Assembly: GCA_017467445.1 (NCBI GenBank) | Contig: JAFTSG010000008.1 | Coordinates: 1 to 64,000 of the forward strand | Length of the DNA stretch: 64,000 bases | Origin: Clostridia bacterium | Lineage (GTDB): Bacteria > Bacillota > Clostridia > RUG12999 | Reading direction: 5' to 3' | In this document: positions 1-64,000 of the stretch, in pieces | How the letters are laid out: the number at the start of each line of letters is the position of its first letter | How positions within the stretch are numbered: position 1 is the first letter of the stretch | Notes under the pieces: generated by a model | Database searches by the model: none | Seen by the model: the letters and a program-made list of their open reading frames with translations, nothing else | Told to the model about the DNA's origin: nothing | Translations under genes and position numbers: made by a program

Positions 1-36
1 ACAACGCTCTTCTATGGTAAGATGTTTATAGTTCAT
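1..36 (-). CDS. IS30-family transposase, N-terminus only (cut by window edge)
   Basis: Reading the minus strand from the ATG at 36-34 gives MNYKHLTIEERC before the window ends. This is the characteristic start of IS30-family transposases, a helix-turn-helix protein whose DDE catalytic domain would lie outside the window. A GGAG ribosome site lies a few bases upstream and a 17-bp-spaced promoter precedes it. Only 12 residues are visible, so the family call rests on a short but distinctive motif, and whether the copy is intact cannot be judged. Confidence 0.6.
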   Translation of the reverse strand, partial: MNYKHLTIEERC

Positions 37-74
37 ATGTTTCTCTCCTTTGTAGTTTATTGTGTGGTAACTCT

Positions 75-103
75 ATTCTACCAGAGATTCATATGAACTT
101 CAA
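75..103 (-). promoter_or_regulatory. Promoter of the IS30-like transposase
   Basis: On the minus strand TTGAAG (103-98) and TAGAAT (80-75) are separated by 17 bp and lie about 40 bp before the transposase start. The sequence around 105-140, including GTGTTGCACTTG, probably contains the terminal inverted repeat of the element. The exact boundary needs the other end, which is outside the window. Confidence 0.5.
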
Positions 104-153
104 TTTTTCTAAGTGTTGCACTTGATAGTATAATTCATCAAACAGTAAAAAAT

Positions 154-175
154 AAAAGCCCTTTTCAGGGCTTTT
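154..175 (-). terminator. Rho-independent terminator of the SpoIID-like gene
   Basis: An 8-bp stem, AAAAGCCC (154-161) with GGGCTTTT (168-175), has a 6-base loop and is followed on the minus strand by a T-rich run. It overlaps the stop codon of the gene ending at 174 and separates it from the IS30 element. Confidence 0.75.
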
Positions 176-2132
176 ATTCTAGACTTGGGTTTGTAATATT
201 TAGATTATATACTCTTTGTAAATCATCCCAGAACATCCGGTTTATTTCAGGTGTGATTTTTTGTCCTGAAATTTTTTTAAATTCTAAAATTGCTGCCGAT
301 GTCTTTTCGTCATTAATGCCATTAATATCAACATCCGGAATGTTCAAAAATGTGTTTGATAATGATTTTAGCATACTTTGAACAATATAAACTATTTCCT
401 CATTTTCACCTGCTGAAATAGTATGGTTATCGGCAGGATATAAGTTAACAGGAAATTTCTCGCCGTTTTCTCTGTCAAGACGAAGTTTTACATCTACAAT
501 TTTTCTCCATGTTTCAAGGTCAACCTCACCTGTTTTTTCAAGACCGAATTCTATTTGGAATTGTTCAACCGCCGTTTGCGTAGTTTCATCAAACACTCCA
601 TCAGGGATTAATGTCGGAATATTTTCATATGCTGCAGAAATTGTTCTTAAATGCGATTGCAGAGCGTTTATTGGTCTACCTACATTTTCACTTCCGCTTT
701 CACCGCCAAACATCGTGGCATCACTGTCGCCTAATTTTAGCGTAGAAACAAACTGCGTATCACGAACAGTTGTTGCAAGTGCAATTTCCTGCGCTTTTTT
801 GCCTATATCATTCCACGCATATTCGTTTACTCTGCCGGTTACCGGAATTCCAAACCGTTCCTGATACTGAATTACAGAACGCCGTGTTTGCTTGCCGTAC
901 GAGCCTGTTTCAGCTACAGGTGTAATACTTGTATATACCGTGGATATACGATTTAGGTTTTCCTGCAGAATTCTTACATCTTCGGAAACGCTGCCTATTT
1001 TAAGTTCAGTGCCGCTAAATGGTGCAATACTTATCGGAAACAGTTCTTCTCGCGAAAGCACAAGATTTACAATACCACGATATTGAGAATAAATTGATTG
1101 CCAGGTTTCTTCGTTCACAACTCCCGTAACATCAAGATTGTTATTTTCCTGATATTTCATTACCGCTTCTTTTGTCTGCTGGTCAAACACACCACTAACT
1201 TTTATCGGCTCAAAATAATCAACAAACTCAAAAATAACCGAAAGGAAATATTGCAACACTTCAACCTTGTCACTGCTGTCGCCTAAGGATAATTCTTCCG
1301 TATTATCATAGTTAATCACAGGTGAACGCTGTCCTTCGGATTCAAGCTCAGCAAGACGGGTTACAGCAATATAAATCTGTATCATCTGATACCAGGTTGA
1401 TTTATCAACAATACCATCAACCGGAAGATTAAACACTTCCTGGAATGTTTCTACCGCCGCCTGTGTAAGCTCGCCAAAATAACCGGTAATAGGATATATT
1501 TTAGGAATAGCAGGGAAATTTTGTGAAATTCTGTTCATTACAACCTGAATTATTGCAACATCTTCTCCCGTTTCTCCAAAGCTGATTGGATATCCCGGAT
1601 ATGACAGTGTAAGTCCCTGAATTGGTGCATCTCTCACAATCTCAATATCATCTCCATAATAGTAATATAATATTGCTGTTGAATTATAGTTCTGTTCGGC
1701 AAGGTTCTGGCTTCCCCACTGTGATAATCCCTCGCACGTAACCGTAGTTCCGTTACAGTATTTTGCCGCCAGTGGTTCTATATAGCCCACTCGCCGTATA
1801 TAATCATTAAAATATATATTGGCAAACTGATTTATGTTATCAAATATAGTTCTTCCGTAAATAAATTTCTGGTCATAAGCCGTATTGTTTGTTATATTGA
1901 AGTCGTACCCCTGAGCGCGGTAGAATTCTGTATAAACCCTGTTTAAAGCAAAAGAAACCTGTGCAAGCATATTTGCTACAATGGCAGAATCCTCCCATGT
2001 GGGATATATCTCACTTGATGCCACGTTTTTGATGTATTCAAGAAAGCTTACAACAACATTATCTGCAGGTTCATCAGGTGCACCAAGATGCACAACTATG
2101 TATTCGGGAACATAAGGTAAATATATCGGCAT
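174..2132 (-). CDS. SpoIID-like domain protein with five peptidoglycan-binding repeats
   Basis: The 652-residue protein has no clear signal peptide. Residues ~25-175 resemble the SpoIID/LytB fold: an SSE motif (Glu41) where SpoIID lytic transglycosylases carry AxE, a DQ...YG segment, and an LSQWG...LA...IL..YY tail. Five PG_binding_1-type repeats follow at about 182-262, 282-361, 377-453, 485-560 and 572-652, each with a G-x-F/Y...T..AV..(F/Y)Q core and a terminal W. Related proteins act on spore or cell-wall peptidoglycan in clostridia. A role in spore cortex or coat assembly is inferred, and catalysis by Glu41 is untested. A GGGGG-type ribosome site precedes the ATG. It follows the small gene at 2148-2534 by 15 bp and is probably cotranscribed with it. 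Confidence 0.7.
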   Translation of the reverse strand: MPIYLPYVPEYIVVHLGAPDEPADNVVVSFLEYIKNVASSEIYPTWEDSAIVANMLAQVSFALNRVYTEFYRAQGYDFNITNNTAYDQKFIYGRTIFDNINQFANIYFNDYIRRVGYIEPLAAKYCNGTTVTCEGLSQWGSQNLAEQNYNSTAILYYYYGDDIEIVRDAPIQGLTLSYPGYPISFGETGEDVAIIQVVMNRISQNFPAIPKIYPITGYFGELTQAAVETFQEVFNLPVDGIVDKSTWYQMIQIYIAVTRLAELESEGQRSPVINYDNTEELSLGDSSDKVEVLQYFLSVIFEFVDYFEPIKVSGVFDQQTKEAVMKYQENNNLDVTGVVNEETWQSIYSQYRGIVNLVLSREELFPISIAPFSGTELKIGSVSEDVRILQENLNRISTVYTSITPVAETGSYGKQTRRSVIQYQERFGIPVTGRVNEYAWNDIGKKAQEIALATTVRDTQFVSTLKLGDSDATMFGGESGSENVGRPINALQSHLRTISAAYENIPTLIPDGVFDETTQTAVEQFQIEFGLEKTGEVDLETWRKIVDVKLRLDRENGEKFPVNLYPADNHTISAGENEEIVYIVQSMLKSLSNTFLNIPDVDINGINDEKTSAAILEFKKISGQKITPEINRMFWDDLQRVYNLNITNPSLE

Positions 2133-2147
2133 AGTCTTCCCCCTTCA

Positions 2148-2534
2148 CTACAGATTTTGAGGAGTAATTACAATAACTCGTACGGGTGTGTTTGCTTCAC
2201 CCTCTTTTACGGGAATAAGGGCAACATCCTGAATGGATGTACCGTCAGGAAATACCTGAGCATCGCGCACAAGCACCGTACCGAACCCCGGACTTTCAAC
2301 TTTAATATCACATAGCGAAAATGGTCTTGTTTCCGACGGCGCAAGCGAATATCCTATATCAGGCGTCTGAATAAGAATGGGGTCAATTTTTCCATTTTCG
2401 TTTGTATATCTGAATCCTATTAATGCCTTGTCACCACTGCCGTCATCTGCAGTTATCGTAACAAGTGCATTTGGAATAGGAATCCTTCCTCTCGATGTAA
2501 AAACCTGTGTTATAATTACGCCGTATCCCGGCAT
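2148..2534 (-). CDS. Small beta-sandwich (carboxypeptidase-regulatory-like) protein
   Basis: The 128-residue product shows a Gly/Pro-rich start, an I-P-N-A-x-V-T-I strand and a T-x-x-x-G-K-x-x-P-I turn typical of carboxypeptidase-regulatory-like or Cna-B-like beta sandwiches, then a series of beta-rich hydrophobic segments. I chose the ATG at 2534 because a GGAGG lies 8 bases before it; the in-frame GTG at 2543 overlaps that ribosome site and is unlikely. It lies just upstream of the SpoIID-like gene in the same direction, so the two probably act together at the cell or spore envelope. The specific function is unknown. Confidence 0.6.
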   Translation of the reverse strand: MPGYGVIITQVFTSRGRIPIPNALVTITADDGSGDKALIGFRYTNENGKIDPILIQTPDIGYSLAPSETRPFSLCDIKVESPGFGTVLVRDAQVFPDGTSIQDVALIPVKEGEANTPVRVIVITPQNL

Positions 2535-2583
2535 ATACACCACCTCCGGTTATACAATTTATGTGAGAAAAATGGCGGATATG

Positions 2584-2612
2584 AAAAAAGCAAGCAGAAA
2601 ATCTGCTTGCTT
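2584..2612 (-). terminator. Terminator of the SLH-protein gene
   Basis: An 11-bp perfect stem (2588-2598 with 2602-2612) with a 3-base AAA loop is followed on the minus strand by six T. It lies six bases after the stop codon at 2618 and separates the BlaI/M56/SLH operon from the downstream pair. Confidence 0.85.
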
Positions 2613-2617
2613 TAAAT

Positions 2618-3559
2618 TTAAATTCCACTTGGTTTTTCTTTCATTATCTCAATTTTTAACAATTCGATATCATCAGTATCATCAGTATAATGCCAGCATT
2701 GAGCATACTTTCCGTTTGCTATTTCGTCAAGTCCAACTGTATTTACGCTTTTGTAAATGAATGTGCTTGCAGTTACCATATATGTAGCTGTATCTTTGGT
2801 ATCTAAAGCATTTTTAAAAGTATAAACACCATTAGAATATGTTAAATCTTTTATTTGTGCTACTCGCCCTGTGTACTCCGGACCATTAAATCTTGGGACT
2901 TCTTCCTTTGGCATTGATTCTTCTAGTCTTGTCCTTAAAGTTATTAGTGGTCTGCCATCTTGTCCATCTGCATAATTGTATGCTATATTAGCACCAAAAG
3001 AAGTTTGTACCATCCAAAACACATCAAGTGCTCTATGCATCATAATTCCTACATCATTTCTTATTGCCGGAACATTTGCATCAAAATTCATGTCCGCAGT
3101 AATTCCTAAACTGCTTGCAGCAGCTCTGTGTCCTGCCGGATATCCACCATGCGCTTCTGTTACAATTTCATATCCAAGCAAACATACAATCATTTTTATA
3201 AACTCTTCATTTGTTACAGAATCTTCAGGATTAAAAAGTCCGTTTTCATCGCCATTTACAATTTTATTGTCTTTTGCAAAACAAATATATTTATATGCCC
3301 AATGGGTATCATTAACATCAGGAAAAACATTTTTTGTGCTTATGGTTGCAGAATTAGTAAATCCGGCAGCAGCTGCAATCATTTTTACAGCTTCCGCTCT
3401 TGTAAGTGTATCGTTAAGTCTTAAATTGCCATCGGGGTCGCCAACCATAATGCCATATTTATAAAGATCTTGTTTTTGAAAGGCATTCATTTCAACATTT
3501 GCAAAAACAGTTGTGGATAATATTAGAATAATTAAAATAATACTGATAAGTTTTTTCAT
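2618..3559 (-). CDS. Secreted S-layer-homology (SLH) domain protein
   Basis: The start at 3559 (MKK...) is preferred over an upstream in-frame start because GGAGG lies directly before it and a signal peptide follows (KK, hydrophobic stretch, cleavage near VFA). The mature 313-residue protein has three SLH-like repeats, roughly residues 20-60, 68-115 and 120-165, with L..YGI..G...G...P/L...TRAE and DV...HWA.KYI motifs. A beta-rich C-terminal part of unknown function follows. SLH modules bind secondary cell-wall polymers. The gene follows the M56 peptidase gene by 11 bp, so it is probably a target or partner of that sensor system. Confidence 0.8.
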   Translation of the reverse strand: MKKLISIILIILILSTTVFANVEMNAFQKQDLYKYGIMVGDPDGNLRLNDTLTRAEAVKMIAAAAGFTNSATISTKNVFPDVNDTHWAYKYICFAKDNKIVNGDENGLFNPEDSVTNEEFIKMIVCLLGYEIVTEAHGGYPAGHRAAASSLGITADMNFDANVPAIRNDVGIMMHRALDVFWMVQTSFGANIAYNYADGQDGRPLITLRTRLEESMPKEEVPRFNGPEYTGRVAQIKDLTYSNGVYTFKNALDTKDTATYMVTASTFIYKSVNTVGLDEIANGKYAQCWHYTDDTDDIELLKIEIMKEKPSGI

Positions 3560-3570
3560 ACTATTCCTCC

Positions 3571-5103
3571 TTAATAAATGATATATTGTCCTTCTAAATT
3601 CCATTCGTCATCGGTTACAGATTTTATTTCTATATTATAGCTTTTGTTTTTATCAAATCCCAATAAGGTATATGCACTTTTTCCGCCTGCTAACATACCA
3701 AAACCTATAACCTGCTTTCCTGTTTCAGAGTCCGTAATAGTAACATCCATAAAATTACCTGAATTTAGTTCCATGTAAAATGAAATATTTCCGTTTTCAT
3801 CACATAAAACGCCGTTAATTTTTTCATAATAATTATCTTTTGTATTATAATCGTCTTTTAGGTAATTTTTAGTTAAATTAGCCGTACCTGAATCCGATTC
3901 CGTTATTCCTTTTTTCTTAAGTTCCTTTAAAATTGCATCTGGAATTTTAGTTCCTGCCGGAAATTCAATTTGCTCCATGCCGATATATTCCTTATTAAAA
4001 GTCTCGTTGGATTTAATTTTAATCGTTTCTTCCGGTATGTCAGCAGGAATATTTGCATTATTATGAACCACAGTTTCTTCAGGTTCTGCTATTAATTCTT
4101 TTTCGGCAGGTGCTTCTGTTTCAAATACAGGGATTTCTTCTGTAAAATCTTTTAAAATAACCGATACTTTATCTGTAGCCTCCTCAACAGGAATAACTGC
4201 ATTGGTTACTGTTGTGCATGATATAAGTATACATACACAAATTGTTGCCATCGACATAATTTTTGAGGATTTTTTCATGGAAATCATATTTTTAATTCTT
4301 CGTTTTGTTGCATTAAGTGAAAATCCCACATTATAAAAAGTTACAATTCTTTTTCTTTTAACTGAACATTGCAATAACGTATTTAAATAACTATTTTTTC
4401 TAAACTCACCTATTTTTGTAAGCGCATTTTCGTCACACGCTAGTTCCGCATCTTCCGCAAAAAGTTTAAACATTAGCCAGTTAAATGGGTTAAACCAATG
4501 AACAGACAAAAGTAGGTATGCAATCATTTTTGTGATATGGTCGAAACGCTTAATGTGAGTTTGCTCATGAATTATTATGTTATCCAAATCTTCGCCATCA
4601 ATATTTTCGGGAATAAATATTTTTGGTTTAAAAATTCCGAATACAAAAGAAGTTTGAACGTTCTCCGACGTATAAATATTTTCTTTTAGTTTTACACCAA
4701 AACGAACTTTCTTTTTAAGCATAAAATAGGATGCAATTCCATATATGAACATTGCCGAAGTTCCGCAAATCCATATAATCGGAATTATGCCAATACGGGC
4801 GTTTTCGTTTTTATACTCGGTTGTGTTATATGTAACCTCATCTGCTTGTTCAAATGCAGGAATAAGATAATACTCTGACTGCATAATCTCGTTACTTTGA
4901 GGCACTGAATTAAAAATGCTTATATCTGCCGCCGGTGCAACAGGTGATATCAAACGGAAAGCAATAACTGCCCATAATACAAAAAGATATCTTCTTGAAA
5001 AACCAATTTTTTGAAGAATAAATTTTATAGGCAGTATAAACACAGCAACACAAAGAGCAGTAATATTCATTTCAAAAATTGTTTGAAAAATATTATTTAG
5101 CAT
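3571..5103 (-). CDS. BlaR1/MecR1-type M56 membrane metallopeptidase sensor
   Basis: The 510-residue protein begins with several membrane segments (about 1-65 and 110-130). A zinc-protease signature follows, HEQTH near residue 180, with a downstream ELACDE motif. Another hydrophobic segment lies near 290. In BlaR1/MecR1 this protease relays an outside signal and leads to loss of the BlaI repressor. The C-terminal 200 residues do not look like the penicillin-binding sensor. They comprise an acidic Pro/Glu-rich linker and a beta-rich module with a TDSETGKQ segment. It starts two bases after the BlaI-like gene, with GGAGGAATAAAG before the ATG. Confidence 0.82.
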   Translation of the reverse strand: MLNNIFQTIFEMNITALCVAVFILPIKFILQKIGFSRRYLFVLWAVIAFRLISPVAPAADISIFNSVPQSNEIMQSEYYLIPAFEQADEVTYNTTEYKNENARIGIIPIIWICGTSAMFIYGIASYFMLKKKVRFGVKLKENIYTSENVQTSFVFGIFKPKIFIPENIDGEDLDNIIIHEQTHIKRFDHITKMIAYLLLSVHWFNPFNWLMFKLFAEDAELACDENALTKIGEFRKNSYLNTLLQCSVKRKRIVTFYNVGFSLNATKRRIKNMISMKKSSKIMSMATICVCILISCTTVTNAVIPVEEATDKVSVILKDFTEEIPVFETEAPAEKELIAEPEETVVHNNANIPADIPEETIKIKSNETFNKEYIGMEQIEFPAGTKIPDAILKELKKKGITESDSGTANLTKNYLKDDYNTKDNYYEKINGVLCDENGNISFYMELNSGNFMDVTITDSETGKQVIGFGMLAGGKSAYTLLGFDKNKSYNIEIKSVTDDEWNLEGQYIIY

Positions 5104-5105
5104 CT

Positions 5106-5468
5106 TTATTCCTCCGTATTGTGTTCAATAATACGCTTTATTTCCTCCGCCTCTTTTTCTGTAAGCTTTTTGTTGCTCATAAAAGCTGCAATAAATGCAG
5201 GAAGAGAGCCTTCAAAGGTATTGTTCACAACATATTCACTTTCAAATGCTTGTACATCTTCTTTTGGAATAAGCGCTTTAACAACGCTGTTTTCATTGCG
5301 CAAATATCCTTTTTCTGAAAGTTTTTTAACCATTGTGTAGGTTGTTGACTTTTTCCAACCTAATTCTTCCAAACATATTTTAACAAGATTTCCCGACGCT
5401 ATAGGTTCATTTTCCCATACAATAGTCATAAATCTGTAGTCGCTTGCACACAATTTTAAATGTTCCAT
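5106..5468 (-). CDS. BlaI/MecI-family transcriptional repressor
   Basis: The 120-residue winged-helix protein has the family pattern: an M-x-I-V-W-E start to the DNA-binding domain, a K-S-T-T-Y-T-M-V-K-K-L recognition helix, a wing ending in Y.V...F, and a C-terminal dimerisation helix rich in Glu and Lys. The ATG at 5468 is chosen because AAAGGAG lies upstream; an in-frame start at 5498 would sit inside the operator. The first gene of an operon with the M56 sensor and SLH protein, it probably represses its own promoter through the two dyads at 5487-5527. Confidence 0.87.
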   Translation of the reverse strand: MEHLKLCASDYRFMTIVWENEPIASGNLVKICLEELGWKKSTTYTMVKKLSEKGYLRNENSVVKALIPKEDVQAFESEYVVNNTFEGSLPAFIAAFMSNKKLTEKEAEEIKRIIEHNTEE

Positions 5469-5486
5469 TTTACACACTCCTTTTTG

Positions 5487-5539
5487 GTCTATAGCCATAG
5501 ATTTGATTATAGTCTATCACAATAGACCAACTTTGTCAA
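5487..5539 (-). promoter_or_regulatory. Promoter and two tandem BlaI-type operators
   Basis: Two dyads share the same architecture: GTCTAT-N4-ATAGAT (5487-5502) and GTCTAT-N4-ATAGAC (5512-5527), with centres 25 bp apart. The minus-strand -35 is TTGACA (5539-5534). A -10 could be TAGACT at 17 bp spacing. TATAAT at 5511-5506 has a longer spacing. The upstream dyad lies between -35 and -10 and the other lies just downstream, as expected for steric repression by a BlaI-like dimer. Binding is inferred from position. Confidence 0.65.
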
Positions 5540-5550
5540 TAGAAAATTTC

Positions 5551-5581
5551 AAAAAAATAAGGATATGGCAAAACCATATCC
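5551..5581 (-). terminator. Terminator of the NUDIX gene
   Basis: An 8-bp stem GGATATGG (5561-5568) with CCATATCC (5574-5581) is followed on the minus strand by TTATTTTTTT. It ends the ligA-gat-rnr-nudix transcript just upstream of the BlaI promoter. Confidence 0.8.
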
Positions 5582-5586
5582 TATTT

Positions 5587-6132
5587 TTATATTAATCCTC
5601 TTTGTTTAAATTCTTTTACCAAAAGTATTCCTGCAATTGTTTTGGCATCTTTTATTTTTCCGGATACAATCATATCGAGAATTTCTTCTTCTGTAAATTC
5701 TGCAATATCAAGAAACTCATCTTCGTCAGGACGGGTTTCGCCTTGTATCAAATCAGTTGCATAGTAAATATGAGTTATCTCATTGCAATAGCCTGGTGTT
5801 GGATATGTACCGGAAAGATAAATAAACTTACCGGCTTTATATCCCGTTTCTTCTTCAAGTTCACGAAGTCCGCAAGAATAGTGGTCTTCGCCATAATTTA
5901 GCTTTCCTGCAGGGATTTCCCAAATTTCTTCATCAAACGGTTTCCGGAACTGTTTTACCATTATAATTTTGCCATTATCTTTTTGTGCAACAATGCAAAC
6001 ACCGCCGGAATGTTCAACAATATCTCTTGAGGCTGTTTTGCCATTACAAAGGTCTACTTCATCACGTCGCACTTTTATAACACTACCCTCATATTTTATT
6101 TCTGTACTAATTGTTTTTTCATTATATTTCAT
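5587..6132 (-). CDS. nudF: ADP-ribose pyrophosphatase-type NUDIX hydrolase
   Basis: The 181-residue protein carries a complete NUDIX box, G-x5-E-x7-REL-x-EETGY, near residues 80-105, preceded by the W-E-x-P-A-G-K strand typical of ADP-ribose pyrophosphatases. Such enzymes cleave ADP-ribose to AMP and ribose 5-phosphate. The start at 6132 (MKYNEK) follows a GAGGT site that overlaps the rnr stop region. The longer in-frame start at 6189 lies inside rnr and lacks support. It is probably the last gene of the operon. Related NUDIX specificities cannot be excluded. Confidence 0.85.
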   Translation of the reverse strand: MKYNEKTISTEIKYEGSVIKVRRDEVDLCNGKTASRDIVEHSGGVCIVAQKDNGKIIMVKQFRKPFDEEIWEIPAGKLNYGEDHYSCGLRELEEETGYKAGKFIYLSGTYPTPGYCNEITHIYYATDLIQGETRPDEDEFLDIAEFTEEEILDMIVSGKIKDAKTIAGILLVKEFKQRGLI

Positions 6133-6139
6133 AGTTACC

Positions 6140-8230
6140 TCACACTGGAATAAAATCAAGTTCGCCTGTGATTTTATCTGCACGGGCAAGAAATACTGTT
6201 ATTTTATCCCCTATTTTATAACTTTGACCCGTACGCTCTCCTACGAGGCTGTATGATGTTTCAATATAATTATAATAATCGTCTTCAATATCACTAAGCG
6301 CAACTCTGCCCTCGACGGTATTTTCAAGCTCAACATAAAAACCCGATTGTGTGATTGAACAAATTGTTCCTTCAAATTCCGCACCGACAAAATCCGACAT
6401 ATATTCCGCAACTTTCAGTTTTGTGGACAGTCTTTCAGCATCCTGTGCAACAACCTCACGGCTTGATGCATTTTTTGCCGCAAGAGCGGCATAATTGCTA
6501 TAATCCGTATTTTTGCCGTGCAAATAAGCTTTTATTATTCTGTGTATTGCCAGATCGGCAAGTCTTCGAATCGGTGATGTGAAATGACAGTAGTATTTTG
6601 CCGCAAGACCGAAATGCCCAAGGTTTTCTGTTGAATATTTAGCTTTCATCATCGAACGGAGCATTACTGTTGATATTGTTTTTGAGCTTGGTTTATCCTT
6701 AACATTTTCAAGCACCTGTGCAAGTGCTTTCGGATGCAGATTATTTGACATTCCTTTTAACGATTCATTGAAAATAGCAAGAACGCGCACAAGCTCACGG
6801 ATTTTTTCTTCCGACGGCGTTTCGTGAATTCTGTACACAAACGGCATTTCAAGCCAGAAGAAATGTTCGGCAACAGTTTTATTTGCCGCAAGCATAAATT
6901 CCTCAATAATGGCGTTTGAAACGGTATATTCGTATTTATAAACATCTATTACTCTTCCCTCGTCATCAAAAACAAGTTTTGGTTCAGGGAAATTAAAATC
7001 AATACTACCGTCTTTCATTCTGCCTGCACGAAGAATTTCAGAGAGATTTCGCATTTCAAGCAGCATATCATAAATATCGGAATATTTATTTATAAGTTTT
7101 TTATCGCCCTCAAGAATTTTTGTAACATCAGAATATGTCATTCTGTGAGCGGTTTTTATAACACTTTCGAAAATATCGTGTGAAATAAGCTTTCCTTTTG
7201 GAGAAAAAGTCATTTCACAAGAAAGTGTAAGTCTGTCCTGATTCTCATTAAGGCTACATATTCCGTTTGAAAGTGCCGGTGGCAGCATTGGTATTACTCC
7301 GCCTGCAAGATACACACTTGTACCTCTTGAAATGGCTTCATTATCAATTGCCATGCCGGGTCGCACATAATGACTTACATCAGCAATATGCACTCCCAAA
7401 ACGAAGTTACCATTATCGTCTTTCTTTATAGTTACGGCATCATCAAGGTCGCGCGCATCTGCGCCGTCAATTGTAATTATAAGCTCATCTCTTAAATCAC
7501 GACGTCCCTGTATTTCTTTTTCTGAAACTGTTTTTGGTGATTTTTTAGCTTCCGTCATAACATCTTCAGGAAATTTTTCGGGAATACCAAATGTACGAAG
7601 AACAGCAAGCATAGTTGTTTCGGGTGAGTTTACCCAGCCGAGAATCTCTGTGATTTCGCCCACCGCATCTTTATTTTCTTTAGGAAAAGCCGTTATTTTA
7701 ACAACGGCTTTCTGACCTTTTTCGGCACCTAGTGTATGTGCCGGATGTATTTTTATATACTGATATATCTTTTTATTATCGGGTTTTGCAAGGAGTTTGC
7801 CCGATTTTTTAAAAAGCGTACAAACAATAGTTTTATTAACTCGTTCAGTTATTTTTATAACCTTTGCTTCACCTTTTTTATCATTAGATGCTACAGAAAG
7901 AATTTTTGCAACAATTTTATCGCCGTGCATTGCGCCGCCGATATTTTCGCGTGATATGAATAAATCTTTTCCGCCATTATCAGGTTCGATAAACCCGAAA
8001 CCTTTATCTGTGCCACAAAATGTTCCGGCAATAACTGTGTCGTCACCGCACATATATCTGCCTTTTTTAGTTATGACAACTCGCCCTTCGTCAATAAGTT
8101 CACAAAGAATTTTGTTAAACTGTGCCAAATCTTCCGCGGGCACATCAAGCACAAGCGCAAGCTCTTCAAATTTAAGCGGGACATACGTGTCCGAACGCAT
8201 AAATGCAAATATTCTTTCTTTTCTGTTCAA
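6140..8230 (-). CDS. rnr: Ribonuclease R
   Basis: The 696-residue 3'-5' exoribonuclease shows, in order, an N-terminal winged helix (1-60), cold-shock OB domains (~65-200), the RNB catalytic domain (~235-570) with the acidic cluster D-x-x-D-A-R-D-L-D-D, and a C-terminal S1 domain (~620-696, starting F-E-G-T-I). The length is normal. The start is TTG at 8230 behind AAGAAGGTG. RNase R degrades structured RNA and helps mature tmRNA and rRNA. It lies 12 bp after gatB. Confidence 0.95.
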   Translation of the reverse strand: MNRKERIFAFMRSDTYVPLKFEELALVLDVPAEDLAQFNKILCELIDEGRVVITKKGRYMCGDDTVIAGTFCGTDKGFGFIEPDNGGKDLFISRENIGGAMHGDKIVAKILSVASNDKKGEAKVIKITERVNKTIVCTLFKKSGKLLAKPDNKKIYQYIKIHPAHTLGAEKGQKAVVKITAFPKENKDAVGEITEILGWVNSPETTMLAVLRTFGIPEKFPEDVMTEAKKSPKTVSEKEIQGRRDLRDELIITIDGADARDLDDAVTIKKDDNGNFVLGVHIADVSHYVRPGMAIDNEAISRGTSVYLAGGVIPMLPPALSNGICSLNENQDRLTLSCEMTFSPKGKLISHDIFESVIKTAHRMTYSDVTKILEGDKKLINKYSDIYDMLLEMRNLSEILRAGRMKDGSIDFNFPEPKLVFDDEGRVIDVYKYEYTVSNAIIEEFMLAANKTVAEHFFWLEMPFVYRIHETPSEEKIRELVRVLAIFNESLKGMSNNLHPKALAQVLENVKDKPSSKTISTVMLRSMMKAKYSTENLGHFGLAAKYYCHFTSPIRRLADLAIHRIIKAYLHGKNTDYSNYAALAAKNASSREVVAQDAERLSTKLKVAEYMSDFVGAEFEGTICSITQSGFYVELENTVEGRVALSDIEDDYYNYIETSYSLVGERTGQSYKIGDKITVFLARADKITGELDFIPV

Positions 8231-8242
8231 AAAAGCACCTTC

Positions 8243-9676
8243 TTATAATTTTGCAAGCTTTTCATTAATAAGTTTATTAACAGTCTGCGGATTTGCTTTG
8301 CCTTTGGACATTCTCATAACCTGTCCAATAAGGAAGCCTGCAACATTGCCTTTTCCGCCTTTGAAATCTTCAATTGATTTCGGATTCTGTTCGATAACAG
8401 TATCAATAATGCTTAAAATTTCACTTTCGTCATTTACCTGTTTAAGACCGAGGTCTTCAATGATAACAGCAGGGTCTTTTGCAGTTTCAAACATATTTTC
8501 AATAACCTGTTTTGCCGCAGTATTACTGATAGTTCCGCTATCTATAAGTGCAATCATATCAGCAAGCTGCTTTGCAGAAAACGGCAAATCTTCAATAAGC
8601 ATATATTTTTCGTTCATAATACGCCATATATCGCCCATAATCCAGTTTGATGCCGCTTTCGGTGATGCACCGGCAGCAATAACCAATTCAAAGAAATCAG
8701 CTGTAGCTTTAAGAGTTGTAAGTTGCGTTGCATCATATTCCGGAAGTCCGTACTGTTCCATATATCTGTCACGTTTGATGTGTGGAAGTTCAGGAAGCTC
8801 ATTTTTAAGCTTTTCAATTTTTTCGTCCGCAATTATAATCGGCATAAGGTCAGGTTCCGGGAAATATCTGTAATCGTGTGCATCTTCTTTGCTACGAAGT
8901 GATACGCTGATACCTTTTCCGTCGTCCCAGCGACGTGTTTCCTGTTCAACCACCCCGCCTGCTTCAAGAATTTCGATATGGCGGTTTATTTCGTAATCAA
9001 TCCCGCGAAGAACGCCGCTGAATGTACTTACATTTTTCATTTCAGAACGCACACCATATTCTTTCTGACCTACAGGTCTTACAGATACGTTTACGTCACA
9101 ACGAAGCGAACCCTCCTGCATCTTACAGTCAGAAACATTTATATACTGTAGTATTGCTTTTAAAGTATTCAAATATTCTTCCGCTTCTTTTGCGCTTCTC
9201 ATATCGGGTTCGGAAACTATTTCGATAAGAGGTACTCCGCAACGATTATAATCAATAAGCGAAGAATCCGGCGTTACGTCATGCATAAGCTTTCCGGCAT
9301 CTTCTTCAATATGAATTCTTGTTACACCAATTCTTTTCTTTTCGCCGTCAACAGTAATGTCAATATAACCGTCTTTACAAAGCGGCAAATCAAACTGAGA
9401 AATCTGATATGCTTTCGGAAGGTCAGGATAGAAATAGTTTTTTCTGTCCTGTTTACTGTTTTTATTGATATCACAATTCATTGCAAGACCTGCTTTGATT
9501 GCATAATCAACAACCTTGCCGTTAAGTACGGGAAGTGTTCCCGGCATACCTGTACAAACAGGGCAACAATGTGTGTTTATTTCGCCGCCAAATTTATTTG
9601 CACAGCTGCAATATATTTTTGTATCGGTTGAAAGCTCTGCATGAACTTCAATACCTATTACTGCTTCATAATTCAT
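8243..9676 (-). CDS. gatB: Aspartyl/glutamyl-tRNA amidotransferase subunit B
   Basis: The 477-residue protein has the GatB start (IGIEVHAEL), the zinc-binding C-x-C and C-x-x-C pairs near residues 24-42, the kinase-like active site region, and the C-terminal YqeY-like tRNA-binding domain (~330-477). GatB activates the mischarged Glu-tRNA(Gln) or Asp-tRNA(Asn) with ATP. Since asnS is also in this window, the enzyme probably serves mainly Gln-tRNA formation. GGAGGGGTGAC lies before the ATG. It follows gatA by 13 bp. Confidence 0.97.
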   Translation of the reverse strand: MNYEAVIGIEVHAELSTDTKIYCSCANKFGGEINTHCCPVCTGMPGTLPVLNGKVVDYAIKAGLAMNCDINKNSKQDRKNYFYPDLPKAYQISQFDLPLCKDGYIDITVDGEKKRIGVTRIHIEEDAGKLMHDVTPDSSLIDYNRCGVPLIEIVSEPDMRSAKEAEEYLNTLKAILQYINVSDCKMQEGSLRCDVNVSVRPVGQKEYGVRSEMKNVSTFSGVLRGIDYEINRHIEILEAGGVVEQETRRWDDGKGISVSLRSKEDAHDYRYFPEPDLMPIIIADEKIEKLKNELPELPHIKRDRYMEQYGLPEYDATQLTTLKATADFFELVIAAGASPKAASNWIMGDIWRIMNEKYMLIEDLPFSAKQLADMIALIDSGTISNTAAKQVIENMFETAKDPAVIIEDLGLKQVNDESEILSIIDTVIEQNPKSIEDFKGGKGNVAGFLIGQVMRMSKGKANPQTVNKLINEKLAKL

Positions 9677-9689
9677 TTGTCACCCCTCC

Positions 9690-11138
9690 TTATATACCTT
9701 TGTGAAAATCTGTAACCTGCTGATACGCAAATGCGGTTTTAAGAAGAACATCTTCTTTGAATGCATTTGCCATAAGCTGAAGACCAATAGGCATATTATC
9801 CTTGCCGAATCCGCACGGAACAGAAATACCAGGAATTCCGGCAATATTTGCCGATACTGTACAGATATCACCTGTATACATTTTAACCGGGTCTGATGTT
9901 TTTTCGCCGCGTTTAAATGCAACAGTAGGATAAACAGGGCTTGCAATTACATCATATTTAGCAAATATGTTTGTAAATGCATCTTTTATAAGGCTTCGTA
10001 CCTGCTGTGCTTTTTTATAATATGCATCGTAATATCCCGAAGAAAGTGCATATGTTCCAAGCATTATACGTCTTTTAACCTCATCACCAAAACCTTCGCA
10101 TCTTGTTTTGAAATACATATCGGAGAGATTATCAAAGTTTTCAGCTCTGTAACCATATTTAACACCGTCATAACGAGCAAGGTTTGAGCTTGCTTCTGCA
10201 GAAGAAATGATGTAATATGCTGCAAGTGCATAATCTGTTACCGGAAGTGATACTTCTTCAACAATTGCGCCCATTTCTTCAAGCTGTTTTAATGAGGCAT
10301 TAATTGCAGTTTTGACATCTTCGTCAGCACCGTTAAAATATTCTTTCGGAACGGCAATTTTAAGACCTTTTATGTTGTTTTCAAGGGATTTCATATAATC
10401 CGGTCTTTCAATATCAAGACAGGTTGAATCCATATTGTCATAAGCCGAAATTATGTTCATTACTGCCGCACAGTCCGCCGCATCTTTTGCAATAGGTCCA
10501 ATCTGGTCAAGTGATGACGCAAACGCAACAAGTCCGAAACGACTTACCATACCATAAGTCGGTTTGATTCCAGTTACCCCACAGAATGATGCCGGAAGTC
10601 TTATACTTCCACCGGTATCACTACCAAGCGTGAAATATGCACCGTTTGCCGCAACAGCCGCTGCACTACCACCGCTCGAACCGCCGGGAACGCAATCGTG
10701 ATTATGCGGATTTTTAACTTCTCCGAAGTATGATGTTTCATTGGATGAGCCCATTGCAAATTCGTCCATATTTGTTTTTCCTATAAGTACACAGCCGCTA
10801 TCTGCAAGTCTTTTTGTTACAAAAGCATCATACGGAGGTTCAAAATTATAAAGCATCTTTGAACCGCAGGTTGTCAGAATATCTTTTGTACAGATATTAT
10901 CTTTGATTGCAAACGGAACACCTGCAAGAGGACCTAAATCTGCACCATTTGCAATTTTTTCATCAACTGCTTTTGCCTGCTCTATAGCAACATCTTCTGT
11001 AACTGTTATATAAGCACCGGTTTCTTCTTTTGTTTTTACCGCCTGCGAAACCATATGCTTTGCAACTTCGGTTGCTGAAATTTCTTTATTTTTTATTTTT
11101 GCGGCTATTTCAAGAGCCGTAAGTTTTTCAATACTCAT
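9690..11138 (-). CDS. gatA: Aspartyl/glutamyl-tRNA amidotransferase subunit A
   Basis: The 482-residue amidase-signature enzyme has its Ser-cisSer-Lys triad visible: Lys in AIKDN (~78), the GGSSGGSAAAV loop (~153) and the GSDTGGSIR serine (~177). It hydrolyses glutamine and channels ammonia to GatB. It sits between gatC and gatB with spacers of 11 and 13 bp. Length and motifs are normal. Confidence 0.97.
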   Translation of the reverse strand: MSIEKLTALEIAAKIKNKEISATEVAKHMVSQAVKTKEETGAYITVTEDVAIEQAKAVDEKIANGADLGPLAGVPFAIKDNICTKDILTTCGSKMLYNFEPPYDAFVTKRLADSGCVLIGKTNMDEFAMGSSNETSYFGEVKNPHNHDCVPGGSSGGSAAAVAANGAYFTLGSDTGGSIRLPASFCGVTGIKPTYGMVSRFGLVAFASSLDQIGPIAKDAADCAAVMNIISAYDNMDSTCLDIERPDYMKSLENNIKGLKIAVPKEYFNGADEDVKTAINASLKQLEEMGAIVEEVSLPVTDYALAAYYIISSAEASSNLARYDGVKYGYRAENFDNLSDMYFKTRCEGFGDEVKRRIMLGTYALSSGYYDAYYKKAQQVRSLIKDAFTNIFAKYDVIASPVYPTVAFKRGEKTSDPVKMYTGDICTVSANIAGIPGISVPCGFGKDNMPIGLQLMANAFKEDVLLKTAFAYQQVTDFHKGI

Positions 11139-11149
11139 TTTTGCCCCTC

Positions 11150-13448
<2,299 letters not shown>

Positions 13449-13473
13449 TTAAAACTAAAATATTTAAAAAGCA

Positions 13474-13507
13474 CAAAAACAACCGACCCTATTGCCGCTT
13501 GTTTTTG
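13474..13507 (-). terminator. Probable terminator of the ctpA-like gene
   Basis: A 9-bp stem CAAAAACAA (13474-13482) with TTGTTTTTG (13499-13507) has a 16-base loop and is followed on the minus strand by a short T run. The stem is A/T-rich and the loop long, so it may be weak. Confidence 0.45.
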
Positions 13508-13518
13508 TTTTTCATAAT

Positions 13519-14733
13519 TTATTTAAGCATTTCCCATGCGGTTTTGAGCTGGATATCCTGCTCAATAGTCAGATTATCAAATCCAAGCTTTGCATATTCT
13601 TCCGGCAAAACAACGTTAACATCAGGGTTGATACCGGTTCCATGTATGCACACTCCTGCCGGAGTAAAATACCTTGATGTTGTTATATAAATTGCCGTTT
13701 GTCCCGCATCGGTTTCTACAAATGGCAGTACCGTCTGAACAATGCCTTTACCATATGTTTTTTCTCCGATAAGAGTAGCCTTACCTCTGTCATGAAGTGC
13801 AGCGGCAAGAACCTCCGCGGCACTTGCGCTTTGTCCGTTCACCAGAACTGCAATAGGGACATTTACAATATCCGCATCGGATTTATATTCAGTTTTTGAA
13901 CCATTTTTATATTGGAAATAGGTTATAAGCCCTTCATCAAGGAAAGTATCGGCAACACCAAGCGTAGAAGTAAGTATACCTCCGCCGTTATTTCTAAGGT
14001 CAAGAACCAGCCCTTTTAAAGAATCTGCACCAAGTGATTCAAAATTGGTTTCAAACTCGTTATAAGTATTTTCGCCAAAGCTTGTAATTCTTATATATCC
14101 AACATTATCAGGAAGCATCTTTGATTTAACTGTTATGAGATGAATTTTTTCTCTCATAAGAGTAACTTCTTCAAGAATGCCCGTTTCAGCACGTTTAAGC
14201 GTGAGAACAACGTTTTTACCAATCAGTGAACCGTCACCTTTAAGTATATTTACAGCTTCTCGATAATTGGAAAGTCCAACTCTTGCGCCATCAATTGCAA
14301 TGATTTTATCGCCTGGTTTTATACCGGCTTTAAAAGCAGGTGTATCTTCAATAGGCGCAATAACAGTAATAGTTTCATCAAGATCATCAATCGAAACAGT
14401 TACACCAATACCTGTGTATTCTCCCTGTGTTTCCTCCTGAAGTTCTTTAAATGATTCTTCATCAACAAACCAGCTGTATTCGTCATCAAGCGCACTTATC
14501 ATCCCTTCAAGTGCGCCTTTATATAAAACAGATTCATCGATATCTTCGTAATAAAATTGCTGAACTATATTTGCCGCTTTTTCAACACTAGATGCTGAGT
14601 ATTCACTTTTCCCTGTCAGTCCTATTATGTCCAACAATCCGGAATCGTTTAAAAATCTGACAGCCGTTGTTAAAATCGTCGTGCATACAAACGTTATTAT
14701 TACTGTTATGATTACAGCTCTTTTTTTGCTCAT
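13519..14733 (-). CDS. C-terminal processing peptidase (S41, CtpA/CtpB type)
   Basis: The 404-residue protein has one N-terminal membrane anchor (~7-27), a PDZ domain (~100-180, with G-I-K-P-G-D-K-I), and an S41 core with the catalytic serine in N-G-Q-S-A-S-A-A-E (~305) and lysine in G-E-K-T-Y-G-K-G (~330). Such proteases sit outside the membrane and trim C-termini; in spore formers CtpB takes part in SigK activation. Which substrate applies here is unknown. It is transcribed alone or with the upstream DUF1858 gene, 27 bp away. Confidence 0.92.
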   Translation of the reverse strand: MSKKRAVIITVIITFVCTTILTTAVRFLNDSGLLDIIGLTGKSEYSASSVEKAANIVQQFYYEDIDESVLYKGALEGMISALDDEYSWFVDEESFKELQEETQGEYTGIGVTVSIDDLDETITVIAPIEDTPAFKAGIKPGDKIIAIDGARVGLSNYREAVNILKGDGSLIGKNVVLTLKRAETGILEEVTLMREKIHLITVKSKMLPDNVGYIRITSFGENTYNEFETNFESLGADSLKGLVLDLRNNGGGILTSTLGVADTFLDEGLITYFQYKNGSKTEYKSDADIVNVPIAVLVNGQSASAAEVLAAALHDRGKATLIGEKTYGKGIVQTVLPFVETDAGQTAIYITTSRYFTPAGVCIHGTGINPDVNVVLPEEYAKLGFDNLTIEQDIQLKTAWEMLK

Positions 14734-14760
14734 TTACCTATCTCCAATGATGAGTTGAAA

Positions 14761-14964
14761 TTATTTGTTTTCAAGATACTCGTTAAGTTTTGCTACAAGT
14801 GCATCACAGTCTGCGCCGTGAACAGCACAAGCCTGTTCAAGTGTTTCTCCGCTTGCCGACGGGCAACCAAGACAATGCATTCCGATTTCAAGGAAAAACG
14901 GTGCTGTGCCCGGATCCATTCTAAGAACATCTGCAATTATCATATCTTTTGTTACTTTACTCAT
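14761..14964 (-). CDS. DUF1858 redox-disulfide domain protein
   Basis: The 67-residue protein matches the DUF1858 family (hybrid-cluster-protein-associated redox disulfide domain): M-I-I-A-D-V-L, then H-C-L-G-C-P with a CxxC pair, then a helix with L-E-Q-A-C. It probably takes part in thiol or metal redox chemistry; no partner gene is adjacent. The start at 14964 follows TTTGGAGGAA. An upstream in-frame TTG at 14979 would overlap that ribosome site. Confidence 0.82.
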   Translation of the reverse strand: MSKVTKDMIIADVLRMDPGTAPFFLEIGMHCLGCPSASGETLEQACAVHGADCDALVAKLNEYLENK

Positions 14965-15001
14965 TTTAAATTCCTCCAAAAAGTTTATTTTATACTTATT
15001 T

Positions 15002-15031
15002 ATTATACTACATTTATATACTAAAATGCAA
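15002..15031 (-). promoter_or_regulatory. Promoter of the DUF1858 gene
   Basis: On the minus strand TTGCAT (15031-15026) and TATAAT (15007-15002) are separated by 18 bp, about 38 bp before the start codon. The gene may share this promoter with the downstream ctpA-like gene. Confidence 0.6.
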
Positions 15032-15119
15032 TAGTATACGGAAAATTTTCTTCTTTTTTCATTATAATTCCATTTAAAATAAAATATACTGTATCAATCA
15101 AGTTGAAAAGAGTGATATT

Positions 15120-15854
15120 TTGAATTACGGATATATATTGCGGGAAGAAAAATCAGTACAGAAATTTTCTGTATTTCACAGACTAAAAATCAAACACAAA
15201 AAGTTGTATCAAGCTTCCGGAAATATGCTTAATTTCTTTTATTTACCTTACACAAAAAACAAATATTACGAAGAAAAATCAATAAAAAAACTTATCGAGT
15301 CTCTTAAACAACAGAAAACGGAATATATTGCATTCGAATCTAATTTATTAAAATACACTTCGTTTTTTCAAGAAAAAAACTTTTGTGTAATAAATGGCGC
15401 ATCAATAAAAAAACATTTATTGGTACAATCATTTTTTTCATATCTTAAAACAAATAAAATTGATACTGAAAAAATAGGAATTCACCTTTGCGCAAACAAT
15501 ATGAACGATATTAGTTTTTTCTTTGATAAAATAAGCAAAATCAACACCACATTTACAATGTGCAGCGAAAACGAAATGTTTTATGATAGCATTTTAAAGA
15601 AATATGGTATCGCCGTTCATTTTTCAGATAATGTTTTTAATAAAATTGTTATTTGTTATAACGGAAAAATTCCTTACAGCACAAACTCGCATCTGATTGA
15701 TTTGTCGGTAGGCAACTATAAAATTTCCTGCAGTAATTTTCCTGATTTGTTTTCAAATATTACTCCTACTGAAGCAGAACTTTTAATACGAATGAACTAT
15801 TCTTCCTGCGATGCCGGATTTTATGATTCCGGGATAAAAATAACTTATTTTTGA
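15120..15854 (+). CDS. Hypothetical 244-residue protein, unrecognised
   Basis: I do not recognise this protein. It is rich in Lys, Asn, Phe and Ser, has no signal peptide or membrane segment, and contains alternating hydrophobic strands and helices: K-I-G-I-H-L near residue 120, T-F-T-M-C-S, an L-K-K-Y-G-I-A-V segment near 162, and K-I-V-I-C-Y. This looks like a Rossmann-like alpha/beta fold, but no cofactor motif is clear. The start would be TTG at 15120 with only a GAGTGA site upstream. It stands alone on the plus strand between minus-strand genes. Codon use is more A/T-rich than that of its neighbours. Confidence 0.6.
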   Translation: MNYGYILREEKSVQKFSVFHRLKIKHKKLYQASGNMLNFFYLPYTKNKYYEEKSIKKLIESLKQQKTEYIAFESNLLKYTSFFQEKNFCVINGASIKKHLLVQSFFSYLKTNKIDTEKIGIHLCANNMNDISFFFDKISKINTTFTMCSENEMFYDSILKKYGIAVHFSDNVFNKIVICYNGKIPYSTNSHLIDLSVGNYKISCSNFPDLFSNITPTEAELLIRMNYSSCDAGFYDSGIKITYF

Positions 15855-15870
15855 TTCCGTTTTTTTCATG

Positions 15871-15899
15871 TAAACAATATAAAAATTTTTGCATATAAT
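15871..15899 (+). promoter_or_regulatory. Promoter of the 50-residue small gene
   Basis: TAAACA (15871-15876) and a perfect TATAAT (15894-15899) are separated by 17 bp. The start codon of the small gene lies 33 bp downstream, with AAAGGA in between. Confidence 0.5.
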
Positions 15900-15932
15900 A
15901 CATATAGTTTGTATTTGAAAGGACATTTGAAA

Positions 15933-16085
15933 ATGGAATCTAAAAAAACAGTTTGTAGTGAAAAACCTATAGATGCAGAAAAGTACGAAAGCATTTATGA
16001 TGATTATTTAAACCAACCGCAAGGTGATCTTGACGACTACATCTTCGGCGCAGAAATAGAGCAAAAAAAGCATTCAGAAAAATGA
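15933..16085 (+). CDS. Small acidic 50-residue protein, unrecognised
   Basis: An ATG at 15933 opens a 50-codon frame ending in TGA at 16083-16085. AAAGGA lies 9-14 bases before it, a TATAAT promoter lies upstream, and the terminator stem starts at the stop codon. That complete transcription unit is the main reason to call it a gene. The product is soluble and acidic, with a single Cys near the start, a Y-x-S-I-Y-D-D-Y stretch, and a DLDDYIFGAEIE core. I know no family for it. Confidence 0.6.
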   Translation: MESKKTVCSEKPIDAEKYESIYDDYLNQPQGDLDDYIFGAEIEQKKHSEK

Positions 16086-16108
16086 AAGGCAGACATTTGT
16101 CTGCCTTT
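16085..16108. terminator. Bidirectional terminator between convergent genes
   Basis: A perfect 10-bp stem AAAGGCAGAC (16085-16094) with GTCTGCCTTT (16099-16108) has a 4-base loop. T-rich tails on both strands let it end both the small gene (plus) and the UPF0210 gene (minus). Confidence 0.85.
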
Positions 16109-16111
16109 TTG

Positions 16112-17458
16112 CTAGTTTTTAAGACTGTTAAGTGGTGCCGGAATTCTACCGCCGCGTTTAATAAAGTCTTCACTTCCGTATGGATTTATATTCATAACCG
16201 GTCCTTGTCCCAGAAGTCCGCCAAAATCAACAATTTCGCCAACTTGTTTGCCCGGAGCAGGAATAATTCTTACTGCGGTTGTTTTGGTATTAATCATACC
16301 AATTGCCGCTTCATCTGCTATAATTGCAGAAATTGTTGCCGGTGATATCGTTCCCGGAACAACAATCATATCAAGCCCAACAGAGCAAACACAGGTCATT
16401 GCTTCAAGCTTATCAAGAGAAAGTGCTCCGCATTTAACTGCATCAATCATACCGGCATCTTCACTTACCGGAATAAACGCACCGGAAAGTCCACCTACAT
16501 ATGAGCTTGCCATTACGCCGCCTTTTTTTACGGCATCGTTAAGAAGCGCAAGCGCTGCTGTTGTCCCGTGAGTACCGCATTTTTCAATACCCATTTCTTC
16601 AAGAATATGTGCAACACTATCGCCTATTGCCGGTGTTGGTGCAAGCGACAAGTCAACAATACCAAACTCAACACCAAGCTTTTTAGATGCTTCTTCGGCC
16701 ACAAGTTGTCCCATTCTTGTTATTTTAAATGCCGTCTTTTTAATGGTTTCCGCCACTTCTCCGAACGACGCCTGTTTACCAAGCTTTTCAAGAGCATGGC
16801 GAACGACCCCAGGTCCGCTAACGCCGACATTAATTGCACATTCGGGTTCACCTGAACCTACGAATGCGCCTGCCATAAACGGATTATCCTCAACTGCATT
16901 GCAAAAAACAACAAGCTTTGCGCATGCCATATCGTCTTTTTCGCTACACCGTTTAATTATTTCGCCCATTCTTGCTACGGCATCCATATTAATACCCGCT
17001 TTTATTGAACCGATATTTACAGATGCACACATTTTGTTTGTGGATGCAAGAGCTTCGGGCAGTGATTCGATAAGCTTTCTGTCAGAATTTGTAAACCCTT
17101 TCTGAACAAGCGCTGAATATCCGCCGATAAAGTTAACACCGGTTTCTTCTGCCGCTTTATCAAGAGTTTTTGCTATTTTTACGTAATCGCCGTCGGCAGC
17201 TGCCGCAACCTGAGAAATGGGTGTTACTGAGATTCTTTTATTGATAATCGGTATGCCGAAACGACTTTCTATTTCCTCTCCTGTTTTTACAAGGTCTTTA
17301 GCAGAAAAAGTTATTTTATCATATATTTTTTCACACACTCGATCTATACTTTCAGCTGCACATGAACCAAGTGAAATCCCCATAGTTATTGTACGTATAT
17401 CAAGGTGCTCATTGGAAATCATATTAATGGTTTCCATTATTTCGTTTTTATTTAACAT
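16112..17458 (-). CDS. UPF0210/DUF711 (PFL-like) family protein
   Basis: The 448-residue protein matches the conserved UPF0210 family: it begins with a helix followed by [11 protein letters not shown], contains an N-I-G-S-x-x-x-G-I-N-M-D-A-V segment, a G-S-G-E-P-E-C loop, and ends with a G-x-R-I-P-A-P-L-x-S-L-x-N tail. The fold is related to glycyl-radical PFL-like proteins, but the family's biochemical role is not established. It is downstream of, and 14 bp from, its usual partner, the UPF0237 ACT-domain protein. Confidence 0.92.
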
Positions 17459-17472
17459 CCCTCACACCTCGC

Positions 17473-17742
17473 TTATATACGGTGCATTGAATTAAAAATA
17501 TCTTCATGCTGTATTTTGATTGTTACACTAATTTCTTCTGCCATTTTGTCAAGCTCGTTTCTTATGACATCAAACTGTTTTGAACATTCAACCATATCAA
17601 CAAGCATTATCATTGTAAATAAATCCTGCATAATTGTTTGCGAAATATCAAGAATATTAATTTTGTTTTCATAAAGATAATTGCTTACCTTTGCAATTAT
17701 TCCTATAGTGTCTTTTCCGATTACGGTTATTACTGCTCTCAT
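17473..17742 (-). CDS. ACT-domain protein, UPF0237 family
   Basis: The 89-residue protein is a single ACT fold (beta-alpha-beta-beta-alpha-beta) with the family's R-A-V-I-T-V-I-G-K-D-T-I-G-I-I-A start and an I-L-D-I-S-Q-T-I-M motif. ACT domains bind amino acids or other small ligands. The pair with UPF0210 is conserved in Firmicutes and archaea, so it probably regulates that partner. GGAGG lies before the ATG. Confidence 0.92.
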   Translation of the reverse strand: MRAVITVIGKDTIGIIAKVSNYLYENKINILDISQTIMQDLFTMIMLVDMVECSKQFDVIRNELDKMAEEISVTIKIQHEDIFNSMHRI

Positions 17743-17772
17743 TTTTTAACCTCCAATGTATTTATATATATT

Positions 17773-17801
17773 ATCTTAATATTTAATTTAAATTTTGTCA
17801 A
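17773..17801 (-). promoter_or_regulatory. Promoter of the ACT/UPF0210 operon
   Basis: On the minus strand TTGACA (17801-17796) and TAAGAT (17778-17773) have 17-bp spacing, about 30 bp before the ACT gene. It is divergent from, and close to, the plus-strand promoter at 17810. Confidence 0.55.
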
Positions 17802-17809
17802 CTAATTTA

Positions 17810-17838
17810 TTGATTATTGTTTGTTTTTGTAGTATAAT
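17810..17838 (+). promoter_or_regulatory. Promoter of the tagA-like/thyX/tmk/polA operon
   Basis: TTGATT (17810-17815) and TATAAT (17833-17838) are separated by 17 bp, and the first start codon lies 32 bp downstream behind AAAGGAG. Confidence 0.65.
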
Positions 17839-17870
17839 ATTAGAATACACTATTATAAAGGAGTGTGTTT

Positions 17871-18611
17871 ATGGATAAAACAGTCAATATCCTTGGTGTA
17901 AACATATCAACTGCAACTGTTTCAGAGGCTGTTCAGATAATTTCGGGCACAATTTCGTCCGGAAAGAAAATGGGCGTTTTTACACCAAATTCTGAAATAA
18001 TACTTTCAGCTTATAAGAATGAGAATTTCAAAAATATCATCAACTCTGCTTCGCTTTGCACAGCCGACGGAATAGGTGTTATATATGCGTCAAAAATATT
18101 TGGTACACCAATTACCAAACGTTGTTCCGGATACGATGTTTCGCTTGAGCTTATCAAACAAATGGCAGATAATAATTATTCACTCTATTTATTCGGCGCA
18201 TCTCCCGGCGTTGCAGAAGCGGCAAAGAAAAAAATTGAAGAAGCAAACCCCGGCATTAATATTGTTGGGTGTCATGATGGATATTTTGACAGCGAAGAAG
18301 AAAAAAATATAATTAACGATATTAATGAAAAAACACCAAATGTTCTTTTTGTTTGCCTTGGTTCACCGAAACAGGAGAAATGGATTTATGACCATTTGAG
18401 TGACCTTGATATAAACGTTGCAATGGGTCTTGGCGGATGTCTTGATGTATATGCAGGTAACGTCAAACGAGCTCCACAGATTTTCATAAATCTGGGACTT
18501 GAATGGTTTTACAGACTTATCAAAGAGCCAAAACGATTTTTCCGTATGCTGGCACTGCCTAAATTTATGCTTACGGTACTTAAAATAAAGTTTTTTGGAG
18601 GTAAAAAATGA
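17871..18611 (+). CDS. WecG/TagA/CpsF-family glycosyltransferase
   Basis: The 246-residue enzyme shows the family landmarks: T-P-N-S-E near residue 40, A-D-G-I-G-V-I-Y-A near 68, L-F-G-A-S-P-G near 104, the L-G-S-P-K-Q-E-K-W motif near 163, and G-L-E-W-x-Y-R-L near 208. Family members add N-acetylmannosamine to lipid-linked GlcNAc in teichoic-acid or polysaccharide synthesis. The acceptor here is inferred. The ATG at 17871 (behind AAAGGAG) is chosen over a GTG six bases upstream. It overlaps thyX by 4 bp. Confidence 0.9.
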
Positions 18612-19339
18612 AAGTTGTATTATTATCGCACACTCCCGAACCCGAAAAAGTTGTTGCGGCTGCCGCAAAACTTTGTTATTCCTCAAGTGCAGTTACAGAA
18701 ATCATGGACGAGCTTAACGAAGAAAACACAAGCAAGTTTATAAATATGCTTATGAATATAGGTCACGAAAGTCCTGTTGAGCACGTTTCCTTCACTTTCG
18801 GTATAGAAGGAGTAAGCAGAAGTCTTCTCGCGCAGATTACGAGACACAGAATGGCATCTTATAGCGTTAAATCGCAAAGATATGTTGCAGAAGGTAATTT
18901 TGAATACATAACTCCTCCCGAAATTGAAAATATCCCCGAAGCAAGAGAAATTTTCCATGCAGCAATGCAGCGTGACCGTGAGGATTATAACAAACTTACA
19001 GAAATACTTAAGTCCAAATATATTTCCGAAGGTATGGACGAAAAACCTGCACAGAAAAAAGCTATTGAGGATGCAAGATTTGTTCTTGCCAATGCCTGCG
19101 AAACAAAAATGACAGTTACAATGAACGCAAGAAGTCTTTATAATTTCTTCAGAATAAGATGCTGCGAACGTGCACAGTGGGAAATTCGCGCTCTTGCAGA
19201 TGAAATGCTTCGTCTTGTAAAAGAGGTTGCTCCCGTACTGTTCAAAAATGCAGGTCCGTCCTGTGTGGCTGGTGCTTGTCCCGAAGGTAAAATGAGCTGT
19301 GGCAGGGCAGCAGAAAAGAGGAAATCATATGTCGGGTAG
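18608..19339 (+). CDS. thyX: Flavin-dependent thymidylate synthase
   Basis: The 243-residue protein has the ThyX signature R-H-R-x-x-S near residue 78, a preceding H-x-S-x-x-E-H pair and a C-terminal E-I-R motif. ThyX makes dTMP from dUMP with methylene-THF as one-carbon donor and FAD/NADPH as reductant, leaving THF rather than DHF. No thyA is seen in the window. It overlaps the upstream gene (ATGA) and is followed by tmk, forming a dTMP module. Confidence 0.95.
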
Positions 19340-20000
19340 ACTTATTGTTATAGAAGGTCTTGATTCAAGCGGAAAGGAAACTCAAAGCAAAAAGCTTGCG
19401 GAATACCTTTCTGACAAATATCCTCTTGTTAAACGTATTGAATTTCCTAACTATCAGAGTCCTTCTTCATCTCTTGTAAAAATGTATCTTGCAGGTGAAT
19501 TCGGCAAAGAAGCCGGCAGTGTAAATGCTTATGCAGCATCTGCTTTTTATGCCGTAGACAGATATGCGACATACAAAATGGATTTTGAAAAGCTTTATAA
19601 TGACGGTGCAATCATAATTGCTGACAGATATGTTACTTCCAACCTTATTCATCAAGCAAGCAAGATTGCCGATACGGCAGAAAGAGAAAAATATCTCGAT
19701 TGGGTATGCGATTTTGAATATAATCTTCTGTCGCTCCCCCGCCCTGATAAAGTAATTTTTCTTAATATGCCTACCGATGTCAGCGTAGCACTTATGAAAG
19801 AACGTGCAAATAAAGCGGATGGTTCAAACAAAAAGGATATTCACGAAAGTGATATAGAATATCTCAAAAACACATATAACTGCGCTATGGAAATGGTTAA
19901 AAAATATTCATGGGACTGTGTAAACTGCAGCGAAAATTCGCGGCCGCGCAGTATTGAAGATATTGCAAACGATATTATAAAACTTGTTGACGGAGAATGA
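19329..20000 (+). CDS. tmk: Thymidylate kinase
   Basis: The 223-residue P-loop kinase has an [12 protein letters not shown] loop at the start and the D-R-Y-V-T-S-N lid region near residue 100. It phosphorylates dTMP to dTDP. The GKETQ form of the P-loop is a known clostridial variant. The ATG at 19329, behind AGAGGAAATC, overlaps the thyX stop by 11 bp; the in-frame start 30 bp upstream is inside thyX and less likely. Confidence 0.92.
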
Positions 20001-20001
20001 A

Positions 20002-20913
20002 ATGAAAAAACTCTTGATTTTTGACGGTAACAGCATAGTAAACAGAGCCTTTTACGGCGTTAAGCTCCTTACAAATAAAGAGGGGCTTTATACTAATGCC
20101 GTTTACGGATTTCTAAATATTCTTTTAAAATATATTGAAAAAGAAACTCCGGATTATATGGTTATTGCATTTGATTTAAAGGCTCCTACTTTCAGACATA
20201 AAATGTATGACGCTTACAAAGCCGGCAGAAAAGGAATGCCAGAAGAGCTTGCTGTTCAAATGCCTGTTTTAAAAGAAGTTCTTGCAGCAATGAATATAAC
20301 TATGCTTTCAAAAGAAGGCTTTGAAGCCGATGACATAATCGGTACTGTTGCAGCTTACTGTGACAATAACAAAATAAGATGTATTATTGCAACAGGTGAC
20401 CGTGATTCATTCCAGCTTGCAAGCGAAAACACATCCATTTATCTCACATCAACAAGAATGGGCACTACATCAACGGAAATTATCACACCCGAAGTTGTTA
20501 AAGAAAAATATATGTCATTACCTTCGGCTATGATAGACATTAAAGCGCTTATGGGTGACAGTTCCGATAATATCCCCGGTGTTCCCGGAATCGGTGAAAA
20601 AACTGCTTGCAAACTCATTGCCGAATATGGCAGTATCGAAAACCTTTATGATAATATTGAAAATATAAACGGAAGTGTGAAAGCAAAGCTTGAAAATGGT
20701 AAAGACTCTGCTTTTTTAAGCAAGGACCTTGCTCGTATCGAAATCAACGCTCCGATTGATATCAACTTAAATGATTTCGAAATAAAACCGTATGATAATG
20801 AAAAGCTTACCGAATTGCTTGTTAATTTAGAGTTTAAAAACATTATGAATAAGCTTTCTTTGTCATCAGAAACAGCAGTTTCTTCTGTTTCAAAGATTAC
20901 GGAAAATATATAA
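20002..20913 (+). CDS. polA: DNA polymerase I, 5'-nuclease part (ends at an in-frame stop)
   Basis: The 303-residue frame is a complete 5'-3' exonuclease (FEN-like) domain: F-D-G-N-S at the start, Y-K-x-x-R near residue 74, the G-F-E-A-D-D-I-I-G acidic centre near 110, A-T-G-D-R-D near 132, and the G-D-x-S-D-N-I-P-G-V-P-G-I-G helix-hairpin-helix near 190. GGAG precedes the ATG at 20002, which lies one base after tmk. The frame stops at TAA 20911-20913, then continues open without shift into the rest of polA. See the stop-codon entry and the second part. Confidence 0.9.
   Translation: MKKLLIFDGNSIVNRAFYGVKLLTNKEGLYTNAVYGFLNILLKYIEKETPDYMVIAFDLKAPTFRHKMYDAYKAGRKGMPEELAVQMPVLKEVLAAMNITMLSKEGFEADDIIGTVAAYCDNNKIRCIIATGDRDSFQLASENTSIYLTSTRMGTTSTEIITPEVVKEKYMSLPSAMIDIKALMGDSSDNIPGVPGIGEKTACKLIAEYGSIENLYDNIENINGSVKAKLENGKDSAFLSKDLARIEINAPIDINLNDFEIKPYDNEKLTELLVNLEFKNIMNKLSLSSETAVSSVSKITENI
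20911..20913 (+). other. polA: Single in-frame TAA inside polA
   Basis: The codon series ...T-E-N-I-TAA-S-I-I-I-D-S... keeps one frame through the stop. From 20914 to 22653 the same frame is open and encodes the exonuclease-like and polymerase domains. The total, 20002-22653, equals 884 codons, a normal polA length. TAA could arise by one base change from AAA, GAA, CAA, TTA, TCA or a Tyr codon. It falls at the domain boundary. Confidence 0.9.
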
Positions 20914-21072
20914 TCTATTATTATTGATAGTGCTGATGAAATTGCAATATATATTAATAAAATTATTTCATCCAAAGAATTTTCGTATTACATTTTTAAC
21001 GACGAAACAGGTATATGCTCTGTAGCTGTTCTTGCCGAAAGTACACTTTATTTATTCAGTTTCGGTGTAGGG

Positions 21073-22653
21073 TTGCTTTCTAATTTCAGCATAACCGATA
21101 TAAAAGAAATATTTGAATGTAATACCAAAAAAATCACTCATTCATATAAAGAAGATATAATACTTCTTGATTCATACGGCATAAAATTAAATGAAGTGGC
21201 ATTTGATACTTCAATTGCTGCTTATCTTGATGCGCCTACCGCAAGCTCATATGATTTAGGGCTTCTTATGGGTTTCGAAACCTATGAAGAAAAGTTTGGC
21301 AAAGGGAAAAAACAACTTTCCCCTGCCGAAATTGATACTAACACACTTTGTGAATATGCAAAAAAGCTCTGTGCCGGAATTATCAGTTTAAAAGAAACAC
21401 ATACAAAGCTTATTGTAGAACGTTCTCAACATAAGCTTTATTTCGACATAGAACTACCGCTTTGCCGTGTTCTTGCGGATATGGAGCTTGCCGGATTTAA
21501 GGTTGATTTCAAACATCTTGATGATTACGGTAAGAAGCTTAATGCCGCAATAACCGTGCTGCAAAATTCCATATACGAAAAAGCAGGTGGCGAATTCAAT
21601 ATTAACTCCCCCAAACAGCTTGGTGAAGTTTTGTTTGAAATACTTGAACTTCCTGTTATTAAGAAAACAAAAACCGGCTATTCAACGGATGCGGATGTTC
21701 TTGAAAGATTGTATGATAAACACGAAATAGTTGCAGATATTCTTGATTTCAGGACATTAATCAAGCTTAAAAGCACTTATGCTGACGGGCTTATGCAGGT
21801 CATAAATAAAGCTGACGGCAAAATACATTCAAAATTCAATCAGACAGTTACTGCTACTGGCAGAATTAGTTCAACAGAACCTAACCTGCAAAATATTCCT
21901 GTGCGAATGCCGCTTGGCCGTGAAATCCGCAAAATGTTTGTACCGACCAATGATGAATATGTTCTTCTTGACGCTGACTATTCTCAGATTGAACTTCGTA
22001 TTCTCGCCCACGTTTCCGGCGATGAAACGCTTACAGATGCTTTCGAAACGGGCAAAGATATTCATAAAATAACTGCCGCATCGGCGTTTAATGTACCAAT
22101 CGATGATGTTACTCCCGAAATGCGCAGTAATGCAAAAGCCGTTAATTTTGGTATTGTATACGGTATTTCCGATTTTGCTCTTGCAGGAGATTTGCGAATT
22201 ACTAGGAAAATGGCAAAAGCATATATTGACGGATATTTTAGCACATATCCTGGTGTTAAAGAATATATGGATAGCATTATAGCAACAGCTAAAGAACAGG
22301 GATTTGTTTCAACTGTGCTTGGTAGACGTAGATATATTCCTGAACTTAAATCGCAGAAATTCGCCGAGCGTTCATTTGGCGAGCGTGTTGCACTTAATAC
22401 CCCTATTCAGGGAAGTTCTGCCGATATTATCAAAATTGCTATGGTAAATGTATATAATGCACTTAAAGCAGGAGGATATAAATCCAGAATTCTGCTTCAG
22501 GTACATGACGAACTTATTATTGAAGCACATAGAACAGAAGCTGATGCTGTTTCAAAAATTCTTAAAGAAAATATGGAAAATGCATTCAAGCTTAATGTTC
22601 CGCTTGTAGCGGATGTTCACGAAGGGACTAATTGGTATGAAGCAAAAGCCTGA
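21073..22653 (+). CDS. polA: DNA polymerase I, exonuclease-like plus polymerase part
   Basis: The coding frame continues from 20914, directly after the stop. The first canonical start in it is TTG at 21073, with no convincing ribosome site. It encodes a degenerate 3'-5' exonuclease-like region lacking the D-x-E and further acidic residues needed for proofreading, then the family A polymerase with motif A D-Y-S-Q-I-E-L-R, the O-helix R-x-x-x-K-A-V-N-F-G-I-V-Y-G and motif C Q-V-H-D-E-L. All catalytic residues are present, so the polymerase looks functional if translated. How it would be translated (readthrough, reinitiation, or not at all) is open. Confidence 0.88.
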   Translation: MLSNFSITDIKEIFECNTKKITHSYKEDIILLDSYGIKLNEVAFDTSIAAYLDAPTASSYDLGLLMGFETYEEKFGKGKKQLSPAEIDTNTLCEYAKKLCAGIISLKETHTKLIVERSQHKLYFDIELPLCRVLADMELAGFKVDFKHLDDYGKKLNAAITVLQNSIYEKAGGEFNINSPKQLGEVLFEILELPVIKKTKTGYSTDADVLERLYDKHEIVADILDFRTLIKLKSTYADGLMQVINKADGKIHSKFNQTVTATGRISSTEPNLQNIPVRMPLGREIRKMFVPTNDEYVLLDADYSQIELRILAHVSGDETLTDAFETGKDIHKITAASAFNVPIDDVTPEMRSNAKAVNFGIVYGISDFALAGDLRITRKMAKAYIDGYFSTYPGVKEYMDSIIATAKEQGFVSTVLGRRRYIPELKSQKFAERSFGERVALNTPIQGSSADIIKIAMVNVYNALKAGGYKSRILLQVHDELIIEAHRTEADAVSKILKENMENAFKLNVPLVADVHEGTNWYEAKA

Positions 22654-23218
22654 AATTTATGGTCTTACAGGCGGTAGTGGCAGTGGAAAATCTTCTGCCG
22701 CCGGAATTTTAAAAGAAAAAGGATTTTTTGTTATAGATGCTGATATAACAGCAAGGGAAATTTTGAACGGTGATGTTCTTGAAGAATTACGCCTTGCTTT
22801 TGGTGATTCCGTTATTAATCCCGACGGTACGCTTAACAGAAAAACCCTTGCAAAAATTGTATTTGCAGATGATAACAAATTATCGCTTCTTAATTCAATA
22901 ACACATCCCAAAATTGCACAGATGGTTATAAAAACAATTGAAACCTGCGGAAGTCATAAAGTTATTATTGATGCCGCAGCTCTTCTAGTGTGTAAAACCC
23001 TTATGGATATATGTGATAAGATAATTGTGGTTTGTGCAAATAAAGAAACAAGGATTTCCCGTATCATGACACGGGACTCACTTACATATGAAGAAGCTAA
23101 GTCAAGAATTAATTCACAAATGACGGACGAAGAAATGATTAAACTTGCCGATGTTGTATTGTACAATAACGGCACAATTGAAGATTTAAGGAGTACCATC
23201 AGTGATTGTTTTAGTTAA
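22637..23218 (+). CDS. coaE: Dephospho-CoA kinase
   Basis: The 193-residue kinase has a G-L-T-G-G-S-G-S-G-K-S P-loop at the start, D-A-D near residue 34, and the R-x-x-x-R pair with T-R-D near 140. It makes CoA from dephospho-CoA in the last step of CoA synthesis. The ATG at 22637 is inside the end of polA (17-bp overlap), the conserved polA-coaE coupling of Firmicutes. The polA-coaE arrangement is intact despite the polA stop. Confidence 0.93.
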   Translation: MKQKPEIYGLTGGSGSGKSSAAGILKEKGFFVIDADITAREILNGDVLEELRLAFGDSVINPDGTLNRKTLAKIVFADDNKLSLLNSITHPKIAQMVIKTIETCGSHKVIIDAAALLVCKTLMDICDKIIVVCANKETRISRIMTRDSLTYEEAKSRINSQMTDEEMIKLADVVLYNNGTIEDLRSTISDCFS

Positions 23219-23765
23219 AAAAAGAAGATTTTTTACTATAATTGCCGCTATTTTACTTGTTGTTGCCATAATATACGGATATACCCCTTTAATGAAAAAT
23301 ATCCTTTATCCTACCCATTATAAGAATATAGTTGAAATATTTGCAACAGAATATAATGTGGACAAAATGCTTGTTTTTTCCGTAATCAAAACCGAAAGCG
23401 GATTTAACACGCGGGCACAGTCCGTAAAAGATGCCAAGGGTCTTATGCAGATAACAGATGAAACGTCAAAATGGGCTTTTGAGCAAATTGGAATAGATAA
23501 AGATGCGGACATTTTTGATCCTGAAATCAATATACAGGTAGGTACTTGGTATCTTTCAAAGCTCATTAAAGATAATAGCGGGGATTTGGTAACTGCCCTT
23601 GCTTCATATAATGCAGGCAGCGGCAATGTTCAAAAATGGAAAGATGCTTCCGGAAAAGATACTATTGCTTTTACGGATATTGAATTTAAAGAAACCGAAA
23701 ACTATGTAAAAAAAACACTCAAATATTATGATGTTTATAAAAAACTATATAAGACAGGAGAATAA
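23202..23765 (+). CDS. Membrane-anchored lytic transglycosylase (SLT domain)
   Basis: The 187-residue protein has an N-terminal membrane segment (~10-27) and a lysozyme-like SLT domain with the catalytic Glu in K-T-E-S-G-F-N (~65), G-L-M-Q-I (~80) and the A-S-Y-N-A-G-x-G-N-V motif (~135). It cleaves peptidoglycan strands without hydrolysis, outside the membrane. It starts at GTG 23202, with AAGGAG 8 bases upstream inside coaE. Confidence 0.9.
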   Translation: MIVLVKKRRFFTIIAAILLVVAIIYGYTPLMKNILYPTHYKNIVEIFATEYNVDKMLVFSVIKTESGFNTRAQSVKDAKGLMQITDETSKWAFEQIGIDKDADIFDPEINIQVGTWYLSKLIKDNSGDLVTALASYNAGSGNVQKWKDASGKDTIAFTDIEFKETENYVKKTLKYYDVYKKLYKTGE

Positions 23766-23767
23766 AA

Positions 23768-25135
23768 ATGGAAAATTTAGTTTACAACTCAAAAAACGCA
23801 TGGAGCGAAGAATCAAATGATAAAATCATGGACTTTTCCATCGGATACAAGGAGTTTTTAAACTCTTCCGTAACTGAACGAAAGTGTTTTCAAAATGTAG
23901 AAAAAATGGCAATTGCTGCAGGGTTTGTGTGCGCAGAATCAATGAGTAGCATTAACCCCGGTGATAAAGTTTATTTTAAAAACAAAAACAAAAACCTTGT
24001 TCTTGCTGTTATCGGAGAAAAGCCCCTTGTGGAAGGAACAAATATAATTATTTCACATATGGATACGCCAAGGCTTGATTTAAAACCCATTCCTCTTTAC
24101 GAAGACGGAGATATGACATTTTTTAAAACTCATTATTACGGTGGAATAAAAAAATATCAATGGACAGCCATTCCGCTTGGCCTTTCGGGTATTGTATCAA
24201 CAAAAAACGGTGATGTTGAGATAACCATTGGCGATGACGAAATATGTCTTTGTGTAACCGACCTTCTTCCCCATCTTGCAACGGAACAAATGAAAAAAAC
24301 AATGATGGAAGGTATTGAAGGCGAAAAACTTAATCTTCTTGTTGGTTCAATACCGTCCGATTGTGAAACCGGTAAATTTAAACAAACTATCCTTGAAATT
24401 CTCAATAAAAATTACGGTATTTATGAAGAAGATTTCATAAGTGCTGAACTTGAAGCCTATCCTCTTTTGAAATCACGTGATATTGGTCTTGATAAAAGTA
24501 TGGTTGGCGGATTTGGTCAGGATGACAGAATTTGTTCATACACATCACTTCAAGCAATTCTTGAATTGGATAAAATTCCTGAAAAAACCGCTCTTTGTGT
24601 GCTTGTTGATAAAGAAGAAACCGGTTCAAGCGGAAATACAGGTATTAAATCCATGTTTTTTGAAAATACAATTGCAGAACTTATCAATATGCAGTGCGAT
24701 AACTACAGCGACCTACTTACACGCAGATGTCTATCAAATTCATCCTGTCTGTCCGCTGACGTTGCAGCTGCATATGACCCATCTTTTGATTATGCATATG
24801 AAAGAAAAAATTCTTGTTATCTCGGCAAAGGACTTGCTATAATTAAATATACCGGTAGCCGCGGAAAAGGCGGTACAAGTGACGCAAGTGCCGAATTTGT
24901 AGGCAAAATCAGAAGAATTTTCAATAATAATAATGTAATATGGCAAACCGGAGAGCTTGGAAAAGTTGACGGAGGTGGCGGCGGAACCGTTGCACAGTAT
25001 CTTGCCAACTTAAACATTGAAGTCGTTGACTGCGGCGTTGCTCTTCTTTCTATGCACGCGCCGTACGAAGTATCGTCAAAAGCAGATATATATTATGCAT
25101 ATAAAGGATATAAAGCATTCTATGAAGAGGCATAA
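23768..25135 (+). CDS. M18-family aminopeptidase
   Basis: The 455-residue zinc peptidase shows the M18 metal sites in order: S-H-M-D-T-P-R near residue 97, G-F-G-Q-D-D-R near 242, D-K-E-E-T-G-S near 277, and S-M-H near 428. M18 enzymes remove N-terminal residues, often acidic ones, from peptides in the cytoplasm as large oligomers. The transglycosylase gene ends two bases upstream. Confidence 0.92.
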   Translation: MENLVYNSKNAWSEESNDKIMDFSIGYKEFLNSSVTERKCFQNVEKMAIAAGFVCAESMSSINPGDKVYFKNKNKNLVLAVIGEKPLVEGTNIIISHMDTPRLDLKPIPLYEDGDMTFFKTHYYGGIKKYQWTAIPLGLSGIVSTKNGDVEITIGDDEICLCVTDLLPHLATEQMKKTMMEGIEGEKLNLLVGSIPSDCETGKFKQTILEILNKNYGIYEEDFISAELEAYPLLKSRDIGLDKSMVGGFGQDDRICSYTSLQAILELDKIPEKTALCVLVDKEETGSSGNTGIKSMFFENTIAELINMQCDNYSDLLTRRCLSNSSCLSADVAAAYDPSFDYAYERKNSCYLGKGLAIIKYTGSRGKGGTSDASAEFVGKIRRIFNNNNVIWQTGELGKVDGGGGGTVAQYLANLNIEVVDCGVALLSMHAPYEVSSKADIYYAYKGYKAFYEEA

Positions 25136-25153
25136 TTTTCGAAAGGAAATCTT

Positions 25154-28009
25154 ATGGAAGAATCAGCAAAATTACTGATAGAAGAAATATCTTCTTTAAA
25201 AACGGTAAAATCAAAACAGATTTTAAAACTAGTTCCACAACTTAATATTTTTACCGAAACCGGTACTGCTTCCATAGGATTTAAAATAGGCGCTGGCAGA
25301 CTGTATATTATCAAAGATGTTGTGCAGTTTCTTGACATTGTTTCTTCCGGCGGAGTTCTTCCTTTTGGTAAAAATTTTGTTTATGATGGCAATAAATATG
25401 AATTTGACGGGCCTTCAGAAATGCTTCTTTCCCTGCTTATTGCATCGTCCGGAAAGGGGTTTAAAGAAATCGCCGGCGAAAAGAAAATTCAAATTAAAAC
25501 AAACATTATTATCACTGTTTTCAAACTGCTTTCAGAGTTAAAAACCGAAATTTCTATTAATGAAAAAAACTATCCCGGAATGAAAATACGCATTGGTGAT
25601 ATTCCGGTTGTAAGTGAAATTTCTGAAAAACGCGGCATACTGAAAATTGTTTACGAAGATTTTCTTAACATTTTGCCAATTCTTCCCGATTTTTCTGTTT
25701 GCCGTTATTTTAACGAGCTTTTTATTGTATCTCAAAATCAGGCCAAACTTATCGCCTCTTTTTTAAAATCATATACAACCGACGGTAAAGTATATGTAAA
25801 TATCAATCCAAAACTAAAACAGCGTGTTCTTACTAAGGTTATGCCAAAACTTAAAGTGGCGTCAAATCTTATTATTGACGAAGCTGTTAAACGTGATGTG
25901 ATTATTGGTGAACTTAAAACAAAAGTTTATCTTGACAAAACCGAAGATGGTGATATCAAAGCTACTGCACTTTTTTGTTACGGTGAAACGCAGTTCAACC
26001 ATTTTGCAGGCGAAAAACCGATAATGCCATCCAAAGTTTTACTGCGTGATTATAATAGAGAAAATGAATTTATTCTTACCGCCGCAAAAATGGGATTTGT
26101 CCCCAAAGACGGAAACCTTTATATTTATAACGATAGCGATATTTATGATTTTGTTACTGGAAACGTAAATCAGCTTCAAACATTTGGAGATGTATATTAT
26201 TCAAAAACCTTTGACATGAAAATACTTTCCCCTGCCCATGGCAATGTAGGAATAAGTCTTTCACAGGGAAATGTACTTAATTTTACAATAAACTACGACG
26301 GGATTGATGTATCTGAGCTTGAATCTGTTTTTAATTCAATACAGGAAAAAAAGACATATCACAGGCTTAAATCCGGTACGTTTGTCAATCTTGAGGCTGA
26401 CTCTCTTGTAAGTGGAGTAAAACTGTTTGAAAATCTTGATATCAAAAAAGGAGCCTTTGAAAGCTCGTTGGCTGATGTTCCTTTAAGCAAAGCTTTCTAC
26501 CTTTCAAATATATCTTCAGACAACCTTGCAATTACTAAGGATACATATTTTACTAATTTTGTATCAAGATTTGAGAATGCCTCTTTTGAAGATTATGAGC
26601 TCCCTAAAGGTATGGAAGATGTATTAAGACCGTATCAGAAAATAGGTTTTAAATGGCTTAAACTTCTTGCATCATTCGGTCTTGGCGGAATTCTTGCAGA
26701 TGAAATGGGTCTTGGAAAAACCCTTCAGGCTATAGCTTTTGTAAAAAGCGAATATGAAAATACCCAAAAACCAACTCTTATTGTAGCACCCACTTCCCTG
26801 CTTTACAACTGGTATAACGAAATAAAAAAATTTTCCCTCGATTCTTCTGTATGCATTGTTTCAGGTGACCCCACCGAACGCAAAGCACTTGTGTCTGAAA
26901 TAGATAAATATTGTTTTGTAATTACATCATACGGGCTTTTAAGGCGTGATGCACATCTGTATTCAAATGCTTCATTAGCTTACTGCATCATAGATGAGGC
27001 ACAGCAGATTAAAAATCCAAATACAATCAATGCAAAAACGGTAAAATCTCTTAAAGCGCAAGGATTCTTTGCATTAACGGGTACTCCGCTTGAAAATAAT
27101 CTTACAGAGCTGTGGTCAATTTTTGATTTTGTAATGCCCGGATATCTGTTTTCAAGGCACAAATTCCGCACAATGTATGAAATTCCTATTGTCAAAGAAG
27201 AAGATAAAGATTCTTTAAACGAACTTCTTAAACACACAAAACCATTCATTCTTCGCAGACTGAAATCACAGGTTATGAGCGAATTGCCGCAAAAAATTGA
27301 ATCAAAAATAGTTTGCGAACCAACCCAAAAGCAGAAACTATTATATACTGCATATGCAAGTGCTGCAAAAAAAGAAATCAATACTCTCATTGATAGCGGA
27401 AGTATTGCAAGAAATCATATCAAAATACTTTCTATGATAACAAGACTTCGTCAGCTTTGTTGCCATCCGTCACTGTTTGTTGAAAACTATAATGGCGGCA
27501 GCGGAAAGCTTAATGTTCTTATTGACCTACTTGAAAGCAGCATCGATTCCGGACACAGAGTGCTTATTTTTTCACAGTTTACTTCTATGCTTTCAATAAT
27601 TGCCAGCACCTTGAACGAAATTGGTATAAGCTATTTTTATCTTGATGGACATACTCCAAGTAAATCAAGAGTTGAAATGGCTGACAGGTTTAACAACGGC
27701 GAAAAAAGTGTGTTTTTGATTTCGTTAAAAGCCGGCGGCACAGGACTTAATCTTACCGGTGCAGATATGGTAATTCACTTTGACCCGTGGTGGAATCCTG
27801 CGGTTGAAAATCAGGCAACCGACCGCGTTCACCGTATAGGTCAAACAAAATCTGTTCAGGTTATGAAGTTTGTTGCCAAGGATACCATTGAAGAAAAAAT
27901 ACACGAAATACAGCAGGTAAAACAAAATATGATTGATAACGTCCTTGAAACCGGAGAAACCCTCCTGTCTTCAATGTCAATTGACGAAATTAAAAGTTTA
28001 TTTGAATAA
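25154..28009 (+). CDS. SNF2/Rad54-family ATPase with SNF2-associated N-terminal region
   Basis: The 951-residue protein has an N-terminal ~480-residue region like the bacterial SNF2-associated domain, followed by a full SWI2/SNF2 motor: motif I D-E-M-G-L-G-K-T (~515-522), motif II D-E-A-Q (~615), motif III T-G-T-P-L-E-N-N, motif V G-G-T-G-L-N-L and motif VI Q-A-T-D-R-x-H-R-I-G-Q (~890). I see no zinc SWIM finger. Such proteins are common in Firmicute chromosomes and are presumed to remodel protein-DNA or RNA polymerase complexes. No nuclease or methylase gene flanks it, so a defence role is not supported here. Confidence 0.9.
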   Translation: MEESAKLLIEEISSLKTVKSKQILKLVPQLNIFTETGTASIGFKIGAGRLYIIKDVVQFLDIVSSGGVLPFGKNFVYDGNKYEFDGPSEMLLSLLIASSGKGFKEIAGEKKIQIKTNIIITVFKLLSELKTEISINEKNYPGMKIRIGDIPVVSEISEKRGILKIVYEDFLNILPILPDFSVCRYFNELFIVSQNQAKLIASFLKSYTTDGKVYVNINPKLKQRVLTKVMPKLKVASNLIIDEAVKRDVIIGELKTKVYLDKTEDGDIKATALFCYGETQFNHFAGEKPIMPSKVLLRDYNRENEFILTAAKMGFVPKDGNLYIYNDSDIYDFVTGNVNQLQTFGDVYYSKTFDMKILSPAHGNVGISLSQGNVLNFTINYDGIDVSELESVFNSIQEKKTYHRLKSGTFVNLEADSLVSGVKLFENLDIKKGAFESSLADVPLSKAFYLSNISSDNLAITKDTYFTNFVSRFENASFEDYELPKGMEDVLRPYQKIGFKWLKLLASFGLGGILADEMGLGKTLQAIAFVKSEYENTQKPTLIVAPTSLLYNWYNEIKKFSLDSSVCIVSGDPTERKALVSEIDKYCFVITSYGLLRRDAHLYSNASLAYCIIDEAQQIKNPNTINAKTVKSLKAQGFFALTGTPLENNLTELWSIFDFVMPGYLFSRHKFRTMYEIPIVKEEDKDSLNELLKHTKPFILRRLKSQVMSELPQKIESKIVCEPTQKQKLLYTAYASAAKKEINTLIDSGSIARNHIKILSMITRLRQLCCHPSLFVENYNGGSGKLNVLIDLLESSIDSGHRVLIFSQFTSMLSIIASTLNEIGISYFYLDGHTPSKSRVEMADRFNNGEKSVFLISLKAGGTGLNLTGADMVIHFDPWWNPAVENQATDRVHRIGQTKSVQVMKFVAKDTIEEKIHEIQQVKQNMIDNVLETGETLLSSMSIDEIKSLFE

Positions 28010-28040
28010 CAAAGAAGCGGCTCAAAGCCGCTTCTTTGTT
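28008..28040. terminator. Perfect bidirectional terminator
   Basis: A perfect 15-bp stem (28008-28022 with 28026-28040) has a 3-base CAA loop and GC-rich core AGCGGCT. It overlaps the stop codons of the SNF2 gene (plus) and xth (minus), so it serves both converging operons. The 3' tail of T on each strand is within the stem ends. Confidence 0.85.
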
Positions 28041-28794
28041 ATATGTTTATTTCAAGTCCTACAGGACAATGGTCGCTTCCGTATACTTCATTATAAATGA
28101 TCGCCTGCTGTATATCTTTATTAATTCTGTCTGATACAAGAAAATAATCTATACGCCACCCTGCATTTCTTGATCTTGCATTAAATCTGTAAGACCACCA
28201 CGAATATGCTTCTTCGAGGTCAGGATAAAGATATCTGAAACTATCAGTAAATCCCGCATCTAAAAGTTCATTCATTTTTCCGCGTTCCTGATCAGTAAAT
28301 CCGGGATTGTTCCTGTTTGCTTTAGGATTTTTAAGGTCTATTTCATTGTGTGCAACATTTAAATCGCCGCAAGTAATGACAGGTTTTTTCTTATCAAGAT
28401 TACAAAGGTATGCGCGGAAAGCATCTTCCCACTGCATACGATAATCAATTCGTTTAAGACCGTCCTGCGCATTTGGGGTATACACGCCTACAAAAAAGAG
28501 TTTATCAAATTCAAGGGTTATAACTCTTCCCTCTTTATCGTGCTGCTCTATGCCAAGACCGTAAGAAACAGAAATCGGCTCTTGTTTTGTAAAAACAGCC
28601 GTTCCAGAATATCCTTTCTTTTCGGCACTGTTCCAGTACTGATGATATCCTTTCGGCAGATATTCGGCTTGTCCTTCCTGCATTTTTGTTTCCTGAATAC
28701 AGAAAATATCCGCATCTATTGAATTAAAAAAATCGTTAAATCCTTTGGTTAAAACAGCTCTGAACCCGTTTACGTTCCACGAAATAAGTTTCAT
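28039..28794 (-). CDS. xth: Exodeoxyribonuclease III (AP endonuclease)
   Basis: The 251-residue protein shows the family motifs: W-N-V-N-G start, Q-E-T-K-M near residue 35, a G-D-L-N-V-A-H loop near 143, and the C-terminal S-D-H-C-P-V catalytic dyad. It nicks DNA 5' of abasic sites and trims 3' ends. Its ATG shares one base with the rimM stop, so it is translationally coupled to the ribosomal operon. Confidence 0.95.
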   Translation of the reverse strand: MKLISWNVNGFRAVLTKGFNDFFNSIDADIFCIQETKMQEGQAEYLPKGYHQYWNSAEKKGYSGTAVFTKQEPISVSYGLGIEQHDKEGRVITLEFDKLFFVGVYTPNAQDGLKRIDYRMQWEDAFRAYLCNLDKKKPVITCGDLNVAHNEIDLKNPKANRNNPGFTDQERGKMNELLDAGFTDSFRYLYPDLEEAYSWWSYRFNARSRNAGWRIDYFLVSDRINKDIQQAIIYNEVYGSDHCPVGLEINI

Positions 28795-29282
28795 TATATC
28801 ATTCCCTCTATAAGATTAACAGTCATTTTTTTATCTGTCATATCAATATTTTCAACAAATTCCTTTACCGCCGGAACAAGCACTGTTTTACCGTTTTCCT
28901 GCTCAATTTCATATACATCGTTTGCGGGTGTAAAGAAAATGCTTTTGATTTTGCCTATATATTCACCCGAAACTTCATAAACTTCCATGTCAATCATATC
29001 CTTAACGTAATATGAATCATTTTCCAGCTCAGGCATATCTTCGTCATTAACATAAACATCTTTTCCAACAAGAATTGCCCTTGCATCCTCGGGATTTTCA
29101 ATGCCGGCAAGTTTAAGTATAACGCAGTTTTTTACGTATTTTACATGTTCAATTTTATATGGAGCATCACCAATAATAACCGATGAAAGTGATTCAAATA
29201 AATCGGATATATTACTGAATGATACAAGTTTAATTTCACCTTTAATCCCTCTTGTAGTAACAACTTTTGCAATTTTAATCAT
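28794..29282 (-). CDS. rimM: 16S rRNA processing protein RimM
   Basis: The 162-residue protein has the RimM N-terminal barrel (T-R-G-I-K-G-E-I-K-L near residue 10) and the C-terminal PRC-type barrel with D-V-Y-E-I and V-P-A-V. It binds ribosomal protein S19 in 30S assembly. It lies downstream of khpA with a hairpin in the 63-bp gap. The usual next genes trmD and rplS are not here. Confidence 0.93.
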   Translation of the reverse strand: MIKIAKVVTTRGIKGEIKLVSFSNISDLFESLSSVIIGDAPYKIEHVKYVKNCVILKLAGIENPEDARAILVGKDVYVNDEDMPELENDSYYVKDMIDMEVYEVSGEYIGKIKSIFFTPANDVYEIEQENGKTVLVPAVKEFVENIDMTDKKMTVNLIEGMI

Positions 29283-29311
29283 ACTATCATCTCACTTAAA
29301 AGGTTAAGCAA

Positions 29312-29338
29312 AAAGGATGCAATAAAATCACATCCTTT
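29312..29338 (-). terminator. Hairpin between khpA and rimM (possible attenuator)
   Basis: An 8-bp stem AAAGGATG (29312-29319) with CATCCTTT (29331-29338) has an 11-base loop and a following T-rich run on the minus strand. It could lower readthrough into rimM and xth, a partial terminator within the operon. Confidence 0.5.
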
Positions 29339-29345
29339 AAACTTA

Positions 29346-29573
29346 TTAAATAATTTCAACTACAACACGTTTGTTCTCTTTATGAGCGGCAGCCTTGACA
29401 ACTGTTCTTATTGCTTTTGCAATTTTGCCCTGCTTGCCGATTACCTTACCCATATCATCCGGATTAACACGGAGTTCAAGAGTTATGGTTTTATTCTCAT
29501 CCTTTTCAACGACGTTTACGTCTGCAGGACAGTCAACAAGAGATTTCGCTATGTTTTCTAAAAGTTCTTTCAT
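29346..29573 (-). CDS. khpA: KH-domain RNA-binding protein KhpA
   Basis: The 75-residue single KH domain has the G-K-V-I-G-K-Q-G-K-I (GxxG) loop near residue 38. It is the conserved neighbour of rpsP in Firmicutes, and KhpA binds RNA with partner KhpB in cell-size and translation control. A GAAAGAACTT context precedes it and the gene is 19 bp after rpsP. Confidence 0.93.
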   Translation of the reverse strand: MKELLENIAKSLVDCPADVNVVEKDENKTITLELRVNPDDMGKVIGKQGKIAKAIRTVVKAAAHKENKRVVVEII

Positions 29574-29592
29574 GATTTTAACTCCAAAACTC

Positions 29593-29838
29593 TTATTTTT
29601 CTATACCGTTTTTCTTAAGTAAAGCTTTAACAGTATCTGTCGGCTGAGCACCGTCATTTAACCATTTTTTAGCTTTGTCTCCGTCGATTGTAACTGTTGC
29701 AGGATCTGTAAGCGGATTGTATGTTCCGATTTCTTCGATGAAACGACCGTCTCTCGGATATCTTGAATCAGCTACAACGATTCTGTAAAACGGGGATTTT
29801 TTAGCACCCATTCTTCTTAAACGAATTTTTACTGCCAT
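29593..29838 (-). CDS. rpsP: 30S ribosomal protein S16
   Basis: The 81-residue protein has the S16 start V-K-I-R-L-R-R-M-G, the [11 protein letters not shown] core and the R-D-G-R-F-I-E motif. It is a normal length for the family. GGAGGTG precedes the ATG. Confidence 0.97.
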
Positions 29839-29866
29839 TTTATTTCACCTCCTTAACATGATGTTA

Positions 29867-31210
29867 TTAAAACGGGAACTTGCCCAAATTTTTCAATTTA
29901 CGTTTCATTGCTTTATTGCCTGTCATTTGTTTAATCATTTTCTGCATTGATTCAAACTGTTTCAAAAGTGCATTTACATCCTGCACTCTCATGCCACAGC
30001 CGTTTGCAATACGCTGTTTTCTGCTTGCGTTTATTATACCCGGATTTCTTCTTTCTTTCGGTGTCATCGAAAGGATAATTGCTTCCGTTCTTGAAAGCTG
30101 ATTATCATCAATATTAACATTGTTGAGTGCTTTTGCATTGACACCGGGCATCATTCCGATTATCTGCGAAAGAGGACCCATATTCTTTATCTGACTAAGC
30201 TGAACAAGAAAATCTTCTAGATCAAACTGATTCTGACGCAGGCGTTTTTCCATTTCAATTGCCTGCTTTTCGTCAAATGCTTCCTGCGCTTTATCAATAA
30301 GGGTAAGCACGTCGCCCATGCCGAGTATGCGGGATGCCATTCTGTCCGGATGGAATACTTCGAGGTCAGAAAGCTTTTCGCCCATACCGGCATATTTGAT
30401 GGGTTTTCCTGTTACAGCCCTTACGGAAATCGCCGCACCACCTCTTGTATCACCATCAAGCTTTGTAAGAACAACGCCGGTAATATCAAGCTGCTGGTTA
30501 AAGCTTTCTGCCACATTTACAGCATCCTGACCCGTCATCGAGTCAACAACAAGAAGTATTTCTTTTGGGTCTACAGCTTGCTTTATGTTCTGCAGTTCTT
30601 CCATAAGTTCTTCATTTACATGAAGTCGACCTGCAGTATCTATTATAACAAGGTCATTTCCTTTTGATTCAGCATGTTTTATTGCCTGACGCGCAATGTC
30701 TACAGGGTCGGTACTCCCTTCAATGGTAAACACCGGAATATCAAGCCCAGAGCCAACAATCTGCAGCTGTTTTATTGCCGCTGGTCTGTATACGTCACAC
30801 GCTACAAGAAGCGGACGTTTTGTTTTTTGTTTACGGAGCTGCGCCGCAATTTTACCGCTTGTGGTTGTTTTGCCTGCACCCTGAAGACCTATCATCATTA
30901 TAACTGTTGGCGGTTTTGAAGAAAACTCTATTTTCGATTCAGTTTCACCCATAAGCTTAACGAGCTCTTCACGGACAATTTTGATTATATGCTGTGCAGG
31001 AGTAAGGCTTTCAAGTATTTCTGCGCCTATTGCTCTTTCCGAAACAGTTGCTGTAAAATCTTTAACTACTTTATAGTTAACATCTGCTTCAAGAAGCGCC
31101 ATTCGTATTTCACGCATTGCCGATTTAACATCAGCTTCTGTAACCTTACCTTTATTTTTAAGTTTTTTAAAAGCATCCTGCAATTTATCCATTAAATTAT
31201 CAAATGCCAT
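29867..31210 (-). CDS. ffh: Signal recognition particle GTPase
   Basis: The 447-residue protein has the N and G domains with G-L-Q-G-A-G-K-T-T (~107), D-T-A-G-R (~190) and T-K-L-D-G-D (~248), and a Met-rich M domain (~300-447) that binds SRP RNA and signal peptides. It targets proteins to the membrane cotranslationally. It follows ylxM by 9 bp. Confidence 0.97.
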   Translation of the reverse strand: MAFDNLMDKLQDAFKKLKNKGKVTEADVKSAMREIRMALLEADVNYKVVKDFTATVSERAIGAEILESLTPAQHIIKIVREELVKLMGETESKIEFSSKPPTVIMMIGLQGAGKTTTSGKIAAQLRKQKTKRPLLVACDVYRPAAIKQLQIVGSGLDIPVFTIEGSTDPVDIARQAIKHAESKGNDLVIIDTAGRLHVNEELMEELQNIKQAVDPKEILLVVDSMTGQDAVNVAESFNQQLDITGVVLTKLDGDTRGGAAISVRAVTGKPIKYAGMGEKLSDLEVFHPDRMASRILGMGDVLTLIDKAQEAFDEKQAIEMEKRLRQNQFDLEDFLVQLSQIKNMGPLSQIIGMMPGVNAKALNNVNIDDNQLSRTEAIILSMTPKERRNPGIINASRKQRIANGCGMRVQDVNALLKQFESMQKMIKQMTGNKAMKRKLKNLGKFPF

Positions 31211-31219
31211 AATATCTCC

Positions 31220-31567
31220 TTAAATATGAATGTCCGATATATCACTTATTGCCTTTTTGATTGTTTCTGATTTCTCATTATTATCTAACGGCAATATGCT
31301 TTCCAAATTCTTTTTTATGTTATCAATTTGATTATTAATCTGATAAAACTTATCTGCAAGTTCAAGTTTTTCTTCAATTTGGGTTATAATGCTTTCCGCT
31401 TTTTTAAGTGCATCACGTACGCCCTGCCTGCTTATTCCAAGCTCGGACGCTATTTCGCCAAGCGACAAATCGTCATTATAATAAAAATCCATTATTTCAA
31501 ACTGTCGTTCCGACAATATACTTCCATAGAAATCAAGCAATATGGAAAAGTTTAAATCTTTACTCAT
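31220..31567 (-). CDS. ylxM: YlxM-family (UPF0122) helix-turn-helix protein
   Basis: The 115-residue protein has the sigma-70 region-4-like DNA-binding segment S-L-G-E-I-A-S-E-L-G-I-S-R-Q-G-V-R-D, followed by a coiled-coil-rich tail. YlxM is always next to ffh and is thought to bind SRP or modulate it. Its AGGTGA site lies near a leader inverted repeat at 31578-31596. Confidence 0.92.
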   Translation of the reverse strand: MSKDLNFSILLDFYGSILSERQFEIMDFYYNDDLSLGEIASELGISRQGVRDALKKAESIITQIEEKLELADKFYQINNQIDNIKKNLESILPLDNNEKSETIKKAISDISDIHI

Positions 31568-31577
31568 TTAATCACCT

Positions 31578-31596
31578 GTAAAGCAAATCGCTTTAC
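31578..31596 (-). promoter_or_regulatory. Inverted repeat in the ylxM-ffh leader
   Basis: GTAAAGC (31578-31584) and GCTTTAC (31590-31596) form a perfect 7-bp inverted repeat with a 5-base spacer between the start of transcription and the AGGTGA ribosome site. It is either a leader hairpin or an operator. No binding protein is known to me. Confidence 0.5.
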
Positions 31597-31598
31597 AT

Positions 31599-31627
31599 AT
31601 TATACTACAGTTTTTCCCGCTTGTCAA
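31599..31627 (-). promoter_or_regulatory. Consensus promoter of the ylxM-ffh-rpsP operon
   Basis: On the minus strand a perfect TTGACA (31627-31622) and a perfect TATAAT (31604-31599) are separated by 17 bp, about 32 bp before the ylxM start. This is as strong as sigma-A promoters come and fits a ribosomal/SRP operon. Confidence 0.85.
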
Positions 31628-31640
31628 TAGTAAAAATAAA

Positions 31641-31668
31641 AAAACAGAGCAAATTTTTGCTCTGTTTT
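31641..31668 (-). terminator. Terminator of the thiI operon
   Basis: A 13-bp stem AAAACAGAGCAAA (31641-31653) with TTTGCTCTGTTTT (31656-31668) is followed by T-rich sequence on the minus strand, just after the thiI stop codon at 31673. Confidence 0.8.
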
Positions 31669-31672
31669 AGTT

Positions 31673-32845
31673 TTATAAAAGTTCTGTTCCTTCAACGGCT
31701 CTGTTTACAAGTGCTTCCACATCAAGCTTTGATTCCGATTCTATAACTTTTTCGAGTTTTGGCTTTATATCGGGGCTTTTTGGTACAAACACCGTACAAC
31801 AGTCTTCATATGGAAGAATTGATGTATCAAAAGTACCTATCTTTCTTGCGTAGTTAATTATTTCCTGTTTATCAAGCCCTACAAGCGGACGAAGTATCGG
31901 CATAGTTGCGACCTCGCTTGTTACAACCATACTCTGCATTGTCTGACTTGCAACCTGACCAAGGCTTTCACCCGTTACAAGAACGCTTGCATCATTCTGC
32001 TCGGCTATTCTCTGTGCAATTCTGTTCATAAATCTGCGCATTATAATTGTAAGCTGACTTTCAGGACATTTATCCTTTATTTCCATCTGAATTTCAGTAA
32101 ACGGAACAATATACATTGGTATTTTCCCTGCATATTCTTCAAGAATTCTATTAAGTTCGATTACCTTTTCTTTTGCACGCTGTGATGTATAGGGATAACT
32201 GAAGAAGTTTATTGAAATAAGATTAACACCTCGTTTTGCCATAAGCCATCCTGCAACCGGAGAGTCAATTCCTCCCGAAAGAAGAAGTGCCGCCTTACCG
32301 GATGAACCCGTAGGGATTCCGCCTGCGCCTTTTATTTTTTCGCAGTATACATATGCATATTCGTCACGGATATCAACATTTACGGTAAGTTCCGGATTTT
32401 TCACGTCAACCTTCAGATGCGAAAAGTTTTGAAGAATAAACCCGCCTGTTTCAGCACAAATTTCTGGTGATGTAAGCGGAAATTTTTTATCTGCACGTTT
32501 TGCCTCCACTTTAAATGTTTTTGCATTTAAAAGAGGCACTGATATTTTTTCTTTTATAACCCTGTATATATCATTCATATCTTTTTCGGCAACATATGCC
32601 GGAGAAATCTGGGTTATACCAAATACCTTTTTAATACTTTCAACAGCCGGCGCTATTTTTGAATTCTCGTCTTTAGGTTCAACATACATTGTACCTTGGG
32701 CACGATATATTTTATAATCACCGTGTTTACTTACGCTGTGACGAATGTTCGTCATCAACCGCTCTTCAAATTTTCTTCTATTATTACCTTTTAAAATAAG
32801 TTCCCCTATTTTTATTAAAATCAGTTCATCCACCGGTCTATACAT
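31673..32845 (-). CDS. thiI: tRNA 4-thiouridine synthase ThiI
   Basis: The 390-residue protein has an N-terminal ferredoxin-like domain and THUMP domain (~60-165) and a PP-loop ATPase with S-G-G-I-D-S-P-V near residue 190. The C-terminus ends without a rhodanese domain, the common short form. It forms s4U8 in tRNA, with sulfur from a cysteine desulfurase. The gene of the desulfurase (often nifS-like) is not adjacent. Confidence 0.92.
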   Translation of the reverse strand: MYRPVDELILIKIGELILKGNNRRKFEERLMTNIRHSVSKHGDYKIYRAQGTMYVEPKDENSKIAPAVESIKKVFGITQISPAYVAEKDMNDIYRVIKEKISVPLLNAKTFKVEAKRADKKFPLTSPEICAETGGFILQNFSHLKVDVKNPELTVNVDIRDEYAYVYCEKIKGAGGIPTGSSGKAALLLSGGIDSPVAGWLMAKRGVNLISINFFSYPYTSQRAKEKVIELNRILEEYAGKIPMYIVPFTEIQMEIKDKCPESQLTIIMRRFMNRIAQRIAEQNDASVLVTGESLGQVASQTMQSMVVTSEVATMPILRPLVGLDKQEIINYARKIGTFDTSILPYEDCCTVFVPKSPDIKPKLEKVIESESKLDVEALVNRAVEGTELL

Positions 32846-32848
32846 CCT

Positions 32849-33043
32849 TTATTCAATCTTAAATTTATCTTTCGAATATTCTTTTGCCATACGTTTTTTT
32901 GGTTTTGGTACACTGAACATATCAAATTGATGTTTTTTGCAAACATTATCCTTATCAACAACCCCGCGAATACTGCAAACACAGTCATTCATTGCAAACA
33001 CTTTTTTTGCAAAAAAACAGTTAAGACATCTTCTATCTTCCAT
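32849..33043 (-). CDS. Small Cys-rich protein, possible metal-binding
   Basis: The 64-residue product begins with C-L-N-C, then C-V-C, then C-K-K-H, a set of Cys/His residues able to hold zinc or an iron-sulfur centre, and ends in a Lys-rich tail. I do not know a named family. The ATG at 33043 is called; an in-frame TTG at 33049 has GGAGG five bases upstream and is a serious alternative. It lies 3 bp upstream of thiI and may be cotranscribed with it. Confidence 0.6.
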   Translation of the reverse strand: MEDRRCLNCFFAKKVFAMNDCVCSIRGVVDKDNVCKKHQFDMFSVPKPKKRMAKEYSKDKFKIE

Positions 33044-33063
33044 TTGCAAAAAGTCCTCCGTAA

Positions 33064-34227
33064 TTATTTAAGGTTTTTAACCATACGCGTTGCAATTATT
33101 ATCGCCTGTTCTCTTGTTGCATTGGCATAACCCGCAGCTTCTTCTTCAGCAGTAATGTTCTGCGGTGCAAATCTGTTATCGCCAATACCGTTGATAATAC
33201 CGTTTGCTGCCATAAAATACACGCTGTCTTTTGCCCAGTCGGAAATATATGCATCATCAGCAAACGCTGCAGGTTTATCATAAGTTAATGCAAAATTTGC
33301 ATCGGTGGAAATGCTCCATCCATCCATGGTTGCTTTTTTAAACACACGGGTAAGCATTGTTGCTGCCTGTTCACGGTTAAGAAGGGCTGTAGGGTCAAAT
33401 TCTGTAGCAGATACACCTGTTGTTATGCCAAGTGCATACGCTATTAAAACATCTTCATTTGCCGTATCTGTAAACGGATTTTCAACATAAACAGCAGTAA
33501 GGCCGTCTTCTGCCATTGCGCCATAAGCTCTGACAGCAACCGCCGCAAATTCTTCTCTTGTTATATTCTCTCTTAAATCCGCAGCGGAAAGGCTATCCGG
33601 AATAATTCCAAGATTTCTTGCTACAGCAAGTTCAGCCTGCGCCCAGTCAGATGCTTCAAAAACATCCTGCTGCACCGTATTTCCTACAGTAAAAACTTCG
33701 CTCCATGCAGAATAAGAATTTTTACCGTTCTGTGAAATCCAAAAACGCAGGCGCATATATATTTTGTTGTCTGCAAGGTTAATAAATCCACCGCCTGTTT
33801 CATCTACATCATAACAAATCTCTTCATATCCGCAACTTTCCGGAGTAGCATAGTTCGCTGGAAAAACACTTGTCTGCTGAACCTTTCTTCCCGGCGCCGT
33901 ATTATCAATCCAGCTTCCGTATTTCATCTTACTCGACCAGTTGTTTTCCCCCGTACACTTCCAGTCATCTTCTGAATTTATGGACCAGTCCATCTGAAGC
34001 GTAACGGCAGTATTTGCCTGATTTCTTAAATTCACAACGGAGTCAGGAACTAGATATGAAATAATAATTTCATCTGTAAAATCTTTTGCCTTTTCTGGAA
34101 CATTATCATCAATAGCTGCTTTAGGACTTACAGGAGCTTCAATTTCTGATGCAAAAACAGTAAATGAAAATGCCGATAAGCATAATACAAGTGCTGTCAA
34201 AATAGCTATTATTCTTCTTTTTTTCAA
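33064..34227 (-). CDS. Secreted SLH-domain protein
   Basis: The 387-residue protein has a signal peptide (KKRR, hydrophobic core, cleavage near VFAS), an N-terminal ~150-residue beta-rich domain with W-x-x-x-x-D-W-K-C-T-type motifs, then three SLH repeats at about 190-245, 250-310 and 325-387 (I.REEFA, N.REQA, A.REQAI landmarks). It probably attaches to cell-wall polymers. The start is TTG at 34227 with a weak AGGCGA site. An operon with the Cys-rich gene is possible from spacing but not proven. Confidence 0.8.
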   Translation of the reverse strand: MKKRRIIAILTALVLCLSAFSFTVFASEIEAPVSPKAAIDDNVPEKAKDFTDEIIISYLVPDSVVNLRNQANTAVTLQMDWSINSEDDWKCTGENNWSSKMKYGSWIDNTAPGRKVQQTSVFPANYATPESCGYEEICYDVDETGGGFINLADNKIYMRLRFWISQNGKNSYSAWSEVFTVGNTVQQDVFEASDWAQAELAVARNLGIIPDSLSAADLRENITREEFAAVAVRAYGAMAEDGLTAVYVENPFTDTANEDVLIAYALGITTGVSATEFDPTALLNREQAATMLTRVFKKATMDGWSISTDANFALTYDKPAAFADDAYISDWAKDSVYFMAANGIINGIGDNRFAPQNITAEEEAAGYANATREQAIIIATRMVKNLK

Positions 34228-34380
34228 TATAATCGCCTACCTTCAAAAATATTATGCTTATATTATATCACGTTTTTTTTGTTTTGTCATTATAAAAATA
34301 AAAATAATTAAAAATAAAGGATTTTTTGTAAAAATAAAGTATATATTTATTATAGAAGTGATTTGAAAGGTGATTAAATT

Positions 34381-34959
34381 ATGTATATTGTTGCACTAAA
34401 TTCCAGTTACAAAAATGACGGCGAAACGGCATTTTTGTTGAACTCTGTACTTGATATCTGCAAGGAAAGCGGAGCCGATACCGACATTTTTAACATCTAC
34501 GAAATAATGCGTGATGTTAAAAACCCGTTTTGCATTTGCTGTCAAACACCTTGTCATGGCTCTTGTTATAAAAATACAAAGCTTGACGAAGCATTTAACA
34601 AGCTTTCAAAAGCCGATGCAATTATAATAGGTAGTCCTGTTTATTTCCGCGGTATTACCGCTCAGTTAAAAGCTTTTTTTGATAAAACCAGAGCTATACG
34701 CACTGATAAAACTTGGGTAGGTAAAATAGGTGCTGCCGTTTCTGTAGGTGGCTCAAAATATGGTGGTCAGGAAGTTGTTATACATCAAATTCATGATATG
34801 ATGCTTGTTCATGGCATGACCATTATTGGTGACGGATTTGATGATTACGGTGCCGGTCACTCCGGTATATGTGCACACGCTCCCGCAAGAAAAGATGAAT
34901 ACGCTATGTCAAGAATAAACGCTCTTGCATACAGAATTTTAGAGGAAATTAAAAAATGA
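34381..34959 (+). CDS. NADPH-dependent FMN reductase / iron-sulfur flavoprotein
   Basis: The 192-residue flavodoxin-like protein carries a Cys cluster C-I-C-C-Q-T-P-C-H-G-S-C near residues 55-66 where Isf-type iron-sulfur flavoproteins bind a 4Fe-4S cluster, then I-G-S-P-V-Y-F (~82) and S-V-G-G-S-K-Y-G-G-Q-E (~122) FMN-loop motifs. It probably reduces flavin or a small electrophile under anaerobic conditions. GAAAGGTG lies before the ATG. It overlaps dgt by 4 bp. Confidence 0.8.
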   Translation: MYIVALNSSYKNDGETAFLLNSVLDICKESGADTDIFNIYEIMRDVKNPFCICCQTPCHGSCYKNTKLDEAFNKLSKADAIIIGSPVYFRGITAQLKAFFDKTRAIRTDKTWVGKIGAAVSVGGSKYGGQEVVIHQIHDMMLVHGMTIIGDGFDDYGAGHSGICAHAPARKDEYAMSRINALAYRILEEIKK

Positions 34960-35948
34960 ACATAAGACAACAGACAGAACAACTCGAACATATGACATTA
35001 TCGTCCGAGGCATCTTTTGCCGACGAAACAAAAGGACGTCACATCCCTACCGCTCTTTGCGATATAAGAACTGAATATCAGAAAGACAGAGATAAAATAC
35101 TTCATTCAAAATCTTTCAGAAGGTTGAAGCATAAGACACAGGTTTTCATTATTCCCGAAGGAGACCATTACAGAACGCGCCTTACTCACACTCTTGAGGT
35201 TGCTCAAATTGCCAGAACCATAGGCAGAGCACTTCGCCTTAATGAAGACTTAATTGAGGCTATTGCTCTCGGTCATGATTTGGGACACACTCCGTTCGGT
35301 CATGCAGGCGAACGAGTTCTTAATGATATTTGTCCGTACGGATTTGAGCACAACAAGCACAGTATCCGCATTGTTGATGTTCTTGAAAACGGCACAGGAC
35401 TTAATCTTACATATGAGGTTCGCGACGGTATTCTTAATCATCGTTCCTCTTCAAAGCCTTCAACTGCCGAAGGAATGGTTGTAAGGTATGCCGACAAAAT
35501 TGCATATATAAATCATGATATTGACGATGCAATACGCGGCGGAATTATAAAAGGAAGCGATATTCCGAAAGAATGTTCCGATGTTCTTGGGAACAGTCAT
35601 TCGGAAAGAATTAATACAATGGTCAAAAACCTTATTGCAGCTAATCTTACTTATACTTCGGATGTTGATGCAGCAGCAAAAAAACTTCGCGAGTTTATGT
35701 TTGAAAGAGTATATTATGTAGGATCAAATGCCAAGACCGAAGAACATAAGGCTGAACAAATTGTTGCCCAACTTTATGAATTCTTTATAAAAAATCCGGA
35801 CAAAATGCCCGAAAACGAAAAAAAACTACTTGCTAAAAGTGGTGACCTTGAGCAGACCGTTTGTGATTACATCGCCGGAATGTCTGATGGATATGCCATT
35901 CGCACTTATTCCGATTTCTTTTTACCGTATTCGTGGAAAATAAAATAA
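34956..35948 (+). CDS. dgt: dGTPase-like HD-domain triphosphohydrolase
   Basis: The 330-residue protein has the H-T-L-E-V-A-Q-I-A-R metal motif and the H-D-L-G-H-T-P-F-G-H-A-G-E motif (~105-120), followed by a second HD region. It matches the short bacterial dGTPase family, which hydrolyses dNTPs to nucleosides and triphosphate. In Clostridia it is conserved upstream of dnaG and rpoD, as here. Substrate range is inferred from family. Confidence 0.9.
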   Translation: MNIRQQTEQLEHMTLSSEASFADETKGRHIPTALCDIRTEYQKDRDKILHSKSFRRLKHKTQVFIIPEGDHYRTRLTHTLEVAQIARTIGRALRLNEDLIEAIALGHDLGHTPFGHAGERVLNDICPYGFEHNKHSIRIVDVLENGTGLNLTYEVRDGILNHRSSSKPSTAEGMVVRYADKIAYINHDIDDAIRGGIIKGSDIPKECSDVLGNSHSERINTMVKNLIAANLTYTSDVDAAAKKLREFMFERVYYVGSNAKTEEHKAEQIVAQLYEFFIKNPDKMPENEKKLLAKSGDLEQTVCDYIAGMSDGYAIRTYSDFFLPYSWKIK

Positions 35949-36035
35949 AATAATTGATTTTAATAAAGGAATTGCGTGTTCTATTGTCGAATAGTAAAAC
36001 TAATTGCAAATATGTATGGAGGTTTGTTTTGAGTT

Positions 36036-37784
36036 ATGGCGAATTTTTATTCCGATGAGCTGATAAGTGAAGTTATTGCTGCAAACGATATCGTTGATAT
36101 TGCATCGGGATATATGAAGCTACAACGAAGCGGTAACGGCTACAAAGGTCTTTGTCCGTTTCATAGCGAAAAAACACCCTCTTTTCATATTTCTGCCGAT
36201 AAACAGCTATATCATTGTTTCGGTTGTGGTGTCGGAGGTTCTTCGTTGCAGTTTATAATGAATATTGAAAATCTGGATTTTGTTGAGGCACTTAAATTTC
36301 TTGCAGACAGAGCAAAAATTTCTCTTCCTGAAGAAAATTCTGACGAAAACAATAACGAATTTTATGAAAAAAGGCAGGCAATTTATAAAGTTAATGCCGC
36401 AGCTGCCAAATATTTTAATAAAACGTTGTTTTCCGACCAGGGCAAAATTGCACAAAGATATGTTTCATCAAGACAACTTGACTCCAAAACTGCAGTTTCG
36501 TTCGGTCTTGGATATGCAAATCCGGATATTGCCGATTGCACAGAATATCTTAAAGCCGAAGGATTCAGCGAAGAAATTATTCTTGCGGCAGGACTTGCAA
36601 AACGAAGCACGAAAACAAATGGTCTTTACGACTTTTTCAGGGACAGGCTTATGTTCCCTATTATAGATGTACGTGGTAATGTAATTGCTTTCGGCGGACG
36701 AATCCTTGGAGACGGTGTGCCAAAATATCTCAACTCTGCAGATACAATTGTTTTTAATAAAAGCAAAACTTTATATGCACTTAATTTTGCAAAGCACTCC
36801 TGTCATGATAGAATTATTCTTTGCGAAGGATATATGGATGTTATTGCACTTCATAAATCAGGATTCACAAACGCTGTTGCAACCCTTGGAACAGCACTTA
36901 CAGAACAACATACAAAAATAATTTCACGATATACAAAAGAAGTTGTTTTATGCTATGACAGTGACGGTGCCGGTCAGAAAGCAACAGCAGCGGCAATTGA
37001 GCTTTTAAAGGCTGCCGGAGTAAAAACTAAAGTGCTTACTCTTCCCGGAGCAAAAGACCCTGATGAATATATTAAAAAAATGGGTGCAAGCGCTTTTGAA
37101 AGTCTCATTTTCGCTTCTGAAAATGCAACTTTGTATAAAATAAGTAAATTAAAGCAACAATACAATATTGACAATATAGAAGAAAAAATAGAATTAACAA
37201 ATAAAATGGCTGAAATTTTTGCCGGAATTGAAAATACCATTGAACGCGAATTTCTTATGAAAGAGGTTGCCGTTCAGCTTGATATAAGTTTTGAATCAAT
37301 AGATGCTCAAGTAAAGCTTTTAATGAAAAATAACGCTGCAAAACAGGCCGAAAAAGAATTTCACGACCAGAGTAAAAAAGACAAGCAGCGCTTTACAAGC
37401 GAAAATACCGAATTTATGTCGGAATGCAAGTTAATTTCGCTTATGTTTGCCCATTCTGCAGTATATAATGATTTAAATGATAAAATTTCCGATAATTTTT
37501 TTAAGGTTAAAGGATGCAGCGAGCTTTTAAAACAACTTCGCTCCGCTAAACAAAAAAGGGTAAATATTGATATTGCAACAGCAATGTCTTCCGTACCGCC
37601 TGAATATTCGGACAAGCTTTCGTACGCAATTCTCAAAGAACAGCCGTACACAAATCCTATTAAAGCGGCAACGGAAATATATAACTCAATTCTTAAAAAT
37701 AGGACTAGTCCTGAAAAGGACATAAACTCCCCTGAAGAACTGAGTAAAATCATTGATATGATAAAAAAGCAAAAAAACAAATGA
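36036..37784 (+). CDS. dnaG: DNA primase
   Basis: The 582-residue primase has the N-terminal CHC2 zinc finger (C-P-F-H-S-E-K-T-P-S-F...C-F-G-C-G, ~40-66), the Toprim catalytic centre with E-G-Y-M-D-V-I (~263) and D-S-D-x-A-G (~308), and a C-terminal helicase-binding domain. It primes replication. The GGAGG site lies 13 bases before the ATG, a little long. It is followed by rpoD after 24 bp. Confidence 0.97.
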   Translation: MANFYSDELISEVIAANDIVDIASGYMKLQRSGNGYKGLCPFHSEKTPSFHISADKQLYHCFGCGVGGSSLQFIMNIENLDFVEALKFLADRAKISLPEENSDENNNEFYEKRQAIYKVNAAAAKYFNKTLFSDQGKIAQRYVSSRQLDSKTAVSFGLGYANPDIADCTEYLKAEGFSEEIILAAGLAKRSTKTNGLYDFFRDRLMFPIIDVRGNVIAFGGRILGDGVPKYLNSADTIVFNKSKTLYALNFAKHSCHDRIILCEGYMDVIALHKSGFTNAVATLGTALTEQHTKIISRYTKEVVLCYDSDGAGQKATAAAIELLKAAGVKTKVLTLPGAKDPDEYIKKMGASAFESLIFASENATLYKISKLKQQYNIDNIEEKIELTNKMAEIFAGIENTIEREFLMKEVAVQLDISFESIDAQVKLLMKNNAAKQAEKEFHDQSKKDKQRFTSENTEFMSECKLISLMFAHSAVYNDLNDKISDNFFKVKGCSELLKQLRSAKQKRVNIDIATAMSSVPPEYSDKLSYAILKEQPYTNPIKAATEIYNSILKNRTSPEKDINSPEELSKIIDMIKKQKNK

Positions 37785-37808
37785 TGCACCATTTGGGAGG
37801 TTAATTGA

Positions 37809-38885
37809 ATGGAAGCTATTGATATCAAGGTCCAGGCAATAAAAAATCTGTTTGAACTCGGAAAAAAGAAAGGCGTTCTTTCATATAAAGAAGTTGAAGA
37901 CGCTCTTTGTGAACATGAGCTTTCTTCAGAAGAAATGGAAAATGTCTATGAGGAACTCGAAAACGCAGGCGTTGAAATTGTTAATGACCTTAACAAAGAA
38001 CTTGAAGAAATACAACTCAGCGGCGAAGAAAAGATTGATTTAACTTTGCCTGAGGGTATTGGTGTTGATGACCCTGTAAGAATGTATTTAAAAGAAATCG
38101 GCAAAGTTCCACTTCTTACTACAGATGAAGAAAACGAACTTGCACAGCGCATGTCCGAAGGCGATGCACAAGCAAGAAAACGCCTTGCAGAAGCTAATCT
38201 GCGTCTTGTTGTAAGCATTGCAAAACGTTACGTTGGCCGTGGCATGATGTTTCTTGATCTTATTCAGGAAGGAAATCTTGGTCTTATTAAGGCTGTAGAA
38301 AAATTTGATCATAATAAAGGATATAAGTTTTCAACATATGCAACGTGGTGGATTCGTCAGGCAATCACACGTGCAATTGCCGATCAGGCAAGAACAATCC
38401 GTATTCCTGTTCATATGGTTGAAACCATTAATAAACTTATACGCGAATCAAGAAGACTTCTTCAGGAATTAGGCAGAGAGCCCACCGCTGAAGAACTTGC
38501 AAAAGAACTTAATATGACATATGATAAAGTTCGTGAAATCATGAAAATTGCTCAGGAACCGGTATCTCTTGAAACACCTATCGGCGAAGAGGAAGATAGT
38601 CATCTTGGTGACTTTATCCCCGATGAAGATGCCCCCGCTCCGGCAGAAGCTGCATCATATATGTTCCTCCGCGAACAGCTTACAGATGTGCTTGATACCC
38701 TTACATCAAGAGAAGCTCGTGTTTTAAAACTCCGTTTTGGTCTTGAAGACGGAAGAGCAAGAACTCTCGAAGAAGTTGGCAAAGAGTTTAATGTTACACG
38801 TGAACGCATAAGACAGATTGAAGCAAAAGCTTTAAGAAAGCTTCGTCATCCCAGCCGAAGCAAAAAACTTAAGGATTACCTTTAA
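37809..38885 (+). CDS. rpoD: RNA polymerase sigma factor SigA/RpoD
   Basis: The 358-residue factor has region 1.1-like N-terminal helices, then [11 protein letters not shown] (~region 1.2), [10 protein letters not shown] and the [14 protein letters not shown] region 2, region 3, and a region 4 with [11 protein letters not shown]. It is the main vegetative sigma factor, matching the TTGACA/TATAAT promoters of this window. The last of the conserved dgt-dnaG-rpoD series. Confidence 0.97.
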
Positions 38886-38888
38886 TAT

Positions 38889-39740
38889 ATGAGTGAATTA
38901 AAAAAAAACGTCGAATGGAACTATGTTTCTCCTGATGGTTTATATAATATGAACCAAACCATTACCTGTGGCCATATAGATGGACTTCATATGCAAAAAC
39001 ACAGTAGATTTTATGAAGTATTTACTTTTCTTAGTGATAATGCTTTCTTTTACGTTGAAGGTCAGAAATATACCATTAAAAAAGGTGACGTTATGATTTT
39101 CAATAACAAAGAACTTCATATGGTTGAATTTGACGAAACACTTCCATACAAACGTCGTGTTATACATTTTGCAAAAGAGTTTGTGCTGCCTTTCAGTAGC
39201 GATAAATTTAATTTGTTTAACGTTTTTGATAACAGATGTCTTGGAATCAACAATCGTATTCCTGCAAAGATTGCCGAATCTGCCAATATACACGGTTATT
39301 TTGACAAAATGAAGGATGCTCTTTCCTCCGGTTTAGATGGCAACGAAATTATGGCACGATGCTATTTTGTACAAATGCTTATTGCAATTAACTGTGTTTT
39401 AAGTGACAACAATAATCTTTCACCCAAAATCCCGGAAAATGATAAGATTTTAAAAATCATCGAATACATAAATTCCAATCTGTCGTCGGATCTGAATATT
39501 GACAAATTAAGTCAACAGTTTTACATAAGTAAATATTATATGTCACGTCTTTTTAAAGCAACTACAGGATATTCAATAAATCAATATATATCCTACAAAC
39601 GAATCTGGCTTGCAGATGATCTTATTTCCAGCGGAATGTCTGCAACAGAGGCATGTCATTCGGTTGGCTATAACGATTATTCCAATTTTTACAAAACTTT
39701 CACAAAAATTATGGGGTTCTCCCCCAAACTTTCAAAATAA
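38889..39740 (+). CDS. AraC-family transcriptional regulator downstream of rpoD
   Basis: The 283-residue protein has a cupin-like sensor (~20-140, G-x-x-Y-T-I-K-K-G-D-V) and a C-terminal pair of AraC helix-turn-helix motifs (~195-283, with Y-I-S-K-Y-Y-M-S-R-L-F-K and G-Y-N-D-Y-S-N-F-Y-K). The cupin suggests a sugar ligand. It starts only 3 bp after rpoD with no clear ribosome site, so it may be translated by reinitiation. Its stop codon is part of the structured repeat copy at 39737-39810. Confidence 0.85.
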   Translation: MSELKKNVEWNYVSPDGLYNMNQTITCGHIDGLHMQKHSRFYEVFTFLSDNAFFYVEGQKYTIKKGDVMIFNNKELHMVEFDETLPYKRRVIHFAKEFVLPFSSDKFNLFNVFDNRCLGINNRIPAKIAESANIHGYFDKMKDALSSGLDGNEIMARCYFVQMLIAINCVLSDNNNLSPKIPENDKILKIIEYINSNLSSDLNIDKLSQQFYISKYYMSRLFKATTGYSINQYISYKRIWLADDLISSGMSATEACHSVGYNDYSNFYKTFTKIMGFSPKLSK

Positions 39741-39810
39741 GAACCCGACCCGCCAACGCAACCAAAGATTGCGGGCGGGCACCCCAGAACCTTGTTTTGT
39801 TCCACAATAA
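39737..39810 (+). repeat. Structured intergenic repeat, copy 1
   Basis: A 74-bp unit starts at the TAA of the AraC gene and shares 63 of 74 aligned positions with copy 2 at 44132-44204 by hand count. It folds as CCCGC (39749-39753) with GCGGG (39775-39779) enclosing GCAACC (39758-39763) with GATTGC (39767-39772), with one mismatch in this copy. It lies between convergent genes. I know no family for it. Confidence 0.7.
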
Positions 39811-39821
39811 TAAAACAATAA

Positions 39822-39845
39822 AAAAGCTGCCATCAGGCAGCTTTT
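39822..39845. terminator. Bidirectional terminator between AraC gene and znuB
   Basis: A perfect 10-bp stem AAAAGCTGCC (39822-39831) with GGCAGCTTTT (39836-39845) has a 4-base ATCA loop. T-rich tails lie on both strands, so it can end both the dnaG-rpoD-araC and the znu transcripts. Confidence 0.85.
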
Positions 39846-40651
39846 ATTTTTCCTATAAAGAAGAAAATCAAAAAACATATTAAGTTAGAAACAACAATAC
39901 TTGCTCCAACCGGTGTGGAAAACACAAACGAAGCAATTATTCCTATAGAAAAACAGATTACTGATACTATAGCTGAAACAATCACGACCTGCTTAAAGCT
40001 TTTACATACCCGCATTGCCGTAAGTGCAGGAAAAATAATAAGACTTGAAATCAGTAAGGCTCCCATCATTCTCATCCCTACAACTATTGTTATTGCAGTA
40101 AGAAAAGCAAGTATCATATTATATTTTTTCACATTTACTCCCGATGCTGTTGCAAAATTTTCATCAAACGTTACCAAAAACATTCTGTTGTAAAATAAGA
40201 TGTACAAAACTATAACAATAACAGAAACTACTGCTGTTATCCATACATCTATACTTGTCATTGTAAGAATGCTTCCGAACATATAATTGCACACATCCGC
40301 AGTCATTCCGCCTTTAAGCGATGTAACAATAGCACCTATAGCAAGTGAGCTGCTTGCAACCATTGCAATTGCGGAATCCCCTTTAATCTTACTGTTTTCG
40401 TTTAGTCTTAGCAATAAAAAGGCTGCAATTACAACAACCGGTATTGATACCGCCAAGGGTGCCAGATTAAATACCATTGCTATCGACAGTGCGCCAAATC
40501 CCACATGAGAAAGGCCGTCTCCTATCATTGAATATCTTTTTAAAACAAGACTTACACCTAAAAGAGCAAGGCAAAGTGATACTAATATTCCTACAAGAAC
40601 AGCTCTTTGAAGAAAAGAATATGTCAGAAATGCATCAAAAAACTCTATCAT
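39833..40651 (-). CDS. znuB: Zinc/manganese ABC transporter permease
   Basis: The 272-residue protein has eight or nine membrane segments, and the ABC-3 family hallmarks: G-D-G-L-S-H-V-G-F-G near residue 45 and T-x-x-x-G-M-R-M-M-G near 195. It forms the membrane channel with the ZnuC ATPase, transporting zinc delivered by ZnuA. It is last in the zur-znuA-znuC-znuB operon. Confidence 0.92.
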   Translation of the reverse strand: MIEFFDAFLTYSFLQRAVLVGILVSLCLALLGVSLVLKRYSMIGDGLSHVGFGALSIAMVFNLAPLAVSIPVVVIAAFLLLRLNENSKIKGDSAIAMVASSSLAIGAIVTSLKGGMTADVCNYMFGSILTMTSIDVWITAVVSVIVIVLYILFYNRMFLVTFDENFATASGVNVKKYNMILAFLTAITIVVGMRMMGALLISSLIIFPALTAMRVCKSFKQVVIVSAIVSVICFSIGIIASFVFSTPVGASIVVSNLICFLIFFFIGKIKAA

Positions 40652-40652
40652 T

Positions 40653-41348
40653 CTACTTTCCTCCTGTTATTCTTGTAAAAATATCTGTTTGTATATATTC
40701 TTCGGTTTTTCCGAAAAAGGTCACATTTCTTCCTAAATGAAGTATTTTATTGGAATTTTTAACAGCACTATCTATATCGTGTGATACTGTTATAATGGTC
40801 ACTTTTTCAGTTTTGTTTAGTTCATCAAGAATTCCATAAAGTTCCGCTACCGCAATCGGATCAAGTCCGGCTGTAGGTTCGTCAAGAACTAAAAGTTTTG
40901 ATGCTGCACAAAGTGCACGTGCAAGTAATACCCTTTGTTGCTGTCCTCCCGAAAGCTCTTTATATGAATGGTTTTTCAAGTGGCCAATATCTAATCTTTT
41001 TAAATTTTCCAGTGCCGTTTTTTTATTGTATGAATTATAAAACAAGCGTTTAGACTTACCAACCGTTCCCGAAATAACAACTTCAAGAACAGATGCCGGA
41101 AAGTCTTTTTGAACAACAGTTTGTTGCGGTAGGTATCCAATATCTTTTTTGTTTATTCCGTTAAGCAATATCTTTCCCTCAGTCGGACGCATAAGCCCCA
41201 GAATACCTTTCATAAGGGTTGTTTTTCCCGAGCCATTTTCACCTATTATAGAAAGATAATCACCCTCTTCGACCGAGAAGGATAAGTTTTCTAAAACCTT
41301 GTTATTTTCATAACTCATGCATAGATTTTCACATAAAAGCAAATTCAT
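40653..41348 (-). CDS. znuC: Zinc ABC transporter ATPase
   Basis: The 231-residue ABC ATPase shows Walker A G-E-N-G-S-G-K-T-T (~36), Q-loop, the L-S-G-G-Q-Q-Q-R signature (~135), Walker B L-V-L-D-E-P (~157) and the H-loop. It is a family member of metal-type ATPases. Downstream of znuA by 1 bp and adjacent to the permease. Confidence 0.93.
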   Translation of the reverse strand: MNLLLCENLCMSYENNKVLENLSFSVEEGDYLSIIGENGSGKTTLMKGILGLMRPTEGKILLNGINKKDIGYLPQQTVVQKDFPASVLEVVISGTVGKSKRLFYNSYNKKTALENLKRLDIGHLKNHSYKELSGGQQQRVLLARALCAASKLLVLDEPTAGLDPIAVAELYGILDELNKTEKVTIITVSHDIDSAVKNSNKILHLGRNVTFFGKTEEYIQTDIFTRITGGK

Positions 41349-41349
41349 T

Positions 41350-42264
41350 TTAGTTTAGTCCTTTTTCTAAGTTTTCAAGATTTTGTTTCATTAATGTTAA
41401 GTAAGTTGCCCCGTTATCAATTTCTTCTTTAGTAACGGTATGACAGCTATGGAAAAGAAGTGGCATTGCACCCGTTTCCTGAGCAATTGCTTCCGGAACT
41501 TTTCTATTAGATGTTTCTGAATAATAAATAGCCGGAATGCTGTCTTTTTTCAATTCACTGATTATTTGTGTAATTATCAATGCGCTCTGCTCCGCTTCGG
41601 ATGAACAGGAATCAAATGCTGCTTTATGGTCAAGCCCATACCTTTCTGTAAAATATAAAAATGCAAAGCTGTCACCAAATACTATTTTTTTGTTTCGTGC
41701 TGCAGATACCGTGTTGATAAAACTTTTGTCAAGTTCATCCAGCTGATTTTTATAATCCGTTGCACGACTTTTATAGTAATCTGCATTATTGCTGTCAACA
41801 TCACAAAGGGCGTTGGCAATATTATCTACCATTGTTTTTGCATTATTGTGCTCTGTCCAGATATGCGGATCATATGCATGTTCATATTTTGTATGGTGAC
41901 TTTTTTCAAATTTTAAATCAATATTTTCAGAAACATCAACAATTTTCAAATTTTTAGAATCAACAGAACTGATAATTCTGTCTGCCCATGCTTCCATATG
42001 TTTCCCTGTATATATAAACATATCACTTTCGGTAATTTTAATAATTTCAGCAGTCGTCGGCTCATATGTATGTCCATCTGCACCTGCAGGAGCAAGAAGA
42101 GTGATATCCGCTTTATCTCCCGCTATTTCGCGAACAAAATCATATTGCGGAAAAAGAGTTGCTACAATCTGCAGTTTATTCAAAGATGTAGCTGTTTTTT
42201 GAGAACAGGCACAGCAATTTAAAACTAATATTGAAATAAGAAAAAATGTAAGTATACGTTTCAT
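41350..42264 (-). CDS. znuA: Zinc-binding lipoprotein of the ABC transporter
   Basis: The 304-residue protein has a lipoprotein signal ending in C-A-C (~Cys21), then the cluster A-I family fold with metal-site histidines near H-T-Y-E-P-T (~62), the His-rich loop H-H-T-K-Y-E-H-A-Y-D-P-H and G-L-D-H-K-A-A (~210). It captures zinc (or manganese) outside the cell. The ATG at 42264 follows AAAGGGAATAG; an upstream in-frame start overlaps the regulator gene. Which metal is inferred from the adjacent Zur-like regulator. Confidence 0.88.
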   Translation of the reverse strand: MKRILTFFLISILVLNCCACSQKTATSLNKLQIVATLFPQYDFVREIAGDKADITLLAPAGADGHTYEPTTAEIIKITESDMFIYTGKHMEAWADRIISSVDSKNLKIVDVSENIDLKFEKSHHTKYEHAYDPHIWTEHNNAKTMVDNIANALCDVDSNNADYYKSRATDYKNQLDELDKSFINTVSAARNKKIVFGDSFAFLYFTERYGLDHKAAFDSCSSEAEQSALIITQIISELKKDSIPAIYYSETSNRKVPEAIAQETGAMPLLFHSCHTVTKEEIDNGATYLTLMKQNLENLEKGLN

Positions 42265-42277
42265 TTCTATTCCCTTT

Positions 42278-42673
42278 CTATTGACAGTTTTTACATTTGC
42301 CATATAACACCGTTTTCAGCGGGTCAAGCGAAAATGCATGGTCAATACATAAATGTTTTGCAATTTCATCCATATAACCGCATTTTTCGTGTATAAGATT
42401 TCCACAACTAACACATATTAAATGATAATGATGTTCTGCCTCGTGTTCGCCAACATACTGATAACACGCGCTTTGACCATTTCCCAACGAATATTTAAGT
42501 ACAACATTCTGTTCAACAAGCTTGTCGAGGCATCTGTAAACAGTTGCTTTTCCTATAAGATTTCCATTGCTTCGAAAATGGTTAACAACATCATCTGCAG
42601 TAACATGTCCGTTAACTTTCTTTAAATATTCAAGAATTGAGGATTTTTGCTTTGTTTTATATTCTTCACCCAT
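42278..42673 (-). CDS. Fur-family regulator, Zur-like
   Basis: The 131-residue protein has an N-terminal winged helix (~10-75, with G-K-A-T-V-Y-R-C-L-D-K-L) and a metal-binding C-terminal part: H-Y-H-L-I-C-V-S-C (~85), C-x5-E, H and the final C-K-N-C. The two CxxC pairs form the structural zinc site of the Fur family. Position before znuACB supports zinc control. The ATG at 42673 follows GGAGGAAG. An upstream in-frame start at 42703 is inside that leader. Confidence 0.85.
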   Translation of the reverse strand: MGEEYKTKQKSSILEYLKKVNGHVTADDVVNHFRSNGNLIGKATVYRCLDKLVEQNVVLKYSLGNGQSACYQYVGEHEAEHHYHLICVSCGNLIHEKCGYMDEIAKHLCIDHAFSLDPLKTVLYGKCKNCQ

Positions 42674-42714
42674 ATCTTCCTCCAAATTAAAACTGAATCT
42701 CAATTTTACATTAT

Positions 42715-42743
42715 ATTATATTATAATTAACAAATAATGTCAA
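42715..42743 (-). promoter_or_regulatory. Consensus promoter of the zur-znu operon
   Basis: On the minus strand a perfect TTGACA (42743-42738) and a perfect TATAAT (42720-42715) are separated by 17 bp. The start of zur is about 40 bp downstream. Between -10 and the ribosome site lies TTGAGATTCAGTTTT, a weak Fur-like element. An autoregulation site is expected here, but I cannot identify it for certain. Confidence 0.75.
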
Positions 42744-42809
42744 TAGCATACACTTCAGTAACATTAATGTAACATAAAGCAAGATAAGATTAAGATTATA
42801 TTACAATTG

Positions 42810-42838
42810 TTGAAAGATTTGTTTTTTTGCTGTATAAT
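42810..42838 (+). promoter_or_regulatory. Promoter of the prsA-like gene
   Basis: TTGAAA (42810-42815) and TATAAT (42833-42838) have a 17-bp spacing and lie 39 bp before the ATG. A 10-bp palindrome ACATTAATGT at 42761-42770 lies between this promoter and the divergent znu promoter; its role is unknown. Confidence 0.7.
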
Positions 42839-42877
42839 AATCACAAAGACGAATTTTTCATATGGAGGAATACGGTT

Positions 42878-43861
42878 ATGAAAATATTAAGGTTCATCTC
42901 ATTATCACTTATTTTAGCTTTACTTTGCGGCTGTAATACTACCGATAATGCATACATAGCCAAAGTAAATGATGAGGTAATTAAAGTAAGTGAATATAAA
43001 TATTATCTTGAAGTCGTTAAGTTTTCTATTGCAGCAACTGCAGGTACATCCATAAACGACAGTGCATTCTGGGCAAGTACAGATATTAATGGTAAAAGCG
43101 TTATTGAAATCGCAAAAGAAACCGCTCTTGATGATGCTGTAAAAGCAACCATTATTGCCCAGCAGGCGAAAAAAGAAGGCATTTCGTTACACGGTAATGA
43201 TGTTAAACTGCAGATTGCAAATGCAAAAAAATCTGAACTTGCAACCTATCTTAAACAAAACGGCGTAACAGATAAAGGACTTACTCTTGCTCTTAACAAA
43301 GCATATTTACGCACAAAATTATTTGAAAAATATAAAAATGAAAATATAATTTCTGTTACAGATGAAAATATCAGTAATTTTTATAACGACAACTATATAA
43401 CAGTAAAACATATTCTTTTCTTGACAAAAGACCCATCAACAGGTGTTGTTCACAGAACAGATGACGAAGCACTTATTCTTGCTAATGATACTATATCCAA
43501 ACTTAAAAACGGAGAAAATTTTGACGAACTTGCAAAAACTTTATCCGAGGATCCGGGACTTGCAACCAGTCTTGATGGGTATACTATTACAGACAACGGT
43601 CAGATGGTTGCTGAATTTGAAAATGCCGCATTTGAACTTCAGATAAACGAAATAAGTACGCCGGTAAAAACCGCATATGGATATCACATTTTAAAAAGAG
43701 AGCCTCTTATACCATTCGAAATATTCAAACAAACAAACAATGTTTCTGATATAGCAAATGAAATTTTAACAGAAGCCGAGGATGAGCTTGTTAAAGAGTG
43801 GAAATCTTCTACGAAAATAGAGAAAAACGAAAGCGAATATAATAAAATCTCCATATCATAG
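42878..43861 (+). CDS. PrsA-type parvulin peptidylprolyl isomerase lipoprotein
   Basis: The 327-residue protein begins with a lipoprotein signal (L-C-G-C box, Cys20), then a SurA/PrsA-like N-terminal helical region, and a parvulin isomerase domain (~180-275) with V-K-H-I-L-F, a variable loop, E-D-P-G and a G-Y-H-I-L-K end. It folds secreted proteins outside the membrane. The ATG at 42878 follows ATGGAGGAATAC. It is followed by the CTG-start gene after 13 bp. Confidence 0.88.
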   Translation: MKILRFISLSLILALLCGCNTTDNAYIAKVNDEVIKVSEYKYYLEVVKFSIAATAGTSINDSAFWASTDINGKSVIEIAKETALDDAVKATIIAQQAKKEGISLHGNDVKLQIANAKKSELATYLKQNGVTDKGLTLALNKAYLRTKLFEKYKNENIISVTDENISNFYNDNYITVKHILFLTKDPSTGVVHRTDDEALILANDTISKLKNGENFDELAKTLSEDPGLATSLDGYTITDNGQMVAEFENAAFELQINEISTPVKTAYGYHILKREPLIPFEIFKQTNNVSDIANEILTEAEDELVKEWKSSTKIEKNESEYNKISIS

Positions 43862-43874
43862 GAGGTGAAATACG

Positions 43875-44135
43875 CTGAAAAAGATAATAAACAAAAAAAC
43901 TTATAATACAGAAACGGCAAAGGCACTCAAAAAATTTGCTTTCGGGGACTTTGGTGACCCGAAAGGTTATGAAGAAACATTAATGCAATCCGGACGCGGA
44001 TTATTCTTTATATACGGAATTGGCGGAGAAAAAAGTAAATATTCTAAAGAAACAATAATTCCTCTTACCGAAAAGGAGGCACAAAACTGGATAAAAGAAA
44101 ATGCACATCTCCCCCACGCCATCGAAAATTTATAA
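43875..44135 (+). CDS. Small conserved-type protein with CTG start codon
   Basis: The 86-codon frame opens at CTG 43875 with GGAGG nine bases upstream and no ATG, GTG or TTG in frame until an internal ATG at codon 37. An in-frame TGA lies just upstream, fixing the start. The product, starting M-K-K-I-I-N-K-K-T-Y-N-T-E-T-A-K, has a Y-E-E-T-L motif, G-x-F-F-x-Y-G-x-G-G and an I-I-P-L-T-E-x-E-A-x-x-W end, like a family of small proteins of unknown function seen in clostridia and their phages. It is about 10 residues shorter than those I recall. The stop codon lies in repeat copy 2. Confidence 0.72.
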   Translation: MKKIINKKTYNTETAKALKKFAFGDFGDPKGYEETLMQSGRGLFFIYGIGGEKSKYSKETIIPLTEKEAQNWIKENAHLPHAIENL

Positions 44136-44204
44136 GAACCCGACCCGATAGCGCAATCAAAGATTGCGGTCGGGTGCCCCGGAACCTTGTTGTATTCACA
44201 ATAA
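44132..44204 (+). repeat. Structured intergenic repeat, copy 2
   Basis: A 73-bp unit starts at the TAA of the CTG-start gene and is like copy 1. The outer stem is CCCGA (44144-44148) with TCGGG (44170-44174); in copy 1 the last base pair is C-G in place of A-T, so the pair changed together. The inner stem GCAATC (44153-44158) with GATTGC (44162-44167) is perfect. A terminator follows six bases after the repeat ends. Confidence 0.75.
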
Positions 44205-44209
44205 ACAAA

Positions 44210-44238
44210 AAAAGGTATCGATTTTCTCGATACCTTTT
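44210..44238. terminator. Bidirectional terminator before the Kor/Vor operon end
   Basis: A perfect 12-bp stem AAAAGGTATCGA (44210-44221) with TCGATACCTTTT (44227-44238) has a 5-base loop. It serves the prsA-like transcript (plus) and the oxidoreductase operon (minus). Confidence 0.85.
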
Positions 44239-44248
44239 AATTTTTTAT

Positions 44249-44779
44249 TTAAAGTTCGTATCCTGCATCAAGAACCTTGCAGTTAAGGTCGTATAATGCT
44301 GCTTTTGAAGGAGGCATAAGTTTTTTAAGTGCATCTTTCAACTGGTCTATTGTGAAAACATTTGTTTCTTTAATGCATTTGCCGAGTATTACCATGTTTG
44401 CAAGAGTTTTTGCATCCATTCTAATTGCTGTTTCGGTTGCGTCAATTCCGCAGATATTAACGTCTGCATTTTCTTTTGCAGATGCAATAAGAGATGAATC
44501 GTATATTATTGTTCCGCCTTTTACCACAGCATCTTCAAACTTTTCAAGTGACGGTCCGTTAAGCGCAAGAAGAACGTCCGGTTTTTGAATTATCGGAGAA
44601 GCTATCTGTGTATCTGAAATAATTACACTACAGTTAGCCGTACCTCCACGCATTTCAGGGCCGTATGACGGAAGCCATGAAACTTCTTTCCCATTTAACA
44701 TTCCTGCATATGCAAGAAGTTTACCTGCAAACAGAATACCCTGTCCACCAAATCCTGCAAGAATAATCTGTGTTGTCAT
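44249..44779 (-). CDS. 2-oxoacid:ferredoxin oxidoreductase, gamma subunit
   Basis: The 176-residue protein has the gamma-subunit start G-F-G-G-Q-G-I-L-F-A-G-K and the G-P-E-M-R-G-G-T motif. It belongs to the POR/KOR gamma family and completes the CoA-binding part of the complex. It overlaps the beta gene by one base, so the operon ends here. Confidence 0.9.
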   Translation of the reverse strand: MTTQIILAGFGGQGILFAGKLLAYAGMLNGKEVSWLPSYGPEMRGGTANCSVIISDTQIASPIIQKPDVLLALNGPSLEKFEDAVVKGGTIIYDSSLIASAKENADVNICGIDATETAIRMDAKTLANMVILGKCIKETNVFTIDQLKDALKKLMPPSKAALYDLNCKVLDAGYEL

Positions 44780-45528
44780 TATGCTTCCCCCTGTTCTTTA
44801 TCCTTGTATACGCCAAGCGGATATACAGGCATCATATTTTCTTCAAGCCATTTCATGCTTTCCTGCGGTGACATCCCCCAGTTTGTAGGACAGATTGAAA
44901 GAACTTCAATAAGTGAAAATCCTTTGCCGTCTATCTGGTTCTGGAAGGCTTTTTTAATAGCTTTTTTTGCTTTTCTGATGTTAGGAATATTATTAACAGC
45001 AACACGTTCAAGATAAGCCGCTCCTTCAACTTGACTGAGCATTTCACAAACTCTTATAGGATAACCCTGTGTGGAAGTATCTCTTCCGTACGGAGTTGTC
45101 TGTGTTACCTGACCAACAAGTGAAGTCGGTGCCATCTGCCCGCCTGTCATTCCATATATTGCATTGTTAACAAATATTATTGTAATATTCTCGCCTCTTG
45201 CAGCCGCATGTACAGTTTCTGCTGTGCCGATTGCCGCAAGGTCACCGTCGCCCTGGTATGTAAATACGATACTGTCTTTAACAGCTCTTTTAATACCTGT
45301 AGCAACTGCCGGTGCACGACCGTGCGCAGCTTCCTGCATATCACATTCAAAGTAGTTATATGCAAAAACTGAACATCCAACCGGTGCAACACCGATTGTT
45401 CTTCCTTCAATACCAAGTTCATCTATAACTTCAGCAACAAGTCTGTGGATAATGCCATGTGTACATCCCGGGCAGTAATGCATACTTACATCACTGAGTG
45501 CATGAGGTTTTTCAAATACTTTTGCCAT
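44779..45528 (-). CDS. 2-oxoacid:ferredoxin oxidoreductase, beta (TPP) subunit
   Basis: The 249-residue protein has the C-P-G-C-T-H motif and the thiamine diphosphate site G-D-G-D-L-A-x-I-G (~93) with N-N-x-x-Y-G-M-T-G-G-Q (~125). It binds the cofactor and passes electrons to ferredoxin. Order ferredoxin-alpha-beta-gamma matches VorDBAC and KorDABC; the substrate, branched-chain 2-oxo acid or 2-oxoglutarate, cannot be settled from sequence alone. Confidence 0.92.
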   Translation of the reverse strand: MAKVFEKPHALSDVSMHYCPGCTHGIIHRLVAEVIDELGIEGRTIGVAPVGCSVFAYNYFECDMQEAAHGRAPAVATGIKRAVKDSIVFTYQGDGDLAAIGTAETVHAAARGENITIIFVNNAIYGMTGGQMAPTSLVGQVTQTTPYGRDTSTQGYPIRVCEMLSQVEGAAYLERVAVNNIPNIRKAKKAIKKAFQNQIDGKGFSLIEVLSICPTNWGMSPQESMKWLEENMMPVYPLGVYKDKEQGEA

Positions 45529-46592
45529 TATTTCATACCTCCTACAATTTTTTCAATTTCAGCGCAGATTTCATCCGGAGACGGAACAACGCCGCCGTTT
45601 CTTCCGTAGAAGTATACCGGTTTTTTGCCGTTAACAGCAAGGCGAACGTCTTCAACCATCTGACCCTGGCTCATTTCAACGCTGAGGAAAGCTTTTGCAG
45701 ATTCAGCAACTTTTGCTATTTCTTCTGTCGGGAAAGGCCAGAGTGTAATCGGTCTTACAACACCTACTTTAATGCCTTTTTCTTCCATCATCTGCATAAC
45801 TGTTTTTGCAACACGTGCCATAACACCGTATGCAACAATAACAACGTCTGCATTTTCTGCATTAACTGTTTCAACTTTAACCTCGTTTTTCTTAACGAGT
45901 TCATATCTTTCAAGTCTTTCGTTGTTCATTTTTTCAAGAGCATCAGGTTCGATATAAAGAGAGTTAACAATATTTTTCTTTCTCTTCATCTGTGTTCCTG
46001 TTGTAGCCCATGTTTTTTCCGGAACTTCACGTTTTGGAAGGTTTTCAAATTCAACCGGTTCCATCATCTGACCGAGCATACCGTCACCCATAATCATAAC
46101 AGGCATTCTGTATGTATCGGCAATGTCAAATGCTTCAGCAGTAAGACTTACCATTTCCTGAACAGATGCCGGAGCAAGAACAACAAGGTGGTAATCCCCG
46201 TGTCCGCCGCCTTTTGTTGCCTGGAAATAGTCGGACTGTGCCGGCTGAATACCGCCAAGACCCGGGCCTCCACGTACGATATTTACAATTACACATGGTA
46301 AATCAGAACCTGCTATGTAAGAAATACCTTCGGATTTCAAGCTTATTCCGGGGCTGGATGAGGATGTCATAACTCTGGCACCTGCACCTGCAGCGCCATA
46401 TACCATATTAATAGCCGCAACTTCACTTTCTGCCTGCATAAAAAGTCCGCCAATTTTTGGCATTTTTTTAGCCATATACGCAGCAACTTCTGTCTGCGGT
46501 GTTATAGGATAACCGAAAAACAATTTGCAACCTGCTCTCATAGCAGCTTCCGCCATTGCTTCGTTACCTTTCATTAACATTTTTTCTGCCAT
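45528..46592 (-). CDS. 2-oxoacid:ferredoxin oxidoreductase, alpha subunit
   Basis: The 354-residue protein has the N-terminal M-K-G-N-E-A-M-A-E-A-A motif, G-Y-P-I-T-P-Q-T-E and a central T-S-S-S-S-P-G-I-S-L-K. This is the pyrimidine-binding and substrate-facing subunit. It overlaps the beta gene by one base and is 9 bp from the ferredoxin gene. Confidence 0.93.
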   Translation of the reverse strand: MAEKMLMKGNEAMAEAAMRAGCKLFFGYPITPQTEVAAYMAKKMPKIGGLFMQAESEVAAINMVYGAAGAGARVMTSSSSPGISLKSEGISYIAGSDLPCVIVNIVRGGPGLGGIQPAQSDYFQATKGGGHGDYHLVVLAPASVQEMVSLTAEAFDIADTYRMPVMIMGDGMLGQMMEPVEFENLPKREVPEKTWATTGTQMKRKKNIVNSLYIEPDALEKMNNERLERYELVKKNEVKVETVNAENADVVIVAYGVMARVAKTVMQMMEEKGIKVGVVRPITLWPFPTEEIAKVAESAKAFLSVEMSQGQMVEDVRLAVNGKKPVYFYGRNGGVVPSPDEICAEIEKIVGGMK

Positions 46593-46601
46593 TTTTGTTT
46601 C

Positions 46602-46805
46602 CTACCTTTCTACCTCAATTACGCAATCGGGACAAATAATTGCACATGATGCACAACCGATACATTCATCCATATTAACAACCTGCGCAGGTTTAAATCC
46701 TTTAGCATTAAGATTATCGGCAAAACTGATAATCTTTTTCGGGCACACAGACACACAAAGTCCGCAGCCTTTACATTTTTGTTCGTTAAATGTTACCTTT
46801 GCCAT
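46602..46805 (-). CDS. Two-cluster ferredoxin (delta subunit)
   Basis: The 67-residue protein has two C-x2-C-x2-C-x3-C-P motifs (residues ~11-22 and ~48-59), binding two 4Fe-4S clusters. It takes electrons in the Kor/Vor complex. TAGGAGG precedes the ATG. Confidence 0.93.
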   Translation of the reverse strand: MAKVTFNEQKCKGCGLCVSVCPKKIISFADNLNAKGFKPAQVVNMDECIGCASCAIICPDCVIEVER

Positions 46806-46816
46806 GCTTTAACCTC

Positions 46817-47476
46817 CTACCATTTTTTGAGCCTTATTTTAATCGGAAATACTTCATCTGCATTTATTGTGTCCGCTATTTCTTCAAGAGCCGAAACAAG
46901 TTTTAAGCTTGTTCCCAGCTCTTTTGCGGCAGCCGCACAGATTTCAGTTCCGGAATTAATAATATCCGGTGTTGTTTCAACCGAAATATTTGTGTTATTA
47001 ATAATACCTGTAAATTTAAGTCTTGAAACTCTTTCAATAGCCGAAAGACTTTCAACAATTTCTTCTTTTGTTGTTGTAAGCGGACGTTTGGTATTTACAA
47101 CGCCAAGCATATCGTATTCCGCTGCATCAAACTGACCTTTAAATCTGCCAAGCACTGTTGCGCCGTCATCGTCTCCCCCTACATCGAATATAACATAGCC
47201 TTCTTTTTCAAAAGCGGCATATATATTCGGTGGAAGAGCCGGCACATCAACATTTGTGTTGGCATATACAGGAGCAATAATATCAATTCCTGCTTCCGTA
47301 AGCTCTTTTTCAGCATCTTTCGTACGGAAATACGGGTTTACAATATCAAGGTCGATTATTGTTACTTTCTCACCCGTTTCTCTAAGTTTGAATGCCAAAT
47401 TAAGAGCAAACTCTGTTTTTCCACTGCCGTAATGTCCTACAACAACTATTCTTTTTTTAAAATCTATTTTTACCAC
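46817..47476 (-). CDS. ParA/MinD-like P-loop ATPase of the oxidoreductase operon
   Basis: The 219-residue protein has a deviant Walker A G-H-Y-G-S-G-K-T-E (~14-22), a D-L-D-I-V-N-P-Y-F-R segment (~42) and a D-V-G-G-D-D-D-G-A Walker B-type region (~98). It belongs to the CobQ/CobB/MinD/ParA fold. The genes often stand beside Kor/Vor operons; their role is not known. The start is uncertain: the GTG at 47476 overlaps the GGAGG, with 0-base spacing; an ATA codon sits at the ideal distance. Confidence 0.78.
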   Translation of the reverse strand: MVKIDFKKRIVVVGHYGSGKTEFALNLAFKLRETGEKVTIIDLDIVNPYFRTKDAEKELTEAGIDIIAPVYANTNVDVPALPPNIYAAFEKEGYVIFDVGGDDDGATVLGRFKGQFDAAEYDMLGVVNTKRPLTTTKEEIVESLSAIERVSRLKFTGIINNTNISVETTPDIINSGTEICAAAAKELGTSLKLVSALEEIADTINADEVFPIKIRLKKW

Positions 47477-47531
47477 CTCCGGACATTATACTACATTTTC
47501 TTTATAGTTTCAACATTTTTCGCATAGAAAA

Positions 47532-48743
47532 TTATTCTTCTTCCGCCATTTCTTCGGGTTCATCGTCACCTTCATCAAGAAGAATCACATCATCTACCTG
47601 TTCAATCTTATTGAGCTGTACCATAATTTTCTTTGTTCTTGCGCCTACAAGCTTATCCATATCATTACTTGCCTGATTAATCTTTTTCTGTGCTTTATCG
47701 AGAACTTCGGAAAACTTAACAAACTCTGTTTTTACAGCGCCAAGCACATTCCATACTTCCGATGCGCGTTTTTCAATTGCAACCGTTTTAAATCCCATCT
47801 GCAGACTTGTAAGAAGTGCAGAAAGTGTTGTCGGTCCTGCAACAAGGATTTTATATTCATTCTGCAGAGTTTCAAAAAGCGCTGTGTTTCTCACGACTTC
47901 CGCATACAAGCCTTCAACCGGTAAAAACATTATACCAAAATCTGTTGTATTTGGTGGATATATGTACTTTTCGTGAATATCCTTTGCCGATTTTTTGATT
48001 GCTGTTTCAATTTCCTTTGATGCAACTGCCACAGCATTTGTATCTGCCGCATCATACGCATCAAGAAGTCTGTTATATGCTTCAATCGGGAATTTGGCAT
48101 CCACCGGAATATAAACCGGATGGTCATCCTTTCCCGGAAGTTTTATCGCATATTCAACAACATCTCTGCTACCCGGTTTTGTTGCAATATTCTTCTCATA
48201 CTGCGACGGTGGAATTATCTGTTCAAGAATTGATGAAAGCTGAAGTTCACCAAGAATTCCTCTTGTTTTGACATTGGACATAACCTTTTTCAAATCACCA
48301 ACGCCTTGTGCAAGATTCTGCATCTCACCAAGTCCCTTATGCACCTGTTCAAGTCTTTCGCTGACAGTTTTAAATGATTCACTGAGTCTTGTTTCAAGTG
48401 TCTTGTGCAGCTTTTCATCAACCGTTGCTCTCATTTGTTCAAGCTTTTTTTCATTATTTTCCTGCATTTGAGCAAGCTTTTTTTCAACAGTTTCATTAAG
48501 ATGCCGTATTGCATCGTTATTATTTTTTGTTATTGTATTAAGCTGTTCATTCTGCGCTTTGCTTGCATTTTCCACGCGCGTAACAAGGTTATTTTCCATT
48601 ATACCGAGTTTTTGTGTCATTTCCATACGCATAGATGCATTTTCATCACGCACCGCCGTAGCTGCGCTGTCATTTTTTCTGACAAGCAGAATAATTAGCA
48701 ATATTACAACAACTGCAAGTAATCCTATGATAACAAATTCCAT
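47532..48743 (-). CDS. rmuC: DNA recombination protein RmuC
   Basis: The 403-residue protein has an N-terminal membrane helix (~3-23), a long coiled coil (~30-130) and the RmuC nuclease-like domain (~150-340) with a D-V-V-E-Y-A-I-K-L and V-D-A-K-F-P-I-E-A-Y motif. RmuC limits DNA inversions at short repeats. It ends in an acidic tail. It lies 18 bp after asnS. Confidence 0.92.
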   Translation of the reverse strand: MEFVIIGLLAVVVILLIILLVRKNDSAATAVRDENASMRMEMTQKLGIMENNLVTRVENASKAQNEQLNTITKNNNDAIRHLNETVEKKLAQMQENNEKKLEQMRATVDEKLHKTLETRLSESFKTVSERLEQVHKGLGEMQNLAQGVGDLKKVMSNVKTRGILGELQLSSILEQIIPPSQYEKNIATKPGSRDVVEYAIKLPGKDDHPVYIPVDAKFPIEAYNRLLDAYDAADTNAVAVASKEIETAIKKSAKDIHEKYIYPPNTTDFGIMFLPVEGLYAEVVRNTALFETLQNEYKILVAGPTTLSALLTSLQMGFKTVAIEKRASEVWNVLGAVKTEFVKFSEVLDKAQKKINQASNDMDKLVGARTKKIMVQLNKIEQVDDVILLDEGDDEPEEMAEEE

Positions 48744-48761
48744 AATTGTTACCTCGTTTAA

Positions 48762-50156
48762 TTAAAATTCACAGTTACCAACTGTTCTTGCAAATGACTG
48801 TGCATCTCTTATGTTTGAAACACCTGTAAGATACATAATTGCACGTTCAAACCCAAGGCCAAATCCTGCGTGTTTTGTGCTGCCGTACTTACGCGTGTCA
48901 AGATACCACCAGTAATCCTCTTTCTTAAGTCCGAGCTCATCCATTCTTGCTTCAAGAACATCAAGACGTTCTTCTCTCTGGCTACCGCCGATGATTTCGC
49001 CTACACCCGGAACAAGACAGTCCATAGCTGCAACTGTTTTTCCGTCGTCATTCTGACGCATATAGAAAGCTTTGATTTCTTTCGGATAATCAGTAACAAA
49101 TACCGGTTTTTTGAAAATCTGTTCTGTAAGGAATCTTTCGTGTTCTGTCTGAAGGTCAATTCCCCATTCAACCGGATATTCAAACTTATCCTGATGCGGT
49201 TTGAGAAGTTCAATAGCTTCTGTATATGTTACACGTCCAAACTCACTGTTTACAATATTATTCAGTCTTTCGAGAAGTGTTTTATCAACAAAATTATTGA
49301 AGAATTCCATTTCTTCAGGTGCATTTTCAAGGCAGTATGAAATGATATATTTAAGCATTGATTCTGCAAGCTGCATATCATCTTCAAGGTCAGCAAATGC
49401 AATTTCCGGTTCAACCATCCAGAATTCCGCCGCATGACGTGCTGTGTTTGAGTTTTCTGCACGGAAAGTAGGACCGAATGTATAAACTTTTCCAAAAGCC
49501 ATACAATGTGTTTCTACGCTTAGCTGGCCGCTTACTGTAAGGTTAACAGGTTTACCGAAGAAATCTTTTGAATAATCAATACTTCCGTCTTCATTTCTCG
49601 GCGGGTTTGCAGGGTCAATCGTTGTTACTCTAAACATTTCGCCCGCACCTTCACAGTCACTTCCTGTAATAATTGGTGTATGAACATAAACAAATCCATT
49701 TTCATTAAAGAAGCTGTGTATTGCATATGCAATCACAGAACGCATTCTGAGAACGGCGGAAAACATGTTTGTTCTTGGACGAAGATGTGCGATTTCTCTT
49801 AAAAACTCAACTGAATGGCGTTTTTTTTGAAGCGGATATTCCGGAGAGGATACCCCTTCTATTTCAATAGCATCCGCTTTGATTTCAAACGGCTGCTTTG
49901 CTCCCGGTGTGAGTTCAAGTTTACCGGTTACAATAATAGCCGAACCAACGTTAAGTTTTTCAATTTTATCATAATTCGAAAGCTTGCTTTCCTCAAATAC
50001 TACCTGAAGATTTTTGAAGAAACTTCCGTCATTAAGTTCTATAAATCCAAAACTTTTAGAACTTCTTATTGTACGAATCCATCCTGCTACTGTAACAGTT
50101 TTATTTCCGTACTCCGCCTCGTTTCTGAAAAGCTTTTTAATTTCAATTCTATTCAT
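48762..50156 (-). CDS. asnS: Asparaginyl-tRNA synthetase
   Basis: The 464-residue class II synthetase has an N-terminal OB-fold anticodon-binding domain (~15-100), motif 2 around [11 protein letters not shown] (~232) and motif 3 G-F-G-L-G-F-E-R (~432). It charges tRNA(Asn) directly. No T-box leader is present: the leader is only about 30 bp. It shares a divergent region with the DeoR gene. Confidence 0.95.
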
Positions 50157-50185
50157 ATTAACACCCCAAATTCAAATAATGTTAT

Positions 50186-50214
50186 ATTATATCACTTTTT
50201 TCACAAAAAATCAA
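50186..50214 (-). promoter_or_regulatory. Promoter of the asnS-rmuC genes
   Basis: On the minus strand TTGATT (50214-50209) and a perfect TATAAT (50191-50186) are separated by 17 bp, 30 bp before the asnS start. The gap to the DeoR gene (50157-50358) holds two divergent promoters and otherwise A/T-rich sequence. Confidence 0.65.
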
Positions 50215-50282
50215 GTCTTTTTCTTACAAATTGCTACATTTATTTTTATTATATATTTTCAATAAAAATATCAAATATTCTA

Positions 50283-50311
50283 TTGACAATATCCGCAATT
50301 TTTGATATGAT
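50283..50311 (+). promoter_or_regulatory. Promoter of the DeoR/fused-E1 operon
   Basis: A perfect TTGACA (50283-50288) and TATGAT (50306-50311) have 17-bp spacing. The DeoR start lies 47 bp downstream with an inverted repeat in between. Confidence 0.7.
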
Positions 50312-50318
50312 ATAAATT

Positions 50319-50331
50319 AACAAAGTTTGTT
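50319..50331 (+). promoter_or_regulatory. Candidate DeoR operator
   Basis: The inverted repeat AACAAA-G-TTTGTT is perfect over 6 bp per arm and lies directly at the expected start of transcription of the DeoR-headed operon. This position fits an autoregulatory operator; it is A/T-rich so chance is possible. Confidence 0.45.
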
Positions 50332-50358
50332 ATTTTTTAACATAGGAGGTGTGATGTT

Positions 50359-51120
50359 TTGAGAAACCGAATCGAAAAAATTAACGATTACATTCAGGAA
50401 AAAGGTGAAGTTAAGCTTACCGAGCTTGAAATGTTCATTCCTGATGTTTCGACAATGACCCTTCGTCGCGATTTGGAATTACTTGAACATCGCGGTGACA
50501 TAATCCGCATCCGCGGGGGTGCACGTTCAATCTCTTCTATATCAAAAAGACTTATTGCCGAGCAGATGTACAGTTTGCGAAAGCACGAAAACACCGAAGA
50601 AAAGAAAGTTATTGCAAACAAGGCTGTTCAATTTCTTTCCGAAGGCAGAAGTATTTACATAGATGCCGGAACTACATCAATGTCTTTTGCAACAGCTCTG
50701 CCGGATATGCATTTATCCGTTCTTACTTCCGCACCTAATATTGCGCTTGAACTTATGCACGACCAGAATATTACAACAACAATAGTCGGCGGGCAGATTT
50801 CAAATGAGAATATTGCAATTTCAGGAAGCAGCAGTATTGAATTCATCAAACACATTAACATTGATGTAGCTTTTATGGCAACAAGTGGTTTTTCTCTTGA
50901 AACCGGTTTTACTACCGGTAATTCAAATGAAGCTGAACTCAAACGCCAGATTATTAAAAAAGCCCGCAAGGTTATTATGCTTATGGACTCTTCAAAACTC
51001 GAACAGAACCTTATGTTCACATTCGCTACTCTTAAAGATATAGACGTTATCGTAACAGACGGCCCTCTGCACGAAAGCATTGTTAAAGCAGCAAACCGTG
51101 ATAAAGTTCAACTAATATAG
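50359..51120 (+). CDS. DeoR/GlpR-family transcriptional regulator
   Basis: The 253-residue protein has the DeoR winged helix (~1-55, with S-T-M-T-L-R-R-D-L-E-L-L-E) and the sugar-phosphate-sensing C-terminal domain (~75-250) with D-A-G-T-T and T-S-A-P-N-I-A-L-E-L and M-D-S-S-K-L motifs. It presumably senses a phosphorylated sugar and represses the following six genes. The start is TTG at 50359, with GGAGG nine bases upstream. An ATG at 50354 is out of frame and stops at once. Confidence 0.88.
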   Translation: MRNRIEKINDYIQEKGEVKLTELEMFIPDVSTMTLRRDLELLEHRGDIIRIRGGARSISSISKRLIAEQMYSLRKHENTEEKKVIANKAVQFLSEGRSIYIDAGTTSMSFATALPDMHLSVLTSAPNIALELMHDQNITTTIVGGQISNENIAISGSSSIEFIKHINIDVAFMATSGFSLETGFTTGNSNEAELKRQIIKKARKVIMLMDSSKLEQNLMFTFATLKDIDVIVTDGPLHESIVKAANRDKVQLI

Positions 51121-51137
51121 TATGGAGGAAATACAAA

Positions 51138-52400
51138 ATGAAAACAAAAGCAGTACGTTTGTACGGTGAAAATGATTTGAGATTAGAAGAATTTGAACTT
51201 CCTGTAATTGAAGATGACGAAATTCTTGTTAAAATTGTTTCAGACAGTCTTTGTATGTCATCATATAAAGCTGCTACTCAGGGAGCAAAACACAAACGCG
51301 TTCCTGATGACGTTGCAGATAATCCGATTATTATAGGACACGAATTCTGCGGTGAAGTTGTTGAAGTAGGTACAAAATGGCGCAGCGAATGGAAACCGGG
51401 CGACAAATTCTCTATTCAGCCTGCTATCAACTATAAAGGCAGCCTTGCCGCTCCGGGATATTCTTTCAAAAATATCGGCGGAGATTCTACATATGCAATA
51501 GTTCCCTCTATGTTTATGGAAGAAAAATGTCTCCTTCATTATGAAAACGATTCATTCTTCTACGGCTCACTTGCTGAACCGATGAGCTGTATCGTTGGTG
51601 GATTCCATGCTAACTACCATACAACACCCGGTAAATATGTTCACGATATGGGTACTGTTATCGGCGGTAACTGTGCAATCCTTGCAGGTGCAGGTCCTAT
51701 GGGCCTAGGTGCTGCCGACTATGCTGTTCACTGTGACAGAAAACCGGCTCTTCTTGTTGTCACCGATATTGATGATGCAAGACTTGCAAGAGCTGCTGAA
51801 ATTCTTACGGTTGAAGAAGCTGCAAAAAATGGTGTTAAACTTATATACATGAATACTGCAACCTGCAGCGACCCAGTTGCCGAACTCAAAGCTTTAACAG
51901 GCGGCAAAGGATACGACGATGTATTTGTTTATGCTCCTGTTAAACCTGTTGTTGAACAGGCAGATGCAATTCTCGGTTCAGACGGATGTCTCAACTTCTT
52001 TGCAGGTCCTACAAATCCGGAATTCAAAGCTGAATTCAACTTCTATAATGTTCACTACGCTTCTACACATGTTGTCGGAACAAGTGGCGGTAACACAGAT
52101 GATATGCTTGAATCTATCGATATGATGTCAAAAGGACTTATTAATCCTGCAGCAATGATTACACACGTTGGCGGACTTAATGCAGTTCCTGGAACAACAC
52201 TTAATCTCCCGAAAATTCCGGGCGGCAAAAAGCTTATCTATACACACGTTGATATGCCTCTCACGGCTATTGCGGATTTTGAAGAGCTCGGTAAAACAGA
52301 CAAATTTTTTGCTGACCTTGCCGACATTGTTAAAAACTCCAACAATTTGTGGTGTGCTGAAGCCGAAAAATACGTGCTTGCAAACGCTAAACAGATTTAA
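51138..52400 (+). CDS. Zinc-dependent dehydrogenase, SorE (sorbose-1-phosphate reductase)-like
   Basis: The 420-residue medium-chain dehydrogenase has the G-H-E-F-C-G-E-V catalytic zinc motif (~68), a G-A-G-P-M-G-L-G-A-A nucleotide-binding loop (~190), and the longer C-terminal half of the SorE/YggP type. These act on ketose or polyol phosphates. The C-terminus and the S-L-C-M-S-S active-site loop match this group. It is 17 bp after the DeoR gene, and the substrate is not known. Confidence 0.82.
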   Translation: MKTKAVRLYGENDLRLEEFELPVIEDDEILVKIVSDSLCMSSYKAATQGAKHKRVPDDVADNPIIIGHEFCGEVVEVGTKWRSEWKPGDKFSIQPAINYKGSLAAPGYSFKNIGGDSTYAIVPSMFMEEKCLLHYENDSFFYGSLAEPMSCIVGGFHANYHTTPGKYVHDMGTVIGGNCAILAGAGPMGLGAADYAVHCDRKPALLVVTDIDDARLARAAEILTVEEAAKNGVKLIYMNTATCSDPVAELKALTGGKGYDDVFVYAPVKPVVEQADAILGSDGCLNFFAGPTNPEFKAEFNFYNVHYASTHVVGTSGGNTDDMLESIDMMSKGLINPAAMITHVGGLNAVPGTTLNLPKIPGGKKLIYTHVDMPLTAIADFEELGKTDKFFADLADIVKNSNNLWCAEAEKYVLANAKQI

Positions 52401-52423
52401 TTTACAAGAAAGAAGGTTTTTTT

Positions 52424-53575
52424 GTGAGTTTAGAAATTACATTTAATAAAGAACGTGCAGTATACCTTGCTCCTGCAATCCGTATGCTTACAGGTGGCGG
52501 TATAGTTAAATTTGTAGCAGGTGCCGACAAAGCAGATCTTGTTATTTCTTCATATGACGATATTGAACAGCAGTATTCTGCTCTTGAATCAGAAATCAAG
52601 GATTATATTGCAAAATACGGTTCTGCTCCAAAAACGGTAGCTGTAGACAATCTCGGCACATACTGCTGCGGAGCTACAAAAGCTGAGGCGGATGAAATCG
52701 CAAGCGCCATTTCCGGCAAAACTTATTCACCGGCAGAAGAGCCCGCAGGATATAAACGCATAGCTGAAAAAATTGCAATCGTAACAGGCAGCGCGCAAGG
52801 CTTTGGACTTGGTATCGCAGAAGAAATGCTTAAAGCAGGCGGTAATATTGTTATTGCCGACCTTAACTACGACCTTGCATCTTCAGTTTGCGAAAACCTT
52901 AAGAAAACTTATGGTAACCATGTTTTCGCCGCTAAGGTTGATGTAACTGATGAAGAATCCACAAAAGATATGGTTTTTGAAACTGTTCTTGAATTCGGCG
53001 GACTTGATGTTTTTGTAAACAATGCAGGAATTGCAAAAGCAGGTAATCTTGAAGAAATGACTCTTCAAACACTTGAATTCACAACAAAAGTAAACTACTT
53101 TGCCTATTTCCTTGGTTCAAAATATGCAAGCCGTATAATGAAAATTCAGTACAGATTTAATAAAAATTATTATGCTGACATCATTCAGGTAAACTCCAAA
53201 TCCGGTCTTTCCGGAAGTAACAAAAACTTTGCTTATTCCGGCAGTAAATTCGGCGGTATAGGTCTTACACAGAGTTTTGCATTGGAGCTTGTTGAATATA
53301 ACATAAAAGTTAACTCGGTATGCCCAGGAAACTACCTTGATGGCCCCCTGTGGTCTGATCCTGAAAAAGGTCTGTTTGTTCAGTATCTCAGAGCAGGTAA
53401 GGTTCCCGGTGCCAAAACAATTGCCGATGTTAAAGAATTTTATGAATCCAAAGTGCCCATGCACAAAGGATGCTACCCTGTTGATGTTGCCCGTGCAATC
53501 TTCTATTGCATGGAGCAGGTTTACGAAACCGGTCAGGCAATTCCCGTAACCGGTGGACAGAATATGTTAAAATAA
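52424..53575 (+). CDS. SDR dehydrogenase (SrlD-like) with extra N-terminal domain
   Basis: The 383-residue protein has a C-terminal SDR domain (~118-383) with T-G-S-A-Q-G-F-G-L-G (~124), N-N-A-G and the catalytic Y-S-G-S-K (S, Y, K present). It resembles sorbitol-6-phosphate 2-dehydrogenases. The N-terminal ~115 residues end in V-A-V-D-N-L-G-T-Y-C-C-G-A-T-K-A-E-A-D, like the tail of a class II aldolase domain in RhaD-type fusions, but lacking its metal site. It starts at GTG 52424, with AGAAGG upstream. It is translated with its neighbours on the operon mRNA. Confidence 0.8.
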   Translation: MSLEITFNKERAVYLAPAIRMLTGGGIVKFVAGADKADLVISSYDDIEQQYSALESEIKDYIAKYGSAPKTVAVDNLGTYCCGATKAEADEIASAISGKTYSPAEEPAGYKRIAEKIAIVTGSAQGFGLGIAEEMLKAGGNIVIADLNYDLASSVCENLKKTYGNHVFAAKVDVTDEESTKDMVFETVLEFGGLDVFVNNAGIAKAGNLEEMTLQTLEFTTKVNYFAYFLGSKYASRIMKIQYRFNKNYYADIIQVNSKSGLSGSNKNFAYSGSKFGGIGLTQSFALELVEYNIKVNSVCPGNYLDGPLWSDPEKGLFVQYLRAGKVPGAKTIADVKEFYESKVPMHKGCYPVDVARAIFYCMEQVYETGQAIPVTGGQNMLK

Positions 53576-53599
53576 GAATTATAATAAGGAGGAAAAATT

Positions 53600-54922
53600 A
53601 TGGCAACACCAGTAATTATGCCCCGTCAAGGGCAGTCAGTTGAAAGTTGTATCATAGGTAAATGGCATAAAGCTGTTGGCGACACAGTTGCAGTTGGCGA
53701 TATCCTGTTTACATATGAAACAGACAAAGCAACTTTTGACGAAGAAGCAAAAGAAGCCGGCACATTGCTCGGAATCTTCTTTGAAGAAGGCGATGACGTT
53801 CCCTGTCTTACAACTGTTTGTGCAATCGGTAATGCAGGCGAAGACATCAGTGCATTAAAACCGGCAGGTGAAGAAGCAGAAGCTGCTCCCGCCGAAGAAA
53901 AGAAAGAAGAAGCTCCTGCAGCGGCAGCAGCAGTTGTAGCTGCTCCTGTTACAGCAGAGCGCAAAGATAATGTGTTTATTTCTCCGAGAGCAAAAGCTCT
54001 TGCTGAAAAGCACAATGTAGATTATAACTTTGCTAACGGCACAGGTCCTAACGGCAGAGTTATAGAACGCGATATCCAGGCAATGATTGATGCTGGTCTT
54101 ATGACTACCCCCGCAGCTGCAGGTAACTACGACTCTTCAATCACAGGTACAGGTATCGGCGGAAGAATTTCTCTTAATGACCTTAATGCTCCGGCAGCTG
54201 CAGCTGCAGAAGCAGCTATTCCCGAAGCAGAATTTGAAGAAGTTAAACTTCCGACAATCCGTAAGGTTATCGCAAAATCAATGCACACTTCCCTTTCCAC
54301 AATGGCTCAGCTTACTCTCAATACTTCATTTGATGCGAGCAACATCATGCAGTACAGAAGCTTTGTAAAAGACAATATGGAAAGACTTGGTCTTGCAAAC
54401 ATCACTCTCAACGATATCGTGCTTTATGCAGTATCAAGAACAGTTCTTAACCACAAGGATGCTAACGCTCATTTCTATGATGATAAAATGGTATTCTTCA
54501 AGAACGTTAACCTTGGTCTTGCCGTTGATTCACCGAGAGGACTTATCGTTCCGACAATCTTCAACGCAAACAAAAAATCTTTGAACGATATTGCTACAGA
54601 AGCAAAAGCTCTTGCTAAAAAATGTAAAGAAGGTACAATTACTCCTGATGAAATGTCAGGCGGTACAATTACTGTAACCAACCTCGGAAGTTTTGGTATC
54701 GAAAGCTTTACTCCTGTTATCAATCCGCCGCAGACATGTATTCTCGGTGTTGATACAATCGAAACAAAGATTAAAGAAGTAAACGGCGAATACAAATACT
54801 ACCCGGCAATGGGACTTTCTCTTACATTTGACCACAGAGCTCTTGATGGTGCTCCGGCGGCTAAATTCCTTAAAGAATTAAAGCAGAATCTTGAAAACTT
54901 CTCGATACTGCTTGCAAAATAA
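53600..54922 (+). CDS. Dihydrolipoamide acyltransferase (E2)
   Basis: The 440-residue E2 has one N-terminal lipoyl domain (~1-78) with the modifiable lysine in E-T-D-K-A (~45), an Ala/Glu/Pro-rich linker (~80-120), an E1/E3-binding domain (~125-165, F-I-S-P-R-A-K...G-P-N-G-R-V) and a catalytic domain ending with the D-H-R-A-L-D-G active-site motif (~413-420). Strong GGAGG before the ATG and a codon choice leaning to C/T-ending codons suggest high expression. Confidence 0.93.
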   Translation: MATPVIMPRQGQSVESCIIGKWHKAVGDTVAVGDILFTYETDKATFDEEAKEAGTLLGIFFEEGDDVPCLTTVCAIGNAGEDISALKPAGEEAEAAPAEEKKEEAPAAAAAVVAAPVTAERKDNVFISPRAKALAEKHNVDYNFANGTGPNGRVIERDIQAMIDAGLMTTPAAAGNYDSSITGTGIGGRISLNDLNAPAAAAAEAAIPEAEFEEVKLPTIRKVIAKSMHTSLSTMAQLTLNTSFDASNIMQYRSFVKDNMERLGLANITLNDIVLYAVSRTVLNHKDANAHFYDDKMVFFKNVNLGLAVDSPRGLIVPTIFNANKKSLNDIATEAKALAKKCKEGTITPDEMSGGTITVTNLGSFGIESFTPVINPPQTCILGVDTIETKIKEVNGEYKYYPAMGLSLTFDHRALDGAPAAKFLKELKQNLENFSILLAK

Positions 54923-54937
54923 TAGGAGGCAATACAA

Positions 54938-56302
54938 ATGGTTTATGATTTAATCGTATTGGGCGGTGGCCCTGCCGGATATCTGGCTGCAGAACGCGCA
55001 GGACATGCAGGTCTTAAAACCGTTGTAATCGAAAAACGTAATCTCGGCGGTGTGTGCCTTAACGAAGGATGTATTCCTTCAAAAGCACTCCTCTACAGTG
55101 CTAAAATTTATGATTACGCAAGATTCAGCGAAAAATACGGTGTTACAACCACAGGTGCTACATTTGACCACGCTAAAGCTGTTGCAAGAAAAGAAAAAGT
55201 TGTTAACACTCTTGTTGGCGGCATCAAAGCTCAGATGAAAGCAAACAAAGTTACAGTGGTTGATGCTGAAGGTAAAATCCTTGGCAGAGATGCAGAAGGC
55301 TTTAAAGTTGCAGCAGGTGACACCGAATACATTGGTAAGAAACTTATCATTGCTACAGGTTCAATGCCTATCGTTCCGCCTATCACAGGTGTCAAAGAAG
55401 GTCTTGAAGCCGGCATGGTTCTTACAAACAGAGAAATCCTTTCACTTGACAAGGTTCCCGAAAACCTCGTTATCGTTGGTGGCGGCGTAATCGGCCTTGA
55501 AATGGCATCATACTTCAATTCAGTTGGAAGCAAAGTAACTGTTATTGAAATGCTTCCGAAAATTGCAGGCCCGACAGACAAAGAAATTTCTGATATTCTT
55601 CTTAAAAACTATCAGAAAAAAGGTGTTGATTTCAAACTCGGCTGCAAAGTTGTTGAAGTTACTAAAGACAGCGTAAAATATGAAACTGAAGGACAGGTTC
55701 TTGAAGTTAAAGCTGACAAAGTTCTTATGTCTATCGGCAGACGTGCTGTTACAGAAGGTATCGGTCTTGAAACAATCGGTGTTGAAACCGAAAGAGGCCG
55801 CATAGTAACAGACAGATACTGTAAAACAAATGTTGCTGGCGTATATGCAGCAGGTGACGTAAACGGTGTTTATATGCTCGCTCACGTTGCTTACCGTGAA
55901 GCTGAAGTTGCCGTTAACAACATCCTTGGCAAAAAAGACATCATGCGTTATGATGCAGTACCGTCAGTTATCTACACAAATCCTGAAGTTGGTAGTGTTG
56001 GTCTTACAGAAGAAGGCGCTAAAGAAGCAGGTATTGACTATGAAGTAGCTAACCTCACAATGAACTATTCAGGAAGATATGTTGCTGAGAATGAAGGCGG
56101 TAACGGTATTTGCAAGGTTCTTGTTGACAAGAAACACCGCAACCTTATCGGCGCTCACATGATAGGCAGCTATGCATCCGAAATTATTTTCGGTGCAGGA
56201 ATTATGATCGAAACACAGATGCGTGTTGATGATATTAAAGAAATTATATTCCCTCACCCAACAGTTTGTGAAATCTTGAGAGAAGGAATATTCCAAATTT
56301 AA
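54938..56302 (+). CDS. Dihydrolipoyl dehydrogenase (E3)
   Basis: The 454-residue flavoprotein has FAD motif G-G-G-P-A-G-Y-L-A-A at the N-terminus, the redox disulfide G-V-C-L-N-E-G-C-I-P-S (~40-50), an NAD motif G-G-G-V-I-G-L-E (~180) and a C-terminal H-P-T catalytic His. It reoxidises lipoamide for the E2 above. It is 15 bp after E2. Confidence 0.94.
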   Translation: MVYDLIVLGGGPAGYLAAERAGHAGLKTVVIEKRNLGGVCLNEGCIPSKALLYSAKIYDYARFSEKYGVTTTGATFDHAKAVARKEKVVNTLVGGIKAQMKANKVTVVDAEGKILGRDAEGFKVAAGDTEYIGKKLIIATGSMPIVPPITGVKEGLEAGMVLTNREILSLDKVPENLVIVGGGVIGLEMASYFNSVGSKVTVIEMLPKIAGPTDKEISDILLKNYQKKGVDFKLGCKVVEVTKDSVKYETEGQVLEVKADKVLMSIGRRAVTEGIGLETIGVETERGRIVTDRYCKTNVAGVYAAGDVNGVYMLAHVAYREAEVAVNNILGKKDIMRYDAVPSVIYTNPEVGSVGLTEEGAKEAGIDYEVANLTMNYSGRYVAENEGGNGICKVLVDKKHRNLIGAHMIGSYASEIIFGAGIMIETQMRVDDIKEIIFPHPTVCEILREGIFQI

Positions 56303-56322
56303 GAGAAAAGAGGTAACTTACA

Positions 56323-58788
56323 ATGCCAAAAAGCCAGTATATGGATCCTAATGTGCTGAGAGCTCCGGGCTATGTTGAATTCGAAAACATCCCTGTTAAC
56401 CAGTACAAAAAGACCATCAAACAGGAAATGAAAAACTTTTCAAATGAAGATTTTGTTCGTATCTACCGTGATATGGCAATTATCCGTGAATTTGAAACAA
56501 TGCTTTACGCTATCAAAACAACAAGTGAATACAATGGCGTAAGCTATAACAACCCGGGTCCTGCCCATCTTTCAATGGGTCAGGAAGCTTCTTCCGTAGG
56601 TCAGGCATATTTGCTCGGCAAAGATGACTACATCTTCGGTTCACACAGAAGCCACGGTGAAATCCTTGCAAAAGGACTTTCCACAATTGAAAAACTCGAC
56701 GACAAAGAACTTTACGACATCATGGAAAACTTCCTTGGTGGTAAAACTCTTAAAGTTGTTGAAGACAAACAGAAATCTGTAAAAGAACTTGCTATCGACT
56801 TCCTCGTATACGGTGCACTTGCTGAAGTATTCGCAAGAGAAACCGGTTTCCACAAAGGTCTCGGCGGTTCTATGCACGCATTCTTCCTGCCTTTCGGTAT
56901 CTACCCGAACAACGCTATCGTTGGTGGTAGTGCTACAATTGCAACAGGTGCTGCACTCTTCAAAAAAGTTAACGAAAAGAACGGTATCGTAGTATCCAAC
57001 ATCGGTGACGGTTCTATGGGTCGTGGTCCTGTTTGGGAAGCTATGATGTTCGGTTCTATGGACCAGTACAAACAGCTTTGGGATGAAGCGCACAGAGGCG
57101 GACTTCCGATTATCTTTAACTTCTTTAACAACCTTTACGGTATGGGTGGACAGACATGTGGTGAAACAATGCCTTACAACATACTCGCAAGAGTTGGTGC
57201 CGGTGTTAACCCTGAACAGCTCCACGCTGAACGTGTTGACGGTTACAATCCGCTTGCTGTTATCGATGCTATGCGTCGTAAAATCAAAGTTCTTAAAGAG
57301 AAAAAAGGTCCTGTTCTTATGGATACACTTACATACAGATACACAGGTCACTCTCCGTCAGACGCTATGACTTACCGTACAAAAGAAGAAGTGGAAGCAT
57401 GGCAGGAACAGGATTCACTCATTTCTTACAAAAACAAACTTATCGAAGCAGGTGTTGCTAAAGAAGAACAGTTTGCAGAAATCGGTGAATACGTTACTAA
57501 CCTTATTACAAAAACTTGCAAAATGGCATCCGATGAAACAATTTCACCGCGTATGGACCTTTATGCAGTTCCTGACCAGATTGAAAGCATTATGCTCTCC
57601 AATCAGTCAATTGAAAAAATGGAAGACAGACCTTGCGATGTGCTTATGCCTATGGAAGAAAACCCGAGAGTACAGCAGATTGCTAAAAAAGAACGTTTTG
57701 CATTTGATGCTAACGGCAAACCTGTTTCCAAAAACAAAGTATTCCAGCTCAGAGATGCTTTATTTGAAGCTATCATTGACAGATACTACAAAGATCCTAC
57801 TCTCATCAGCTATGGTGAAGACGTAAGAGACTGGGGCGGCGCTTATGCTGTTTACAGAGGACTTACAGAAGCAATTCCTTACCACAGACTCTTCAACTCA
57901 CCTATTTCCGAAGCTGCTATCGTTGGTTCTGCTGTTGGTTATGCAATGGCAGGCGGACGTGCTGTTGTTGAACTTATGTACTGTGACTTCCTCGGTTGTG
58001 CAGGTGACGAAGTATTCAACCAGCTCGCTAAATGGCAGTCAATGAGTGCAGGTCTTCTCAAAATGCCTGTTGTTCTCCGTGTTTCTGTTGGTTCAAAATA
58101 CGGTGCACAGCACTCTCAGGACTGGACAGCTCTTGTTTCTCACATTCCGGGACTCAAAGCTATATTCCCAACAACTCCGTACGATGCAAAAGGTCTTATG
58201 AACGCAGCTCTTAACGGAACAGACCCTGTTATCTGCTTCGAAAGCCAGAGAATCTACGATGTTGGTGAACAGTTCCACGAAGGTGGCGTTCCTGAAGAAT
58301 ATTACGAAATTCCGATTGGTGAACCGGACATCAAACGTAAAGGTAATGACATCACAATTCTTACTGTTGGTTCAACACTTTACACAGCTCTTAAAGCTGC
58401 TGATGAACTCCAGGAAAAATACGGAATTTCTGCTGAAGTTATTGACGCAAGAAGCGTTGTACCGTTCAACTACGACCTCGTAATTGAATCAGTTAAGAAA
58501 ACAGGTAAAATCGTTCTTGCAAGTGATGCTTGCGAACGTTCTTCAATCCTCAAAGAATTTGCTTCCAACATTACAGACCTTGCATTCGATTATCTCGATG
58601 CACCTCCGGTTGTTGTTGGTTCAAGAAACTGGATTACTCCTGCTTTCGAACTCGAAGAACACTTCTTCCCGCAGGCTGATTGGATTATTGATGCAATCAG
58701 CGAAAGAATCCTTCCGATTCCGGGATACACAGCTACACACAACTTTACTGACGGCGAAAAACTCCGCAGAGCAAAACTTGGTGTGTAA
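56323..58788 (+). CDS. Fused E1 alpha-beta of a 2-oxo acid dehydrogenase complex
   Basis: In one 821-residue chain the alpha part (~60-410) has the TPP motif G-D-G-S-M-G-R-G...F-F-N-N (228-265) and S-M-G-Q-E-A-S-S, and the beta part (~470-821) has [18 protein letters not shown] (~597) and a C-terminal transketolase domain. A ~45-residue insertion sits in the alpha part (~125-170), and a ~70-residue linker joins the halves. Most complexes have separate subunits; fusions are known in Chlamydia and Bacteroidetes. Acetoin-, pyruvate- and branched-chain-type E1 share these motifs; the substrate is open. Codon use is strongly C-ending, like a highly expressed gene. Confidence 0.9.
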
Positions 58789-58801
58789 TATAATAACACA
58801 T

Positions 58802-58831
58802 AAGACCGGGCAAATGCCCGGTCTTTTTTTA
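58802..58831 (+). terminator. Terminator of the DeoR/fused-E1 operon
   Basis: A perfect 10-bp GC-rich stem AAGACCGGGC (58802-58811) with GCCCGGTCTT (58816-58825) is followed by T6. It lies 14 bp after the E1 stop codon. Confidence 0.9.
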
Positions 58832-58837
58832 GCAAAA

Positions 58838-58869
58838 AAAGAGCTTTGGAATTGTATCCAAAGCTCTTT
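58838..58869 (-). terminator. Terminator of the Gfo/Idh/MocA gene
   Basis: A 13-bp stem AAAGAGCTTTGGA (58838-58850) with TCCAAAGCTCTTT (58857-58869) has a 6-base loop and a T run on the minus strand (from the A run at 58834-58840). Confidence 0.8.
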
Positions 58870-58899
58870 AAACTATTTACTTTAAAGATAGTATACGGA

Positions 58900-60222
58900 T
58901 TATTCTCCGCCACCTGTATATTCTTTACTACCCTGTTTGAATGCTTTTGCTCTGTAGTTTCCGTCTTCTTTTTCAGCTTCCGCATGCCATAACTCTTCTA
59001 CATGTGCATATACAGAATCCGGAATATCCGGTGTTCCTGTTTTACAAGTAGGAAGAAGCATATCTCCTGCTACTTTCGGGTCTGTACATGCAGTATTGTT
59101 TCTCCACAAATCTCTGACTGCTTTATCACGAAGATTAGGAATTTCTTTCGGTACTCCGCCGTCTAAGATTGAGAAGTATGCAAAAAGTCCCGGCAGGAAC
59201 ATATCAAGAGCTTCATAAACATCAACTATGTCAGCTTTCGGGTTACCTTTGATTTTTTCTGCGAAATTATACATTGTATAGAAATCGGAGCCGCCGTGGC
59301 CAAAGCCCTGTGTTTCGCCTGCTAAGTCCTGAACTGGTTCATAGGTTTCAATATTTTCTTCGCCGTATGCACCCTGGAATTCATCGCAGTTTACATAAAT
59401 TCTTTCATGATACTGCGCCTGTGCATCTTTTCTTGCACTTTCCATTCTTCCTTTTGAACCATATATAGAATACCAAACTGAATCTTTGTACAAATTACCA
59501 TTAATGGCTTTAATTATACCGCCGTTTTCAAGTGTAATCATTTGTATGCCAAATGTTGCGGTTTTAGATCCGTTTGATAACATTCTTTCATTCATAGTTG
59601 TTTCAAAACCGGTTACAGAAACAGGTTTTAAGCCTGTTATATGAATAATCGGACCGATTGAGTGTGTGCAATAGAAACAAGAATGCACATTGTTACGCCA
59701 GTGATCTCTTTCGCCGTATGTAAGACATGGCCATATCGGAATACAGTTATGAATATATTCACATTCGCCGTATTCAAACTCACCAAGTTTGCCCTGCTCG
59801 TACAACTTTTTCATTTCATACGGAGCTGCCATATAACAATAGTTTTCACCGAAAGCATAAATTTTTCCGGTTTCTTCAACTGTTTCAATAAGCTCAACAG
59901 CTTCTTTCATATTCTGGACAGGAAGACATTCTGAATAAACATGTTTTCCGGCTTTCATTGCTTTTATTGCAAACGGTGCGTGTTCTGTTGCATAGTTTGC
60001 AAGTACAACTGCGTCCATATCATGTTTGATAAAATCTTCAAAATTGTCATAATATGCAATGTTTGTATGTCCTTCTTCTTCAGCTCTTGCACGCTGAGCT
60101 TCAAGAGCTTCGGGAGTCTTGTCACAAATTGCAACAAGCTCTGCATTACTTGCACGTTTACAGTAGTTAATCATGCTTGAGCCACGGTATGCGCCCAAAA
60201 CACCAATTCTTACTTTTTCCAT
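58900..60222 (-). CDS. Gfo/Idh/MocA-family oxidoreductase
   Basis: The 440-residue protein has an N-terminal Rossmann domain with a G-V-L-G-A-Y-R-G-S-S loop (degenerate for the usual G-x-G-x-x-G), the E-C-L-P-V motif where the family has E-K-P (~95), and a C-terminal dimerising beta domain. Such enzymes oxidise or isomerise sugars with NAD(P), and the C-H-rich H-N-C...C-L-T-Y-G segment is noteworthy. Substrate unknown. It is divergent from an AraC gene that may control it. Confidence 0.85.
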   Translation of the reverse strand: MEKVRIGVLGAYRGSSMINYCKRASNAELVAICDKTPEALEAQRARAEEEGHTNIAYYDNFEDFIKHDMDAVVLANYATEHAPFAIKAMKAGKHVYSECLPVQNMKEAVELIETVEETGKIYAFGENYCYMAAPYEMKKLYEQGKLGEFEYGECEYIHNCIPIWPCLTYGERDHWRNNVHSCFYCTHSIGPIIHITGLKPVSVTGFETTMNERMLSNGSKTATFGIQMITLENGGIIKAINGNLYKDSVWYSIYGSKGRMESARKDAQAQYHERIYVNCDEFQGAYGEENIETYEPVQDLAGETQGFGHGGSDFYTMYNFAEKIKGNPKADIVDVYEALDMFLPGLFAYFSILDGGVPKEIPNLRDKAVRDLWRNNTACTDPKVAGDMLLPTCKTGTPDIPDSVYAHVEELWHAEAEKEDGNYRAKAFKQGSKEYTGGGE

Positions 60223-60251
60223 AAGAATTACCTCCTTTTTAAGTTAATTCA

Positions 60252-60280
60252 ATAATATCATATTATTTTTGGATTTTCAA
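60252..60280 (-). promoter_or_regulatory. Promoter of the Gfo/Idh/MocA gene
   Basis: On the minus strand TTGAAA (60280-60275) and TATTAT (60257-60252) are separated by 17 bp, 29 bp before the start. It diverges from the AraC promoter at 60323. Confidence 0.65.
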
Positions 60281-60303
60281 TGGAATTTTTCTGTATAAAT
60301 GTG

Positions 60304-60321
60304 TAAAATCGTACGATTTTA
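60304..60321. promoter_or_regulatory. Perfect 18-bp palindrome, candidate operator
   Basis: TAAAATCG-TACGATTT-TA is fully self-complementary over 18 bp and ends one base before the -35 TTGACA of the AraC gene, between two divergent promoters. A dimeric regulator is the likeliest ligand; AraC proteins usually use direct repeats, so the binding factor is not obvious. Confidence 0.6.
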
Positions 60322-60322
60322 A

Positions 60323-60351
60323 TTGACAAAAGCAATTTATACAATTATAAT
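60323..60351 (+). promoter_or_regulatory. Consensus promoter of the AraC gene
   Basis: A perfect TTGACA (60323-60328) and a perfect TATAAT (60346-60351) have 17-bp spacing; AAGGAGG and the ATG follow 26 bp later. Confidence 0.85.
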
Positions 60352-60376
60352 TTTAATTAAAAGGAGGCTAAATATT

Positions 60377-61198
60377 ATGGACTCAATTTTTTTACGAGAT
60401 GTATGTCATTTTATTCCTTTTCACAAGGACTCATATTCTATTCATACAATTAATTTTGTTTTGGAAACAACACCTCAGCCTTTCTCCCCTTTAAAAACAC
60501 AATCCTTATACAAGATGCACTATGTGTGTACAGGAAAAGGTAAGCTTCATATGCCAAATGAAACTATATCTCTGTTACCCGGCGACATTTTCTTTACATT
60601 CCCTGACACTATGTATTCTATTGAATCTGAGGGAAATTTCACCTATATGTATATTAGTTTTTTGGGTTCCAGAGCAAATATGATTATGGACAGCCTTACA
60701 ATATCATCGAAAAATTTCCTTTTCTCCGGTTGTCAGGAGATTTATGATTACTGGAAAAAAGGCATTGATACAACCCCTGAATTAATTGATTTGATTTCCG
60801 AAAGTATTCTTCTTTATTCTTTTTGTTTCCTTGGAAAAAAATTAATTACATCAACCAACAAAGGCGATTCAAAGGATAATGCCTCTACAATAATCAAAAA
60901 GTATATTGATGATAACTTTTTTGACCAGAAGCTTTCTTTGGAAATGATAAGCAAGAATCTTTCATACAGTCCAAAGTACATTTCTTCTGTTTTTAAAAAG
61001 AAATTTAATGTAGGAATTACAGAATATTTAAACACAATAAGAATTCAAAACGCCTGCACATTAATGAAACAGGGATTTACCAGCATAAGTGATGTTTCCA
61101 ATCAATGCGGATTTGCTGATGCACAATATTTCTCTAAAGTATTCAAACAAAGAACAGGCCTTTCACCAAAAGCCTATATTAAATCACTTCCGCAGTAG
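60377..61198 (+). CDS. AraC-family transcriptional regulator
   Basis: The 273-residue protein has a cupin-like sensor part (~30-110; K-M-H-Y-V-C-T-G-K-G-K-L) and a C-terminal AraC HTH domain (~175-273; L-S-Y-S-P-K-Y-I-S-S-V-F-K, G-F-A-D-A-Q-Y-F-S-K-V-F-K and T-G-L-S-P-K). It probably controls the divergent oxidoreductase. The start at 60377 follows AAGGAGG; an earlier in-frame start overlaps the promoter. Confidence 0.85.
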   Translation: MDSIFLRDVCHFIPFHKDSYSIHTINFVLETTPQPFSPLKTQSLYKMHYVCTGKGKLHMPNETISLLPGDIFFTFPDTMYSIESEGNFTYMYISFLGSRANMIMDSLTISSKNFLFSGCQEIYDYWKKGIDTTPELIDLISESILLYSFCFLGKKLITSTNKGDSKDNASTIIKKYIDDNFFDQKLSLEMISKNLSYSPKYISSVFKKKFNVGITEYLNTIRIQNACTLMKQGFTSISDVSNQCGFADAQYFSKVFKQRTGLSPKAYIKSLPQ

Positions 61199-61226
61199 AT
61201 TACAACGCTTGTTTAAGGAGAAACTA

Positions 61227-61616
61227 ATGCTTAAAGAATATAAATTATCAACTGAAAGACAAAATTTTTATAATGTAACCTCATACGTACGTGAAACTCT
61301 AGCTGAAAGCGGAATTAAAGATGGAATATGCACCGTTTTTTGTCCGCATACAACTGCGGGGATTACAATAAATGAAAATGCCGACCCCGATGTTGTGCAC
61401 GATATGCTGCTCGGTCTTGACAGGGCATTTCCCGACAGACCTGCATTTCGCCATATAGAAGGAAATTCATCTGCACATCTTAAAGCAAGCTGTGTAGGTA
61501 GCAGCGCTTCTGTTATTATCAGAAACGGACAACTTCTTTTAGGTACGTGGCAGGGCATTTATTTTTGTGAATTTGACGGTCCCAGGACACGAAAATTCTA
61601 TGTTAAGGTGATGTAA
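61227..61616 (+). CDS. yjbQ: YjbQ-family secondary thiamine-phosphate synthase homologue
   Basis: The 129-residue protein matches the YjbQ/UPF0047 family: H-T-T-A-G-I-T-I-N-E-N-A-D-P-D-V (~43), H-L-K-A-S (~85), G-x-W-Q-G-I-Y-F-C-E-F-D-G-P-R (~110). The start at 61227 follows AAGGAG. The longer in-frame start inside the AraC gene is unlikely. Homologues show weak thiamine-phosphate synthase activity; the true role is not settled. Its stop overlaps the next start (TAATG). Confidence 0.9.
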   Translation: MLKEYKLSTERQNFYNVTSYVRETLAESGIKDGICTVFCPHTTAGITINENADPDVVHDMLLGLDRAFPDRPAFRHIEGNSSAHLKASCVGSSASVIIRNGQLLLGTWQGIYFCEFDGPRTRKFYVKVM

Positions 61617-62128
61617 TGAGGCTTACCGAAGATTTTTATATTAAGCATGCAACCGAGCTTGCTCCCCTGCTTTTAGGAAAACTTATTTGCAGGCAAATTG
61701 AAAACAAAATCATCAAATGCAGAATTACCGAAACTGAATGCTATTTTGGCGAAGCTGACACGGCGTGTCATGCGCACAAGGGCAAAACCGAAAGAACAAA
61801 AATAATGTACGAGTCGGGCGGGAAAGCATATGTATATTTATGCTATGGAATACACAGTCTTTTCAATGTTGTAACCGGCAATAAGGGTTTTCCGGAAGCT
61901 GTGCTAATACGCGGTGTTGAAAGGTTTAACGGTCCGGGAAAGCTTACAAAGCATCTGCAAATTGACCGTAGTCTTAACGGAGAAAATCTTATTACTTCCG
62001 ACAGAATATGGATTGAAGATGACGGATTTAAGCTAAGATACAGGACCGACAAACGTGTAGGAATTGATTATGCAACCGAAAAATACAGAAATATTATGTG
62101 GCGATTTATTTTGGAGGAAAAAATATGA
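61616..62128 (+). CDS. mpg: DNA-3-methyladenine glycosylase (AAG type)
   Basis: The 170-residue protein has the AAG fold landmarks: the E-T-E-C-Y-F active region with the catalytic Glu (~40), G[17 protein letters not shown] (~75), A-V-L-I-R-G (~100) and G-P-G-K-L-T (~112). It removes alkylated purines from DNA. It is coupled to yjbQ (TAATG) and to dtd (ATGA). Confidence 0.92.
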
Positions 62129-62571
62129 AAATTGTTTTACAGCGTGTTAAAAATGCATCCGTTTCTGTAGACGGTAAAACAATAGGCGAAATAGGAAAAG
62201 GATACCTTGCACTTCTTGGTGTATCAAATACCGATACAAAAGAAATTGCAGAAAAAATAGCAGAAAAAATCTCTAAACTTCGTATTTTTGAAGACGAAAA
62301 CGGTAAAACAAACCTTTCGGCATCCGATGTGTATGGCGAAATCCTTGTTGTTTCTCAATTTACACTCTATGCCGATTGCAAAAAAGGTAATCGTCCCAGC
62401 TTTACAAACGCCGGCAGTCCCGACCTTGCTAATGAACTTTATGAATATTTTATCGAAATATGTAAACCAAAATTCAAAAAAGTTGCTCATGGCGAGTTTG
62501 GTGCAGATATGCAAGTTTCGCTTATAAACGACGGTCCTTTTACTGTTATTCTTGATAGCGATAATATTTAA
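62125..62571 (+). CDS. dtd: D-aminoacyl-tRNA deacylase
   Basis: The 148-residue protein has the DTD motifs S-Q-F-T-L-Y-A-D near residue 78 and N-D-G-P-F-T-V near 138 (the Gly-cisPro loop region). It removes D-amino acids (and Gly) wrongly attached to tRNA. The ATG at 62125 overlaps the mpg stop by 4 bp, with TTGGAGG upstream. The in-frame start at 62098 lies inside mpg and is not needed. Confidence 0.93.
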
Positions 62572-62611
62572 GATGTTCAATGGACTTATTACTTTATATA
62601 TAAAAATATAA

Positions 62612-62638
62612 AAGCCTGACTTTTGGTCCGGTTTTTTT
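62612..62638 (+). terminator. Probable terminator after dtd
   Basis: A 9-bp stem with one mismatch and one G-T pair (62612-62620 with 62626-62634) is followed by T5. It ends the yjbQ-mpg-dtd transcript ahead of the riboswitch. The stretch 62572-62690 holds no gene. Confidence 0.5.
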
Positions 62639-62690
62639 AATATTTCTATTGCAATACGCGCACTTTTGTGATAAAATATTGTATGCAATT

Positions 62691-62791
62691 GGCAGAGTAG
62701 GTTCAGACACGTTAAGTGATGAAAGGACGGGAAGTTGCCTTTCGTACGAAAAATCTTATGATTTGCGATGTCTTTACCGCATTCCGCTGCC
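62691..62791 (+). ncRNA. THF (tetrahydrofolate) riboswitch upstream of folT
   Basis: The segment has the THF-riboswitch core: 5' GGCAGAGTAGG, the conserved CGTTAAGTG, GGGAAGTTGCC, TTTACCGCATTCCG and a 3' CTGCC closing the first stem with GGCAG (62691-62695 with 62787-62791). It fits RF01831-type sequences and stands 60 bp upstream of folT, the usual target. THF binding would lower folate uptake and polyglutamylation. Confidence 0.92.
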
Positions 62792-62845
62792 ACCAAAGAG
62801 CAAAATCTATTCCTTCTCTTTTGTGGCTTTACTTAAGGAAGGAGT
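62789..62845 (+). promoter_or_regulatory. Expression platform of the THF riboswitch and folT ribosome site
   Basis: CCAC (62791-62794 region) and AAAGAG can pair with CTCTTT and GTGG near 62815-62826 as a hairpin. An alternative pairing places TCCTTC (62811-62816) on GAAGGA inside the ribosome site AAGGAAGGAG (62835-62844). Mutually exclusive pairings of this sort suggest control of translation rather than termination, but no energies were calculated. Confidence 0.5.
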
Positions 62846-62851
62846 TTTTTT

Positions 62852-63403
62852 ATGCACAAATCACACTTGTTTTCAAAGATAACACTTAAGAAGCTTTGCA
62901 TTCTTTCTCTTATGACTGCTATTACAGCCATATTATCAATTTACTGCACTTTCCGCATTGGAAACGCAATAAAAATTCCGTTCAAATTTGTTTCTGTATT
63001 TTTTACTGCCGTTATGTTCGGTCCTTTCTGGGGCGGCACAATTGCCGTTTTGGGCGATATTCTGAATGTTTTTCTTGCCCCGTCAGGCCCGTGGATTCCA
63101 ATGATTACGGCTATTGAATTTTTAAACGGCGCTGTTTTTGGTATCTTTTTTTACAAACATTCTTATGAAACAAAAAGCTATTTTTTACGTACACTCATTT
63201 GCTGTTTGATATTATTCCTTTTTGATATGATTTTAACATCATTGGTTTTAACATATGTTGGCTATTTCCCAACATTTTTGACTGCTTTTGCCGTGCGTCT
63301 GCCGGCGGGTATTATAAAAATACTTATTCAAGGCATTTTTATAATCATAAGCAAAGAATATATCAAAAACTTTAAACTGATTGGAGGTAAGAATTTTGGG
63401 TAA
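62852..63403 (+). CDS. folT: Folate ECF transporter S component
   Basis: The 183-residue membrane protein has about six hydrophobic segments (starting near 15, 35, 52, 80, 115 and 150) and the ECF S-component pattern with G-N-A-I-K-I-P-F-K-F and F-G-P-F-W-G-G near residue 55. FolT binds folate and needs the shared EcfAAT module, which is elsewhere. It is under a THF riboswitch and overlaps folC by 8 bp. AAGGAAGGAG precedes the ATG. Confidence 0.88.
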   Translation: MHKSHLFSKITLKKLCILSLMTAITAILSIYCTFRIGNAIKIPFKFVSVFFTAVMFGPFWGGTIAVLGDILNVFLAPSGPWIPMITAIEFLNGAVFGIFFYKHSYETKSYFLRTLICCLILFLFDMILTSLVLTYVGYFPTFLTAFAVRLPAGIIKILIQGIFIIISKEYIKNFKLIGGKNFG

Positions 63404-64000
63404 ATTTATCAACTACGCCAATAGTTTTCAAGCAATTGCCAGACTTGAACTTGAATGTATAAAAAGACTGTGTGAACTTCTTGGTAATCCGCAAAATGAT
63501 TTAAATTTCATACACATTGCCGGCACAAACGGCAAAGGTTCTGTATGTGCAATGCTTCAAACTGCCCTTACCCACGCAGGTTATAAAACAGGTAAATACA
63601 CTTCCCCTAACCTCATCAGCGTATGCGAAAGAATTTCAATAGACGGGGTTGATATTACAAACTCCGAGCTTGAAAATATAATGGCACAAGTGCAAACAGG
63701 CGCAGAAATTATCCATAATGAAACCGGCGCTTATCCTACTCAATTTGAGCTTTGGACTGCCGCCGCTTTTCTGTATTTTAATCAGCAAAAGGTTGATATT
63801 GTCGTTCTCGAAACAGGTCTTGGCGGAGAAAGAGATGCAACAAACGTTATTCTCGCTTCCCTTGTTTCTGTCATAACTCCAATATCTTTTGACCATATAT
63901 CGTATCTTGGAAATGATATCAAAGATATTGCGGCAGCAAAAGCCGGAATTATTAAAGGTCCGAAAGGTGTAACCGTTTGTGCAAATCAGCCGCCTGAAAT
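63396..64000 (+). CDS. folC: Folylpolyglutamate/dihydrofolate synthase, 5' part (cut by window edge)
   Basis: The frame opens at TTG 63396 with GGAGG eight bases upstream and runs off the window after 201 codons. It shows the FolC landmarks: H-I-A-G-T-N-G-K-G-S-V P-loop (~45), Y-T-S-P-N-L (~72), E-T-G-L-G-G-E-R-D-A-T-N (~143) and S-F-D-H (~163). It adds glutamates to folate so that it stays in the cell, in line with FolT uptake. The C-terminus is not seen. Confidence 0.92.
   Translation, partial: MGKFINYANSFQAIARLELECIKRLCELLGNPQNDLNFIHIAGTNGKGSVCAMLQTALTHAGYKTGKYTSPNLISVCERISIDGVDITNSELENIMAQVQTGAEIIHNETGAYPTQFELWTAAAFLYFNQQKVDIVVLETGLGGERDATNVILASLVSVITPISFDHISYLGNDIKDIAAAKAGIIKGPKGVTVCANQPPE

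Follow-up and report, generated by a model that had tools for sequence, protein, structure and literature searches.

A Clostridia polA gene with one in-frame TAA between its nuclease and polymerase parts: most likely a recent nonsense change or a sequence error rather than a novel type of split enzyme

Introduction

A close described counterpart of the gene analyzed here is the polA1 allele of E. coli, in which an amber mutation at codon 342 (W342) leaves cells viable on the N-terminal 341 residues of DNA polymerase I (Pol I) (PMC6379578). In an engineered E. coli polA-split, a TGA overlaps a new ATG at codon 324 with little effect on viability, and E. coli polA without the Klenow part supports growth, though less well (PMC3686724). 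In C. difficile, transposon insertions in polA mapped to the exonuclease-like and polymerase domains and none to the nuclease, so that only the 5'-3' exonuclease domain is essential; the N-terminal nuclease alone is likewise required in Streptococcus and Haemophilus (PMC12548448). A survey of more than 3,000 species found the 5'-nuclease in nearly all of them, including those that lack Pol I, and the exonuclease-like domain is commonly inactivated in Firmicutes Pol I (PMC12926913).

Here we describe an interrupted polA within a 64-kb window at the start of a 137.6-kb contig, from a draft genome of 1.05 Mb in 16 contigs (61% complete). Sequence similarity and gene order point to Clostridia as its probable class. 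As in polA1, a single nonsense codon lies just past a complete 5'-nuclease domain, which would keep the nuclease and remove the polymerase, and the remainder of the gene is unaltered (PMC6379578); the window gene differs in carrying TAA rather than TAG, at codon 304, and in being a putative allele of an uncultured draft genome. Its predicted product would be nuclease-only, like the stand-alone Pol I-type 5'-3' exonucleases of species without Pol I (PMC12926913) and of two genomes in our class sample (G178 and G067), but in those no intact polymerase frame lies next to the nuclease. The likeness to C. difficile, Streptococcus and Haemophilus concerns the requirement for the nuclease, whereas the polA genes of these organisms are intact and the C. 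difficile evidence consists of transposon insertions. The break also falls between the nuclease and Klenow portions, as in the engineered polA-split; however, the designed ATG restart overlapping the stop in that construct (PMC3686724) has no counterpart that we could find in the window polA.

The polA frame and its internal stop codon

The polA frame (20002-22653) spans 884 codons, a count that includes the internal TAA and the terminal TGA and leaves 882 sense codons, and it contains no frameshift and no second internal stop. The TAA (20911-20913), whose next base is T, divides the gene into a nuclease part of 303 aa and a downstream part of 579 aa (Table 1). In profile matches, the 303-aa half spans both PF02739 and PF01367 completely and the 579-aa half does the same for PF00476, together with weak 3'-5' exonuclease-like matches, which fits the common inactivation of that domain in Firmicutes (PMC12926913). 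The FEN-like 5'-3' nuclease, the DnaQ-like domain and the family A polymerase are all present, in order, in a frame cut by the TAA. Against NCBIfam NF004397 the halves score 346.9 and 701.5, the cut-off of 720 applying to the whole protein. The stop is located in the sole unconserved stretch of the protein, where identity to relatives is 0-16%; the nuclease and polymerase domains reach about 60%. The original prediction of an 884-codon polA unbroken except for this TAA, free of frameshifts, with intact nuclease and polymerase motifs and a stop in the linker between domains, was borne out on each of these points.

Table 1. Features of the interrupted polA gene and its neighbours, in window coordinates.
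Feature	Position	Strand	Evidence
thyX (thymidylate synthase), conserved neighbour	18608..19339	+	ORF; name by sequence inspection; orthologue adjoins intact polA in G002, G005
tmk-like kinase gene; 1 nt separates its end from polA	19329..20000	+	ORF; name by sequence inspection; synteny in G002, G005
5' part of polA (303 aa) with a complete 5'-nuclease (flap endonuclease) domain	20002..20910	+	PF02739 residues 3-170, E 1.6e-58; PF01367 residues 174-267, E 1.2e-35; 0/46 highly conserved positions changed
Internal TAA (codon 304); lies in the unconserved linker joining nuclease and exonuclease-like domain	20911..20913	+	sense codon in 7/7 family relatives
53 codons without ATG/GTG/TTG, encoding the start of the exonuclease-like domain	20914..21072	+	coding score 0.36 per codon; 21-26% identity to relatives (relatives among themselves: 27%)
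Degenerate 3'-5' exonuclease-like domain, core match	21022..21336	+	PF22619 E 3.8e-09; PF01612 E 6.4e-05
TTG, the first standard start in frame after the TAA; ribosome site weak	21073..21075	+	SD energy -3.0 kcal/mol (real-start median -7.8); equalled by 23% of random sites
Family A DNA polymerase domain	21514..22641	+	PF00476 E 8.3e-165; sole genome copy; 1/99 conserved positions changed
coaE (dephospho-CoA kinase), overlaps polA 3' end by 17 nt	22637..23218	+	ORF; name by sequence inspection; synteny in G002, G005

Conservation was evaluated across 39 aligned Pol I sequences, where the window protein departs at none of 46 highly conserved nuclease positions and at one of 99 polymerase positions, values typical of intact genes. 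Rates measured against two sister genera were 1.00 for the nuclease, 0.82 for the exonuclease-like domain and 1.44 for the polymerase, so that the polymerase-domain branch is mildly long (1.44 versus 1.00) and the two halves may differ slightly. In a simulation of neutral drift, the joint chance of the observed integrity was 0.027 at 1.5% divergence and 0.003 at 2%. Because there is no second stop or frameshift and a single polymerase position has changed, any loss of constraint would be younger than about 1.5% neutral divergence. Decay of the downstream part, which the original prediction had named, in combination with a sense codon in related strains, as a finding that would speak against it, was not observed. 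The intact downstream half implies that the polymerase half is still made, that the stop arose more recently than a typical species did, or that the stop is absent from the cells.

Relatives and genome context

The order is represented by nine genomes, eight besides the window's own, and a full-length uninterrupted polA is found in seven of these eight, at 54-57% identity. Comparison of the codon in related genomes, a check that the original prediction had called for, gave a sense codon aligned to the TAA in all seven family and order relatives with polA, a set that holds no same-species genome. The only congener, G001, is without polA, thyX, tmk and coaE, that is, the entire cluster, presumably owing to an assembly gap; since polA and its neighbours are all absent, this genome is uninformative on the TAA. 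A wider search of the contigs of other genomes for close polA relatives returned distant polA genes only. The class sample comprised 291 genomes, 280 of them with a polA match, and the number of interrupted genes among the matches listed is a lower bound: at least one other genome, G160, has an in-frame stop, the only one among the matches listed, at a different site in polA. No second linker stop appeared in a recheck of 32 class genomes with weak, multiple or odd matches.

The window polA lies in an orthologous gene neighbourhood, the order thyX-tmk-polA-coaE being present also in G002 and G005, the two genomes checked. No family A polymerase or Pol I-type 5'-nuclease other than those encoded by this gene was found in the 61%-complete genome, and neither a second polA or 5'-nuclease across this draft nor an alternative version of the polA region (strain variant) in the assembly was detected.

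Translation restart sites and the genetic code

After the TAA, the first in-frame codons of the ATG/GTG/TTG set are TTG 21073 (53 codons), GTG 21196 (94) and ATG 21268 (118). Calculated pairing with the anti-SD sequence reaches -3.5 kcal/mol for ATT 20917 and ATT 20920 and -3.0 for TTG 21073, values that are weak for all candidates against a median of -7.8 kcal/mol over 46 real starts and -6.6 at the ATG of polA itself, and that about 14-23% of random sites equal. TTG 21073 also sits inside the exonuclease-like domain. No restart codon with a ribosome site near the stop was identified, in agreement with the earlier observation that TTG 21073 is the first canonical codon and lacks a clear ribosome site.

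Across the 137.6-kb contig, TAA terminates 50 of 70 ORFs of at least 300 aa, and a scan of in-frame stops revealed no other gene bridged by such a stop, including by the same codon; the genetic code is therefore standard. The other in-frame stops with coding-like flanks on this contig are ordinary gene boundaries with a start within a few codons. The polA stop alone lacks a nearby start, being followed by 53 codons (159 nt) with a coding score of 0.36 per codon, and this interruption, unique among the contig stops with coding-like flanks, exceeds chance.

Interpretation of the interruption

We consider it very probable that the window carries an ordinary single-copy polA with one very recent nonsense change in the linker, either a real allele or a consensus/assembly error, and in our judgement a real allele is slightly the likelier of these two; most likely, the gene does not encode a split enzyme of a new type. 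Among the three options left by the original prediction, a recent nonsense mutation or error gained support from the intact relatives, the lack of decay and the lack of a good restart site, while readthrough and reinitiation obtained no positive evidence. That the only other stop among the matches listed, in G160, lies elsewhere in the gene matches the pattern expected of sporadic mutation or error. A literature search on such stops in draft genomes returned nothing useful. Two observations point the other way. The polymerase-domain branch is mildly long, so that the halves may differ slightly. The stop lies no more than about 20 codons from the domain boundary, the place expected of a functional split, and random placement would achieve this with a chance of about 3%, a suggestive position for which we retain a small probability of a real split enzyme.

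Such a split would consist of a nuclease made by normal translation that stops at the TAA and a Klenow-like second protein made by coupled restart, on the non-standard codons just past it (ATT 20917/20920) or on TTG 21073. We regard this as unlikely, even though the linker is precisely where the stop lies, the downstream half retains full conservation and the engineered E. coli polA-split has little effect on viability (PMC3686724), given the 53 codons without a standard start and candidate SD energies of -3.5 to -3.0 kcal/mol; moreover, a start at TTG 21073 would drop the front of the exonuclease-like domain, yet those codons look coding. No comparable linker split was seen among the matches listed for about 290 class genomes, which further counts against it, and a literature search yielded no relevant report on naturally split Pol I. 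Programmed or suppressor-mediated readthrough, giving full-length Pol I, would account for a frame open on both sides of the TAA and for the conservation of both halves, but it appears very unlikely: a strong general suppressor is hard to reconcile with TAA ending most long ORFs of the contig and bridging no other gene there, and the relatives, without a stop at this site, give no sign of conserved recoding. A TAA followed by T is, in addition, an efficient terminator. No tRNA genes were found within the 64-kb window. The existence of nuclease-only genomes in the class (G178, G067) would suit an old, established loss of the polymerase half, leaving a pseudogene downstream of a stand-alone nuclease; with 579 codons free of further lesions and the age limit of about 1.5% neutral divergence, this is extremely improbable.

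If the recent nonsense change is a real allele, the cell would be expected to make a nuclease-only protein of 303 aa, with Pol I polymerase scarce or absent. By analogy with E. coli polA1, primer and flap removal would continue and gaps would be filled by other DNA polymerases. That such a cell could survive is suggested, again by analogy, by the domain essentiality in C. difficile, the viability of polA1 and the nuclease-only G178 and G067. The allele would then be a wild counterpart of polA1, implying that Clostridia outside the laboratory live, at least transiently, on the Pol I nuclease only. If it is instead an error, it illustrates that single stops in draft genomes can mimic split genes.

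Other polA variants in the class

The stop in G160 is a TAG at L030:1610-1612 (G160:C211), past the exonuclease-like domain and at the start of the polymerase domain; apart from it, both parts are intact. Two polA matches gave many class genomes the appearance of a split gene, but in most of these the gene turned out to be a single open frame whose middle is poorly conserved. The polA of G208 (L043:678-3417) is frameshifted close to where the nuclease domain ends, and that of G250 is masked with N. The genomes G178 (96% complete) and G067 (100%) encode the Pol I-type 5'-nuclease alone, with no DNA_pol_A, in open frames of 315 aa (L059:1501-2427, minus strand) and 296 aa (C2:6311-7171), respectively. 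The reverse case occurs in G034 (L036:835-2988), whose 718-aa Pol I has a degenerate, shortened 5'-nuclease (PF02739 below cut-off, no PF01367); G183 and G223, of the same genus, show two-part polA matches too. Finally, G266 carries a second, distant 5'-nuclease homologue (G266:C199:7491-8354) with one in-frame TAA.
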